Below, one piece after another: positions 1 through 43,181 of a DNA stretch of 43,181 nucleotides. Below the pieces are notes generated by a model that did no database searches, was not told where the DNA came from, and saw only the letters and a list, made by a program, of their open reading frames with translations. The DNA is from Deltaproteobacteria bacterium. GTDB taxonomy: Bacteria; Desulfobacterota; Desulfobaccia; Desulfobaccales; 0-14-0-80-60-11. The translations under genes were made by a program, and so were the position numbers. The stretch spans positions 1-43,181 of the forward strand of contig VGSQ01000014.1 of the NCBI GenBank assembly GCA_016874975.1. The letters are read 5' to 3'. How positions within the stretch are numbered: position 1 is the first letter of the stretch; the number at the start of each line of letters is the position of its first letter.

Positions 1-1161
1 GATATTGAGACGGCTCCACAGGGAAGCCCGCTCTTCTTTTTCCTCTGCGCCCAGGAGGCGCTCGGCCTGCGCCCGGAGGTCCCGGCAGAGCTGATGTTGG
101 GGATTGGTTTGGGCCAGAGGCCGGCCTTCGTTGATGCTGCGCTCCACCTCCTCCTGGGCCTCGGGGATGGTGGCCGAGACCTCCCGGCCCAGGAAGTCCT
201 GAATTTCCCTGATTCCCAGGTCGCCGCGCCTGCGCCAGAGGTTGATCCACAATTCCAGACCGGCGCCGGTCAGCCCCAGCAGGGGCAGGATTTCCATGAT
301 CTTCCGGGCGTTGGACAGGGCGCAGATGGATTGGGCGGCCACCAACAGCACCCGGTCCGCCAGGTCCAGGGCCCGGAGCGTCACCTCATCCAACTGGTGC
401 CCCGCGTCCACCACGACGGCGCTGAAATGGCCGTGTTTCTTCAGCATGTCCAAGACCCGGGCCATCTGCTCGGCGGCCACCATCTCCGCCTCCTCCATGC
501 GCCGGGGGGCCGGCAGGAGCTGCAGGTTGTCCCCGCAGCGGAAAAGGAGACCCTGGAGGTAGGAGTCGTCCAGACGGTCGAGATTTTCAATGATGTCGAT
601 GATGGTGTACTGGGGCTTGGCGTCCAAAAAATAGACCAGTTGTCCGTAGCGCAGGTCCAGGTCCACCGCCAGCACTGGACGTTTATGCAACTGGGCCAGA
701 CAATAGGCCAGGTTGATGGTGAGAAAGCTGGTCCCCACGCCCCCCTTGGCGCCCAAAAGGGCGATTTGTCTGGGGTGGGATCCTTCGCCCGGCTCCAGGG
801 GGGCCAGGGGCAGGCGCGCCAGCGCCTCCTGGAACTCCTCGGGCCGGATGGGGGAGGCGAAGCACTCCTTCACCCCCAGGCGCAGGGCCCGCCAAAGCTG
901 TTCGGTGGTGATCTCCTTGAAAAACAGGAAAATGGGCGGGTTCCGGAAGTCGGCCGCAGTCTTGCGGATCCACTGGTCCAGGCCGGGGGCGTCGGCCTGA
1001 TACTCCAGAAAAATGGCGTTGCTGCCGGAGTTGACATGCGCCGGCAGCTCGTCCAGAGAGCGCCTCTCCACAATACTGGCCTGAGGGGCTGAGGTGATGA
1101 CCCTCTGGAGATAGTCACCGTTCTCAGGCGTGTGGTAGAAGAGAGAGAATCTGATGGCCAT
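1..1161 (-). CDS. cpaE: CpaE/TadZ-type pilus assembly ATPase (partial, 3' end off window)
   Basis: The minus-strand frame is open from about 1197 to the left edge without a stop, so the C-terminus lies outside the window. It encodes an N-terminal receiver-like region followed by a MinD/ParA-type ATPase. The deviant Walker A reads GAKGGVGTS, followed by AVDLDLRYGQL and a later VVVDAGHQLDEV segment. CpaE/TadZ proteins localise the Tad machine to the pole or membrane, so this is a cytoplasmic Flp-pilus assembly factor. The start is uncertain: ATG at 1161 has AGGAG directly against it, while an in-frame GTG at 1197 has AGGA further upstream. It follows cpaB by about 40-75 bases in the same direction. 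No secretin gene sits between them. Confidence 0.85.
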   Translation of the reverse strand, partial: MAIRFSLFYHTPENGDYLQRVITSAPQASIVERRSLDELPAHVNSGSNAIFLEYQADAPGLDQWIRKTAADFRNPPIFLFFKEITTEQLWRALRLGVKECFASPIRPEEFQEALARLPLAPLEPGEGSHPRQIALLGAKGGVGTSFLTINLAYCLAQLHKRPVLAVDLDLRYGQLVYFLDAKPQYTIIDIIENLDRLDDSYLQGLLFRCGDNLQLLPAPRRMEEAEMVAAEQMARVLDMLKKHGHFSAVVVDAGHQLDEVTLRALDLADRVLLVAAQSICALSNARKIMEILPLLGLTGAGLELWINLWRRRGDLGIREIQDFLGREVSATIPEAQEEVERSINEGRPLAQTNPQHQLCRDLRAQAERLLGAEEKEERASLWSRLNI

Positions 1162-1236
1162 CTCCTGGTTCCATCCTGGGATGGGATTGGCCGCCACCTG
1201 CCATCAGGTTCCTCTGACGGCTCCCCCAAGGCATTG

Positions 1237-2073
1237 CTAAAAATTGAGGGCTTCGCGCTTCAATCCTTTGATCACCTCCACACTGCGTCGGGGAGGTGGA
1301 GGAGGCAAGGCCGCTCCCTGGACTTCCACCGCCCGGGGCAGAGCGGCCACGGCCACTGCCGCACCCAGCAGTTCGGAGGTGCGCACCCCCGAGGTGCTCA
1401 CCTGTTCCTGTTCCTTCTGGGGCCGCAGGATCAGGGAGATGCGCCCTTCCTTGTCCGCCAGGGCCAGGCGCTCCCCCTCCTCGGGGGAGACCTCCAGGGT
1501 CACCGTGGGCACCACCTGGGGCTTATCGCCGCTGCTGCGGTCGATGCGCTGGCCCACCCCCAGGACCCGCAGATTCTGGAGAATGAGCTTGCTGATGGGG
1601 TCCTTGTTGAAATCGCCCTTATCCACGGTGACCAGCACATCCACCCGGTTCTCCGGGGCGAGGAAGCCGGCCACCCCCGAGGCTTCGTCCACCTTGACGG
1701 TCATGGCCCGCTTCTCCGGGGCCAACAGGGCCGTCAACCCCGGCGGCGCCCCCTGGGGGGCCAGCTTGGCCTCCAGAATGGGCTCCCCGGCCATCATGGG
1801 CAGGACCACCACCCGGCCCGTCAACTCCTCCAGGCCGGCGAAACTGCCCTGGGGCCGGTTCTCCAGGGGCCAGCGGCGCACCACCAGTTGGTCCGCGGTG
1901 AGGGAGGTCGCCGCCCGGATCTCTTTGGCCGCCACCACCACCGAACCCATTTTGACGTGCTCCTGGGCTTGCTGCACGGGTTGATTCTTGAGCCACCCCA
2001 GGGCAATGAAGGTGGCGGTGGCCCCGAACACCAGGGCCATCATAAGCCATAACCAGGGGGGTAAGCGCCGCAT
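1237..2073 (-). CDS. cpaB: Flp pilus assembly protein CpaB
   Basis: The 278-residue protein has one N-terminal membrane segment (about residues 5-26) followed by a SAF domain (about 42-110: VVVAAKEIRAATSLTADQLVV) and a second beta-rich region with VDVLVTVD, as expected for RcpC/CpaB. These periplasmic, inner-membrane-anchored proteins are thought to work with the Tad secretin. The start ATG lies 6 bases after the tadE-like stop. GGAG of the preceding coding end sits 9 bases upstream and can act as ribosome binding site. It is clearly in one operon with flp, tadE and cpaE. A short Pro-rich, Ser/Arg tail follows the conserved part. Confidence 0.9.
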   Translation of the reverse strand: MRRLPPWLWLMMALVFGATATFIALGWLKNQPVQQAQEHVKMGSVVVAAKEIRAATSLTADQLVVRRWPLENRPQGSFAGLEELTGRVVVLPMMAGEPILEAKLAPQGAPPGLTALLAPEKRAMTVKVDEASGVAGFLAPENRVDVLVTVDKGDFNKDPISKLILQNLRVLGVGQRIDRSSGDKPQVVPTVTLEVSPEEGERLALADKEGRISLILRPQKEQEQVSTSGVRTSELLGAAVAVAALPRAVEVQGAALPPPPPRRSVEVIKGLKREALNF

Positions 2074-2079
2074 CCTCTG

Positions 2080-2493
2080 TCACTCCATGCGCATGACCGT
2101 CTCCGCGGTCAGGTTGACGGTGCCCACCAGCCCTTGCACGAAGGGGGGCAGCACCTGGAAACTGTAAGGATAACTGACGATGACGGTCAAGGGACTGCCG
2201 GTGTCGCCGCCCGCCCCGCTGACGGTGATGCCGGCGGTCTCGGTAAAGCCCGATTTCGTCAGATATTCATTGACCTTGGCCTGGATTTCGGCCGCCGTCT
2301 TGCGGGGCGTGGTGTACACCACCCCGAAGCGCGCCCCTTCCCGACCGGCGTTGGTAAGCAGTCCCTTGGCGTAGAAGGCCAGGCCGAACTCCACGATGGC
2401 GAAGAGAAAGGCCACCAGCAGGGGGACCACAACGGCGAATTCCGCAATTGCTCCGCCCCGTTGGTGGGCCGGGATGTCCCGCTTCCCTTTCAT
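2080..2493 (-). CDS. TadE-like pseudopilin of the Tad pilus
   Basis: The 137-residue protein begins RGGAIAEFAVVVPLLVAFLFAIVEFG, the TadE/TadF N-terminus with the G-x4-E-F prepilin-type processing motif and one hydrophobic helix (about residues 16-40). Beta-rich C-terminal sequence follows. TadE/TadF are minor pseudopilins of Flp pili, processed by the TadV-type peptidase. The frame stays open upstream to 2907, but ATG at 2493 is chosen because GGGAG lies 9 bases upstream and the conserved domain starts there. The stop is 6 bases from cpaB. Only one TadE-like gene is visible; TadF and the peptidase may lie to the left of the window. Confidence 0.88.
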   Translation of the reverse strand: MKGKRDIPAHQRGGAIAEFAVVVPLLVAFLFAIVEFGLAFYAKGLLTNAGREGARFGVVYTTPRKTAAEIQAKVNEYLTKSGFTETAGITVSGAGGDTGSPLTVIVSYPYSFQVLPPFVQGLVGTVNLTAETVMRME

Positions 2494-2657
2494 GGCTTCG
2501 GACTCCCTGGTCGGGGGGAGGCGGCGGTGGGGGACTCCGGCGGCTGCCGGGTCCCCTACCTTACCGTCTGCCTGAGGTGCACGACGCGGGGCCTCAGGCT
2601 GCCCCGCTTGGTGAGGTCTCCAGCCCAGAGGCGGGGGGCTGCCGCCCCCCGGTGGCC
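2494..2657 (-). other. flp-tadE intergenic spacer
   Basis: This 164-base spacer separates the pilin gene from the assembly genes. It contains a very stable hairpin just after the flp stop and no convincing reading frame or new promoter. A spacer of this kind is often where abundant pilin transcripts are separated from low-abundance assembly-gene transcripts. That role is inferred. Confidence 0.5.
2632..2651 (-). terminator. Stable hairpin directly after flp (attenuator or mRNA stabiliser)
   Basis: CGGGGGGC and GCCCCCCG form a perfect 8-bp, all-GC stem around a 4-base loop, 6 bases past the flp stop codon. No T-run follows on the minus strand. It therefore fits partial termination or 3'-end protection better than full intrinsic termination. 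Confidence 0.6.
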
Positions 2658-2828
2658 TTAGCTGCCGGACAACTGGCTCTGGACGTTGGTGAACTTGGTG
2701 TTCAGCGCGGTGCCGATGCCGTAGATGGCGGCCATCACCGCCACCGCGATGCCGGCCACCAGCAGGCCGTATTCCACCGCGCTGGCGCCTTCCTCGTTCT
2801 GAAGAAAGGACTTCATTTTGGTGATCAT
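2658..2828 (-). CDS. flp: Flp-family type IVb pilin
   Basis: The 56-residue prepilin reads MITKMKSFLQNEEG followed by ASAVEYGLLVAGIAV, i.e. a short basic leader, Gly at -1, the G-x4-E-Y signature and a single long hydrophobic helix. This is the major subunit of Tad/Flp adhesion pili. ATG at 2828 is preferred because AAGGAGG lies 5 bases upstream. An in-frame start at 2861 would add residues unlike a prepilin leader and has no ribosome site. It is the first gene of the tad operon, 190 bases downstream of a c-di-GMP-I riboswitch. Confidence 0.93.
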   Translation of the reverse strand: MITKMKSFLQNEEGASAVEYGLLVAGIAVAVMAAIYGIGTALNTKFTNVQSQLSGS

Positions 2829-2962
2829 GGTTTCCTCCTTGAGTAGTCGGGGAAGTTTCACTGCTCTGCCAGAAACATGATTGCTTTCCGTACCCGCGCG
2901 GCTTCACCTCCTTGGGGGCGGCAACCGTTTCCGGTCTCCCCGGGGTGGCCCACCGAGTTCAC

Positions 2963-2996
2963 CAAAAGAAAGCCCTTGACTGGTTGGCTGCAAGGG
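2963..2996 (-). terminator. Terminator-like hairpin between riboswitch and flp (expression platform)
   Basis: On the minus strand CCCTTG and CAAGGG form a 6-bp stem with a 12-base loop, followed directly by CTTTCTTTT. It lies about 20 bases after the aptamer and 135 bases before the flp start. That is the right place for a transcription-termination expression platform. Which ligand state favours termination cannot be read from this alone. Confidence 0.6.
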
Positions 2997-3016
2997 ATGG
3001 TCCTTCCTCCGGCGTC

Positions 3017-3104
3017 CACTTCGGCAATCCCGCCGCCTTGGCCCGGACCCGGGCGTTAGGCCGGTGATTTTGCGTCCCACCCTTTCGGAGTGGTTTGCCT
3101 TTCT
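3017..3104 (-). promoter_or_regulatory. c-di-GMP-I (GEMM) riboswitch aptamer
   Basis: The minus strand shows the GEMM-I core in order. It has GGCAAACC, a P1b stem CCACTC/GGGTGG capped by a GAAA tetraloop, GGGACGCAAA, CCGGCCTAA, a second GC-rich arm, and a closing TTGCCGAAG that pairs with the opening GGCAA. The base before CAAAC is G, matching G20 of the Vibrio Vc2 aptamer that favours c-di-GMP; the 3',3'-cGAMP variants have A there. It sits in the 5' leader of the flp/tad operon, so c-di-GMP should control pilus expression. The direction, ON or OFF, is not determined. Confidence 0.92.
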
Positions 3105-3130
3105 CGGTGGACTCTTGTTATTTGCTCCCT

Positions 3131-3157
3131 TTATCGGCTTCTTTTCCCCAGCCTTTA
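3131..3157 (-). promoter_or_regulatory. Sigma-28 (FliA)-type promoter for the flp/tad operon
   Basis: The minus strand carries TAAAGGCT, an 11-base spacer, then GCCGATAA. The consensus is TAAAGTTT-N11-GCCGATAA, so the -10 is a perfect match and the -35 matches at six of eight positions. Transcription would begin about 15-20 bases before the riboswitch aptamer, which supports the assignment. Confidence 0.75.
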
Positions 3158-3361
3158 AAAATCGCCCGTTTGTCCCCGACGACTCGACCTTCAAGTTTTT
3201 CCCCGCGGGGTCGATGCAGATTAGGAAACGGCAACACTATTGATCACAGGTTGCGCTCAAGGGGCGGTCTTGTTGCCGCCGCAAACTTCAGCCTGCCCCC
3301 CATCAGGCTAACCGCCGGCGCCGCGGTTTGATCGCGGCTCGCCCTGAGAGGAGTCTCATCC
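3158..3361. promoter_or_regulatory. Divergent regulatory region with hairpin-rich leader of the AAA+ gene
   Basis: This is the part of the flp/AAA+ intergenic region read toward the plus-strand gene. Three successive hairpins occupy 3263-3338: GGCGG/CCGCC (loop 8), GCCTG/CAGGC (loop 8) and GCCGCG/CGCGGC (loop 7). They are followed by AGGAG at 3349-3353. No known riboswitch class was recognised and no clear sigma-70 promoter was found on the plus strand. Confidence 0.4.
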
Positions 3362-4678
3362 ATGCCTTCCCTGTCTCCGGCCATCCTTCAGGCCCTCGAG
3401 GCCAACGCCGAGGGGCTGCCCACCAGCCGGCCTCTCCCCCAATCTCTGTCGGAATTGGGTCTGCCGGAAATCTTTCTGGCCAATCTGACCCTGAAGCACT
3501 GCTTTTATCTGGACGTCTTCACCCTGAACGAACTGGGGGAGCGCCTCAAGCTCTCCACCACCATCCTCACCCAGCTCCTGGACTACCTGCGCAAAGAGAA
3601 ATACGTGGAGGTCCGGGGGCCGGACCCGCTGAAACCAGTGGCCAACCCTCTGGCCCTCACCAACCGCTTCGCCCTGACCGACGGCGGCAAGCGCCGGTCC
3701 GCCCAGCTCCTGGAGTACGACGCCTATGTGGGCCCGGCCCCCGTCTCCCTGGAGGACTACTGGCAGCAGGTGAGCCGCCAGAGCATCAAGCTCACTTCCA
3801 TCACCCCGGTACGGCTGCGCCAGGTCTTTGAGGGCCTGGTCATCTCCCCCGCCATGCTGGAGCAGCTGGGCCCCGCCTCGGTGAGCGGCAAGCCCCTGTT
3901 CCTCTACGGGCCGCCGGGCAACGGCAAGACCACCATCGCCCTGCGTCTGGGCCAGGTCTGGGACGACGCCATCCTCCTGCCCTATGCCCTCTACGTGGAA
4001 GGCCACGTCATCCGGATCTACGACGACATCAGCCATCAACCCCTGAGGGACCAGGGGGCCGACCCCGGCGACCGGCGCTGGCTCCGCTGCCGCCGGCCGG
4101 TGGTGTTGGTGGGCGGCGAACTCACCCTGCCCATGCTGGACCTGGCCTTCAATCCCACCCTCAAATATTACGAAGCCCCCCTGCAACTGAAAGCCAACAA
4201 CGGCATGTTCATCGTGGACGACTTCGGCCGCCAGCAGGTCGCCCCCCAGGAACTCCTGAACCGCTGGATCATCCCTCTGGAGAACCGTCAGGATTTCCTC
4301 TGCCTGCACACCGGCCAGAAATTCGCCATCCCCTTCGACCAGTTCCTGGTGTTCGCCACCAACCTGGAGCCCCGCACCCTGGTGGACGACGCCTTCCTGC
4401 GGCGCATTCGCTCCAAGGTGAAGGTGGACCACGTCACCCGGGAGCAGTTCCTGGAAATCTTCCGCCTGATGTGCGCCCACCACCGCATGGAATTTGTCCC
4501 CGAGATGGTGGAATATCTGCTCACCACCCACTATGAGCCCGCCGGACGCTCCTTCGACGCCTGCCACCCCCGGGACCTGCTGGAACAGATCATCGATCAC
4601 AGCGCCTTCCACGGCCTCACCCCCAGCCTCACCCGGGAAAACCTGGACCGGGCCTGCCGGGTCTATTTTGTACATTGA
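3362..4678 (+). CDS. AAA+ ATPase with N-terminal winged-helix-like region
   Basis: The 438-residue cytoplasmic protein has Walker A GPPGNGKTT at residues 183-191, a Walker-B-like IVDDFGRQ at 284-291, a later VFATNLEP sensor-1-like segment and RRIRSKV arginines that could be sensor/finger residues. Residues about 45-115 (FTLNELGERLKLSTTILTQLLDYL...) look like a winged helix. AGGAG 8 bases upstream supports the ATG. It is divergent from the flp/tad operon and shares its regulatory region, so a role linked to that pilus or its regulation is possible. The sequence does not show a substrate. It does not carry the secretion-ATPase features of CpaF/GspE. Confidence 0.85.
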   Translation: MPSLSPAILQALEANAEGLPTSRPLPQSLSELGLPEIFLANLTLKHCFYLDVFTLNELGERLKLSTTILTQLLDYLRKEKYVEVRGPDPLKPVANPLALTNRFALTDGGKRRSAQLLEYDAYVGPAPVSLEDYWQQVSRQSIKLTSITPVRLRQVFEGLVISPAMLEQLGPASVSGKPLFLYGPPGNGKTTIALRLGQVWDDAILLPYALYVEGHVIRIYDDISHQPLRDQGADPGDRRWLRCRRPVVLVGGELTLPMLDLAFNPTLKYYEAPLQLKANNGMFIVDDFGRQQVAPQELLNRWIIPLENRQDFLCLHTGQKFAIPFDQFLVFATNLEPRTLVDDAFLRRIRSKVKVDHVTREQFLEIFRLMCAHHRMEFVPEMVEYLLTTHYEPAGRSFDACHPRDLLEQIIDHSAFHGLTPSLTRENLDRACRVYFVH

Positions 4679-4800
4679 GGGCTGAGGCTTGGTGAGGGAG
4701 GAGGCCGGGGGCCGGCGGGCCCCTGCCCCCTCCCCCAACCCCATTAACAAAAATCCCCCCGGCTCTCAGATCGGACCTGGGAACCAGGGGGACCATGTAG

Positions 4801-4828
4801 GGTTCTGGGTTCTCGGTTTTGGGTTTTA
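4801..4828 (+). repeat. Short heptamer repeat GGTTYTN x4
   Basis: Four consecutive 7-mers (GGTTCTG, GGTTCTC, GGTTTTG, GGTTTTA), followed by GGTGTGC. This is the same unit family as the large inverted heptamer array at 13577-13748. Confidence 0.75.
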
Positions 4829-5022
4829 GGTGTGCGATACATGGCTGGCGTTACCAGGAAATGCGTGACCATCCAAACCCATTCCCGCAAAGGCGACGTA
4901 GGGTGCGCACCGCGCACCATTGCCTGGGCCTGGCGGCGGGCAGGGACGCCGGCCCCACCGCCCTTTTCATGTGTTATGGGTGGGCCAGCGGCCCATGCGC
5001 GACTGCTCTGAAAATGCCTCTC

Positions 5023-5070
5023 GTAGGGCGCGTCTTACGCGCCAAAGACGGTGCGTGAGACGCACCCTAT
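5023..5070 (+). repeat. GTAGGGCGCG...GCACCCTA palindromic repeat, copy in unit 1
   Basis: GTAGGGCGCGTCTTACGCGC is followed by GGTGCGTGAGACGCACCCTA, each half palindromic and the whole bounded by GTAGGG/CCCTA. Related short fragments occur at 4898-4920, 6510-6528, 18402-18420 and 41566-41590. Confidence 0.7.
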
Positions 5071-5109
5071 TTTATTGGTTTTGGGTGTTCCCCCGGTACA
5101 TGATTGGCT

Positions 5110-5161
5110 CGTTCCCAAGCTCCCGCTTGGGAACGCACTTGCCCCGAAGCTCCTGCTTCGG
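5110..5161 (+). repeat. GTTCCCAAGC palindromic element, copy 1
   Basis: CGTTCCCAAGC / GCTTGGGAACG form an 11-bp stem with a short loop. A second hairpin follows, CCGAAGC/GCTTCGG. At least six copies or partial copies occur in intergenic parts of the window. Confidence 0.8.
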
Positions 5162-5261
5162 ACTTGGCCTGGCGGCGGGCAGGGACGCCCGCCCCACCGG
5201 CCTTTTCATGTGTTATGGGTGGGCCCGCGGCCCATGCGCGACTGCTCTGAAAATGCCTCTC

Positions 5262-5309
5262 GTAGGGCGCGTCTTACGCGCCAAAGACGGTGCGTGAGAC
5301 GCACCCTAC
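5262..5309 (+). repeat. GTAGGGCGCG...GCACCCTAC palindromic repeat, copy in unit 2
   Basis: Second near-identical copy of the element at 5023-5070, carried by the second unit of the tandem duplication and ending in a complete CCCTAC. Confidence 0.7.
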
Positions 5310-5350
5310 ATTTTCATGGTTTTGGGTGTTCCCCCGGTACATGATTGGCT

Positions 5351-5403
5351 CGTTCCCAAGCTCCCGCTTGGGAACGCCATTGCCCCCGAAGCTCCTGCTT
5401 CGG
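5351..5403 (+). repeat. GTTCCCAAGC palindromic element, copy 2
   Basis: Same two-hairpin element as at 5110, with one extra base in the linker; it lies in the second tandem unit. Confidence 0.8.
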
Positions 5404-5696
5404 ACTTGGCCTGGCGGCAGGCCGGGAACCCGGTGCAGGCTTAACCCCGCGGCTGCCTTTCCCGGCGTTGCCGGAAATCCCCGGGTGGCTCAAGACCACG
5501 GAGCATCGAGCAGTGACCAGGAGCAGGATGTGGCGCAGTACCTGAAATACGGCCTTATGGGCAAGGCTCATCCCGGCGGAGGAGAGGGGATAAAGCCTGG
5601 GAAGAATGACCCCCCTCCACCCGCCGGCGGAGGAAGAGGGCCGGGGTGAGGGGGGCGGCCCGTCCCCGGGCCCGCCCCCACCCCTGTAACCGGGGG

Positions 5697-6389
5697 TCAT
5701 CTTTGCAGGATATAAGTCCCCTGCATGGTGGCGTTGGCGCCGCAGCACGAACTCAGGGGTTCGTGGATGACTTCGGCCCGCCGCCGGCTGAACTTGATGG
5801 CGATCTTGCAGTCGGGGGCATTTTTGTCGGTGAGGAAGGCCGCGTCCCGGCTGAGGGTGCCCTGGCCGTCGAATTCACAGATGTGCGCGCTCCGGCCGCA
5901 GACGGTGGTGATGGCCACGTGGATCCGGTCGCCCTGCTGCCTCACCTTCATTTGCCCGCCGCAATAGCCGCTCTTGTCCTGCAGCCGATAGACCCCGCTG
6001 TAATTGGGCTGCGTTGACTCACGGGTCCCCGTCTCTTCCAATACCCGGCGCAGGTCCGCCAGCCGGTTGGCGGTGAGGCTGATGAGGATGGCGGCCGCGT
6101 CCTGCCCGTTGGCCAGCAGCATCTCCACCGTGGTCTTCCTCTTCTTCAGCCATTCCCGCTGGGACTGCTGGACCCGGGCCTGGCCCCCGGGGTCGAGACG
6201 GTTCATCAGTTCCCGGTAAACGACATTGAGCTCCTGGTCCAGGCGGCGGTATTCCGCCGAGCTATTCAGCAGGTCCCGGTGATAGTCGTCAAAGCCGGCG
6301 GCCCGGGCCTGACCCCCCATCAACACAGCCAGGCCGCAAAGCCAGGCCCATCCCATCAAGGCTATCGTAATCTTTCCAGAACGTTGCAT
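5697..6389 (-). CDS. Secreted LprI-like (DUF1311-type) protein with Cys-rich C-terminal domain
   Basis: The 230-residue protein has a Sec signal peptide (about 1-30, ending GGQARA). It continues with an LprI-type helical segment at about 45-125 (LDQELNVVYRELMNRL...QREWLKKRKTTVE). A second, beta-rich region carries cysteines in CGG, VCG, ICEF, DCK and SCCG that may form disulfides in the periplasm. LprI-family domains are known as lysozyme-inhibitor-like modules. The substrate here is unknown. AGGGGA lies 6 bases upstream of the ATG, and a perfect TATAAT at 6410-6415 on this strand implies a leader of only about 14 bases. It is a single-gene unit flanked by repeats. Confidence 0.8.
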   Translation of the reverse strand: MQRSGKITIALMGWAWLCGLAVLMGGQARAAGFDDYHRDLLNSSAEYRRLDQELNVVYRELMNRLDPGGQARVQQSQREWLKKRKTTVEMLLANGQDAAAILISLTANRLADLRRVLEETGTRESTQPNYSGVYRLQDKSGYCGGQMKVRQQGDRIHVAITTVCGRSAHICEFDGQGTLSRDAAFLTDKNAPDCKIAIKFSRRRAEVIHEPLSSCCGANATMQGTYILQR

Positions 6390-6409
6390 GGCTTCCCCTT
6401 TCGCCGACT

Positions 6410-6415
6410 ATTATA
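6410..6415 (-). promoter_or_regulatory. Perfect -10 box (TATAAT) upstream of the LprI-like gene
   Basis: TATAAT on the minus strand lies 21 bases before the start codon. The -35 region is poor (TTACCG, 3 of 6 matches). The predicted leader is very short. Confidence 0.5.
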
Positions 6416-6807
6416 CGTCCTGGCAGAGCGCTGCGGTAAGGATTTTCGGGCAGGCGAGCCCGTGGCTGAGCACTCATGAAAAATATGCAAGAATTCGCAT
6501 GGTTATGATGCGCAGTGCGCACCCTACACAAAATATCTCCAGGCCGGAGGCAGTGCAGGCCGTTTGCCTGGTTCCCAACCTCCCGCTTGGGAACCGCCTT
6601 GCCCGCCAAGCTCTGCGTGGCCGGAGGCTCAACTTTTTGGCGGAGGCGAGCCGGATAAACGGGAATTTCCCGCCCCAGGTGTGCTATCATGCTTCATTCC
6701 ACGGCAAGGCCGGGAGGCTCGCCGCCTCGTTCCGAAGAACAGGGAGCCTGGTCGCGGCGCCGCGGCGCTTCACCCTGGGAAACCATCGGCCATCAGGAGG
6801 CTTTGGT
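6416..6807. other. Intergenic region with repeat fragments
   Basis: About 390 bases between divergent genes. It contains a GCGCACCCTAC repeat end (6510-6528) and a degenerate GTTCCCAAGC element (6570-6615). The frame of the downstream gene is open upstream through here, but no ribosome site or domain sequence supports coding. AGGAGG at 6795-6800 belongs to the next gene. Confidence 0.6.
6570..6615 (+). repeat. GTTCCCAAGC palindromic element, degenerate copy 3
   Basis: GGTTCCCAACC / GCTTGGGAACC and the following GCCCGCCAAGCTCTGCG resemble the first and second arms of the element with several substitutions. Confidence 0.6.
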
Positions 6808-7971
6808 ATGAAAATGTGCAGAAGGAAAACCGCGTATGGCTGGCTGGCCGTACTGTGGGCCATCATGTTGCTGGCCGGGGCCTGCGCCCCCAGGCCGCCC
6901 GTGGCCGCGCCCGTGGCCGGCGCTCCACAGAAATGGATTATCGACACCGACGTGGCCATCGACGACTGGCCGGCGATTTTCTTCATGCTGAACCATCCCC
7001 AGGTGCAGGTGATCGGCATCAGCGTCACCGGCTGCGGCGAGACCCGCGTCGAGCCGGGGGTGCAAAACACCATGGACCTGTGCCTGCTGGCGGGGCAGGG
7101 GCACATCCCCGTGGCTGCTGCTCACCCCGAACCCCTGGACGGCTACCACATCTTCCCCAACCCCTGGCGCATCATGGCCGACACCCTGTCCGGCATCGCC
7201 ATTCCCAGGAACCCGGCGCCCAAGACGCCCCTGGACGCCCTGCAACTGATGAGCAAGCTGCTGCGGGAGTCCCCGGATAAGGTCAACATCCTGGCCGTGG
7301 GGCCCCTGACCAACCTGAGCGAGCTGTTCGAGAAGGAGCCGGCCCTAGTGGACAAGGTGGGCAAGCTGGTCATCATGGGCGGCGCGGTGCGGGTCAAGGG
7401 CAACATCATCGTGCCCAAATTCACGGACCATTTGAAAAACGAAGTGGCCGAATGGAACATCTTCATCGACCCGGTGGCGGCCCGCAAGATCTTCCGCTCC
7501 CGGGTCCCCAAGGTGCTGGTGCCCCTGGACGTCACCAACCAGGTGCAGGTGACCTTCCCCTTCGTGGAGGCCTTCAAGCAGCGGGCCCGGAGCCCGGAGG
7601 CCAAATTTATGTCCCAGGTGTTCGACAAGGAGACCGAGTTCATCAAGTCCGGGGAATTCTACTTCTGGGACCCCCTGGCCGCAGCCATCGGCGTGGAGGA
7701 GCACCTGGGGCAGTATGAAGACCTGAAGATCGACGTGGTGGTGAAATACACCGACGCCCCGCCGTTGCAGAAGGAGGCCCTGGCCTTCTCCAAGACCATG
7801 AAGCACGGCGGCCCCCGGCGCAATTTTGATTACCACGAGACCGGGCGCACGGTGGTGGCCGACACCGGCGGCCTCACCAGGGTGTGCCTCCGGGTGGACG
7901 GCGAGAAGTTCAAGGAGCGCTACATGAGAGTGATCAACAAGGAGGAGAAACGCGGCGCAGCCTCGCCCTGA
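6808..7971 (+). CDS. Exported inosine/uridine-preferring nucleoside hydrolase family protein
   Basis: The 387-residue protein has an N-terminal export signal with a lipobox-like end (LLAGAC, Cys26), so it is probably a lipoprotein or periplasmic. It then shows the family Ca-binding motif D-x-D-x4-D-D (DTDVAIDDW, residues 46-54), NILAVGPLTNL, IIMGGAV and a C-terminal WDPLAAA. Family members hydrolyse N-ribosides using Asp-bound calcium. The usual HDP near the C-terminus reads WDP here: the calcium Asp is kept but the His is Trp, so substrate or activity may differ. AGGAGG 7 bases upstream fixes the ATG. It appears to be monocistronic. Confidence 0.88.
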   Translation: MKMCRRKTAYGWLAVLWAIMLLAGACAPRPPVAAPVAGAPQKWIIDTDVAIDDWPAIFFMLNHPQVQVIGISVTGCGETRVEPGVQNTMDLCLLAGQGHIPVAAAHPEPLDGYHIFPNPWRIMADTLSGIAIPRNPAPKTPLDALQLMSKLLRESPDKVNILAVGPLTNLSELFEKEPALVDKVGKLVIMGGAVRVKGNIIVPKFTDHLKNEVAEWNIFIDPVAARKIFRSRVPKVLVPLDVTNQVQVTFPFVEAFKQRARSPEAKFMSQVFDKETEFIKSGEFYFWDPLAAAIGVEEHLGQYEDLKIDVVVKYTDAPPLQKEALAFSKTMKHGGPRRNFDYHETGRTVVADTGGLTRVCLRVDGEKFKERYMRVINKEEKRGAASP

Positions 7972-8318
7972 CAGGTTGCGGCAAAAGGTTTTCCCAGGGG
8001 AGGGGGACGGGTTCGGGGGGGAGCCTTCCTCCTCTCCGGCGGCGGCGAAGATGCCCGCCGGGGACATCTCCGTGATCCCCCGGCCTGAATCCCCGGCCGG
8101 ACGGCAGGAGATTGCGCGGGCCGCTCTTTTTTCCCGCAAGGATATCGGCGGTCGGCCGAAGAGATTTTATCATTGCCTTCGCTGCCGTGCCGAAAGGTCC
8201 GCCGGCCCGGAGTGGTCGACAAGGAATGACGCATACAGTATGATGCCGACATATTGCGGCCGGAAGGGCGGCCCAAGGACGGCCCCAAACCCTGTGCAAG
8301 TTTATGAGGAGGACGACG
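7972..8318. other. Intergenic region with YARHG-gene promoter
   Basis: About 350 bases; apart from the promoter at 8216-8244 I see no gene, repeat or clear terminator. Confidence 0.5.
8216..8244 (+). promoter_or_regulatory. Sigma-70 promoter for the YARHG gene
   Basis: TCGACA, a 17-base spacer, then TATGAT; five of six matches in each box. The expected start is about 70 bases before the ATG at 8319. Confidence 0.65.
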
Positions 8319-8708
8319 ATGAGTCGCGGCAAAACCAGCCTGGCCCTGATGTTCGTGTTTATCCCCCTGTTCTTCCTGGCCCTGGCTGTGGCGGAAAATT
8401 CCCAGGCTCAGGCTCAGGGGATCTGGCCCTGGACCTCTTACCGCCTGGTGGAGGAGAGCGACCTGGGACCCCTTTCCCTCAGGGACCTGGAAATCATGCG
8501 CAACGAAATCTATGCCCGCAAGGGCTGGATTTTCGCCCGGGCCGACCTGAACGGCTACTTCAATAGCCAACCCTGGTACCGGCCCGGCGGCCCCCCCTGG
8601 GACCGGGAGCGGGTCAACCGCATGGCGGAGGCCTCCCTTTCCCCCCTGGAGCGCCAGAATATCTCCCGCATCTCTTCTTATGAGCGATTCCGGCGCGGGG
8701 GCAGGTGA
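8319..8708 (+). CDS. Small exported YARHG-domain protein
   Basis: The 129-residue protein has a signal peptide (about 1-33, ALAVAENSQAQA) and then one YARHG domain: LRDLEIMRNEIYARKGWIF (about 57-75) followed by YFNSQPWY. YARHG domains are extracellular modules of unknown function, often attached to other secreted domains; here the domain stands alone. ATG at 8319 is chosen over one 15 bases upstream because AGGAGG lies 6 bases before it. A good sigma-70 promoter precedes it. The C-terminus is Arg/Gly-rich. It stands alone between repeat-rich spacers. Confidence 0.85.
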   Translation: MSRGKTSLALMFVFIPLFFLALAVAENSQAQAQGIWPWTSYRLVEESDLGPLSLRDLEIMRNEIYARKGWIFARADLNGYFNSQPWYRPGGPPWDRERVNRMAEASLSPLERQNISRISSYERFRRGGR

Positions 8709-8725
8709 GGGGGGGTGCAAAACCT

Positions 8726-8777
8726 CGTTCCCAAGCTCCCGCTTGGGAACGCACTTGCCCCGAAGCTCCTGCTTCGG
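8726..8777 (+). repeat. GTTCCCAAGC palindromic element, copy 4
   Basis: Identical two-hairpin layout to the copy at 5110-5161, located 17 bases after the YARHG gene. It could also act as a transcript end. Confidence 0.8.
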
Positions 8778-8974
8778 AAAGTGGTCACAGGGCGTGCCGC
8801 GCACCCCGAGGGCGGCGGCCGCGGGCCGCCCTATGACCTGCCCCTCACGGGGTTTTTTCTCTCCGGAGCTCGGTGCGCACCCTGCGCGACCGGTGGGTAA
8901 TGATAAGCCCACCGGGGGAGGGGGAATAAAGGAATTTTTTGACTGGTTCCAAGGATTCCACCGGTTTCCAAGTT

Positions 8975-9129
8975 TGATGGCCTCGTAAAAAGTCCATTCA
9001 CCCCCTCACCCCAGCCCTCTCCCCCAAGGGGGAGAGGGAGATAATGAGGCATATCAATCAGTTATCAATGGCAGCGAAAGCCACCTTTTGGGGATAGCAC
9101 GGCCTTTTTGACTTTTTACGATTCCATCA
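8975..9129 (+). mobile_element. 155-bp MITE, copy A
   Basis: Terminal inverted repeats of 20 bp (left TGATGGCCTCGTAAAAAGTC; the right end differs at two positions) enclose a non-coding core. The core has an 11-bp palindrome CCCTCTCCCCC/GGGGGAGAGGG. AGTT directly flanks both ends, consistent with a 4-bp target duplication. A copy with about five differences lies at 40352-40506. It has no coding capacity, so a transposase must act in trans. Confidence 0.88.
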
Positions 9130-9181
9130 AGTTTTACTTGTTAACGACCATGGGCGCCAAGCTCAGCTTGGCGGCAAACAG

Positions 9182-9206
9182 CGTTCCCAAGTGCAACTTG
9201 GGAACG
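9182..9206 (+). repeat. GTTCCCAAG palindrome, short copy 5
   Basis: CGTTCCCAAGT and ACTTGGGAACG flank a short loop; the second hairpin of the full element is missing. Confidence 0.65.
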
Positions 9207-9345
9207 AGGACAAACCTGAGCAAGCCCTGGTGGCACATCCCGGCCTGGAGGCCGGAACCAAACCGAAAAATGATACAATTACTTTGCCAAATCAATAAGA
9301 TACAGATAAATTCTTGTTGAAAAAACCAGAAACTCAAATTCAGTA

Positions 9346-9367
9346 GCACAGGTGTCCTCACCTGTGC
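9346..9367 (+). repeat. Perfect 9-bp stem hairpin GCACAGGTG/CACCTGTGC
   Basis: Nine paired bases around a TCCT loop, about 80 bases before the amidase start. It has the look of a dispersed palindromic repeat; an operator role is also possible. Confidence 0.55.
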
Positions 9368-9448
9368 CGGGTCGGCATCGGGAAGAAGGACACCCCCACG
9401 GTTACCCGGGAAAGGCTCAGGATGCTATGAGCTGGTCATTGGTTTTTC

Positions 9449-10387
9449 ATGGGAAAGTCTGTTACAACCACAAGGCGACATAACCCTTTGTCAACACAAG
9501 GAGCCTTCCCCTTGCAGAAAGCTATCCACATCTCCCGGCGGCTCCGGGCCGGCCGGTTACTGACATCTTTCTTCAGACCAAACCGGTGCGGCGCAGCCAC
9601 GTTTGCCCTGACGATCCTGATCTGCCTGCTCGGCGCCGTTCTCCTCGCCGGCCCGGCCTGGGCGCAGGCGGGCAAGCCCCCGGCCACTCCGCAGCCGGGC
9701 GCCGGGGGGGCCGCCCTCAAACCTGCGGCGCCGGCGCAAGCCGTGGTGATCTGCCTGGACCCGGGCCACCCCTCGGAGGTGAATTCGGGCAGGACGGTGG
9801 TGCACGGCGTCACCGAACTGGACATGAACTGGCAGGTGAGTGAAAAGCTGGCCGCCCTGCTGGCCCAGACCCCCGGGGTGAAGGTGGTGAAGACCAGGCA
9901 GGTGAAGGACCAGCTCAGCACCAACCGGGAGCGGGCGGAGGTCGCCAACCGGGCCGGCGCGGCCCTCTTGTTGCGGCTCCACTGCGACTACGGCAAGGGA
10001 AGCGGCTTCACCCTCTACTACCCGGATCAGCAGGGCAAAAAGCAGGGCTTTGTGGGCCCTTCGCCTCAGGTCATCGCCGCCAGCCGCCGGGCCGCCCAGG
10101 CTCTGCACCCCGGCATGGCCCAATCCCTGGCCGGCCTCCTTAAAGACAACGGCATCCGGGGCGACAGCAGCACCGCCATCGGCAGGAAGCAGGGGGCCCT
10201 GACCGGCTCCATTTTCAGCCAGGCGCCGGTGGTGACGGTGGAGATGGTGTTTCTGAGCCACAAGGCCGACGCCGACTTTATCAAAAGCCCCCAGGGACAG
10301 GACCGGATGGCCCGGGCCCTGGCCCAGGGAGTCATGCTTTATCTGAAGGGTTTGGCGAACGCCGGGCGGGGCGCCGCCGTCAAATAA
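9449..10387 (+). CDS. N-acetylmuramoyl-L-alanine amidase (Amidase_3 family)
   Basis: The protein is 312 residues from the first ATG. The Amidase_3 zinc and catalytic residues are all visible: H107 (LDPGHP), E123 (VTELDMN), H178 (LRLHCDYG) and the catalytic E265 (VTVEMVFLSH). Such enzymes cleave the stem peptide from N-acetylmuramic acid in the periplasm. The signal-peptide-like helix lies at about 50-72, unusually deep, behind a basic 48-residue stretch. The true start may therefore be an alternative codon further downstream; no strong ribosome site decides it. There is no AMIN or LysM domain. An A+T-rich dyad follows the gene. Confidence 0.88.
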   Translation: MGKSVTTTRRHNPLSTQGAFPLQKAIHISRRLRAGRLLTSFFRPNRCGAATFALTILICLLGAVLLAGPAWAQAGKPPATPQPGAGGAALKPAAPAQAVVICLDPGHPSEVNSGRTVVHGVTELDMNWQVSEKLAALLAQTPGVKVVKTRQVKDQLSTNRERAEVANRAGAALLLRLHCDYGKGSGFTLYYPDQQGKKQGFVGPSPQVIAASRRAAQALHPGMAQSLAGLLKDNGIRGDSSTAIGRKQGALTGSIFSQAPVVTVEMVFLSHKADADFIKSPQGQDRMARALAQGVMLYLKGLANAGRGAAVK

Positions 10388-10407
10388 CCCCTTGCACAAT
10401 AAGAGGT

Positions 10408-10435
10408 CTATAAAGTACAATAACAATATTTATAG
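10408..10435. promoter_or_regulatory. AT-rich dyad CTATAAA-N14-TTTATAG
   Basis: Perfect 7-bp arms 14 bases apart, 23 bases after the amidase stop and about 210 bases before the metal-efflux operon. It could be the amidase terminator (TTTTCC follows) or an operator for the efflux operon. The sequence does not decide. Confidence 0.4.
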
Positions 10436-10642
10436 TTTTCCTAAGGCGGTTCACGGATCGGGAAACTTCTGCTGATGCCGGAGACCCTCTCCGCAACCGG
10501 GGAGCATTCCCCCTCTCCAACCCTCCGGCCGGGGTGGTGCATACACCGCCCCTGCCACAAAATGATAAGGGGTCGGGGGGGGAGGGCGGGGGCCTGTGGT
10601 CCCCGGCGCCTTCTTCCATAAAAAACTTTCAAGGCCGCAGCC

Positions 10643-11962
10643 ATGCCCACCCATGCCGCGTCCACAAGATGGAGCCGGGCCCTTCCGGCCTGCCTGCTCG
10701 CGCTGGCCGCAATGGCGGCGGCGTTTTCGTGTAAGGCCGCGGCGGCGGGGCTGCCTTCCGACCTGCAGGCCCTCATCCGCGAAGCCCTGGCCGCCAACCA
10801 GGACCTGAAGCGCCTGGACGGCCTCAAAACGGCCTCCCGGGAGGCCGCCGGAGCCGCGGGGTCTCTGGAAGACCCCATGCTTTCCTTCCAGCTCAGGGAC
10901 ATTCCCACGGACACCTGGAGCTTCAAGCAGGACGACATGACCCAGAAGATGGTGATGGTCTCCCAGAAGTTCCCCTTTCCCGGCAAGCGGCGGCTGCGCA
11001 CCGAAGTGGCGGAGGAACAGCATCGGGCCGACGGCCTGGTTTACCGGGATAAGGCCAACGAGGTGCGGGCCAGAGTGGTGCAGAATTACTGGTCCCTGGC
11101 CCTGGCCCAGGCCTCCTACGCCCTGACGGAGAAAAACAAGAAATTCTGGGAGCAGGTGGTGCAGGTGGCGGAAACCCGCTACAGCGTCGGCCAGGGTTCC
11201 CAGGCGGACGTGCTGCAGGCCCAGGTGGAGCTGGGCAACTACCTGGACCGCCTCTTGAAGTTCCGGCAGCAGGAGCTTTCGGTCCAGGCCGAACTGAACG
11301 CCCTGCGCTCCCGTCCGCCGGGGACGCCGCTGCCCCGGCCCCCGGCCCTCACTGCCCGGCCTCTGACCCTGAAGCTGGAGGACCTGCTGGGCCAGGCCGA
11401 GTCCTCCCCCCAGCTCCAGTCCCTGAAGACCGTGGTGGCCAAGCAGGAAAAGGCCGTGGCCCTGGCCCGCAAGGAGTCCTTCCCGGACCTGACCCTGGCG
11501 CTGAGCTACGGCTTCCGGGAGAACCGGGGCGACCTGAAACGGGCCGATATGTTCAGCTCCACGGTGAGCATCAACCTGCCCATCTGGCAGCGCTCCCGCA
11601 TCCAGCCGCAGATCCGGGAGCAGCAGGCCCGCCGGGAGGCGGCCCAGGCGGAGCACCAGGCCCAGTCGAACCGCCTGGCCGCGGCGGTGAAGGACCGGCA
11701 CGCCAGATTGCAGCGCCTCTCCCAGCAGATCAAGCTGATGAGCCAGGGCATCCTGCCCCAGGCCCGCCAGGCCGCCCAGGCGGTCCTGGCCTCCTACCAG
11801 GTGGGGACGGCCGACTTCACCCAGCTCTACCAGGCCCAGATCACCGTGCTGGGCGCCGAACTCCAGCTCCAGGATTACCTCAAGGAATTTGAAGAGAATT
11901 ACGCCGAGCTGGAGTGGCTGGTGGGCCAGGAGTTGCCCCGGCCCGGCGGAGGCCGCCCATGA
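10643..11962 (+). CDS. TolC/CusC-type outer-membrane efflux protein
   Basis: The 439-residue protein has a signal peptide (about 10-36) and two homologous coiled-coil/beta repeats typical of outer-membrane factors. The first is around residues 38-225 (RYSVGQGSQADVLQAQVELGNYLDRLL) and the second around 250-430 (SYQVGTADFTQLYQAQITVLGAELQLQDYL). These trimers form the outer-membrane and periplasmic channel of tripartite pumps. Its stop overlaps the start of the cusB-like gene by ATGA, so the two are translationally coupled. The metal substrate is inferred from the neighbours. A Cys at residue 30 is not in a good lipobox. Confidence 0.88.
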   Translation: MPTHAASTRWSRALPACLLALAAMAAAFSCKAAAAGLPSDLQALIREALAANQDLKRLDGLKTASREAAGAAGSLEDPMLSFQLRDIPTDTWSFKQDDMTQKMVMVSQKFPFPGKRRLRTEVAEEQHRADGLVYRDKANEVRARVVQNYWSLALAQASYALTEKNKKFWEQVVQVAETRYSVGQGSQADVLQAQVELGNYLDRLLKFRQQELSVQAELNALRSRPPGTPLPRPPALTARPLTLKLEDLLGQAESSPQLQSLKTVVAKQEKAVALARKESFPDLTLALSYGFRENRGDLKRADMFSSTVSINLPIWQRSRIQPQIREQQARREAAQAEHQAQSNRLAAAVKDRHARLQRLSQQIKLMSQGILPQARQAAQAVLASYQVGTADFTQLYQAQITVLGAELQLQDYLKEFEENYAELEWLVGQELPRPGGGRP

Positions 11963-13572
11963 GACGCTCCCCCTGGCGCTGGCTGGCCGCAGGGCTTCTC
12001 CTGGGCCTGCTCGCAGCCGGCGGCTCTTTGGCGCTCCTGCGTCTGTGGGGCTATCAGTTCATGCGCCACGGCCCCGCCGCCCCGGCGGAGGAGCCCGCCA
12101 AGCCTCTGTGCTACGTGTCCCCCGGCGACCCCGACTACATCCGGTTTGCGCCCGGCAAGGACCCTCAGGGCCGGGAACTGACGCCGGTCTACCCCTCCAA
12201 AGGCCCCAAACCGCCGGGGCCGCCGGGCCGCAAGGTCACCTACTACGTCTCGCCGCATGACCCCTCCTACGTGCGCACCGAGCCCGGCAAAGACCCGAAA
12301 GGCCATGACCTGGTGGCCGTGGAGGGGGAGGTCCGCCCGGCGCCGACGGCAGCCGCAAAGAAAGAGCGCAAGGTCAAATACTGGACCTCCCCCATGGAGC
12401 CGGGTTACGTCAGCGACAGGCCGGGCAAGGCCCCCTGCGGCATGGACCTGGTGCCGGTCTACGAGGATGAGCCGGGGGCCGCGGAGGAGGGCGTCATCGT
12501 CGTGTCGCCCGCCTTCCTCCAGACCATGGGGGTGCGCACCGCCAGGGCGGAGCTGAAACAGTTGTCCCGCACTATCCGGGCCGTGGGCAAAGTGACCCTG
12601 GACGAACGGCGCCTGACCCAGGTGACCACCAAGGTGAGCGGCTACGTGGAGCGCCTCTGGGTCAAGGTCACCGGCGACCCCATCCGCAAAGGCCGGCCGC
12701 TGCTCTCGCTTTACAGCCCGGAGCTGGTGTCCGCCCAGAAAGAATATCTCCTGGCCTGGAAAAATTACCGGAGCATGGAGAAGAGCGCCTTCCCCGAATT
12801 GCGGGAGGGGGCCCGGCGGCTTCTGGAAGCCTCCCGGCAGCGCCTGGCCTACTGGGACATTCCCGCGGCCCAGATCGAAGCCCTGGAAAGCCGGGGCCAG
12901 GTGGCCAAACACCTGAGCCTCAACGCCCCGGTGAGCGGCATCGTCCTCAAACGCCTGGTGACCCAGGGGCAGTACGTCCAGGCGGGTATGCCGCTGTTGG
13001 AGGTGGCGGATCTCAGCCGGGTCTGGGTGGAGGCCGAGGTCTACGAGTACGAACTGCCCTGGGTGAAGGTGGGCCAGCACGCCCATCTGACCGTCACCTC
13101 CCTGCCGGGGCAGGCCTTTCACGGCGCGGTGCACTACCTCTACCCTGTTCTCAGCGGCGCCACCCGCACCGCCCGGGTGCGCCTGGACTTCGCCAACCCG
13201 GCCCTGCGGCTGAAGCCGGAGATGTTCGCCCAGGTGGAGATTGTCGCCCCCCTGTCCCGGCCCGCGGTGGTGGTGCCGGCGGAGGCCGTCCTGGACACCG
13301 GGGAGAAGCAGCACGTCTTCGTCGCCCTGGGCCAGGGGCGCTTTTCTCCCCGGGAGGTGAAGCCGGGGGTGCGGGGGGAAGGGGGCTTGACCCAGGTGCT
13401 GTCAGGCCTGCAGGAGGGGGAGGAAGTGGTCACGTCGGCCCAGTTCCTGCTGGACTCCGAGTCCCGCTTCCGGGAGGCGACGGCCCAGATGCTCCGGGCC
13501 AAGCCGGCCGAACCCGGCAAGGAGCCGGACCCTGCGGAAAAGCCGCCCATGCCGCCGGGCCACCGGCATTGA
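11959..13572 (+). CDS. cusB: CusB-like periplasmic adaptor with three heavy-metal-binding-domain repeats
   Basis: The 537-residue membrane-fusion protein has an N-terminal anchor (about 8-28). Three tandem heavy-metal-binding-domain-like repeats follow: 51-78 (CYVSPGDPDYI...), 95-121 (YYVSPHDPSYV...) and 141-168 (YWTSPMEPGY...CGMDLVPVYE). After these come the adaptor barrel, a helical hairpin (about 270-320) and lipoyl-like halves (APVSGIVLKRLV). Only the third repeat keeps the CGMDLVP signature; the first two have GRE and GHD instead, so metal binding by them is doubtful. The protein links the RND pump to the outer-membrane channel in Cu/Ag-type efflux. It is coupled to the upstream gene by a 4-base overlap. 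Confidence 0.9.
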   Translation: MRRSPWRWLAAGLLLGLLAAGGSLALLRLWGYQFMRHGPAAPAEEPAKPLCYVSPGDPDYIRFAPGKDPQGRELTPVYPSKGPKPPGPPGRKVTYYVSPHDPSYVRTEPGKDPKGHDLVAVEGEVRPAPTAAAKKERKVKYWTSPMEPGYVSDRPGKAPCGMDLVPVYEDEPGAAEEGVIVVSPAFLQTMGVRTARAELKQLSRTIRAVGKVTLDERRLTQVTTKVSGYVERLWVKVTGDPIRKGRPLLSLYSPELVSAQKEYLLAWKNYRSMEKSAFPELREGARRLLEASRQRLAYWDIPAAQIEALESRGQVAKHLSLNAPVSGIVLKRLVTQGQYVQAGMPLLEVADLSRVWVEAEVYEYELPWVKVGQHAHLTVTSLPGQAFHGAVHYLYPVLSGATRTARVRLDFANPALRLKPEMFAQVEIVAPLSRPAVVVPAEAVLDTGEKQHVFVALGQGRFSPREVKPGVRGEGGLTQVLSGLQEGEEVVTSAQFLLDSESRFREATAQMLRAKPAEPGKEPDPAEKPPMPPGHRH

Positions 13573-13576
13573 GGGG

Positions 13577-13618
13577 GGTGTCAGGTGTCAGGTTCTGGGT
13601 TCTGGGTTCCGGGTTCTG
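13577..13618 (+). repeat. Heptamer array, left arm (GGTNNNN x6)
   Basis: Six consecutive 7-mers: GGTGTCA twice, then GGTTCTG, GGTTCTG, GGTTCCG, GGTTCTG. The array begins 5 bases after the cusB stop and is the reverse complement in kind of the array at 13630-13748. Confidence 0.8.
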
Positions 13619-13629
13619 GGCGTGAAGCA

Positions 13630-13748
13630 TGAAACCTGAAACCTAAAAGCTAAAAGCTAAAACCTAAAAGCTAAAACCTGAAACCTGAAACCTAAAACCT
13701 GAAACCTGAAACCTAAAACCTGGAACCTGACACCTGAAACCTGACACC
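13630..13748 (+). repeat. Heptamer array, right arm (17 units, NNNNACC type)
   Basis: Seventeen exact-length 7-mers such as TGAAACC, TAAAAGC, TAAAACC and TGACACC. Read on the other strand they are GGTTTCA, GGTGTCA and similar, the same family as the left arm. The whole intergenic region can therefore fold as a long imperfect hairpin. Confidence 0.85.
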
Positions 13749-13898
13749 TAAGAACCTGCTTTTCCGGGAAAAAAAGTCCCCGCCCGGCTTTAGGCGCCAT
13801 GAAGCATGTTAAAGTTTATTTCAGGTTCTGCCGTTTTCCTGCTAAGCTGAGGCAAGCGCCTGCACCGCGCCTGCACTAGCAACTTAGGAGGAAAGGTA

Positions 13899-14954
13899 AT
13901 GCAGGGAAGAAAAGGACTCATCATCGGCCTGATCGCGCTGTTCGTGGTTATCCTGGGGGTCGGGGGGTACTACGCCCTGGTCTACTTCAGCGGCCAGTCT
14001 CTGAAAACCAAAGTGGACAAGATGATTGCCGAGATGAAGGAGGAGGTGGACGTCTCTTACAAGAGTCTGACCACCAAGCCCTTCAGCCTGAGCGTGGAGA
14101 TGGAGGACGTGGTTCTCACGCCCAAGGACAAGACAGCCAAGCTCAAGGCTAAACAGGTGATCGTCACCGGCACTAGCAGCGGGGAGCCCCACAGCGCCCT
14201 GCTCAAGCAGATTGAGATCGTCCCCGGGGAAAAAGACCTGGACTTTCCCATCCGGATCGATGAAGTGGAGATCAGCGGGGTGGAGCGCCGGAACGGCCTC
14301 ACCACCAAGGGTGTCGCCTTTCTGCGCGGCCTGGCCATCGACGCCGCCACCCTGAAGGAGAAGGACCGCAGCGAATTCAAAAAGATCCTCGGCGGGGACA
14401 AGCTGCTGGTCAACGGCCAATTTGTCCACGACTTCCAGCCGGACAAGAAGGAACTCAACAACAAGCTCACCATCACCGGCACCAACCTGTGGGAGATCTC
14501 CCTGGCCATCCGGCTGGGCAATGTGGACGCCGCCAAATTTTCCCCGGAGAATGTGAAGAAGACCAAAGACGATGTCTTCGCACTGCTGGCCCTGGTGTCG
14601 GAATTGTCCGTCATCCATCTGGAACTGCGCTATCAGGACCGGAGCCTGGTGAAAAACATCATCAATTTCATAGCCGAACAGCAGGGCCAGAGCGCCGACG
14701 ACTTTGTCCAGGAACTGTTGAAGCAGGTGGACCAGGGTAAGGAGCTCACCGGCATGCTGGGCGCCCTGCCCCCGGAAGTGGAAAAATCGCTGCACAACGG
14801 CGTCGACGCGGTGAAAAAGTTCCTGCAGAAGCCGACGGGCCTGAAGCTGAGCATTGCTCCGGCCAAGCCGGTGGTCATCGCCAGTCTCATCGGCGCCGCC
14901 GGCAATCCGGGGAAGATTTTGCAGCAGTTGAACGTCAGCCTCACCGCCGACTAA
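13899..14954 (+). CDS. Membrane-anchored periplasmic protein of unknown function
   Basis: The 351-residue protein has one strong N-terminal transmembrane helix (about 7-30) and no cleavage site. The remaining 320 residues are predicted to face the periplasm and are rich in short beta-like segments (FSLSVEMEDVVLTP, LKAKQVIVTG, KLTITGTNLWEISLAIRLGN) and Lys. The layout is like AsmA/YdgA-type envelope proteins, but no family motif is certain. AGGAGG upstream supports the ATG. It lies between cusB-like and cusA-like genes, in the same direction but with 300-base spacers on each side, so it may or may not belong to the efflux system. Confidence 0.8.
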   Translation: MQGRKGLIIGLIALFVVILGVGGYYALVYFSGQSLKTKVDKMIAEMKEEVDVSYKSLTTKPFSLSVEMEDVVLTPKDKTAKLKAKQVIVTGTSSGEPHSALLKQIEIVPGEKDLDFPIRIDEVEISGVERRNGLTTKGVAFLRGLAIDAATLKEKDRSEFKKILGGDKLLVNGQFVHDFQPDKKELNNKLTITGTNLWEISLAIRLGNVDAAKFSPENVKKTKDDVFALLALVSELSVIHLELRYQDRSLVKNIINFIAEQQGQSADDFVQELLKQVDQGKELTGMLGALPPEVEKSLHNGVDAVKKFLQKPTGLKLSIAPAKPVVIASLIGAAGNPGKILQQLNVSLTAD

Positions 14955-15261
14955 GGAACGTCTTTACCAGGACCCTTGGCAGCCGGAAAAGCCCCGCTCC
15001 CCACGCCGCTGGCTCGGGGCCGGGGACTGCGCCCTTCCTTGAAGGGGCGACGGCATCGAGAAGGGAAATTGCTCCGTGATGCCGGTAAGCATGCTGTTGA
15101 GACGTTAGCGGCGACGGGCGGCCGGGGGGAGGGGTTCTCTCCCCCGGGCCCATCCTGTGCCGGACCTTTTGGCAACATGATTAACCTTCGCTTCCGGAGC
15201 GCCCCTTCCGGAGTCCCGTTTCCCCCGCTAAAAACTCCCCGGGCCAAAGGAAGGACCGCTG
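14955..15261 (+). other. Spacer before cusA-like gene
   Basis: About 300 bases without a supported gene. One GC-rich hairpin-like stretch, GGGGGAGGGG/TCTCCCCC, lies near 15125-15145. No clear promoter was recognised. Confidence 0.4.
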
Positions 15262-18200
15262 ATGGTTGCCCGCTTCATCGAAGCCTGCGTCAGAAATCGC
15301 GTTGTCGTTGTCCTTCTCTGGGTCTTGATTGCGGGTTGGGGGCTTTACTGCACCTATAACCTGCCCGTTGACGCCATCCCCGACCTCTCCGACGTCCAGG
15401 TCATCATCCGCACCGATCTGGCCGAACAAGCGCCGGAAATCGTGGAGGACCAGGTCACCTATCCCCTGGCCACCGCCATGCTGGCCGTCCCCCAGGCCAG
15501 GGTGGTGCGGGGCTTCTCCCAGTTCGGCGTTTCCTTCGTTTACATCATCTTCGAGGACGGCACCGACATCTATTGGGCCCGCACCCGGGTGCTGGAATAT
15601 CTGAATTATATCCGGGGCCGCCTTCCGGCCGGGGCCAACCCCCAACTGGGTCCCGACGCCACCGGCGTGGGCTGGGTGTTCCAGTACGTGGTGGAGGACC
15701 CCACGGGCAAGCATGACCTGGCCCAACTGCGGAGCATCCAGGACTGGTACCTGCGCTATCAGTTGCAGACCGTGCCCGGGGTGGCCGAAGTGGCCTCCGT
15801 GGGCGGCTTCGTCAAGCAGTACCAGGTGGTGGTGGATCCCAACAGGCTGGCCGCCTACAACCTGCCCCTCAGCAAAATCAAGCAGGCCATCCAGGCCTCC
15901 AACCAGGACACCGGCGGGCGCCTGGTGGAACATGCCGAAACGGAATACATGGTGCGGGGTCTGGGCTATATCAAGAGCCTGGCCGACGTGGAGAACATTG
16001 TCGTCGGCACCGACGGCAAGGGCACCCCCATCCTGGTGAAGGACGTGGCCCTGGTGCGTCTGGGGCCGGAGCTGCGCCGGGGTCTGGCTGAAGTCAACGG
16101 CGAGGGCGAGGCCGTGGGCGGCATCGTCATCATGCGCTTCGGCGAAAACGCCAAGGCGGTGATCCAGGCCGTCAAGGACAAGATCGAGGAGCTCAAGGTG
16201 GGCCTGCCGCCGGGCGTGCGCCTGGTCACCGCCTACGACCGCTCCGGGGTCATCGACCGGGCCGTCGCCACCCTAAAGCAGGCCCTCATCGAAGAAGTCA
16301 TCATCGTCGCCTTTCTCTGCGCGGCCTTCCTGCTGCACCTGCGCAGCGCCTTCGTGGCCATCATCAGCCTGCCGTTGGGGGTGCTGATCTCCTTTATCCT
16401 GCAATATCACTTCGGCATCACCGCCAACATCCTCAGCCTGGCCGGCATCGCCATCGCCATCGGCGACATGCTGGACGCCGCGGTGGTCATGGTGGAGGAC
16501 GCCCACAAGAAGCTGGAGTCGGCCCCGCCGGGCGCGGACCGGGCGCCCATCATCCTGGAGGCCGCCAAGGAGGTGGGGCCCTCCCTGTTCTTCTCCCTGC
16601 TGGTGATGACGGTGTCGTTTCTGCCCATCTTTGCGCTCCAGGGCGAATCCGGGCGCCTCTTCAAGCCCCTGGGTTTCACCAAGACCTTCGCCATGGCGGG
16701 CGCGGCGGTGCTGGCCGTCACCCTCATTCCCATCCTCATGGTCTATTTCATCCGGGGCCGCATCCCGGTGGAGGAGAGAAACCCCCTGAGCCGGGCCGCC
16801 AGGTGGCTCTACCGGCCCCTGTTGAATCTGGTGGTGCGTTTTCCCGTCGTCGTCATCTGCCTGGCCCTGCTGGTGCTGGCCAGTGGCTACTACCCGCTCA
16901 AACATCTGGGCACGGAATTCATGCCGCCCCTGGACGAAGGGGACCTCCTCTACATGCCCACCACCATGCCGGGGCTGTCCATCACCAAGGCCCGGGAGCT
17001 CCTGCAACAGACGGACCGCATCATCAAGAGCTTTCCCGAAGTGGATTACGTCTTCGGCAAGGCGGGCCGGGCCGAGACCGCCACCGACCCCGCGCCCCTG
17101 AGCATGATCGAAACCACCATCCGCCTCAAACCCCGGGAACAATGGCGTCCCGGCTACGACACGGAACGCCTCATCCGGGAGCTGGACGCGGCCTGCAAGA
17201 TACCGGGCCTGCAAAATTCCTGGGGCTATCCCATCAAGATCCGCATCGACATGCTCAGCACCGGCATGAAGACGCCGGTGGGCATCAAATTCCTGGGACC
17301 GGACCTCCAGGTCCTCAGCCAACTGGCCACCGAGGCGGAGGCCATTCTCCGCCAGGTGCCCGGCACTGCCAGCGCCTATGCCGAACGTCCCCTGGGCGGC
17401 TACTACCTGGACTTCCGGATCAACCGCCTGGCCGCGGCCCGCTACGGCCTCAACGTGGGCGACATCCAGGACGTCATCGCCACCGCCCTGGGGGGCCTGG
17501 CCCTCACCCAGACGGTGGAGGGCCTGGAGCGCTATTCCGTCAACCTGCGCTATTTCCAGGATTATCGGAACAACCTGCCGGCCCTCAAACGCATCCTGAT
17601 CCCCACCCCCGACGGCGCCCAGATCCCCATGGAGCAGGTGGCCGATATCAAGATCCATCAGGGCCCGGACATGATCAAGAGCGAAGGCGGCCGGCGCACC
17701 GCCTGGGTCTTCATCGATATCCGGGACATCGATCTGGGCACCTACATCGCCAAAGCCAAAGAGGCCATTTCGGCCCACCTCAAGATTCCGCCGGGCTACT
17801 CCCTGATCTGGAGCGGCCAGTTTGAATATCTGGAGCGGGCCCGGGAGCGCCTTATGGTGGTGATCCCCATCACCATCATGCTGATTTTCATCCTCATGTA
17901 TCTGGGCACCGGCTCCCTGGCCAAGGTCATCATCATCGTCCTGTCGCTGCCCTTCTCGGTGCTGGGGGGCCTCTGGCTTATCCACTGGCTGGGCTACAAC
18001 CTGAGCATCGGCGTGGTGGTGGGCATCATCGCCCTGTTGGGGCTGGACGCGGAGACGGGCGTCATCATGCTGCTGTACCAGGACATGGCCTATAACGCCC
18101 GCAAGCGGGAGGGCCGCCTGCGCACCCGGGAGGACCTGCGGGAGGCCGTCCGGGAGGGAGCGCTGCTGCGGCTGCGGCCCAAACTGATGACGGTCCTGGC

Positions 18201-18390
18201 CAATATCTTCGGGCTGTTCCCCATCATGTGGGCCACGGGCACCGGCGCCGAAGTGGCCAAACGCATCGCCGCGCCCATGGTGGGCGGCGTGGTCACCTCC
18301 TTCATGCTGGAACTGTTCATCTACCCGGCCATCTACTTCCTGTGGAAGTGGCATGCCGAGGTGAAGAAGGGGCCGGGGGAACAGGGGTGA
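15262..18390 (+). CDS. cusA: CusA-like heavy-metal efflux RND transporter
   Basis: The 1042-residue inner-membrane pump shows the HME-RND pattern: an N-terminal helix, the NLPVDAIPDLSDVQVII entry, a first porter domain, the TM4-region GDMLDAAVVMVEDAHKKL with the proton-relay Asp, and a second half ending GLDAETGVIMLLYQ and RRLRPKLMTVLANIFG-like helices. In E. coli CusA three methionines (M573, M623, M672) bind Cu(I)/Ag(I). Here the first two are present (LLYMPTTMPG, RIDMLSTG) but the third position reads ARYGLNVGD, Leu instead of Met. The substrate is therefore probably a soft or divalent metal and remains open. AAGGA precedes the ATG. Confidence 0.92.
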   Translation: MVARFIEACVRNRVVVVLLWVLIAGWGLYCTYNLPVDAIPDLSDVQVIIRTDLAEQAPEIVEDQVTYPLATAMLAVPQARVVRGFSQFGVSFVYIIFEDGTDIYWARTRVLEYLNYIRGRLPAGANPQLGPDATGVGWVFQYVVEDPTGKHDLAQLRSIQDWYLRYQLQTVPGVAEVASVGGFVKQYQVVVDPNRLAAYNLPLSKIKQAIQASNQDTGGRLVEHAETEYMVRGLGYIKSLADVENIVVGTDGKGTPILVKDVALVRLGPELRRGLAEVNGEGEAVGGIVIMRFGENAKAVIQAVKDKIEELKVGLPPGVRLVTAYDRSGVIDRAVATLKQALIEEVIIVAFLCAAFLLHLRSAFVAIISLPLGVLISFILQYHFGITANILSLAGIAIAIGDMLDAAVVMVEDAHKKLESAPPGADRAPIILEAAKEVGPSLFFSLLVMTVSFLPIFALQGESGRLFKPLGFTKTFAMAGAAVLAVTLIPILMVYFIRGRIPVEERNPLSRAARWLYRPLLNLVVRFPVVVICLALLVLASGYYPLKHLGTEFMPPLDEGDLLYMPTTMPGLSITKARELLQQTDRIIKSFPEVDYVFGKAGRAETATDPAPLSMIETTIRLKPREQWRPGYDTERLIRELDAACKIPGLQNSWGYPIKIRIDMLSTGMKTPVGIKFLGPDLQVLSQLATEAEAILRQVPGTASAYAERPLGGYYLDFRINRLAAARYGLNVGDIQDVIATALGGLALTQTVEGLERYSVNLRYFQDYRNNLPALKRILIPTPDGAQIPMEQVADIKIHQGPDMIKSEGGRRTAWVFIDIRDIDLGTYIAKAKEAISAHLKIPPGYSLIWSGQFEYLERARERLMVVIPITIMLIFILMYLGTGSLAKVIIIVLSLPFSVLGGLWLIHWLGYNLSIGVVVGIIALLGLDAETGVIMLLYQDMAYNARKREGRLRTREDLREAVREGALLRLRPKLMTVLANIFGLFPIMWATGTGAEVAKRIAAPMVGGVVTSFMLELFIYPAIYFLWKWHAEVKKGPGEQG

Positions 18391-18401
18391 GTTCCGCAGG
18401 A

Positions 18402-18420
18402 GGCGCACCGCGCACCATTG
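18402..18420 (+). repeat. GCGCACCGCGCACCATTG repeat fragment
   Basis: The same string occurs at about 4904-4921, followed in both places by a G/C-rich GGGCC...GGCGGGG stretch. It looks like a truncated member of the GTAGGG/CCCTAC repeat family. Confidence 0.55.
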
Positions 18421-18510
18421 CCGGGGGCCCGCGGCGGGGAGGGCCTTCCCTGCGATTCTTTTTCCCGGAAAGCTGACCGCTGAAAGCTTTCATATAAGAA
18501 CCGGACCCCC

Positions 18511-19287
18511 ATGCAGTCTTATCTCCTGATCGCCACCGCCACCTTCATCACCGCGGGCCTCACCTTCTTTTCGGGTTTCGGCCTGGGCACCCTGTTGTTG
18601 CCCGTCTTTGCGCTTTTTTTCCCCATGACGGTGGCCGTGGCCCTGACTGCGGTGGTGCATCTGGCCAACAACTTCTTCAAGCTGGCCCTGGTGGGCCGAC
18701 ACGCCGGTTTGCGGGTCGTCCTGGCCTTCGGGGTGACCGCCGTGATGGCGGCTTTTTTGGGCGCCTGGATGCTCCTGTGGCTGGCCGACCTCCCTCCCCT
18801 GGCGGTTTATCGGCTTTTCGGGCGCACTTTCACCATCGCCCCGGTGAAAGCTGCGGTGGCCCTGCTCATGGTGCTCTTCGCCCTCTGGGAAATCCTCCCC
18901 CGCCTGGAGAAGATCGCCTTCTCTCCCCGCTGGCTTCCCCTGGGCGGGGTGCTGAGCGGTTTTTTCGGGGGCCTCTCGGGCCACCAGGGCGCACTCCGGA
19001 GCGCCTTTCTGGTCCGGTGCGGCCTTTCCAAGGAGGCCTTTATCGGCACCGGCACGGTCATCGCCTGTCTGGTGGATCTTTCCCGCCTCGCCGTCTATGT
19101 CCGCCACTTCGCCGTATCCGACCTGACCGGCAACGCCCCGCTCCTCCTGACTGCGGTCACGGCCGCGTTCCTGGGCTCCTGGCTGGGCCGCCGTCTCCTC
19201 ACCCGGGTGACCCTGCGGGCCGTGCAGGTCTTGGTGGCCGCCATGCTCTTCGCCCTGGCCCTGGGATTGGGCGCGGGGTTGCTCTAA
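18511..19287 (+). CDS. TauE/SafE-family membrane transporter
   Basis: The 258-residue protein is nearly all hydrophobic, with about eight membrane segments. It has the duplicated TauE/SafE layout: ITAGLTFFSGFGLGTLLLPVFALF near the N-terminus and LGGVLSGFFGGLSGHQGALRSAFL at about 148-171. Family members export or import small sulfur-containing or organic anions (sulfite, sulfoacetate, taurine). The substrate here cannot be read. It follows the cusA-like gene by 120 bases with a repeat fragment between them. Both the ribosome site and the promoter are weak. Confidence 0.87.
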   Translation: MQSYLLIATATFITAGLTFFSGFGLGTLLLPVFALFFPMTVAVALTAVVHLANNFFKLALVGRHAGLRVVLAFGVTAVMAAFLGAWMLLWLADLPPLAVYRLFGRTFTIAPVKAAVALLMVLFALWEILPRLEKIAFSPRWLPLGGVLSGFFGGLSGHQGALRSAFLVRCGLSKEAFIGTGTVIACLVDLSRLAVYVRHFAVSDLTGNAPLLLTAVTAAFLGSWLGRRLLTRVTLRAVQVLVAAMLFALALGLGAGLL

Positions 19288-19547
19288 CCGTGGGTGCGCC
19301 ACCCTCGCCGCCCCGGGGTCCGGCATCCGTCCCCGAACCCGCCGGAACCATCCTGCCCGTAAAAAGATGGTCTTCTGGTGGCCGGAATTCCGGCCCGCTT
19401 TCGCTGGCTGAGGTCCCGGCATCGCCATTTCCTGCTACCCTTCCCTGGTCTCACCTGATATGATGAACCATCCCCCCGGCCCCGGGCCGTCGGCGGCGGC
19501 GCGCCCCGGCCGCCGGAGCATCGCCGACTCCAAGAGGCTTCCCCTGC
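19288..19547. other. Intergenic spacer without recognised elements
   Basis: About 260 G+C-rich bases between the transporter and the methyltransferase genes; I see no gene, repeat or terminator. Confidence 0.4.
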
Positions 19548-20579
19548 ATGACATCGCTGATTCCCGGCGGCCTGCGCACCACCGCCATGGGCATCCTGCC
19601 CCACACCCAAGTGGAGCCCGCGCTGAAGCTGGCTTTGTCCCTGGACATCCCTTTCTGGCCCCAACTGCCGCACCTGAGTTTTTACGAGGATATGTACGTC
19701 CAGGCCGCGGAACACTTTCCCGGCATCGTCCTCTATCCTGAGACCAACTCCATCCGTTTCGACACGGACAAGTTTTATGAGGGGCTGGTGGACCTCCTGG
19801 ACCGCTGGCCCGACCTGGACTATTTCGACCTGTCCGCCGAGTATTCGGCGGTGTATCATCGCTTCCTGGAGGTCGATCTGTCCGGCTACCCGGCCATCCG
19901 GGGCCAGATGGAGGGCCCCGTCAGCTTCGGCCTCAAGATCCTGGACGAAAACGACAAGCCCCTCATCTTCAACGACGAGGTGCGGGGCCTGCTCATGGAT
20001 TTCCTGGCCCGCCGGGTGCAGGCCCAACTGGTGCGTCTCAAGGCCAAACATCCCGGGGCCTTCATGTTCGTGGACGAACCGGGCCTGCAGTTCGTCTTCA
20101 GTTCCGTGTCGGGATACACCGACATCATGGCCAAAGAGGATCTGGACCGCTTCTTCTCCCAGATCGAGCGTCCCCGGGGCATTCATCTGTGCGGCAACCC
20201 GGATTGGGAGTTCCTCATGAACCGGGACCTGGACATCCTGTCCATGGACCTTTTTACCAACGGGGAGATCCTGCGGGCCTGCACCGGCTCTCTCAAAAAA
20301 TTCCTGGAAAGGGGAGGCGTCCTCAGTTGGGGCATCATCCCCACCTGGTATGAGGCCGTGGGCGAAACGACGGTGGAGCAGTTGAGCGAATATCTGGAGG
20401 GCTTTTGGGACAACCTGGTGGAGGCCGGCGTGGACCGGGACCGGCTGTTCGCACAGAGCCTGCTGGCCCCGGCCCGGTGCTGCCTGGTGAACCCGGACAA
20501 GGCCAAGACCGTCACCCTGGCCTATGCCTGGCTGCGGGAGATGTCCTTCCGCCTGCGGGAGAAATACGGCCTGGATTGA
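19548..20579 (+). CDS. UROD/MetE-fold zinc methyltransferase-like protein
   Basis: The 343-residue protein resembles the C-terminal catalytic barrel of cobalamin-independent methionine synthase and related UROD-like methyltransferases. It has the zinc-ligand pattern H213-x-C215 (GIHLCGNPDW) and a C-terminal Cys pair (311-312, PARCCLVNP), plus MEGPVSFG and FVDEPGLQ segments. It lacks the MetE N-terminal folate-binding half, so it is more like short core-MetE or corrinoid-dependent methyltransferases. The methyl donor is not visible. It acts in the cytoplasm. The ribosome site is weak. An iron-sulfur flavoprotein gene follows after 105 bases. Confidence 0.75.
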   Translation: MTSLIPGGLRTTAMGILPHTQVEPALKLALSLDIPFWPQLPHLSFYEDMYVQAAEHFPGIVLYPETNSIRFDTDKFYEGLVDLLDRWPDLDYFDLSAEYSAVYHRFLEVDLSGYPAIRGQMEGPVSFGLKILDENDKPLIFNDEVRGLLMDFLARRVQAQLVRLKAKHPGAFMFVDEPGLQFVFSSVSGYTDIMAKEDLDRFFSQIERPRGIHLCGNPDWEFLMNRDLDILSMDLFTNGEILRACTGSLKKFLERGGVLSWGIIPTWYEAVGETTVEQLSEYLEGFWDNLVEAGVDRDRLFAQSLLAPARCCLVNPDKAKTVTLAYAWLREMSFRLREKYGLD

Positions 20580-20684
20580 AGGGGCGACGGAGTATTTGCC
20601 CGGGAAAGGCAGGGCGAACCCTGCGCCCCGCCGCCGACTTCCGCCGTGATAAACTTATGCCGACAGCATCAGGAGGCTCTGGTC

Positions 20685-21332
20685 ATGATCCTGTTCGTCA
20701 ACGGCAGTCCGCAACCGAACGGCAATCTGCACCGCATGCTGGAAAAGATCGCCCTGGACACCGACCGGGAGTGCGAACTCATTCCCCTGGCCGATCTGGA
20801 CATCCGCCCCTGCCGGGGCTGCGTGGGCTGCGCCGCCACGCACCGCTGCGTCCAGGAGGACGACATGGGCCTGCTGTACGAGCGCCTGGAGTCGGCTCAG
20901 GCCCTGGTGGTGGGCGGCGTCGTTTATTTCGGCCGGATCAACGCCCTCACCCATTGCTTTCTGGAGCGCCTCTTTCCCCTGCGCCACCGTGACCCCCGCA
21001 CCCGGGGCAAGCTGGCCGCAGCGGTGGTGGTGGGGGGCATGGACGGCTCCCAGGGAGTCCGGGAGATCAGGGATTTCCTGGAAAAATACTTCTTTTTCCG
21101 CATGGTGGGCTCGGTCTATTTCAACAGCGCCACGCCGCCCTGTTACGTCTGCGGCTTCGGGGAAAAGTGTCAGGTGGGGATACCGGCCCTGACGCTGCCC
21201 CCGGAGGAATTCGCCCATTTCGCCATCGTCCCCAGCCTGTTCCAGCGCTTCGAGGATCATCCCGAAGTGGTGCGGGCCTGCGAACTCCTGGCCCAGGCTC
21301 TGTCCCAGAACCTGGCGGCGGAGGTCGAGTAA
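20685..21332 (+). CDS. Iron-sulfur flavoprotein (NADPH-dependent FMN reductase fold)
   Basis: The 215-residue flavodoxin-like protein starts MILFVNGSPQPNGN, the FMN phosphate loop. The compact cluster motif C-x2-C-x2-C-x5-C (PCRGCVGCAATHRC) lies at about 44-56, as in iron-sulfur flavoproteins of anaerobes. Further cysteines occur in CYVCGFGEKC. Such proteins carry electrons from ferredoxin or NAD(P)H to oxygen-detoxifying or other acceptors. AGGAGG 9 bases upstream fixes ATG at 20685; the frame is open further upstream without support. recO begins 12 bases after its stop, so the two are probably co-transcribed. Confidence 0.85.
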   Translation: MILFVNGSPQPNGNLHRMLEKIALDTDRECELIPLADLDIRPCRGCVGCAATHRCVQEDDMGLLYERLESAQALVVGGVVYFGRINALTHCFLERLFPLRHRDPRTRGKLAAAVVVGGMDGSQGVREIRDFLEKYFFFRMVGSVYFNSATPPCYVCGFGEKCQVGIPALTLPPEEFAHFAIVPSLFQRFEDHPEVVRACELLAQALSQNLAAEVE

Positions 21333-21344
21333 GTCTCCCCTGCC

Positions 21345-22112
21345 ATGTCCGGCCTGCTCGTCCCTGCCATCGTGCTGACGGTGAAAGATGTAGGTGAAGC
21401 CGACCGGCTGGTGACCTTTCTCACTGCGGCGCGGGGCCGGCTGACGGGCCTGGCCCGCCACGCCCGGCGCAGCCGCAAACGGTTCGCCCACTGCCTGGAG
21501 CCTCTCAGCCGGGTCAATTTCGTCATTGCCACCCGGCGCCGGGGCGACCTGGAATTTTTGCAGGAAGGGGAACTCATCCAGGCCTTCGCCTCCCTGCGTC
21601 GGGACCTGCCCCGGCTGGCCGCGGCCGCGGTGCTGGCGGAAGCGGCCGGGGAGCTGGCCAGCCCCCCCGAGGCCGCGGCCCCCATCTTCGCCGCCCTGGA
21701 AACCGCCCTGGAGCAGTTGGAACAGGGGACCCCGGCCGATTCCCTGCTGCCGGCCTGCCTGGTCCACCTGGTGCAGTGGGGCGGCTACGGCCTGAAGCTG
21801 GACATCTGCGGGGCCTGCGGGGGCGACCCCAAGCCCCCCTTCTGGTTCAGCGCGCCCGGCGGCGGGGTGCTCTGCGGGGCCTGCGCCGGGGGCCTGCCGG
21901 GGCCGCGGTTGCCCCTCAATGCCGGGTCCCTGGAACTCCTGCGCCAGGCTCATCAGCTTCCCCAGGAGAAGCTCAGCCGGCTTCGTTTTCCTCCCCTCCA
22001 AGGGGGGCAGTGTCTCACCGCGCTGCGCCTTTTTCTCCGCCACCACCTGGGCCGGGAGCTCAGGTCCTGGTCCTTCTGGGACCGGGTGGGCCGGAGCCCG
22101 GGGTCAAAATGA
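21345..22112 (+). CDS. recO: DNA repair protein RecO
   Basis: The 255-residue protein starts with the RecO OB-fold signature (AIVLTVKDVGEADRLVTFLTAARGRLTGLARHARRSRKRFA, residues 8-48). A helical region and a zinc finger follow, C155-x2-C158 ... C177-x2-C180 (CGACGG...CGACAGG). RecO loads RecA onto SSB-coated DNA together with RecR in the RecF pathway. The length is normal. Its stop overlaps the next start as ATGA, so the fatty-acid-hydroxylase-family gene is translationally coupled to it. Confidence 0.93.
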   Translation: MSGLLVPAIVLTVKDVGEADRLVTFLTAARGRLTGLARHARRSRKRFAHCLEPLSRVNFVIATRRRGDLEFLQEGELIQAFASLRRDLPRLAAAAVLAEAAGELASPPEAAAPIFAALETALEQLEQGTPADSLLPACLVHLVQWGGYGLKLDICGACGGDPKPPFWFSAPGGGVLCGACAGGLPGPRLPLNAGSLELLRQAHQLPQEKLSRLRFPPLQGGQCLTALRLFLRHHLGRELRSWSFWDRVGRSPGSK

Positions 22113-22987
22113 GCGCCCTGATGGACTTACTGGCCCGGCATCCCGTCCCCCTGGGACTCTTCGCCCTCTTCCTGGTGCTGGCCGCAGCGGAGACCCTTCG
22201 ACCCCTGCGCCGCCTGAAGCGCCGTCGGGGCCCCCGCTGGACCGTAAACCTGGGCATTACCGCCCTGTCCTTCGCGGCGGGGTCCCTGGTGGTGCGTCCC
22301 GTGGCCCTGGGACTGGCCGTCTGGGCCACCCAGTCCTCCTACGGCTTCCTCCACTGGCTGCCTCTGCCGGCCTGGACGCACGCGGCCCTGGGATTCCTGT
22401 GGCTGGACCTCACCTTCTACTGGTGGCATCGGGCCAACCATGTCTATCCCCTGCTGTGGCGCTTCCACAACGTGCACCACGTGGACCCGGACATGGACGT
22501 CACCACCTCCTTCCGCTTCCACTTCGGCGAAACCCTGTACTCCACGGCCTTCCGGGTGCTCCAGGTGGGCCTGGCCGGCGTCGGCCCCGCCACCTACCTC
22601 CTGTATGAAATCTTTTTCAACGTCGCCACCATGTTCCACCACAGCAACCTGCGGCTGCCGTTGGCCCTGGAACGGGTCCTCAATCTGGTGACGGTCACCC
22701 CCCGCATGCACGGCCTGCACCACTCTACGGTGGGCATGGAAACCAACTCCAATTACGCCGTGGTGTTCCGCTGGTGGGACCGCCTCCACGGCACCCTGCG
22801 CCTCAACGTCCCCCAGGCCCAGGTGGTCATCGGCGTGCCCGGCTATCTGCGGCCCGGCGACAACCGGTTGGTCAACCTCCTGGGCCTGCCCTTTCTGCGC
22901 CAGCTCCCCTACTGGCGCTGGCCCGGCGGCAAGGCCTCCCTTAGAAAGGCCGTCCCTGTGGCCGACCCCAGGATTATGGTGGAATAA
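22109..22987 (+). CDS. Fatty acid hydroxylase / sterol desaturase superfamily membrane protein
   Basis: The 292-residue integral membrane protein has three His boxes for a di-iron centre: H107-x3-H111 (HRANH), H120-x2-HH (HNVHH) and a late HGLHH, plus MFHHSN. Members use oxygen to hydroxylate or desaturate lipids; the substrate is unknown. An oxygen-dependent enzyme is notable if the host is an anaerobe. The start overlaps the recO stop by four bases. Downstream the base composition drops sharply at the AT-rich insert. Confidence 0.88.
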   Translation: MSALMDLLARHPVPLGLFALFLVLAAAETLRPLRRLKRRRGPRWTVNLGITALSFAAGSLVVRPVALGLAVWATQSSYGFLHWLPLPAWTHAALGFLWLDLTFYWWHRANHVYPLLWRFHNVHHVDPDMDVTTSFRFHFGETLYSTAFRVLQVGLAGVGPATYLLYEIFFNVATMFHHSNLRLPLALERVLNLVTVTPRMHGLHHSTVGMETNSNYAVVFRWWDRLHGTLRLNVPQAQVVIGVPGYLRPGDNRLVNLLGLPFLRQLPYWRWPGGKASLRKAVPVADPRIMVE

Positions 22988-23013
22988 TTATGGAGTTTTG
23001 CTATCCTGTTGCA

Positions 23014-23022
23014 AGCTGGAGG
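23014..23022 (+). repeat. 9-bp direct repeat at left boundary of AT-rich insert
   Basis: AGCTGGAGG occurs here and again at 24819-24827, just inside each end of the AT-rich gene pair. Because it contains a ribosome-binding site, it may be coincidence rather than a target duplication. Confidence 0.35.
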
Positions 23023-23032
23023 CGTCTTGGTC

Positions 23033-24241
23033 ATGGTTCCTAAGATTAGGCGGGTGAAAATATGTAATTTTAAAAGCTTTGCTCACCTTTCCGTTGACCT
23101 TGAGACGCTGACAATTTTCGTCGGACCAAACGCCTCGGGCAAAAGCAATTTTCTGAAGGCACTGGCTTTTGTAAAAGATTGCCTTGCCACGTCAGTAGAG
23201 CAGGCTTTTCGGATTCATGGAGGAATTGAATACGTCAGGAGAATTTCTCCCGGCCATCCCTATAATGTGCGCATAGAATTGATGTTAGACCTCGACAACG
23301 ATGTAGTGGCCTCCTATGGCTTCGAGATCGCTGCTCAACCAAAGAAAACATTTCAGATAGCCAAAGAACAATGCAGAATAAAGTATCCGTTTACAGAAGA
23401 AAAGGAATTTAAAATTGAAGGGGGAATTTTTAAAAAAGAAATACCTGGGATAATGCCCAAGCTTGCCCCTGACCGCCTGGCCCTTTTCGCCGCTTCGGCT
23501 CATGAGGATTTTCGGCCCGTTTACGACTTTCTCACCTCGATGCGTTTCTATGCCATAATACCGCAAAAATTACGAGAACTTCAGGAACCCGGAGCCGGAA
23601 ATTTTCTGGAATCTGATGGCAGCAATGCCGCATCAGTACTTAAAAATATTCAGAGAATTATTTCTGAAAGAGGAAAATACGAGAGGATTTGCAATTTATT
23701 ATCTAGAATAGTACCCGGTGTCAAACAGGTTGAAACAGGTTCCCTGGCTCACATGGAAACTATTATTTTCAAGCTAGATGTTGGCTCTAAGCATTATTGG
23801 AATTTTGACGCCTTCAATATGTCTGACGGCGCCCTGCGGATATTGGGTCTTCTCTTGGCACTTTATCAACCAGGCAATCCTCGGGTAATTGCCATCGAAG
23901 AACCAGAGGCAACTGTTCATCCAGCCGCCATGGAAGTAATAGTAGAAGTAGTGTTAGATGCAATTCATGAAAAACAAATATTGTTAACAACCCACAGTCC
24001 AGACATTCTTGATTTTAAGAGTTTGTCAGATGAGAATATCAGGGTGGTGATGCGGGAGAAAAATTGCACGATTATTTCACGGATTTCTCCCTCCGGACGG
24101 GATGCCATCAAGAAGCATCTTTACAGTCCGGGGGAATTGATGCGTATCGGTGAACTGAATCCTGATATGGAAGGCCCGCAAGAGATGATAAAGCAACGCA
24201 CTTTATTTAAGCCACCCTCTTTTTCAAAGAAAAGCAAATGA
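23033..24241 (+). CDS. AAA (RecF/OLD-like) ATPase of a putative defence pair
   Basis: The 402-residue SMC/RecF-type ATPase has an N-terminal KICNFKSFAHLSVDLE strand pattern and Walker A GPNASGKSN (residues 31-39). A MSDGALRILGLLLAL signature helix follows, then Walker B VIAIEEPEATVHP and the LLTTHSPDILD switch His. It is the ATPase type found in OLD, PARIS (AriA), RloA/AbiL and similar anti-phage systems. ATG at 23033 with GGAGG 10 bases upstream is preferred over a TTG at 23009. The gene is visibly AT-rich compared with both flanks, suggesting transfer. Its stop overlaps the DUF4276 start (ATGA). Confidence 0.9.
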   Translation: MVPKIRRVKICNFKSFAHLSVDLETLTIFVGPNASGKSNFLKALAFVKDCLATSVEQAFRIHGGIEYVRRISPGHPYNVRIELMLDLDNDVVASYGFEIAAQPKKTFQIAKEQCRIKYPFTEEKEFKIEGGIFKKEIPGIMPKLAPDRLALFAASAHEDFRPVYDFLTSMRFYAIIPQKLRELQEPGAGNFLESDGSNAASVLKNIQRIISERGKYERICNLLSRIVPGVKQVETGSLAHMETIIFKLDVGSKHYWNFDAFNMSDGALRILGLLLALYQPGNPRVIAIEEPEATVHPAAMEVIVEVVLDAIHEKQILLTTHSPDILDFKSLSDENIRVVMREKNCTIISRISPSGRDAIKKHLYSPGELMRIGELNPDMEGPQEMIKQRTLFKPPSFSKKSK

Positions 24242-24831
24242 ACTTTATCCTGCCATTTGTCGAAGGCCATTCAGAAGCCCAGGCTATCCCATTGCTTTTG
24301 CGGAAGATGAGGGACCACCTTAAAGCTTTTCAAATTGACATTTCAAGACCTTTTCGTGTCAAACGTTATCAAATAGTGAAAAAAGGTGAATTAGAGAAAG
24401 CTATTACTCTGTGCCTGAATGATCGCTAACGTGTCGGAGCCATTATTATTATTCTTGATGCGGATGATGATTGTCCCGCACAATTAGGACCATCGCTTCT
24501 TAAAAGGTGTCAACAAGTCACCAAATTGCCATGTCTCGTAGTTATTGCCAATCGTGAGATTGAATCCTGGTTATTGGGAAGCAAAGATTCACTGGGTGGA
24601 ATCTGCGGCGTCAAACACAATGCTGTTTCTCCGGCAGAACCGGAAAAAATCAGAGGAGCAAAGGAACACTTGACCAGAAATATGGAGCCTGGCAAAAGGT
24701 ATTTAGCCTCAGATGATTTGCCAAGACTATTGGAGAAAATTGATATTCATCTCACTGGTCAGCATTGTCCTTCATTCAAAAGGTTTTTTCAGAAATTAAG
24801 CGGTATTATGCTTCCATTAGCTGGAGGGTAG
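24238..24831 (+). pseudogene. DUF4276-family TOPRIM-like protein, interrupted by an in-frame TAA
   Basis: The first part reads MNFILPFVEGHSEAQAIPLLLRKM, with the VEG-x2-E motif. After residue 63 a TAA (24427-24429) stops translation. The very same frame continues with GAIIIILDADDDCPAQLG and REIESWLLG to a TAG at 24829, giving what would be a 197-residue protein. A TOPRIM-like fold needs the early Glu and the later DxD, which the stop separates, so the product is probably inactive unless read through. A CAA-to-TAA change would explain it. It overlaps the ATPase gene by four bases and ends two bases before the PfpI-family start. Confidence 0.82.
24819..24827 (+). repeat. 9-bp direct repeat at right boundary of AT-rich insert
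   Basis: Second copy of AGCTGGAGG, also serving as ribosome binding site for the PfpI-family gene at 24834. Confidence 0.35.
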
Positions 24832-24833
24832 TT

Positions 24834-25358
24834 ATGTCTTTGAAAGGAAAGCGAATCGCGCTCTTGGTGGAAAACCTCTACCAGGACCTGGAGGTCTGGT
24901 ATCCCCTGTTGCGCTTCCGGGAGGCAGGCGCCGAGGTCCTGGTGGTGGGCTCCGGCAGCGCCCGGGAGTACACCGGCAAGTTCGGCTACCCCATCGCGGC
25001 CGATAAAAGCGCCTCCGAAGTGACCGCCGCCCAGTTCGACGCGGTGGTCATCCCCGGCGGCTATGCCCCGGATATCATGCGCCGCTACCCGGACATGGTG
25101 GCCCTGGTGCGGGAGGCCACCCTGGCCGGCAAGGTGGTGGCCTCCATCTGCCACGGCGGCTGGATGCTGGCCTCCGCCAAAATCCTCCAGGGCCGCACCG
25201 TCACTTCCTTTTTCGCCATCAAAGACGACCTGGAGCACGCCGGGGCCACCTTTGTGGACGCGGAAGTGATAGTGGACGGCAACCTCATCACCTCCCGCAA
25301 GCCCGAAGACCTGCCCGCCTTCTGCCGGGCCGTCATCGCCGCCCTCACCGCCCGTTGA
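24834..25358 (+). CDS. DJ-1/PfpI-family protein
   Basis: The 174-residue protein carries the family nucleophile elbow with Cys106-His107 (SICHGGWML) and the supporting Glu13 (ALLVENLYQDLE), plus VVIPGGYAPD. PfpI/YhbO-like members act as intracellular protease, glyoxalase III or protein deglycase; the exact activity is unclear. The composition returns to the high-GC level of the chromosome at the first codons. GGAGGG lies 6 bases upstream. It is convergent with the gsp operon, whose last gene ends about 110 bases away. Confidence 0.9.
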   Translation: MSLKGKRIALLVENLYQDLEVWYPLLRFREAGAEVLVVGSGSAREYTGKFGYPIAADKSASEVTAAQFDAVVIPGGYAPDIMRRYPDMVALVREATLAGKVVASICHGGWMLASAKILQGRTVTSFFAIKDDLEHAGATFVDAEVIVDGNLITSRKPEDLPAFCRAVIAALTAR

Positions 25359-25466
25359 GCCCGGCGGCCCTGCCCCCTCAATGCGTTTAGGTATGGGTGG
25401 AGGGGGTAAGGGGCTGTGCCCCTTATCCCTCTCCCCCACGGCAAGCTTTTCGGGAGAGCGGCTCGC

Positions 25467-26090
25467 TCAACGGCTTTCCTGGGTTTCGGCCACACGGAGG
25501 GGGATGAGCCACACCTGGGGTTCCCTTCCGGACATGGCGACTGTGACCTCCACCCAGTCGGGGAGACGGTTCTGGCGGGAGCCGTCCCAGGCCTCGTGCG
25601 TCTTGCCGGCCCGCCCGTAAGTAAATTTCAGATCGGCCAGGTTACGGATGAGGATTTGCCGGATTTCCACCTCTTCGGGGTTCCGGAGCCAGGCCATCCC
25701 GGCGGTCTGTTCCACTGCCAGACAGGGTCGACCCCGTTGGTCCTGCCCCACAAAGGCACGGAAGTGGTAGATGCCCGCCGGCGAGTGGGCTTCCAGGGGG
25801 GTGGTGGTGAGGAACCGCAGCTCCTGGGACTGGCCCAGGAAATACGGTCTGAAAGCCTTGTAGCCGTGCAGGCGGGGCGCCGCCGAGATCAGGCTGCGCT
25901 CCAGGAAGGCCTGGCCCACCCGCAGCTCCTGGGAGACCTCGGCCTCGGCCTGCCCTTTGGCCGAAGCTCTGAGGCTGAGGCTGAGAGAAGTGTAAGCCAC
26001 CAGCGCCAGGAAGCTGGTGAGGAGCATGGCCACCAGCAGTTCCAGCAGGGTGAGTCCATTGGCGAAGTGGCCGTCAGCGCGCCAGGCCAT
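25467..26090 (-). CDS. gspJ: Type II secretion minor pseudopilin GspJ
   Basis: The 207-residue prepilin-like protein has N-terminal G|LTLLELLVAMLLTSFLALVAY: cleavage after Gly, Glu at +5 and one hydrophobic helix, with Leu rather than the common Phe at +1. The C-terminal region (GSRQNRLPDWVEVTVAM) is typical of GspJ. GspJ forms the tip complex with GspI and GspK. It is the last gene of the operon. No GspK follows; the next gene downstream is convergent. The start is 3 bases after the gspI stop. Confidence 0.85.
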   Translation of the reverse strand: MAWRADGHFANGLTLLELLVAMLLTSFLALVAYTSLSLSLRASAKGQAEAEVSQELRVGQAFLERSLISAAPRLHGYKAFRPYFLGQSQELRFLTTTPLEAHSPAGIYHFRAFVGQDQRGRPCLAVEQTAGMAWLRNPEEVEIRQILIRNLADLKFTYGRAGKTHEAWDGSRQNRLPDWVEVTVAMSGREPQVWLIPLRVAETQESR

Positions 26091-26093
26091 GTC

Positions 26094-26546
26094 TCAGGAG
26101 CCTCGCTGGGCTTGGGTTCTCACCGTCTCCAGGGCCACGGAGCGGGTGGCGGCGCCCTCCTGCCAGGAGACCTGCACCCGCACCAGGTAACAGACCACCT
26201 GTTGCTGCTGGTGAGGGAGGTTCACGGCATACTGGGAGGCGAGGCGCACCCGGTAGGTGAAGCGCCCCTCCCGACCGGTAAATTCGCCGGCTTTGAGGGC
26301 GCCCGACTGACAATATTCGCTCAGCAGGCGCTCCGCCACCTGCAGGGCCTGTCCCTGCAGGCGGGCCGCCTTCAGGGAATTAAGCCCGGCGCTCAACAGT
26401 TGCATGACCACCACCAGCACCAGGCCCATGATGGCTGCGGCCATGAGGGTTTCCAGGAGGGTGAAGCCGCCGGCCGCAGGGGAGGGGAGGGTAGGGGGGG
26501 GCTCAGGCCGGGCGTGGTTCCCTGCCGGTTCCGGGCCGGTCTTCAT
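26094..26546 (-). CDS. gspI: Type II secretion minor pseudopilin GspI
   Basis: The protein of about 150 residues has a rather long Pro-rich leader (about 27 residues), then G|FTLLETLMAAAIMGLVLVVVMQLL with Glu at +5. The short C-terminal domain fits GspI. ATG at 26546 shares its A with the gspH stop (TGATG), so translation is coupled. It acts in the inner membrane/periplasm after prepilin peptidase cleavage; the peptidase is not in the window. Confidence 0.83.
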   Translation of the reverse strand: MKTGPEPAGNHARPEPPPTLPSPAAGGFTLLETLMAAAIMGLVLVVVMQLLSAGLNSLKAARLQGQALQVAERLLSEYCQSGALKAGEFTGREGRFTYRVRLASQYAVNLPHQQQQVVCYLVRVQVSWQEGAATRSVALETVRTQAQRGS

Positions 26547-27022
26547 CAACCGCCCCCCGTGCGCCAGGTCACCTTGCCGGTGATAATCTCCACGTCCAGG
26601 AAGTGGCGCCGACCGGAAGCCTCCTGCAACGCCAGGTAGCCCCCGGAGGAGCTGCCGTCGCCGTAAAAAGCGATATACCCCCGCCGGGCGGTGGGTTCCT
26701 CCCAGACCAGGTGGGCCTCCAGGAGGCGGAGGTGCCCGGGCCAGTGGTGGCCGCGCGTCGCGCCTTCCAGGCGAAATGAGGCAAGATTAAGATCCACCAG
26801 CACCCGGACCCGCCGGTGTTCCAACACCGCCAGACTGCGGGCGCTCCGCAGGGTGGCGGCCATCTGCCGGAGGGTGGACTTGGTGCGGAAATTTTCCCAG
26901 CCCCGGAAAAAGTTGGGCGCCACCAGCCCCAGAAACAGGGTCAGGAGGGCCAGCACCAGCAGGAGTTCCAGCAAAGAGAACCCCTGCCGGGGCCGTGTGC
27001 GGCCCCCGGAGCGGTTCGCCAT
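26546..27022 (-). CDS. gspH: Type II secretion minor pseudopilin GspH
   Basis: The 158-residue prepilin-like protein has RQG|FSLLELLLVLALLTLFLGLVAP near the N-terminus. A GspH-type beta domain follows (LRQMAATLRSARSLAVLEHRRVRVLVDLN ... YGDGSSSGG). The frame is open to 27106, but ATG at 27022 has GAGGG 7 bases upstream and gives a normal leader length. It starts shortly after the gspG stop and overlaps gspI by one base. Confidence 0.85.
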   Translation of the reverse strand: MANRSGGRTRPRQGFSLLELLLVLALLTLFLGLVAPNFFRGWENFRTKSTLRQMAATLRSARSLAVLEHRRVRVLVDLNLASFRLEGATRGHHWPGHLRLLEAHLVWEEPTARRGYIAFYGDGSSSGGYLALQEASGRRHFLDVEIITGKVTWRTGGG

Positions 27023-27032
27023 GGAGGAGCCC

Positions 27033-27452
27033 TCAGTTGCTGATGATGTCCTTATTTTCCCCCTCCCCGCCGGGAGCGCCGTCGCCTCCATAAGTGATGA
27101 GGTCATAGGGTCCCTTTTCCCCGGGGCTGCGGTAGACGTATTCCCGGCCCCAGGGGTCTTTGGGGACGCCGCGTTTGAGGTAGGGCCCCGCCCAACCGAC
27201 CAGGTCTCCGGGACGCTCCACCAGGGCCTTCAGGCCCTCCTCGGTGGTGGGATACCGGCCCACATCCAGGTAAAAGAGGTCCAGGGCCGTCCCCAGGTTG
27301 GCCAAGTCGGCCTGGGCGATCTTGGGCTTGGCTTTGCCCATCACCCCCATGAGTCGGGGGGCCACCATGTAGGCCAGCAGACCCAGGATGGTGACCACCA
27401 ACATGAGTTCGATGAGGGTGAATCCGGCTTGACGCAGACGCTGGGATAACAC
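27033..27452 (-). CDS. gspG: Type II secretion major pseudopilin GspG
   Basis: The 139-residue protein has QAG|FTLIELMLVVTILGLLAYMVAPRLMG, the classic major pseudopilin N-terminus with Glu at +5. A GspG core follows with YPTTEEGLKALVERP, DPWGREYVYRSPG and YDLITYGGDGAPGGEGENKDI, which holds the calcium-site region. No ATG is suitable; GTG at 27452 with GAGGA 8 bases upstream is the best start. It assembles the piston-like pseudopilus. Confidence 0.92.
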   Translation of the reverse strand: MLSQRLRQAGFTLIELMLVVTILGLLAYMVAPRLMGVMGKAKPKIAQADLANLGTALDLFYLDVGRYPTTEEGLKALVERPGDLVGWAGPYLKRGVPKDPWGREYVYRSPGEKGPYDLITYGGDGAPGGEGENKDIISN

Positions 27453-27475
27453 CTGAAGTTTCCTCGCTTTCGGCC

Positions 27476-28690
27476 TCAGAATTGAATCTCGTAAAGGTTC
27501 AGGACCGGCAGCAGCAACGAGATGATGACCACCGCGACGATGAGGGTCATGGTGATGATCAGGGCCGGCTCCATGATGGCCAGCAGACGTTTGAGTTCCG
27601 CCCGGCTCTCGGCCTCCAGGGAGTCGGCGGCGGACAGCAGCATCTCTCCCAACTGCCCCGTCTCCTCCCCCACCGCGGTGAGCTGGAGCAGGATTTCGGG
27701 GAGCAGGCCGACCTTTTTCAGCATGGCGGACAGGCGCTGCCCCTTCTCCACTTCGGCCAGCACCCCGGGCAGGAATTGCGCCAGATAGCGGTTGGTGACG
27801 GAAGCCTGGACGATTTTCAGCGCCCCCACCAGGGGCACGCCGCTTTTCAGCAGGGTGCCCAGGGTCTTGCCGAACAGGGCGGCGGTCACCTGGCGGTTGA
27901 GCCGCCCCACCAGGGGGAGGGTGAGCTTGAGGCGGTCGATCGCCAGCCTCCCCTTGGGACTGAGGCGCAGCCGGTGCAACACCACCAGGAAGATCGCCGT
28001 CAAAGCCAGGCCCGCCCACCAATAAGACTGCAGCCAGCGGCTCAGCATTAACAGGGCCTCGGTGGTGAAATAGAGGCTCTGGCCCATCTCCGCGAAGAAC
28101 AGCTCAAAGCGGGGGACCACATAGAGCAGCATGAGCAGTATCGACAGGGTGCCCGCGGTGGCCAGGATGGCGGGATAAATCAGGGCGGTGGCCACCGTGG
28201 TGCGGAGTTCATGCACCGCCTCCAGGTATTCGCCCACCCGGGCCAGGGCGGCGTCCAGAAAGCCCCCCATCTCCCCGGCCTCCACCATGCTGATGTAAAG
28301 TGAGGAGAAGACCGAATGGCGGGCCAGGGCTTCGGAGAGGCTCTTGCCGGCCTGCAGGTCCCGGAGGATCTGCGTCAAAAGGACCTTGAGAGCCGGGCGG
28401 CCGGTCACTTCCAGCAGGGCTTTGAGGCTTCGGTCCAAAGGCAGGCCCGCTTTGAGGAGAGAGGCCAACTCCCGGGTGAGCAGCACCAGGTCCTTGAAAG
28501 GCACCCGGGTGCGACGTCTCACGGGCGGCCACCCCAGCCAGCCGGCGCGCTCCTCCTCCGGGCTGATGCGGATGGGAATCAGTCCGCCTTGTTGCAGGTG
28601 CTGCACCACCAGGCGCTCCTCCCGGGCCTCCAGACTGCCCTGGACGACATTGCCGGCGGCGTCGCTGGCGCGGTAATGATAGAGCGGCAT
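27476..28690 (-). CDS. gspF: Type II secretion inner-membrane protein GspF
   Basis: The 404-residue protein has the N-terminal GspF signature (MPLYHYRASDAAGNVVQGSLEA) and two homologous cytoplasmic domains (about 60-190 and 265-390) with LASLLKAGLPLDRSLKAL and LGTLLKSGVPLVGALKIV repeats. Membrane segments lie near 165-195, 220-245 and 375-400. GspF is the platform that couples the GspE ATPase to pseudopilus assembly. It starts 3 bases after the gspE stop. Confidence 0.93.
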   Translation of the reverse strand: MPLYHYRASDAAGNVVQGSLEAREERLVVQHLQQGGLIPIRISPEEERAGWLGWPPVRRRTRVPFKDLVLLTRELASLLKAGLPLDRSLKALLEVTGRPALKVLLTQILRDLQAGKSLSEALARHSVFSSLYISMVEAGEMGGFLDAALARVGEYLEAVHELRTTVATALIYPAILATAGTLSILLMLLYVVPRFELFFAEMGQSLYFTTEALLMLSRWLQSYWWAGLALTAIFLVVLHRLRLSPKGRLAIDRLKLTLPLVGRLNRQVTAALFGKTLGTLLKSGVPLVGALKIVQASVTNRYLAQFLPGVLAEVEKGQRLSAMLKKVGLLPEILLQLTAVGEETGQLGEMLLSAADSLEAESRAELKRLLAIMEPALIITMTLIVAVVIISLLLPVLNLYEIQF

Positions 28691-28693
28691 CCC

Positions 28694-30202
28694 TTATTCC
28701 TGAGTCACCCGCAAAACTTCCTGGACCGTGGTCAGCCCCCGGGCCACTTTGGCCCAGCCGTCTTCGGCCAGGGTCACCATGCCCTGGCGTCGGGCTGCCT
28801 GGCGCAGCGCCACCGCGTCGGCCCGTTCCAGGATGAGCCGCCGCAGGGTCTCGTCCACCAGGAGGAGTTCGTAGATGCCGGTGCGTCCCTGATAACCCGT
28901 GTGGGCGCAGTCAGGGCAGCCCCGCCCCTGGTAGAGCTTCCCCGGCAGGGGGCCGGCGGGGAGTTCCCGGGCCTCGATCTCCAGGGCCTCCCGGGGGGCC
29001 TCCTCCCGGCAGGAGGGGCAGATGAGGCGCACCAGCCGCTGGGCCAGGACGCCGATGAGGGCCGAAGCCATCAGATAGTCCTCCACCCCCATTTCCAGGA
29101 GGCGGGTCACCGCGCCGGCCGCGTCGTTGGTGTGCAGGGTGCTGAACACCAGGTGGCCGGTGAGCGCGGCGTGGATGGCGATCTCGGCGGTTTCCCCGTC
29201 CCGGATCTCCCCCACCAGCACCACGTCCGGGTCCTGACGCACGATATGGCGCAGGCCCCGGGCGAAGGTCAGCCCGATGGTGGGCTTGACCTGCATCTGC
29301 GTGACCCCCAGGAGCCGGTATTCCACCGGGTCCTCAATAGTGATGATCTTTTTCTCCACGGAATTGATGCGCTCCAGAGCGGCGTACAGGGTGGTGGTCT
29401 TGCCGCTGCCGGTGGGGCCGGTGACCAGGATCATGCCGTGGGGCTTGTGGATCAGGCCGTCGAACTGCTTCAGCTCCCGGGCGGGAAAGCCCAGCCGGTC
29501 CAGCTCCAGGATGACCTTCTCCCGGTCCAGGATGCGGATCACCATGCTTTCGCCCAAAAGAGTGGGAAGGGTGGAGACCCGGAAATCGATGTCCCGGCCC
29601 CCCACCTTGAGGCGGAAGCGGCCGTCCTGGGGCAGCCGCCGCTCGGCGATGTCCAGGCGGGACATGATCTTGAGCCGGGAGATGACCGCGGCCTGCAACC
29701 CCTTGGGCGGCGCCTCGGCCCGGAAGAGGATGCCGTCCTTGCGGTAGCGGACTTCAAAGGTGTCTTCGAAGGGCTCCAGATGGATGTCGCTGGCCCCCAG
29801 GTCGATGGCCCGCAGCACCAACAGGTTCACCAACTGAATGATGGGCGCCTCCCGGGCCATGTCCCGGAGGTGGCCGATCTCCGCGGTCTCCTCCCGGATG
29901 AGGTCCAGGTCCTCCACCTCCAGGTCTCCCACCAGCCGGGCCATGGGACTGCCCGGCTCGTAGACGGACTGGATCACCGCCATGATCTCCTCTTCCGAGG
30001 CGGGCAGGGGGATGAGAGGCGCGCCCAGGGCCACCTCCAGGGCCTGGAGGGTCTCCTGGTCTTTCACGTCGGCCATGGCCACCACAATGCGTCCGTCTTC
30101 CCGCTTGAGGGGCAGGCAGCGGTTTTCTTTAAGAAAGCGGACGGACACCTGGGAAAAGGGCTCGATGGCGTCCCAACTTTGCAGACTCAACGGCGTCGCC
30201 AT
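28694..30202 (-). CDS. gspE: Type II secretion ATPase GspE
   Basis: The 502-residue hexameric secretion ATPase has an N-terminal GspE/PilB N1-like domain (1-90), PAS-like/Asp-box region (SDIHLEPFEDTFEVRYRKDG, 138-157), Walker A GPTGSGKTTT (262-271), Walker B VVLVGEIRD (327-335) and STLHTNDA. A tetra-Cys zinc element follows (C395, C398, C429, C432). It powers pseudopilus growth in the cytoplasm. It is the first gene of a tight gspEFGHIJ operon and follows a perfect -10 box. Genes for GspC, D, K, L and M are not in the cluster. Confidence 0.94.
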   Translation of the reverse strand: MATPLSLQSWDAIEPFSQVSVRFLKENRCLPLKREDGRIVVAMADVKDQETLQALEVALGAPLIPLPASEEEIMAVIQSVYEPGSPMARLVGDLEVEDLDLIREETAEIGHLRDMAREAPIIQLVNLLVLRAIDLGASDIHLEPFEDTFEVRYRKDGILFRAEAPPKGLQAAVISRLKIMSRLDIAERRLPQDGRFRLKVGGRDIDFRVSTLPTLLGESMVIRILDREKVILELDRLGFPARELKQFDGLIHKPHGMILVTGPTGSGKTTTLYAALERINSVEKKIITIEDPVEYRLLGVTQMQVKPTIGLTFARGLRHIVRQDPDVVLVGEIRDGETAEIAIHAALTGHLVFSTLHTNDAAGAVTRLLEMGVEDYLMASALIGVLAQRLVRLICPSCREEAPREALEIEARELPAGPLPGKLYQGRGCPDCAHTGYQGRTGIYELLLVDETLRRLILERADAVALRQAARRQGMVTLAEDGWAKVARGLTTVQEVLRVTQE

Positions 30203-30437
30203 GGCGTCTCCCCGTCCGGCGAGGCAGGGCCGGAAGCTCGGTTTTGAGAGGGGCGGCGTTTTCCCGGGAAAGGCGGCCCCTCTTCAGGTTCAATCCTTCT
30301 TAATTATAACTTATTTCATAGGGATGAGCGTGCAGGAAATCGGCGGGAAGGGGGGATGCCGCGGGGCCACGGGGGTGGGGGAAGAGGCTGTGGGCCTCCT
30401 CCCCGGAAGAGATTTTTCAAGTGTGGGACTGTCCGCC
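30203..30437 (-). other. gspE upstream region
   Basis: 235 bases upstream of gspE. Besides the TATAAT at 30303-30308 there are G/C-rich stretches, no gene and no clear terminator for the preceding OB-fold gene. Confidence 0.45.
30303..30308 (-). promoter_or_regulatory. Perfect -10 box (TATAAT) for the gspEFGHIJ operon
   Basis: TATAAT in an AT-rich island on the minus strand, about 100 bases before the gspE ATG. The -35 region does not match the sigma-70 consensus well, so an activator may be needed. Confidence 0.5.
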
Positions 30438-30881
30438 TCAAGGGGTATGCCAGTCATCCCCCACGGCCCAGGCCGGGCGTCCCGTCAGTTCCCGCAACAC
30501 CATGGTGCTGCCGCCCTTCTTCACCTGGGCGGCGATCAGGGCGGCTTTGCCGGTCAAGGCCACCCGGGAGCCGGTGATTTCCACCTCGTCCCCCGGCTTC
30601 AGGGGGAGATTGGTTTCGGGTCTGAAGGTTTCGGGTTTCAGGATGACCCAAATGGTTCCCTTGGCCGACTTAAGGGTAAGGGTTTCGCAATACGTCCGCC
30701 CGTTGCCGGAGATGGTTTTCCCCAGGGTCAGGACCTGTCCGAGGACCGTTTCCACGGTGGCGGGATTGTAAAGTTTGCTGTAGTGAATCCGGCCTCCGCC
30801 GCCGCTTTGGGCCGACGTCTCGCCGACGGCCAACAGACCGCAGAGAGCGTAGATGACCAGCATGGCGCTGATTTTTTTCAT
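30438..30881 (-). CDS. Small exported OB-fold-like protein
   Basis: The 147-residue protein has a signal peptide (about 1-25, GLLAVGETSAQ) and a single beta-rich domain. The pattern TVETVLGQVLTLGKTISGNGRTYCETLTLKSAKGTIWVILKPE...LKPGDEVEITGSRVAL suggests a periplasmic OB-fold of the kind annotated as nucleic-acid-binding-like. No binding partner is visible. Start 30881 is chosen because GAGGAG lies just upstream; a 15-base longer version lacks a ribosome site. It lies between gspE and a lytic transglycosylase gene in the same direction. Confidence 0.75.
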   Translation of the reverse strand: MKKISAMLVIYALCGLLAVGETSAQSGGGGRIHYSKLYNPATVETVLGQVLTLGKTISGNGRTYCETLTLKSAKGTIWVILKPETFRPETNLPLKPGDEVEITGSRVALTGKAALIAAQVKKGGSTMVLRELTGRPAWAVGDDWHTP

Positions 30882-30956
30882 GATCTCCTCGTTCATGGGG
30901 AAAATTTGCCTTCTTATGAATAAACGCAGGAGATCATCATAATCGGCGCGCAGACG

Positions 30957-32297
30957 TCAGAGCCCGGGGTGGAGAGCCGGTTCCAGCCTCGCATAATAGT
31001 GGTCCAGGACTATTCCCACGAAGGCCTGGGTCTCCTTGATGCGCGGCACCTGGTACCCGGCGGCGACCACCCGCTGGTGGCCGGCGTTGTATGCTGCCAG
31101 GGCCAGAGGAAGAGACTGGTTGAAATAATCGAGCAGCAGCCGGAAATAGCGGGAGCCGCCCAGGACATTTTCCCGGGGAGAGAAGGGATCGCTCACTCCC
31201 AGGAAGCTGGCGGTCTGGGGCATCAACTGCATCAGGCCCATGGCCCCCTTGGGGGACACGGCCCAGGGGACATAGTTGGACTCCACCTTGATGAGCGCCT
31301 CGATGAGGGCCGCGGGCAGGCGGTAAAGCCGGGAGGCCTCGGCGACGATGGGCGTGAGCCAGCTCCGGTCGGGCGCGCCGTTCCGGGCCCAAAGGGCGCG
31401 GGCCGGCGCCCGGGGCGGCACATTGGTGATCACCAGGCGGCCCTGTCGGTCCCGCCGGACCATGAGCCGCCCCTTGGGAGGGCGCCTGCCGGTTTGACCG
31501 TCCCCCTGAACCCCCGGTCGGGGGGGAGGGGGGACGGGGCCCATGGCCAGGGGGATAGCCTGGTGACCTTCCTGCAGGGAGGCTGTGTTGATGGCAGGGA
31601 GTGGCCGGCCGCCGGGCGGGCCGGGGGCCAGATTGGTGATGTGCAGGACTCCCCGTTTATCCCGAAAGCGACGCACGGCTGACTTGCCCGAGAGACTCAC
31701 CGGCGCCGTTTCAGGGACAGGGGGCCGCGACAGCGCCGCGGGTCCCCCCGCGCTCACCTGGGCGGCCCTTTTCGCCAGGGCGCCCAGGGGCCTGGGAGAG
31801 GCAGCCGCGCTGCCGCTGGTCAGCCGGTGGCTGTCCGGGGCGGCATGCCGGAGCGGCCCGTTCAGGTTCGGCGGCAATAATTCCCTGCCCAATTCCTGGA
31901 GAATTTCCCCCCGGTCGCTGATCCGGGCCGCGGCCAGGTCGATGTGCCGGGGCTCCCGAGGCGCCGAGAGGAGGTTGGTGATATGGATCACCCCCCGTTC
32001 ATCCACGAACCGGTTCACCGACTGGGGGGGCAAGGGCTTTTCTTTACGGAGCGGCTGCTCCGGGAGCGGCGGCGGCTCATGGGGCTCGCCCGGTGGCGTC
32101 GGCTTGACCGCGGGGCCGGGGCCGACCCTCTCCGCCTCTTTGCCCCCGGAAGATCCCGAAGGCTTGTTGGTGATGTGGATGACCCCCTTATCATCCACAA
32201 ACCGCTGGACCGCCGCCCATACCGGGGCGCCGCCGGCCAGCACCACCAAGGCCAGCGTCAGAACCGGTATCCAGCGGCGAATCCCCCCGTTTCTCAT
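30957..32297 (-). CDS. Lytic transglycosylase with four DUF4124-like motifs
   Basis: The 446-residue exported protein has a signal peptide (1-28). Four copies of a short motif follow: VQRFVDDKGVIHITN (30-44), VNRFVDERGVIHITN (94-108), VRRFRDKRGVLHITN (208-222) and MVRRDRQGRLVITN (279-292). They are separated by Pro-rich linkers. An SLT domain (about 315-435) has catalytic Glu339 (IKVESNYVPWAVSPKGAMGLMQLMP) and AAYNAGH. It should cleave peptidoglycan glycan strands. Its location next to the gsp operon suggests making room for an envelope machine, an inference. A consensus-like sigma-70 promoter precedes it. Confidence 0.92.
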   Translation of the reverse strand: MRNGGIRRWIPVLTLALVVLAGGAPVWAAVQRFVDDKGVIHITNKPSGSSGGKEAERVGPGPAVKPTPPGEPHEPPPLPEQPLRKEKPLPPQSVNRFVDERGVIHITNLLSAPREPRHIDLAAARISDRGEILQELGRELLPPNLNGPLRHAAPDSHRLTSGSAAASPRPLGALAKRAAQVSAGGPAALSRPPVPETAPVSLSGKSAVRRFRDKRGVLHITNLAPGPPGGRPLPAINTASLQEGHQAIPLAMGPVPPPPRPGVQGDGQTGRRPPKGRLMVRRDRQGRLVITNVPPRAPARALWARNGAPDRSWLTPIVAEASRLYRLPAALIEALIKVESNYVPWAVSPKGAMGLMQLMPQTASFLGVSDPFSPRENVLGGSRYFRLLLDYFNQSLPLALAAYNAGHQRVVAAGYQVPRIKETQAFVGIVLDHYYARLEPALHPGL

Positions 32298-32359
32298 CGG
32301 CTTCCGTATCCGGCGGGCTAAGGCGCCCGCAAGTCTGTCCGCATGGGTTTCCTGGAATT

Positions 32360-32388
32360 ATTAGGGGGGAAATTGTGCCTTTTGTCAA
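32360..32388 (-). promoter_or_regulatory. Sigma-70 promoter for the lytic transglycosylase gene
   Basis: On the minus strand TTGACA (perfect -35), a 17-base spacer and CCTAAT (4 of 6). The start would lie about 55 bases before the ATG. Confidence 0.65.
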
Positions 32389-32488
32389 GCTAATAGAAAG
32401 CTTGTCGGCGCCTTTGTGGCATCCTTTTTCAATCCCCTGGAATAATTCAGGGAGGAAGGCGATTATTTTTTTGCCTGGCAATTTTGCC

Positions 32489-32661
32489 CTTAAATACAAT
32501 TCTGTTCACTTAAGGCTTTTCATCTTGACAGGCAACATCCCTTAAGCAGGAGAGGATGTAGAACAGCCGCCCCCGGCTGTTCATTTTAACAAAGCAGGCG
32601 GGGGCGCCTGCTCCACATGAAACAGGGGGTTGTCGCCAAAGTGAACAGTATTGCCCTTAAG
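32489..32661 (+). mobile_element. 173-bp MITE-like element with imperfect terminal inverted repeats
   Basis: The left end CTTAAATACAATTCTGTTCA and the right end, read inversely, CTTAAGGGCAATACTGTTCA agree at most positions and continue into CTT. The core holds two strong hairpins: GAACAGCC/GGCTGTTC at about 32562-32582 and GCAGGCG/CGCCTGC near 32594-32611. The 13-mer TTGCCCTTAARTA overlaps both ends as a direct repeat. There is no coding capacity. Confidence 0.65.
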
Positions 32662-33077
32662 TATTGTTAAGTGGTTTGCCGATAACAAGTGCATGAACCC
32701 GGTGGTGTGGTGGCGACCTCCTGCCTTCCGGGGAGAACCACCTGAATCCAGGTCGGCAGGTGCGGTCAAGAGTACCCCAGATCCAGCACCCCCTTCCGGT
32801 TCCAGGTTTATCATTGACCACAAAGGTCGCGGAAAATACCAAGAGAAGCAAAATCCTCGCTCCCCGGCCCAGCTTGGGAACGCACTTGCACCTGAAGCTC
32901 CGGCTTCGGCACGCGAGTCGCCGGACTATACGCGCATGGCCCGACCGGAGCCGCCCCTGATGATAAGAATCTTTCCGGAGCGAAGGTGGTTATTCAGGAT
33001 AGCAGCCCCCAAAGCGCTGAAAAAAGATTTGCGCAGTTCAGGGAATTATGCTATCTGCTTAACGAGGGGGGCATGGA
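32662..33077. other. Intergenic region with a degenerate palindromic element
   Basis: About 415 bases before the small lipoprotein gene. A partial GTTCCCAAGC-family copy lies at 32858-32909. Open frames here lack ribosome sites and domain sequence. The segment GCCGATAA at 32678 has a poor partner -35. Confidence 0.5.
32858..32909 (+). repeat. GTTCCCAAGC palindromic element, degenerate copy 6
   Basis: CAGCTTGGGAACGCACTTGC and the following GAAGC/GCTTC hairpin match the right half of the element; the left arm is diverged. Confidence 0.6.
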
Positions 33078-33506
33078 ATGGACGCTGGAGTATGGCTGAC
33101 CGGATGGAAAAAATACTTTTCCGACATGGCGCTCGGCACCGCCGCGATGTTTGTGCTGGTCCTCGCCCTCAACGGTTGCGGCTCCAAGAGTGAGGTGGAC
33201 ACCGCCCAGCCCCAGGGCAAGGGCAAGGACCGGGTGACCGCCGGGAAAGGATCCGGGGTCGTGGAGATTCTTCCCCAGTCCCCTCAGAAGCCAAAGCCTC
33301 CCGCCAAGGTGGAACCGCCGGGGAGCACTGAGTACACCGCCGGGGAGATGGCCGCCCGGCCAGAAGAAACGCTGACGCCGGCGGAGAAGAGCCTCAACAA
33401 ATATATGCAGGGCAGGATGGGGTTGCTGCCACCGGAAAAATACAAGCAGCCTGAGAAAAAAACCCCTGCAGAAGAGGCTGCGTCGAAGTATCTGCCGAAC
33501 TTTTAA
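33078..33506 (+). CDS. Small Lys/Pro-rich lipoprotein of unknown function
   Basis: The 142-residue protein has a membrane segment at about 18-33 ending in a lipobox-like LNGC (Cys34). A disordered, Lys/Pro/Glu-rich mature part follows, with a repeated short pattern: LTPAEKSLNKYMQGR and TPAEEAASKYLPNF. I recognise no domain. A G-rich ribosome site lies just upstream. Another small exported protein follows 46 bases later in the same direction, with its own strong ribosome site, so the two may be co-expressed. Envelope attachment is inferred from the lipobox only. Confidence 0.7.
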   Translation: MDAGVWLTGWKKYFSDMALGTAAMFVLVLALNGCGSKSEVDTAQPQGKGKDRVTAGKGSGVVEILPQSPQKPKPPAKVEPPGSTEYTAGEMAARPEETLTPAEKSLNKYMQGRMGLLPPEKYKQPEKKTPAEEAASKYLPNF

Positions 33507-33552
33507 CCCCATGCAATAATAAAAACGATTGCCAGATTACAAGGAGGAAACC

Positions 33553-33885
33553 ATGAAAAGTTTGAAAAAGGCTTTGGTGGTGGGGGCCTGCCTCATGGCA
33601 CTGTGTTTCGCGTTGAACCAGGAGGTCCCGGCGGCTGATGCCTGGTATGAGTGTCAGGTGAACATGCTGGGCCAGATGGCCGACGGCAGCGTCATTCTGC
33701 TCCTGACCCATGTGGGTTCGACTTGGCCCGGGACGAAATGGTTTAATATTCCCCAGGCCAAGTCCAAGGAATTCATGGCTGTCATACTTACCGCCATCTC
33801 CTGCAACAAGAACGTCACAGCCATGATTGACCTGAACCAAGCCCAGAATTATCCGGATGTAAAGGGGCTTACTATTAATAATTAA
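33553..33885 (+). CDS. Small exported protein of unknown function
   Basis: The 110-residue protein has a clear signal peptide (about 1-29, MKSLKKALVVGACLMALCF...AADA). A compact mature domain follows with WYECQVNMLGQMADGSVILLLTH and ISCNKNVTAMIDL; the two cysteines could form a disulfide. No family was recognised. AAGGAGG 5 bases upstream fixes ATG at 33553. It is followed by a long spacer that ends in a strong terminator, so it is probably the last gene of its unit. Confidence 0.78.
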   Translation: MKSLKKALVVGACLMALCFALNQEVPAADAWYECQVNMLGQMADGSVILLLTHVGSTWPGTKWFNIPQAKSKEFMAVILTAISCNKNVTAMIDLNQAQNYPDVKGLTINN

Positions 33886-34052
33886 CAAGGGTTGTTCGCA
33901 TCGTAGCCATCCCTTTAATCACTAGGTCGTCTACGCCGAACGGAGAGGGGTGAGCGATGCAGGTGCGGACCACGCGGCACGTAGGGACCGCGGCGCATGG
34001 GTTCCGCCGTAGTTCAGTCCGCCGGTTTTTTATGGTTTAACATAATAATCTG

Positions 34053-34132
34053 TTGACACGATAGACCTCCATATCGTGGAGGACGGATTAACCATCAAGC
34101 CTCCTCAAGCGCTGCCGCGGCAGCGCTTTTTT
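34053..34132 (+). ncRNA. Candidate small structured RNA or attenuated leader with competing hairpins
   Basis: CCTCCA at 34066-34071 can pair with TGGAGG, and the same GGAGG can instead pair with CCTCC about 17 bases downstream. A separate CACGATA/TATCGTG pairing is also possible. The block ends in a strong intrinsic terminator. Mutually exclusive stems followed by a terminator are the layout of attenuators and riboswitches, but no known class matches. No good promoter was found. Confidence 0.35.
34107..34132 (+). terminator. Strong intrinsic terminator
   Basis: AGCGCTGCCGCGGCAGCGCT is a perfect 20-base palindrome followed by a run of six T (34127-34132). Confidence 0.85.
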
Positions 34133-34266
34133 CTGTCATGGAAGATTTTCGTTGGGGGGAGGGGGCCAGGAGTCACAGACCCCTGCCACCTTCCCCCCAG
34201 AACCCCTTTTCATCCCTTTTCAAAGAGCTCCAGGCTCATGAGTGATTGTCCCGCGTCCACGTTTTC

Positions 34267-34992
34267 CTAAGGCTGCCGCAGGAAGCGGGATTCCAGGCGG
34301 TAGCGCACCGCCGCGGAGCGGGCCTGGTTGCGGCAGAACAGCCCGGCGACGGCCAGTTTTTGCACGTATTCCCAGGCCGTCTTGCGGTCCAGGCGGAAAA
34401 ATTCCTGGAAGTCCTTGAGGCGGAACCACGCCCCGCCCATGCGCCGCAGGAACTCCAGGAGCCCCTCCGGGCTCAGCTTGCGGTGGCGCCGCCGGGGAAG
34501 AAGGTCGGCCAGTTCCCGCAGGAAGGCGGTGAGCTTGGCGTCATCCAGGGACGGGTGGGGTGGGGGTGGGGTGGTGCACCGGGGGATGGGACGAAAGGGC
34601 GGAGGGGCGGCTCCGGGGCTCACCAGGGGATAAAAGGTGTCGAACCAGCCGTCCAGCTGCCGGGCCAGGTGGAGGAAGGAATTCAGGGGGATGCGGCCCG
34701 CCAGGCGGCTCACCAGCGTGTCCCGCAGCCGGGATTTCACCTGGCGGCGCCGGGAGCCCGGGTCCTCGGGGAGAGCCCGTTCGTCCAGGAGCACCTCCAG
34801 CAGCAATCCCCCCACCAAGGCCCGCTCCAGGTCCTCGCCGCCGCCCGACTCCCGGATGTTCCCGTGACGCAGCAGCCAGCCCGGAGCGGGGGCCGGGGAA
34901 TCGGCCGGCCGGCCGTTGACGGAAGGAATCGCATCCACAGTCGCCCCTTCTGAACCCGGAGGCTCAGCTTTTCCGGTGTCACTGACTATCAT
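34267..34992 (-). CDS. Hypothetical protein with C-terminal winged-helix-like region
   Basis: The 241-residue protein has a Gly/Pro-rich N-terminus and a helical middle (about 55-115, LERALVGGLLLEVLLDERALP...VSRLAGRIPLNSFLHLARQLDGWF). A Pro-rich linker with a cluster of prolines follows. The C-terminal segment (about 160-235, WFRLKDFQEFFRLDRKTAWEYVQKLAVAGLFCRN) looks like a helix-turn-helix or winged helix. No family was recognised and no strong ribosome site precedes the ATG. The opposite strand is also open but has shadow-like composition. DNA binding is an inference. Confidence 0.65.
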   Translation of the reverse strand: MIVSDTGKAEPPGSEGATVDAIPSVNGRPADSPAPAPGWLLRHGNIRESGGGEDLERALVGGLLLEVLLDERALPEDPGSRRRQVKSRLRDTLVSRLAGRIPLNSFLHLARQLDGWFDTFYPLVSPGAAPPPFRPIPRCTTPPPPHPSLDDAKLTAFLRELADLLPRRRHRKLSPEGLLEFLRRMGGAWFRLKDFQEFFRLDRKTAWEYVQKLAVAGLFCRNQARSAAVRYRLESRFLRQP

Positions 34993-35441
34993 CTGTGGGT
35001 TGGCCCTGGTCCTGTCGTTTTCCGGAGGAATCGACCCCGTTGAGCAGCCCGCTTACTTTACCCCTTTCCGCTGAAAATTCCGGCACATCCGGTCAGGTTG
35101 TCCCTGCTCCCGCCTCCAAGGGAAGATCAGCTGTCAGCCTTACTGGCTGCAAGGAGCGGACCAGGAAGGCAATTATGTATAACTGTTTAAGATAGCTTAT
35201 AATTAAAATATGAAAGGGAAGTGCGGCACGCTGGTGTCCCGTGACCTGTCACGCTCCCTGTCGCACTTTTATGCCGGCAGGTCTGATTGTGCGCGCGGCT
35301 ACGGCCGAGTTTGCCGGGAGAATTCGGTTGACGCTCCTCCCCCTCCGCCGGCATTTCTGGAAAAAAGGGTTGACAAGACCCGCCGTTTAGGTGAAGTCAT
35401 TTCCCAAATCAGCCGGTGCCCACCGGCTTCGCGGAGGAAAA
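34993..35441 (+). other. Intergenic region upstream of the PC4-like gene
   Basis: About 450 bases. It contains an isolated TATAAT (35198-35203) in an AT-rich patch and a TTGACA at about 35370, neither with a convincing partner box. A short open frame at 35210-35482 overlaps the PC4-like gene out of frame and has no domain; I do not call it a gene. Confidence 0.4.
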
Positions 35442-35702
35442 ATGTCCGAAGTCATCAGCCGGGTGCCCAAGAACGCCCGTGAAGTGGTTTTTCTGTCGTT
35501 GTCCGAATTCAAGGGGCGCCGCCTCATCGACCTCCGGGTGCACGTGCCCGGAAATACTGAAGACGAGTGGGTCCCCACCCGCAAGGGGGTGTCCCTGGCG
35601 GTGGGGCTTTACCCTGCCTTCAAGCAAGCCCTGGCCGAACTGGAGGCCGCCCTCATCGACCAGGGCCTGCTGGACCGGGAAGACCTGGAACCGCCTGGGT
35701 AA
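35442..35702 (+). CDS. PC4-like single-stranded DNA-binding/transcriptional coactivator protein
   Basis: The 86-residue protein consists of one PC4-type beta-sheet domain (VVFLSLSEFKGRRLIDLRVHVP ... DEWVPTRKGVSLAVGLYPAFKQALAELEAAL). Bacterial PC4-like proteins bind single-stranded or melted DNA as dimers. GGAGG lies 4-5 bases before the ATG at 35442; a 17-codon longer version lacks a ribosome site. The superoxide dismutase gene follows about 160 bases downstream in the same direction. Confidence 0.85.
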   Translation: MSEVISRVPKNAREVVFLSLSEFKGRRLIDLRVHVPGNTEDEWVPTRKGVSLAVGLYPAFKQALAELEAALIDQGLLDREDLEPPG

Positions 35703-35864
35703 ACCTTGCATCAGGCCTGGAAAAATTCCTGCCGGGGAGGCGCCGGGGGAAACCGGCTGCTCTTCCCACCGGTCTGAGAATTTCCCCCCCCAGCCTTGAT
35801 TCGCCGCCGTCAGGTCCTATCTTTAAAAAAACTTATGGCCGATTTCGGGCGGAAAGGATTGTGC

Positions 35865-36440
35865 ATGAGTTACGTTGCCAAGGACTATACTCACCTGCTG
35901 GGGATGGAGGGTTTCAGCGACACCCTGCTCAAGAACCACTTCACCCTGTATCAGGGCTATGTTGCCAACACCAACAAGCTCATGGAGACCATGGGCGCCA
36001 TGCTTCAGGAAGGCAAGCAGGCTGCTCCCGAGTTTGCCGAATTGAAGCGGCGCTTCGGCTGGGAATTCAACGGCATGCGCCTGCACGAACTCTACTTTGA
36101 GAACCTGGGCGGCGACGGCGATCCCTCCAAGGCCCCCATGCTGGCCCTCAAGGTGATGCAGCAGTTCGGCTCCGTGGAGGCCTGCGTGGCGGATTTCACG
36201 GCCACGGCCACCATGCGGGGCATCGGCTGGGTGGTGTGCTACCTGGACCCGGACTCGGGCCTGCTCCTCAACACGTGGATCAACGAGCACGACGTGGGCC
36301 ACCCCGCCGGCCTTACCCCCCTGTTGGTGCTGGACGTCTTTGAACACGCCTTCATGATCGACTACGGCCTCAAACGGGCGGATTACCTCGCCAGCTTCAT
36401 GAAGAACCTGAAGTGGGAGGCCGTGGCGGCCCGCCTTTAG
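35865..36440 (+). CDS. Fe/Mn superoxide dismutase
   Basis: The 191-residue enzyme has the four metal ligands H25, H74, D157 and H161 (NHFTLYQGYVANTN, RLHELYFENLGG, DVFEHAFMIDYG), with usual SOD length and no signal peptide. It dismutates superoxide in the cytoplasm. Around the second-sphere Gln of classical MnSOD the sequence reads WINEHDVGHP, suggesting His in that position, as in some archaeal and atypical SODs. Metal preference is therefore unclear. AAAGGA 7 bases upstream supports ATG at 35865. Confidence 0.9.
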   Translation: MSYVAKDYTHLLGMEGFSDTLLKNHFTLYQGYVANTNKLMETMGAMLQEGKQAAPEFAELKRRFGWEFNGMRLHELYFENLGGDGDPSKAPMLALKVMQQFGSVEACVADFTATATMRGIGWVVCYLDPDSGLLLNTWINEHDVGHPAGLTPLLVLDVFEHAFMIDYGLKRADYLASFMKNLKWEAVAARL

Positions 36441-36692
36441 GGAGAAAGCTGCTCCCCGGGCAAGGGCCGGGCGGCTGAACACCAACTCTTCCGAAATTTG
36501 CCCCCAACCCCGTGACGCGCCGATAGGCGGGTGGGATGGGGGTCCGGCGGGAGGGCGGGGAGACCCTCTCCCTGGCCCTCCCCCAGTCATTTTTTGGCTG
36601 AACAGACTTTGAGAAAAAAATCACTTTACAATTTATCGTCCATGCGATAGGGTTTCCCAGCCGTCCAGGCGGGCGGCTACGGAGGATGGACC

Positions 36693-37667
36693 ATGACTGC
36701 TGCCACCGGATTCGTCTACGACGAGACCTACCTGCGACATCGACCCGGAGAATCACATCCCGAGAGACCCGCCCGCCTGGAGGCCATTGTCCAGCGTCTG
36801 AATCAGACCGGCCTGATCAATGAACTGACCCCCATCGCCCCTTACAAGGCCCCCGTCTCCTGGGTGGAAAAACTTCACGACGCGGAGTACATCAAAAAAT
36901 TCCAGGCCGCCTGCGCCCGAGGGGCCTCCATTTTTATGGTGCCCGACTGCGGCATCTGTCCCGAGTCCTATGAGGTGGCCCTGCTGGCGGTGGGCGGAGT
37001 GTTTGCGGCGGTGGAAAAGATTATGGACGGAGCCGTGGCCAACGCCTTCTGCGCGGTGCGGCCCCCGGGCCACCACGCCGAACGGGCCCGGGCCCTGGGT
37101 TTTTGTTTTTTCAACAACATCGCCCTGGGCGCGGCCTACCTCCTGGAGCGCTACGGCCTGGAGCGGGTGGCCATCATCGATTGGGACGTGCACCACGGCA
37201 ACGGCACCCAGCGTCTTTTTGAGGACGATTCCCGGATCTTTTATCTCTCCCTGCACGAAGACCCCCAGTTCTGCTACCCGGGCACCGGCTTCCGCCGGGA
37301 ACAGGGGCGGGGTCCCGGTCTGGGCTTTACCCTGAATCTGCCCCTGCCCATGCACAGCGGCGATCAGGAGTATCTCAGGGCCCTCACCCAGGAGGGGTTG
37401 CCGCGCCTGAAGAAATTCGCCCCCCAGTTCGTGCTGCTGTCCGCCGGCTTCGACGCCCATGAGGACGACCCCCTGGCCCACCAGGAGGTCACCCGGCAGG
37501 GCTACCGGGCCATGGGCCGCATGCTGCTGGAGCTCGCCCGGGATTACGCCCAGGGTCGCTTCCTCACCGTGCTGGAGGGCGGCTACAACCTCATGGTGCT
37601 GGCCGACTGCGTCGAGGACCATGTGCGGCAACTCATCAGCGCGGCACGCGGACAAATCGACCCCTGA
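36693..37667 (+). CDS. Histone deacetylase/acetoin utilization (AcuC-like) family deacetylase
   Basis: The 324-residue arginase-fold zinc hydrolase has RPPGHHAE (His pair 127-128), IDWDVHHGNGTQ (zinc ligands D165 and H167), SAGFDAHEDDP (zinc ligand D254) and LEGGYN with catalytic Tyr298. Family members deacetylate proteins, polyamines or acetoin-related substrates; the substrate is unknown. GGAGG lies just upstream of the ATG. A GAGGG-GCAA-CCCTC hairpin directly follows the stop codon and may end the transcript. Confidence 0.92.
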   Translation: MTAATGFVYDETYLRHRPGESHPERPARLEAIVQRLNQTGLINELTPIAPYKAPVSWVEKLHDAEYIKKFQAACARGASIFMVPDCGICPESYEVALLAVGGVFAAVEKIMDGAVANAFCAVRPPGHHAERARALGFCFFNNIALGAAYLLERYGLERVAIIDWDVHHGNGTQRLFEDDSRIFYLSLHEDPQFCYPGTGFRREQGRGPGLGFTLNLPLPMHSGDQEYLRALTQEGLPRLKKFAPQFVLLSAGFDAHEDDPLAHQEVTRQGYRAMGRMLLELARDYAQGRFLTVLEGGYNLMVLADCVEDHVRQLISAARGQIDP

Positions 37668-37681
37668 GAGGGGCAACCCTC
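37668..37681 (+). terminator. Small GCAA-tetraloop hairpin after the deacetylase gene
   Basis: GAGGG and CCCTC pair around a GNRA-type GCAA loop, overlapping the end of the stop codon region and followed by GAAATTTTC. Weak as an intrinsic terminator. Confidence 0.35.
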
Positions 37682-37690
37682 GAAATTTTC

Positions 37691-37719
37691 TTGACATGCC
37701 CCCGGCAAGGGTGCTACAT
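37691..37719 (+). promoter_or_regulatory. Sigma-70 promoter for the cold-shock gene
   Basis: Perfect TTGACA, a 17-base spacer and CTACAT. The predicted leader is about 155 bases, as is usual for cspA-type genes. It holds a CGGGCC/GGCCCG hairpin with a T-rich loop at 37803-37824. Confidence 0.6.
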
Positions 37720-37879
37720 GTCAGAATCATCCTTTTGGCCAGGCGAAAGACGTTGATCGGGGCAAAGCGGTAAATCAGCAGGATTGACGGTGTGGCGGCA
37801 GCCGGGCCGTTTTTTTTTGGCCCGCCATGCCTCCTTCTGGCCGGCGAAGGGAAGAAGTGACGTTTTATCAGGAGGTTTT

Positions 37880-38083
37880 ATGCGGTATACCGGCAAAGTG
37901 AAGTGGTTCAACGAAGCCAAGGGCTACGGCTTCATCCAGCGGGAGGAGGGCCCCGACGTCTTTGTGCACTACAGCAACATCACCGGCAAAGGCTTTCGCA
38001 CCCTCAAGGAAAACGATGAAGTGGAGTTTGAGGTGAATGAAGGCCCCAAGGGCCTCCAGGCCGTGCGGGTCAACAAGATCTGA
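37880..38083 (+). CDS. Cold-shock-domain protein
   Basis: The 67-residue protein is a single cold-shock domain with RNP1 GYGFIQ and RNP2 VFVHYSNI motifs and [10 protein letters not shown] at the start. It binds single-stranded RNA/DNA and acts as an RNA chaperone. AGGAGG lies 4-5 bases upstream. The long leader after the TTGACA promoter is consistent with post-transcriptional temperature control, as known for cspA. Confidence 0.95.
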
Positions 38084-38115
38084 GACCCGTCGGCAGGGCC
38101 GGTCCACATTCCACC

Positions 38116-38146
38116 GGGGGCGCCGCCGCGTCCCCAGTTTTTTTTT
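38116..38146 (+). terminator. Probable intrinsic terminator after the cold-shock gene
   Basis: GGGG and CCCC flank a G/C-rich loop and are followed by nine T. The stem is short but the T-run is long. Confidence 0.5.
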
Positions 38147-38149
38147 GGT

Positions 38150-38217
38150 GATGAAATGCTCATGGCCCCAACGGGGCCACCCCCGATGATGAGCACAAGC
38201 CGGTTCTCGGCGTCCAC
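38150..38217 (-). pseudogene. Possible remnant of a Rossmann-fold gene (N-terminal fragment)
   Basis: On the minus strand a GTG at 38217 opens a frame reading DAENRLVLIIGGGPVGAM, a typical dinucleotide-binding start (GxGxxG-like). It is followed after about 20 residues by unrelated low-complexity sequence at a T/A-run. It lies directly after the HAD gene stop. It may be the residue of a deleted downstream operon gene; the evidence is short. Confidence 0.3.
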
Positions 38218-38223
38218 GCCCCC

Positions 38224-39315
38224 TCACCCCAGGGCGGCGATGGCCGCGCCCCGCAGCTGCGCCCGCATTTCCAGACTCTCCCTCGCCACCTTCTCCCGGT
38301 CCATCCTGGCGGTGTGGTAGAGGTTGAATTTCTTCCCCTGCAACCCCGTCATCAGGGGCTCAATCTCGGACTCGGGGATGGCCAGGACCTTCTGTTGGGC
38401 CGTCCGGGTCATGGCGGCCAGCTCCAGCACGCCGTCCTTGCCCCAGCGCCGGAAGATGGAGATCAGGAGGGCCACGGACCAGGCGCTGTCCGACACCACG
38501 ATGATCTCCGCCGCCTCCACGGCGAAGCGGTTGCCGTTGAAAGAGACGGCAACGCCGCCTCCCTCCTGCACGGCCTGGAAGGCCTCCACATCGGTGATGC
38601 TGTCGCCCACGTAGAGCACGTCCGCCAGGGTGAGGCGGGTCTGCTCGAGGCTCTCGTGGAGCGCCCGAACCTTTTCGGGGCCGCCCAGAGGCGTGATCTC
38701 CCGGTAGCTGCGGCCCACCTCCATCCCCGGGATGACCTCCTGGAAGATCCGGTCGAACAGACCGATGGTCTCCCGGACCGAGGAGGGCAGATGCTCGGGG
38801 CCGGCGGCGCCGGGGTCCGGGGCCAGGTCGGGGGCGGCCAGGATTTGCTCCTTGAGCCGCTCCAATTCCAGCTTTTCGGCTTCGGGCAGGGGCAGGGCGT
38901 CCAGGTCCAGGTGGGTGCAGAACACGCGGTCTTCCTGCAATCCCAGCTCGTGGGCCGCGGCCAGGGCGAACTGGCGGTAGCTGGTGCTCACCATGAACAG
39001 GGGGATGCCCAGCCGCAGGAGGAAGCGGGACACCTGACGGGCCCCGGGCATGCAGGTCAGGGTCCGGCGGGAAAACTCCTCCAGGCGGGCGTTGGTGAGC
39101 CCCGCGCCTTTGAGAAAGGGGAGGATGAGCCGCAAAGTGGCGCCGGACCGATAGTCGGGCCGCCGCAGCACGTCCGCCAGCAGGTCGTCGTAGCGGCTGA
39201 TCTGGCGGAAAAAGCGGTCGCCGTGGGGGGCCAGAAACTCCCGACAGAGCTCAAAGGCGTTGTCGTTGAGGACCAGCGGGCCTTCGCAATCGGTGTCCAC
39301 CTGAATGGCGCGCAT
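38224..39315 (-). CDS. HAD-superfamily protein resembling archaeal EhaR
   Basis: The 363-residue cytoplasmic protein has the HAD motifs: nucleophile D7-x-D9 (QVDTDCEGP), motif II MVSTSY and motif IV VGDSITDVEAF. The opening DTDCEGPLVLNDNAFE is characteristic of proteins annotated as energy-converting hydrogenase A subunit R in methanogens. No hydrogenase genes are near, so that name should not be taken as function. AGGAG 6 bases upstream supports the ATG. It is the last intact gene of a minus-strand group with a formyltransferase and a sugar kinase, starting 80 bases after the formyltransferase stop. Confidence 0.8.
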   Translation of the reverse strand: MRAIQVDTDCEGPLVLNDNAFELCREFLAPHGDRFFRQISRYDDLLADVLRRPDYRSGATLRLILPFLKGAGLTNARLEEFSRRTLTCMPGARQVSRFLLRLGIPLFMVSTSYRQFALAAAHELGLQEDRVFCTHLDLDALPLPEAEKLELERLKEQILAAPDLAPDPGAAGPEHLPSSVRETIGLFDRIFQEVIPGMEVGRSYREITPLGGPEKVRALHESLEQTRLTLADVLYVGDSITDVEAFQAVQEGGGVAVSFNGNRFAVEAAEIIVVSDSAWSVALLISIFRRWGKDGVLELAAMTRTAQQKVLAIPESEIEPLMTGLQGKKFNLYHTARMDREKVARESLEMRAQLRGAAIAALG

Positions 39316-39396
39316 GTCGTCTCCTGGTTCATAAGTTGGAGGCGGGTAAGGGCGCAGGGGGCCGCCGCCCCTCGCCCTCCCCCCGGTAAATGGTTT

Positions 39397-40221
39397 TTAC
39401 GCTTTCTTTTCCAGCAAGTACCTTTCCACCCGGTCCGTGAGGTCAAAGCCGCCGGTGACGAGGCGGCCGGCCGCCCGGGGACCCTCGGGGGTGAGGACGA
39501 TCTCGCCCCGGGCCAGGCTCCTCAGCGTGAGCAGGATGAGCGGGAACTCTCGGCGCAGCTCCTCGGCCCTGATTTTGGCGAACAGGGGCTCGGCCTCGCC
39601 CTCCCGGGCCCGGACGGCATCCAGGCCGGAAACGGCCTTTTTGCGGGCGAAGGCCTCCCATAAGGGGTCGAACTCCGGTCCCCGCAGGGGGAAGCGGAAG
39701 TAGGTGACCGGGGGGCCTTCATCCAGCTCCGGGGTGGCCAGGTGCATCATGGCCCCGGTCTCCCGGGCCTCCTGGGCCAGGAGCTGCCAGATGACCTCCT
39801 GCCAGGCGCCCTTGGGCCCGCCCGGCAAGGCGGGATGCAGGTTGAGGCAGAGAAAGGCGCGGCTCAGGAGGGGACTGATGATGAGCATATAGCCCGCCAG
39901 CACCGCCACCCGGGCCGGGAAGGGGGCCAGGAGGGCCATGACCTGGACGTCGAAGGCCTCCCGGGCGGCCTCGAGAGCGGGGGCGCGCCCGCGGATGAGC
40001 CGCCTCAGATCCCGGGAGGAGTGGGTCACCAGGGGGACGCCCGCGTCCCTCACAGCCTCCAGGAACCGGTCCGAGGCCGGGGTTTCGCCGGGGTCCCGAT
40101 CGCAGAAAACATAAGCCAGCCGGCCGGGAATGAACCCCGAACGCAGGTGTTCCAGGGTGGTGCTAAACAGGTCGATAGCGGCCTGGTCCCGGCCGCTGGA
40201 AAACCAGCCGAAGGTAAACAT
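39397..40221 (-). CDS. PurN-like formyltransferase family protein
   Basis: The 274-residue protein has a formyltransferase fold core: LAGYMLIISPLLSRAFLCLNLHPALPGGPKG (catalytic N-x-H-P) and TGAMMHLATPELDEGPP (catalytic Asp region). It is longer and more divergent than GART/PurN, and the extra C-terminal part is about 70 residues. It probably transfers a formyl group from 10-formyltetrahydrofolate to an unknown acceptor. The start ATG at 40221 fits the domain, but no clear ribosome site is seen. About 130 bases upstream lies the second MITE, which separates it from the pfkB-family gene. Confidence 0.75.
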   Translation of the reverse strand: MFTFGWFSSGRDQAAIDLFSTTLEHLRSGFIPGRLAYVFCDRDPGETPASDRFLEAVRDAGVPLVTHSSRDLRRLIRGRAPALEAAREAFDVQVMALLAPFPARVAVLAGYMLIISPLLSRAFLCLNLHPALPGGPKGAWQEVIWQLLAQEARETGAMMHLATPELDEGPPVTYFRFPLRGPEFDPLWEAFARKKAVSGLDAVRAREGEAEPLFAKIRAEELRREFPLILLTLRSLARGEIVLTPEGPRAAGRLVTGGFDLTDRVERYLLEKKA

Positions 40222-40351
40222 GGGGTGCAAGAGCCGTGATCCGAATGGTTGATAAGGGTGCGCGCCACTTCCCTTAGCCTGCGGCGGCAACCCTAACGGC
40301 GAAAGGAATTGCGCTTTTCCGCCTCAAAAGATGACGTTTTCACGTTAAAGT

Positions 40352-40506
40352 TGATGGCCTCGTAAAAAGTCGATTCACCCCCTCACCCCAGCCCTCTCCC
40401 CCAAGGGGGAGAGGGAGATAATGAGGCATATCAATCAGTTATCAATGGCAGCGAGAGCCACCTTTTGGGGATGGTACGGGCTTTTTGACTTTTTACGATT
40501 CCATCA
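40352..40506 (+). mobile_element. 155-bp MITE, copy B, inserted at the pfkB stop codon
   Basis: Same ends and length as the copy at 8975-9129, with about five substitutions. AAGT flanks both ends as a 4-bp target duplication. The right end supplies TGA as the stop codon of the pfkB-family gene. Without the insert and one AAGT copy the gene would have ended at TAA after the same last residue. Confidence 0.9.
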
Positions 40507-41460
40507 AAGTTCGGCCTCCAGGAACTCCGGCCCGGGGTAGCGCTCCCGCCCGGCGCCGGTGAGGCTCAGGGCCGCGGCCTTGGCCCCCAGGACGGCGGCG
40601 GCCTGGGCGTCCAGCCCCCGCACCCGTCCGGCCAGCCAGCCGGCGGCGAACACGTCCCCGGCCCCCAGGGTGTCCCGGAGCACCCCCGGCAGTTGGGCCG
40701 GGGGCAGGTCCGCAGCCCCGGCCCCGGTGAGGAGACGGACGCCCCGGGCTCCCCGTTTGATCAGGACCACGGGCGGGGCCCAACCGGGGTGGGTGTCGGG
40801 AGGTCCGCCCAGCAGGGCCCACTCCCGCTCCGTCACCAGCAGGGTGGTCGCCGCGACCAACAGCCCGGCCAGGGCCCGCCGCCCCCGCCGGGCGTACAGT
40901 TCGCCGGGGTCCAGGCTGATTTCCGGCCCGCCCTGGAGAGCCTGAACCCATTCCTCCTGAACCCGCAGAGGTCCTTCCCCCACAAAAGAGGTGAGGTGTA
41001 AAAACTTCGCCCCGCCCAGTCCGTCGGGCAGATCCGCCCGGGAAAGCTCGTCATTGGTGTTGGGGGCCACCAGGATGGTGCGCTCCCCGGTGGGGTCCAC
41101 CAGCACGTAGGCCCGGCCGCTTTCCCCGGCTGCAATCAGGCGGGCCAGATCGACCCCGGCCAGGCCGGCTTTCAGGAATACCCCATCGGCGTCGGCGCCC
41201 ACCCGGCCGATAAGGGCCGTGGGGATGCCGAGACGGGCCAGGGCCGCCGCAGTGTTGGCCGCCTGGCCGCCGCCGCTGCGCCCCAGGAGGCGGCCGCGCC
41301 CGGCCAGCAAGTGCATGAGCCTGGCTTGGTCGGTGCGGTCCAGGGAGGTTTCCCCCCCCGCGGCCAGGCCCGGGAAGGCCGAGAGAAAAGGCCCCGGGTC
41401 CGGCACCCGGTAAAGCAGGTCCAGGTTGACCGCCCCCAGACAGACCACCACCGCCGACAT
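40504..41460 (-). CDS. PfkB-family carbohydrate/nucleoside kinase
   Basis: The 318-residue ribokinase-fold protein has GGGQAANTAAALARLG (about 63-78) near the substrate site and the C-terminal anion-hole motif DTLGAGDVFAAGWLAG. It phosphorylates a sugar or nucleoside; the substrate is not determined. The stop codon TGA lies inside the terminal repeat of the adjacent MITE, yet the reconstructed pre-insertion sequence ends after the same residue, so the protein is unchanged. It is the first gene of the pfkB - formyltransferase - HAD group. Confidence 0.9.
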   Translation of the reverse strand: MSAVVVCLGAVNLDLLYRVPDPGPFLSAFPGLAAGGETSLDRTDQARLMHLLAGRGRLLGRSGGGQAANTAAALARLGIPTALIGRVGADADGVFLKAGLAGVDLARLIAAGESGRAYVLVDPTGERTILVAPNTNDELSRADLPDGLGGAKFLHLTSFVGEGPLRVQEEWVQALQGGPEISLDPGELYARRGRRALAGLLVAATTLLVTEREWALLGGPPDTHPGWAPPVVLIKRGARGVRLLTGAGAADLPPAQLPGVLRDTLGAGDVFAAGWLAGRVRGLDAQAAAVLGAKAAALSLTGAGRERYPGPEFLEAEL

Positions 41461-41775
41461 GCCGGGAAGGTATCAGGATTCGGACCGCGGGTCAAGCGCA
41501 GGGGCTAAAAGCCGCCCAAGCAGTTGCGCATGGGCCGCCGTGCCCGCCGTCAGGCCCGGGCCATGGTGCGCGGGGCGCACCCTACAGGGCCGTAGGGCCG
41601 TAGGGCGGGAAAGCGAAGCGCATCCCGCCGTTCGCCTTGCAGATTTCCCCCCGGCAGGGGTTGTCCCGGTGAATATCAATCTTATTATTAGTTTGTGGAG
41701 CACAAACAACGGGCAGGCTCAGGCCGGGAGGCCGGGACTGCCTGTCGAAACCTCAGGAGATGACTGCCGACCACC
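41461..41775. other. Divergent intergenic region with repeat fragment
   Basis: About 315 bases between pfkB-family and hsp20 genes. A GGTGCGCGGGGCGCACCCTA palindrome at about 41565-41584 belongs to the GTAGGG/CCCTAC family and is followed by GGGCCGTA repeated twice. An AT-rich stretch at about 41675-41705 may hold the hsp20 promoter, but no box pair is clear. Confidence 0.45.
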
Positions 41776-42216
41776 ATGCAACGGTTCATCAAAATCCGCC
41801 TCCTGCGGGACTTGGACCTCCTGGAGGAGCGGTTCCGGGTGGATAAAGAGCTCTGGCTGGAGCCGGGCGACTGCCCCGTCACCTTCCGGCCGGCCGCCGA
41901 CTTGCTGGAAACCAAATCGGGACTGACCCTGCGCCTGGACGCGGCCGGGATCAGCCCCGCCGACTTATCCATTTCCATAAGCGGCCAGGAACTGATCGTC
42001 AAGGGCCGCCGCCGGGCCTTCCGCCCCGAAGGCCCCGCCCGGTTTCTGCGCCACGAGATCGTCCACGGCGACTTCGAACGCCGCTTCCGCATTCCCATCC
42101 CCGTCGACCCGGAGCAGGTGGAAGCCCGCTACGCCGACGGCATCCTGGAGGTCTGGCTCCCCCGCCTGGCCCCCGCCGCCCGGCAGATCCGGGTCAGAGA
42201 TCTGGACCATGAATAA
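41776..42216 (+). CDS. Small heat-shock protein (Hsp20/alpha-crystallin family)
   Basis: The 146-residue chaperone has an alpha-crystallin domain at about 35-135 (PAADLLETKSGLTLRLDAAGISPADLSISISGQELIVKGRR ... GDFERRFRIPIPVDPEQVEARYADGILEVWLPRL). It holds unfolding proteins in the cytoplasm. The ribosome site is weak: AGGAG lies about 18 bases upstream. It overlaps the lon start by up to 8 bases, so the chaperone and protease are probably one stress operon. No CIRCE or HAIR element was seen upstream. Confidence 0.93.
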   Translation: MQRFIKIRLLRDLDLLEERFRVDKELWLEPGDCPVTFRPAADLLETKSGLTLRLDAAGISPADLSISISGQELIVKGRRRAFRPEGPARFLRHEIVHGDFERRFRIPIPVDPEQVEARYADGILEVWLPRLAPAARQIRVRDLDHE

Positions 42217-43181
42217 CAAGACTGACGAGGTCAATGACGCCATGACCCAACCGATACAACATATTGACATAACCGCCGCGCTGGACGAAAAGCCGGAGAG
42301 CGGCCCCCGACTGTTACCCATCCTGCCCACTTCGGACCTGGTCCTCTTCCCCCGCATCATCATGCCCCTGGCCCTGTGGGAGGAGCAGGCCCAGACCCTG
42401 GTGGACGAAGTGCTGTTGCGCGACAAAATCATGGGCGTGGTGGCCAACCGGGAGGAGTCTCCCGAAGGCTTCACCCACGAAAATCTGCACCGCATGGGCA
42501 CTGCGGCCGTGATCCTCAAGATGCGCAAGCCCGAAGACGGCTCGGTGCGCCTGCTGATCCAGGGTCTCTTCCGCTTCCGCATCGAGCAGTGGACCGACTA
42601 TGAGCCCTACCTCACGGCTTATGTCTCCCCGGTCACCGAGGAGTATGAGCCCGACCTGGAGATGGAGGCCCTGGTCTCCAGCGTCAAGGGCATATTCTTG
42701 AAAATGCTTGAAATATCCCCGTACCTTCCCTCGGAATTGGGGGCCCTGGTGCGGGAATTGGGCGACCCCCGGGTTCTGGCCGACGTCACCGCCGGCAGCC
42801 TCAACGTCAACAAGAAGGAGAAGCAGGAGCTGCTGGAGACCACCGCCGTCAAGGAGCGGTTGCGCCGGGTCCTCATTCTCATCACCCGGGAGCTGGAGAT
42901 TCTGGAACTGGGGAAGAAGATCCAGTCCCAGGTCAAGGGCGAAATGGACAAGGCCCAGAAGGACTATTATCTCCGGGAGCACATCAAGGCGCTGCAAAAG
43001 GAGCTGGGGGAAACGGACGACCGCACCCGGGAGGTGGACGAACTGGAGATGCGTCTGGACGACGCCAAGCTCCCCCCTCACGCCCTGAAGGAGGCGGAGC
43101 GGGAGCTGGGGCGCCTCAAGCGCACGCCGCCCACCTCGCCGGACCACCAGGTGATCCGCAATTATCTGGAATGGATGATCG
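42209..43181 (+). CDS. lon: ATP-dependent protease Lon (N-terminal part, runs off right edge)
   Basis: The open frame continues to the last base; about 324 residues are visible. They form the Lon N-terminal substrate-recognition domain (LLPILPTSDLVLFPRIIMPLAL...) and the helical region before the AAA+ module (KIQSQVKGEMDKAQKDYYLREHIKALQKELGE), a highly conserved Lon signature. The ATPase and Ser-Lys protease parts lie outside. The start is ATG at 42209 (8-base overlap with hsp20) or ATG at 42242 with GAGG 11 bases upstream. Lon degrades misfolded and regulatory proteins. Confidence 0.93.
   Translation, partial: MNNKTDEVNDAMTQPIQHIDITAALDEKPESGPRLLPILPTSDLVLFPRIIMPLALWEEQAQTLVDEVLLRDKIMGVVANREESPEGFTHENLHRMGTAAVILKMRKPEDGSVRLLIQGLFRFRIEQWTDYEPYLTAYVSPVTEEYEPDLEMEALVSSVKGIFLKMLEISPYLPSELGALVRELGDPRVLADVTAGSLNVNKKEKQELLETTAVKERLRRVLILITRELEILELGKKIQSQVKGEMDKAQKDYYLREHIKALQKELGETDDRTREVDELEMRLDDAKLPPHALKEAERELGRLKRTPPTSPDHQVIRNYLEWMI

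Follow-up and report, generated by a model that had tools for sequence, protein, structure and literature searches.

A FliA-Type Promoter and a c-di-GMP-I Aptamer in the Leader of a Tad Pilus Operon from Desulfobaccales: A Putative Two-Input Control

Introduction

Which signals control the attachment pilus encoded at this locus? The window, the whole stretch of 43,181 nt analyzed here, makes up a complete contig, and the genome to which it belongs measures 3.34 Mb. The initial annotation of its DNA proposed that a c-di-GMP-I riboswitch directly controls the transcription of flp through a terminator-like hairpin. The computed basis for the answer given below consists of the aptamer, the operon, the promoter motif and its conservation, a covarying competing helix, and the retention of FliA and FlgM without a flagellum. 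The whole model, a doubly controlled Tad-pilus operon leader with a FliA promoter and a c-di-GMP-I aptamer with helix exchange, is considered probable. In this model, the recognition of the promoter by FliA, the ligand control of the helix exchange, the regulatory direction and the output step are putative.

Results and Discussion

The Tad Operon and Its Leader

The Flp pilin, TadE and CpaB/RcpC are encoded in the order expected for a Flp/Tad pilus operon, and their Pfam matches exceed the cut-off. The genes are as follows.

2658..2828, minus strand: flp, major pilin (56 aa; Pfam Flp_Fap 2e-15), with the Shine-Dalgarno sequence AAGGAGG at 2840-2834
2080..2493, minus strand: tadE, minor pilin (Pfam TadE 1.1e-14)
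1237..2073, minus strand: cpaB/rcpC (Pfam CpaB/RcpC 8.6e-32)
1..1161, minus strand: tadZ/cpaE-like ParA ATPase, assigned by eye from the AKGGVGTS motif and the place in the operon; cut by the contig end

Because the contig stops at window position 1, the operon as covered here comprises these four genes. The relatives of CpaB are encoded by Desulfobacca, by Desulfobaccales and by further MAGs labeled "Deltaproteobacteria", which places the host within Desulfobacterota and close to Desulfobacca. An aptamer followed by flp was observed in 19 leaders of Desulfobaccales, which are 18 loci including the window plus G014:C217, and the assignment of the aptamer to a flp/tad leader is supported. In the 18 loci, the ATG of flp is 147-200 nt downstream of the aptamer. 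These leaders come from related species, so the counts based on them are not independent. The flp leader of G009 (L158/L032), the sister of the aptamer-bearing G001, has a FliA-type site and no aptamer above the cut-off; loss of the aptamer is possible there.

Identity and Ligand of the Aptamer

The cmscan analysis of the whole window revealed RF01051 (c-di-GMP-I, GEMM-I) as the sole gathering-level match, at 3109-3020 on the minus strand, with 77.4 bits (E 1.2e-13) against the curated cut-off of 35 bits. The match is full length (1-87/87) with no broken pairs. Comparison of the flp leader with Rfam at a relaxed threshold gave, apart from RF01051, nothing but chance-level matches. The span originally given, 3017-3104, agrees closely with the location of the aptamer; its ends are off by 3-5 nt.

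3020..3109, minus strand: c-di-GMP-I (GEMM-I) aptamer (RF01051, 77.4 bits), its specificity base located by comparison with the aptamers of Desulfobacca acetoxidans

The specificity base is G at 3099, the first G of GGCAAACC, and G is expected for c-di-GMP. This base reportedly decides between c-di-GMP and c-AMP-GMP (Nelson 2015; Kellenberger 2015). A c-AMP-GMP (cGAMP, GEMM-Ib) aptamer needs A at this position and was ruled out. The G named in the initial annotation as favoring c-di-GMP over 3',3'-cGAMP is present. Among the aptamers of G024 (one contig of 3,282,536 bp), the aligned position is A in the variant G024:C1:907011 and G in the others. To judge from its riboswitch cluster, G024 is probably D. 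acetoxidans, in which the c-AMP-GMP variant has a single changed pocket base and the aptamers were probed in line (PMC9481103). By sequence, the presence of the aptamer in the window is certain, and its predicted ligand is c-di-GMP. The genome of the window encodes four GGDEF proteins.

RF01051 matches are found in 25 of 29 Desulfobaccales genomes. One core pair, G-C or C-G, splits the aptamers of the order into class A and class B, respectively. Class A aptamers precede flp (the 18 loci and G014:C217), tadE/tadG-like genes and a few others. The genes downstream of class B aptamers encode, by reading, mostly exported or surface proteins. The order thus holds two sets of c-di-GMP-I riboswitches, unlike in promoter type and target genes.

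Some other aptamers of the order deserve mention. The second class A aptamer in the genome of the window (L001, G000:C28:1362-1447) is located 5' of tadE and a tadG-like gene; upstream of it is a weaker FliA-like site, TCAAG...GCCGAAA, and there is no anti-P1 strand (described below). At L064 (G021:C26), a tandem pair of class A aptamers, ~150 nt apart, is seen 5' of a tadE-like gene. The aptamer at L039 4742-4827, before flp, has its best score from the variant family c-di-GMP-I-GGC (RF03167); its specificity base appears canonical despite this score.

A FliA-Type Promoter Upstream of the Aptamer

Upstream of the aptamer, TAAA-N15-GCCGATAA at 3157-3131 agrees with the sigma-28/FliA promoter pattern.

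3154..3157, minus strand: -35 element TAAA, within TTTTTAAAG, conserved in aptamer-flp leaders
3131..3138, minus strand: -10 element GCCGATAA, 15 nt after TAAA, of the sigma-28/FliA-type pattern

Transcription is predicted to start around 3125-3120. In the aligned leaders, G/ACCGATA is present before flp in all those with an aptamer, ~20-30 nt 5' of the aptamer, and TTAAAG or TTTAAG is found farther upstream. The position of the FliA-type site is fixed at 19-31 nt before class A aptamers. The strict site is seen in 15 of the 18 flp leaders (the remaining three have TTAAT...GCCGATA), in 8/20 other class A leaders and in none of the 49 class B leaders, compared with 0.04-0.05 per group in the shuffled-leader control. 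Class B leaders have sigma-70-like boxes instead in 29 of the 49 cases.

There are four sites of TAAA-N15-GCCGATA in the genome of the window. Three are 5' of flagellin, FlgM and the flp leader, and the fourth, inside a reading frame, is attributed to chance. A looser FliA pattern showed no enrichment over the backward control genome-wide in the window genome. The argument for FliA therefore rests on the placement of the sites, not on their number. A cognate FliA is encoded. It is very likely, from its sequence and placement, that the flp leader promoter is of the FliA type, and FliA itself would be the factor that reads it. The view that c-di-GMP offers a "simple route" to attachment is not supported; the leader also carries this promoter, and c-di-GMP would therefore share control with a second likely input.

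The promoter and aptamer pattern was also searched phylum-wide. The pattern required GCGCAAA and passed over ACGCAAA, a common form that the window itself has, so the result, at least one apparent case beyond the order (G289), is a lower bound. At that locus (L267), TAAAG...GCCGATA stands before a c-di-GMP-I-like aptamer, which is followed by an exported protein with SBBP-like repeats.

Competing Helices in the Leader

The 5' strand of the P1 helix has two possible partners in the flp leader.

3103..3112, minus strand: 5' strand GUCCACCGAG, in which GUCCAC (3112-3107) can pair with 3019-3014 as P1, or the whole strand can pair with 2957-2948 (anti-P1)
3014..3019, minus strand: P1 3' strand GUGGAC, directly after the aptamer
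2948..2957, minus strand: anti-P1 strand CUCGGUGGGC, complementary to 3112-3103 and in competition with P1

Across flp leaders, the competitor strand begins 27-63 nt beyond the P1 3' strand, and the anti-P1 duplex reaches -18 to -26 kcal/mol versus -7 to -15 kcal/mol for P1. The mean z of anti-P1 is -2.53 in flp leaders, -0.45 in other class A leaders and +0.08 in class B leaders. Anti-P1 was sought in tadE-type and class B leaders and was not found there, indicating that it is specific to flp leaders. The covariation score is 0.286 against 0.165 for shuffled sequences (0/500), and every slid register scored lower. The double changes in the 7-bp core are C-G to U-A in G007 and G010, and G-C versus A-U at the end; the set contains six distinct forms only, with most pairs invariant. 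These sequence data make the competing helix likely.

Based on these elements, the following course is proposed. Transcription would start at the FliA (sigma-28) promoter, which would couple the Tad pilus with the flagellar sigma factor and with FlgM, the antagonist of this factor. As the RNA emerges, it would fold the c-di-GMP-I aptamer, and P1 (3112-3107/3019-3014) would then compete with the longer helix (3112-3103/2957-2948). When c-di-GMP is bound, P1 would be held and the long helix blocked; when there is no ligand, the downstream strand would invade. The output would be through translation, RNA stability or elongation, not through a ligand-controlled intrinsic terminator.

In general, c-di-GMP favors attachment. 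ON switches are predicted in Desulfobacca by the authors of PMC9481103. For these two reasons, we lean toward the view that the ligand turns flp ON, via translation, RNA stability or elongation. The opposite direction is also reasonable: pili made before contact may be shut off as c-di-GMP rises, with FliA marking motile cells. The predicted accessibility of the flp start site hardly differs between the P1 and anti-P1 states. Start-site occlusion as the ligand-dependent output was therefore rejected, and the output step is not explained by accessibility.

Alternative Explanations

Two further elements of the leader bear on the alternatives.

2963..2996, minus strand: weak hairpin CCCUUG/CAAGGG with a loop of 12 and the tail CUUUCUUUU, terminator- or pause-like, not in all leaders
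2904..2913, minus strand: AAGGAGGUGA, 75 nt 5' of flp, a complete Shine-Dalgarno complement that lacks a normally spaced start codon

Direct c-di-GMP control of an intrinsic terminator at 2963-2996, the role originally proposed for the hairpin, is unlikely. The terminator-like hairpin does exist as a sequence: in the DNA, the stem CCCTTG/CAAGGG (~-7 kcal/mol) is followed by CTTTCTTTT, and a terminator-like hairpin with a U-rich stretch is observed at this place in 7 of the 18 leaders. However, the hairpin is weak, and the sequence around it does not fold better than shuffled versions (z -0.63). G003, G011 and G015 lack it, and other leaders have it in weak form or without a U tract. A strict terminator scan of the window did not list it, and a stable GC hairpin with a U tract conserved across leaders, as an intrinsic terminator platform would have, was not found. 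In all seven cases, the hairpin lies 5' of the anti-P1 strand, which therefore cannot control termination at 2963-2996; no antiterminator overlapping P1 was found, and no terminator-like hairpin is located between the anti-P1 strand and flp in the 18 leaders. The weakness of the hairpin, its absence from three leaders and its position 5' of the competitor strand leave ligand-controlled termination unsupported. As a speculation, it could be a pause site that gives the ligand time to bind. Translational control appears equally doubtful. Here, CAAGGGCUUUCUUUUGGUGAA (2978-2958), which is the 3' arm of the hairpin plus its U-rich tail, would pair with 2825-2805 in the start region of flp, and the ligand would modulate this pairing. 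The pairing amounts to 18 pairs and -23.8 kcal/mol in the window. About ten leaders show like complementarity, and G001 and the genus g7 differ there by an A-U versus G-C exchange. Against this, the window stands at 0.086 relative to synonymous codon shuffles, the mean z over the 18 leaders is -0.9, the strand forms part of the local hairpin as well, and ligand dependence is not evident. A leader pairing to codons 2-8 of flp was rejected as not significant across all leaders.

The other two alternatives concern the promoter and the role of the RNA. That another sigma factor reads the promoter-like site, or that this site is not the promoter, the link to FliA being coincidental, fits the lack of genome-wide enrichment of the pattern alone, but it is slightly less plausible still than either of the preceding ones. 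The identical site stands before flagellin and FlgM in the genome of the window and before FlgM in relatives, its fixed spacing to class A aptamers is not seen before class B aptamers, and it matches the FliA consensus of Bdellovibrio. It is very improbable that the leader RNA acts chiefly as a sponge for c-di-GMP, in the manner of merRNA of Bdellovibrio, with no cis regulation of flp. merRNA is abundant and contains a c-di-GMP riboswitch, its host likewise has a Tad operon driven by FliA, and transcripts may end prematurely at the hairpin. However, flp always follows the aptamer at a nearly constant spacing, and the anti-P1 strand, specific to flp leaders, comes after the hairpin, whereas merRNA has no conserved downstream gene. 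The leader with a FliA promoter, an aptamer and helix exchange is the preferred reading.

AAGGAGGUGA is located 70-105 nt upstream of flp across leaders. Its GGAGGTG core is present in 16/18 aptamer leaders, about half of the flp leaders without an aptamer, and 4/47 class B leaders. A leader reading frame served by AAGGAGGUGA was rejected, as the aligned leaders have, by reading, no start codon at the usual spacing. Ribosome-bound 5' stabilizer elements occur in Bacillus, and it is possible that AAGGAGGUGA acts as such an element. AGGAGGTGG is also present in the flagellin leader (L136).

FliA and FlgM without a Flagellum

FliA is found over the curated cut-off in 27 of 31 relatives, flagellated or not. 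In 12 genomes with such a match, FlhA and flagellin are both absent; both are also absent in G026, where the FliA match is partial. Most genomes are incomplete, and the absence of a flagellum can be stated most safely for G024, a single contig. The label for the flagellum changes three times on the FliA tree; the well-supported branches alone force fewer changes. In five of six flagella-less loci, fliA is, by reading, directly 3' of a FlhG/MinD-like gene. At L178-L185 in flagella-less relatives, fliA adjoins this gene with no flagellar genes around, and FlgM is kept elsewhere.

FlgM is the antagonist of FliA, and classically it is relieved by flagellar export. FlgM is retained in relatives without a flagellum. 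Among the seven flagella-less genomes examined, FliA-like sites are present upstream of FlgM in five (G007, G008, G013, G022 and G024) and were not found in G002 and G010. Across 13 flagella-less genomes, there are 54 strict FliA sites versus 59 in the backward control. Seven strict sites in such genomes precede flp (G002, G004, G010, G014 and G022) or tadG-like genes (G008 and G013).

It is somewhat likely that the FliA/FlgM switch of Desulfobaccales has turned into a regulator of pili and survived the loss of the flagellum. The switch would have been kept after about three losses and would drive Tad genes, many of them with a c-di-GMP-I riboswitch, making a two-input gate of sigma factor and second messenger on one operon. 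This offers a concrete reason why flagella-less bacteria keep FliA and FlgM.

Comparison with Known Systems

FliA control of flp1 and the Tad operon was demonstrated in Bdellovibrio (PMC5430801), and the mapped FliA consensus there is TTAAG-N16-CCGATA (PMC3627812). A FliA-type promoter, like the putative one of the flp leader in the window, drives flp1 and the Tad operon in Bdellovibrio (PMC5430801, PMC3627812). The Bdellovibrio flp paper (PMC5430801) does not mention a riboswitch, whereas the leader in the window holds a c-di-GMP-I aptamer. FliA of Desulfobaccales also persists without a flagellum, unlike in the Bdellovibrio comparison.

The flp leader resembles RF01051 riboswitches in general in its aptamer core, score and specificity base G, but differs from them in the FliA-type promoter, the flp-specific anti-P1 strand and the Tad pilus operon as the target. 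D. acetoxidans, from the same order, has tandem c-di-GMP-I/AdoCbl and c-AMP-GMP riboswitches, and its c-di-GMP-I aptamers bind c-di-GMP by in-line probing (PMC9481103). Those aptamers are of class B (C-G, not G-C, in the core), have other target genes and have no FliA-type promoter. In Synechocystis, a group 3 sigma factor, SigF, likewise drives pilin genes (pilA1, type IV there), but SigF is nearer to SigB of B. subtilis, recognizes another promoter and is not accompanied by a riboswitch (PMC2758279). The Bc1 c-di-GMP-I riboswitch of Bacillus thuringiensis shares the long platform after the aptamer; Bc1 has two intrinsic terminators (PMC11218506), in contrast to the leaders studied here, which yielded no conserved terminator.

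Searches of the open-access literature turned up neither a c-di-GMP riboswitch on a Tad operon nor the present combination with a FliA promoter. Each part has a precedent, the FliA-driven Tad operon in Bdellovibrio and the well-known c-di-GMP-I riboswitches, and it is the combination that would be new. Two inputs usually handled separately, the flagellar sigma factor and c-di-GMP, would meet on an attachment-pilus gene. Attachment in relatives of Desulfobacca is apparently wired to two signals at once.

Elsewhere in the window, interspersed intergenic repeats with 146-nt and 77-nt units and GTTCCCAAGCTCCCGCTTGGGAAC palindromes are located at 4903-5427, 6564-6621 and 8685-8777.

Follow-up and report, generated by a model that had tools for sequence, protein, structure and literature searches.

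A sigma-28 promoter paired with a c-di-GMP-I riboswitch as the probable leader of a Tad pilus operon in a Desulfobaccales bacterium

The stretch of DNA considered here (the window, 43,181 nucleotides long, contig C14 of a 3.34 Mb assembly in 217 contigs that is 94% complete) begins with a pilus operon led by a c-di-GMP riboswitch, and the question it raises is which sigma factor makes this leader and whether the cell has to be flagellated for that to happen. A first-pass annotation had proposed a flagellar sigma-28 promoter just upstream of the riboswitch and had added that the operon is available only in flagellate-stage cells. Our reading, to which we assign a probability of roughly 0.88, is that positions 3157 to 3131 would act as a sigma-28 (FliA) promoter and that the resulting RNA would be a two-input leader, answering to FliA/FlgM and to c-di-GMP, for a Tad operon that belongs to the FliA regulon family-wide, including those members that have lost the flagellum. 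What the DNA itself provides for this reading is the pair of promoter boxes, the riboswitch aptamer and the pilus operon, together with one full FliA and FlgM in the genome and a pattern of conservation with controls.

Two boxes can be read directly on the minus strand: the -35 element TAAAGGCT at 3157-3150 and, 11 nt past it, the -10 element GCCGATAA at 3138-3131. The E. coli FliA consensus is TAAAGTTT-N11-GCCGATAA, and measured against this reference the -10 matches at 8/8 positions and the -35 at 6/8, two positions of the latter departing from the consensus. The perfect -10 and correct spacing noted in the first-pass annotation are therefore borne out. T[AT]AAG is equally placed before the riboswitch-led Tad operons of relatives. 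From the -10 box to the c-di-GMP-I aptamer (3109-3020) there are 21 nt, in keeping with the earlier estimate of about 20 bases, and the observation of boxes and riboswitch together at this place is confirmed. Transcription would be expected to start near 3124.

The genes downstream all run in one direction on the minus strand and form by their Pfam matches the Tad/Flp operon that had been annotated as a Flp pilus operon: flp, a Flp/Fap major pilin of 56 aa (2658-2828; PF04964, 56.7 bits), a tadE-like minor pilin (2080-2493; PF07811, 54.6 bits), cpaB/rcpC (1237-2073; PF16976, 109.9 bits) and a tadZ/cpaE-like ATPase that is open at the contig edge (1-1197; AAA_31, 44.2 bits). The tad genes for motor and platform would be found past the edge of the contig. 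On the other side, the divergent neighbour at 3362-4678 on the plus strand encodes a 438-aa ATPase with weak, below cut-off matches to MoxR/Mg-chelatase-like families. Further into the window, 4800-5400 and 8700-9000 hold similar translated stretches that also occur on other contigs of the same genome and represent a dispersed repeat.

The genome encodes the sigma factor that such a promoter would need. A single protein exceeds the TIGR02479 family cut-off (269.2 bits against 189.6), its gene stands in the order flhA-flhF-flhG-fliA, and flagellin, rod genes, FlhA and FlgM are present as well, which answers the proposed check for fliA and flagellar genes. Across the 3.34 Mb, TAAA-N15-GCCGATAA occurs exactly four times, and TAAAG-N14/15-GCCGATA is found six times where about 0.4 would be expected from composition and where the reversed pattern gives two. 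Five of the six exact sites precede flagellin, flgM, a MotA-like gene, the window operon and a second Flp gene (flagellin and FlgM identified by Pfam, the MotA-like gene by eye and the second Flp gene by PF04964), so that the same boxes are found before known FliA targets of the genome, fliC and flgM; the sixth, on contig C37, falls within an ORF. Once one or two mismatches are allowed, reversing the pattern yields roughly as many sites (163 vs 152), so the genome-wide claim uses exact sites only. The second Flp pilin gene (G000:C42:23919-24125) lies shortly downstream of its exact sigma-28 site and is not led by a riboswitch; a similarly close site is seen at a Flp gene in eight relatives.

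The aptamer matches Rfam RF01051 with 77.4 bits, over the gathering score of 35, and has the consensus fold, in agreement with the riboswitch that had been annotated. The genome holds two such riboswitches in total; the second, on contig C28, precedes a TadE-like gene and has a weaker site, TCAAG-N15-GCCGAAA, with two mismatches of 12. In the window the 5' strand GUCCACCGAG (3103-3112, minus) forms the 5' side of P1 and is also complementary to a downstream anti-P1 element, ACUCGGUGGGCCA (2946-2958, minus), which emerged from an alignment of 18 flp leaders together with a duplex test. Most of the family's flp leaders in this alignment share a conserved CUCGGUG-type sequence; the element is of the type CUCGGUGRRCC, and genera g3 and g8 have a different sequence that is still complementary to the aptamer 5' strand. 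The duplex is predicted at -19.8 kcal/mol in the window, where 0/100 dinucleotide shuffles are as strong, and at -18 to -26 kcal/mol in the flp leaders, where it beats at least 99/100 shuffles in 7/18 and at least 95/100 in 15/18. Such pairing would compete with P1 and is likely the switch, although we take these predictions as a lead and not as proof. Folding with P1 forced and unforced predicted changes in ribosome-site accessibility whose sign was not consistent across the 18 flp leaders.

A terminator-like hairpin, CCCTTG..CAAGGG (2973-2996, minus), followed by CTTTCTTTT (2972-2964), was recognized by eye and folding; it is not kept in all relatives and is absent from the terminator-scan output. 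In place of the anti-P1 pairing, TadE-type leaders show strong terminator-like hairpins by eye. A strong Shine-Dalgarno-like AAGGAGGTGA lies at 2904-2913 (minus), well upstream of the flp start, and such a stretch is found in most of the 18 flp leaders with the start codon missing at the normal distance. In nine leader loci, no other Rfam family reached a score above its gathering threshold.

Conservation of the promoter in relatives was another check proposed for the locus. The RF01051 search gave 122 matches in 36/59 genomes, our own included, and we examined 97 of these, namely all 81 of the same family, 8/9 of the sister family, plus the top match in each of eight phylum-level genomes, leaving out 24 phylum-level matches and one of G028. 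A riboswitch was called Tad-linked when Flp, TadE or CpaB was found at most 1.8 kb downstream (phmmer E<1e-3), and a site was accepted with at most two mismatches of 12 within 68 nt. By these definitions a sigma-28 site is present at 27/28 Tad-linked riboswitches vs 7/69 others (Fisher p = 1.8e-16, with relatives that are not independent and ancestry uncorrected), and in 1/96 upstream control windows; the lone Tad-linked riboswitch without a site is the second of two tandem aptamers. Riboswitches with GCC for GGC, which stand before other genes, showed no comparable site by eye.

The same picture is obtained starting from the pilin genes. There were 83 Flp_Fap matches, 81 of them with upstream DNA, and a site, here at most one mismatch of 12 within 420 nt, was found at 19/19 riboswitch-led Flp genes (14 exact) and at 17/62 others (6 exact), with 1/81 for the reversed and 2/81 for the reverse-complement control. 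No site at this threshold was found at 45/81 Flp genes, a set that includes non-first operon genes and all 10 Flp genes from outside the order. Counted by genome, 25 of the 27 genomes of the order with a Flp match have a site at a Flp gene; in the other two, G025 and G028, an exact site stands ahead of a riboswitch-led TadE gene that lies upstream of the Flp gene on its contig. As positive controls, 13/24 flagellin genes and 16/28 flgM matches have the site (reversed 0/24 and 0/28). In G009 and G019 (84% complete) the site is present and FliA is not over the cut-off. The promoter-riboswitch pair is thus kept; of the refuting outcomes that the first-pass annotation had named, neither a genome lacking fliA nor a lack of conservation came about. 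The FliA-type reading of the boxes, with exact sites above chance and conservation measured against controls, is well supported.

The restriction to flagellate-stage cells fared differently. Of 26 genomes of the order scanned for flagellin (PF00669), rod (PF00460) and FlhA (PF00771), 13 have none of the three; they fall in the same family (G002, G004, G007, G008, G010, G013, G014, G017) and in the sister family (G022, G023, G024, G026, G027). Desulfobacca acetoxidans is one of these 13, and its strain ASRB2 is described as non-motile (PMC3156406). Yet FlgM is found in all 13 and FliA over the cut-off in 12, the FliA of G026 (183.9 bits) being truncated where its contig stops. In the 12 fliA neighbourhoods of flagella-less genomes, FliA is 70-76% identical to that of our genome over 227 residues; flhG lies beside fliA in 11/12, flhA and flhF in 0/12, and a conserved gene that looks adenine-deaminase-like by eye follows fliA in 8/12, some of these stretches being short. 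Flp genes are present in 11 of the flagella-less genomes, and each of the 11 retains a site (at most one mismatch) at one of them, an exact one in eight cases; the flgM of several members also has a site, for example in G004, G007, G008, G022, G024 and G026. Because half of the order members scanned are without flagella and keep FliA, FlgM and the site, availability only in flagellate-stage cells is not general. We would replace it by control through FliA/FlgM, whether or not the cell has a flagellum. FlgM is normally released by export through the flagellum, so where the flagellum is lost it would have to be released by another signal.

Outside the order, we scanned contigs for GCCGATA-N14..40-GGCAAAC-N10..30-GGACGCAAA, which gave at least 118 stretches, 115 with enough upstream DNA. 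Among the matches listed, T[AT]AAG stands at a gap of 14 or 15 exactly in 46/115 and with at least four of five positions in 78/115, and exact occurrences at the other gaps from 3 to 35 amount to four at gap 3, one at gap 29 and one at gap 35. These matches include Desulfobacterales, Nitrospira, Rubrobacter, Thiobacillus, Armatimonadota and Bacillota. Since the aptamers end in GCCGAA, GCCGATA could also have been the tail of a tandem aptamer, but this was rejected for most loci, where the -35 box stands at the right gap; 37/115 loci among the matches listed score at most three of five at gaps 14/15, and these may reflect coincidence or a different sort of element. The 79 ORFs downstream of the 78 sigma-28-positive loci listed include rod/hook (6), FlgM (5), N-methyl pilin (5), DUF1631 (4), TadE (3) and Flp (2) families by Pfam, counts that are rough because the gene picking was mechanical. 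At L178, L181, L182 and L198, from Thiobacillus and other beta-proteobacterial sources, the sigma-28 box and c-di-GMP-I riboswitch stand before similar proteins, which probably account for the four DUF1631 matches. Within the order, a cluster of c-di-GMP-I riboswitches at G024:C1:900280-908886 fits the seven-riboswitch array of Desulfobacca acetoxidans published in a tandem-riboswitch study (PMC9481103).

Whether the boxes could be a chance match, with a housekeeping promoter driving the operon, deserves consideration: the -35 matches at 6/8 positions, short two-box patterns can arise by chance, and one exact site, that of C37, lies inside an ORF. However, no sigma-70-like promoter was found in the scanned region from 2800 to 3362, and a site present in nearly every Tad-linked riboswitch leader and in a single control window argues against coincidence. 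On the genome-wide counts and controls we rejected a chance match of the boxes, and we regard this explanation as highly improbable. It is also quite improbable that the promoter is real but that the aptamer senses cGAMP in place of c-di-GMP, because the window aptamer appears to have a G at what we take to be nucleotide 20, within AAAGGCAAAC. The change A20G turns the selectivity of a cGAMP aptamer to c-di-GMP (PMC6456294), even if cGAMP variants are found in Geobacter (PMC6456294) and one has been reported in Desulfobacca acetoxidans (PMC9481103).

A different concern is that other targets account for the retention of FliA and FlgM in relatives without flagella, and that the sites at Flp genes of these relatives are remnants. 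The sigma-28 regulon of some bacteria, such as Bdellovibrio, holds many other genes (PMC3627812), and G026 and G027 keep FliA and FlgM without any Flp match. Against this stands the retention of the site in every flagella-less genome with Flp genes, mostly with exact boxes, and we consider persistence for other targets possible but rather unlikely. We find it somewhat more probable than not that, in this Desulfobaccales-like order, FliA and FlgM form a pilus regulator outliving the flagellum: flagellin, rod and the FlhA export gate would have been lost, FliA with its neighbouring flhG and FlgM kept, FliA boxes maintained at Flp genes, partly together with a c-di-GMP riboswitch, and FlgM then released by another signal. 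The same degree of confidence applies to the sigma-28 promoter and c-di-GMP-I riboswitch being a recurring two-input module in many phyla.

The reading that we favour for the window, a FliA promoter serving a two-input leader, would operate as follows. FliA would start a transcript near 3124 from the promoter at 3157-3131, and the c-di-GMP-I aptamer would open the RNA ahead of flp-tadE-cpaB-tadZ, so that the operon would receive two inputs. FliA, held by its anti-sigma factor FlgM, would decide whether the leader is made, and c-di-GMP, via alternative pairing of the aptamer 5' strand, would decide operon expression. The FliA input would place the Tad pilus operon in the FliA regulon of the family, flagellum-losers included. 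FliA binding, the start site and the switch mechanism are what we infer here from sequence and folding.

Streptomyces WhiG, with its anti-sigma RsiG, is likewise a sigma factor of the FliA family that is retained in the absence of flagella and linked to c-di-GMP, although there c-di-GMP targets the anti-sigma protein instead of an RNA, and the regulated genes are sporulation genes. For FliA control of Flp pili there is an independent precedent. In Bdellovibrio bacteriovorus and B. exovorus a Flp/Tad operon is, as in the window, driven by FliA from a sigma-28 promoter whose boxes and spacing agree with those here, TTAAG-N16-CCGATA (PMC5430801, PMC3627812); in contrast to the window, the account of this operon in PMC5430801 mentions no riboswitch, and FliA there runs the predatory attack phase in flagellated cells. 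The Bdellovibrio merRNA resembles the window in being a c-di-GMP riboswitch RNA in a host whose swimming-phase programme is FliA-driven, but it has no conserved gene behind it and is proposed to be a c-di-GMP store, and the table in PMC3627812 marks no FliA promoter for it. In Clostridioides difficile the c-di-GMP-I riboswitch Cd1 before flgB likewise controls a surface appendage operon (PMC7438776, PMC9262584), with the difference that the promoter is of the SigA type (PMC7438776), the operon is flagellar and the riboswitch is a transcriptional OFF-switch (PMC9262584). Geobacter GEMM-I riboswitches also precede pilus genes but belong to the cGAMP-specific GEMM-Ib subclass, that of pilM being described as an ON-switch (PMC6456294, PMC9262584). 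In D. vulgaris, fliA and flp mutants have been made separately (PMC3944678), and work on degenerating flagella in Actinobacteria touches on FlgM and FliA only briefly (PMC10746217). Our search of the open-access literature, mostly at the level of titles and abstracts, gave no paper on the pairing of sigma-28 with a cis c-di-GMP riboswitch and, among the matches listed, none on FliA/FlgM being kept for pili without flagella.

FliA/FlgM and c-di-GMP are two classic switches between swimming and attachment, and in this family one leader RNA would join them, so one short DNA segment may suffice to test the logic of the transition. Relatives without flagella raise the further question of what frees FliA from FlgM without flagellar export, and one of these relatives, Desulfobacca acetoxidans, is available in culture as a non-motile type strain whose genome is complete.
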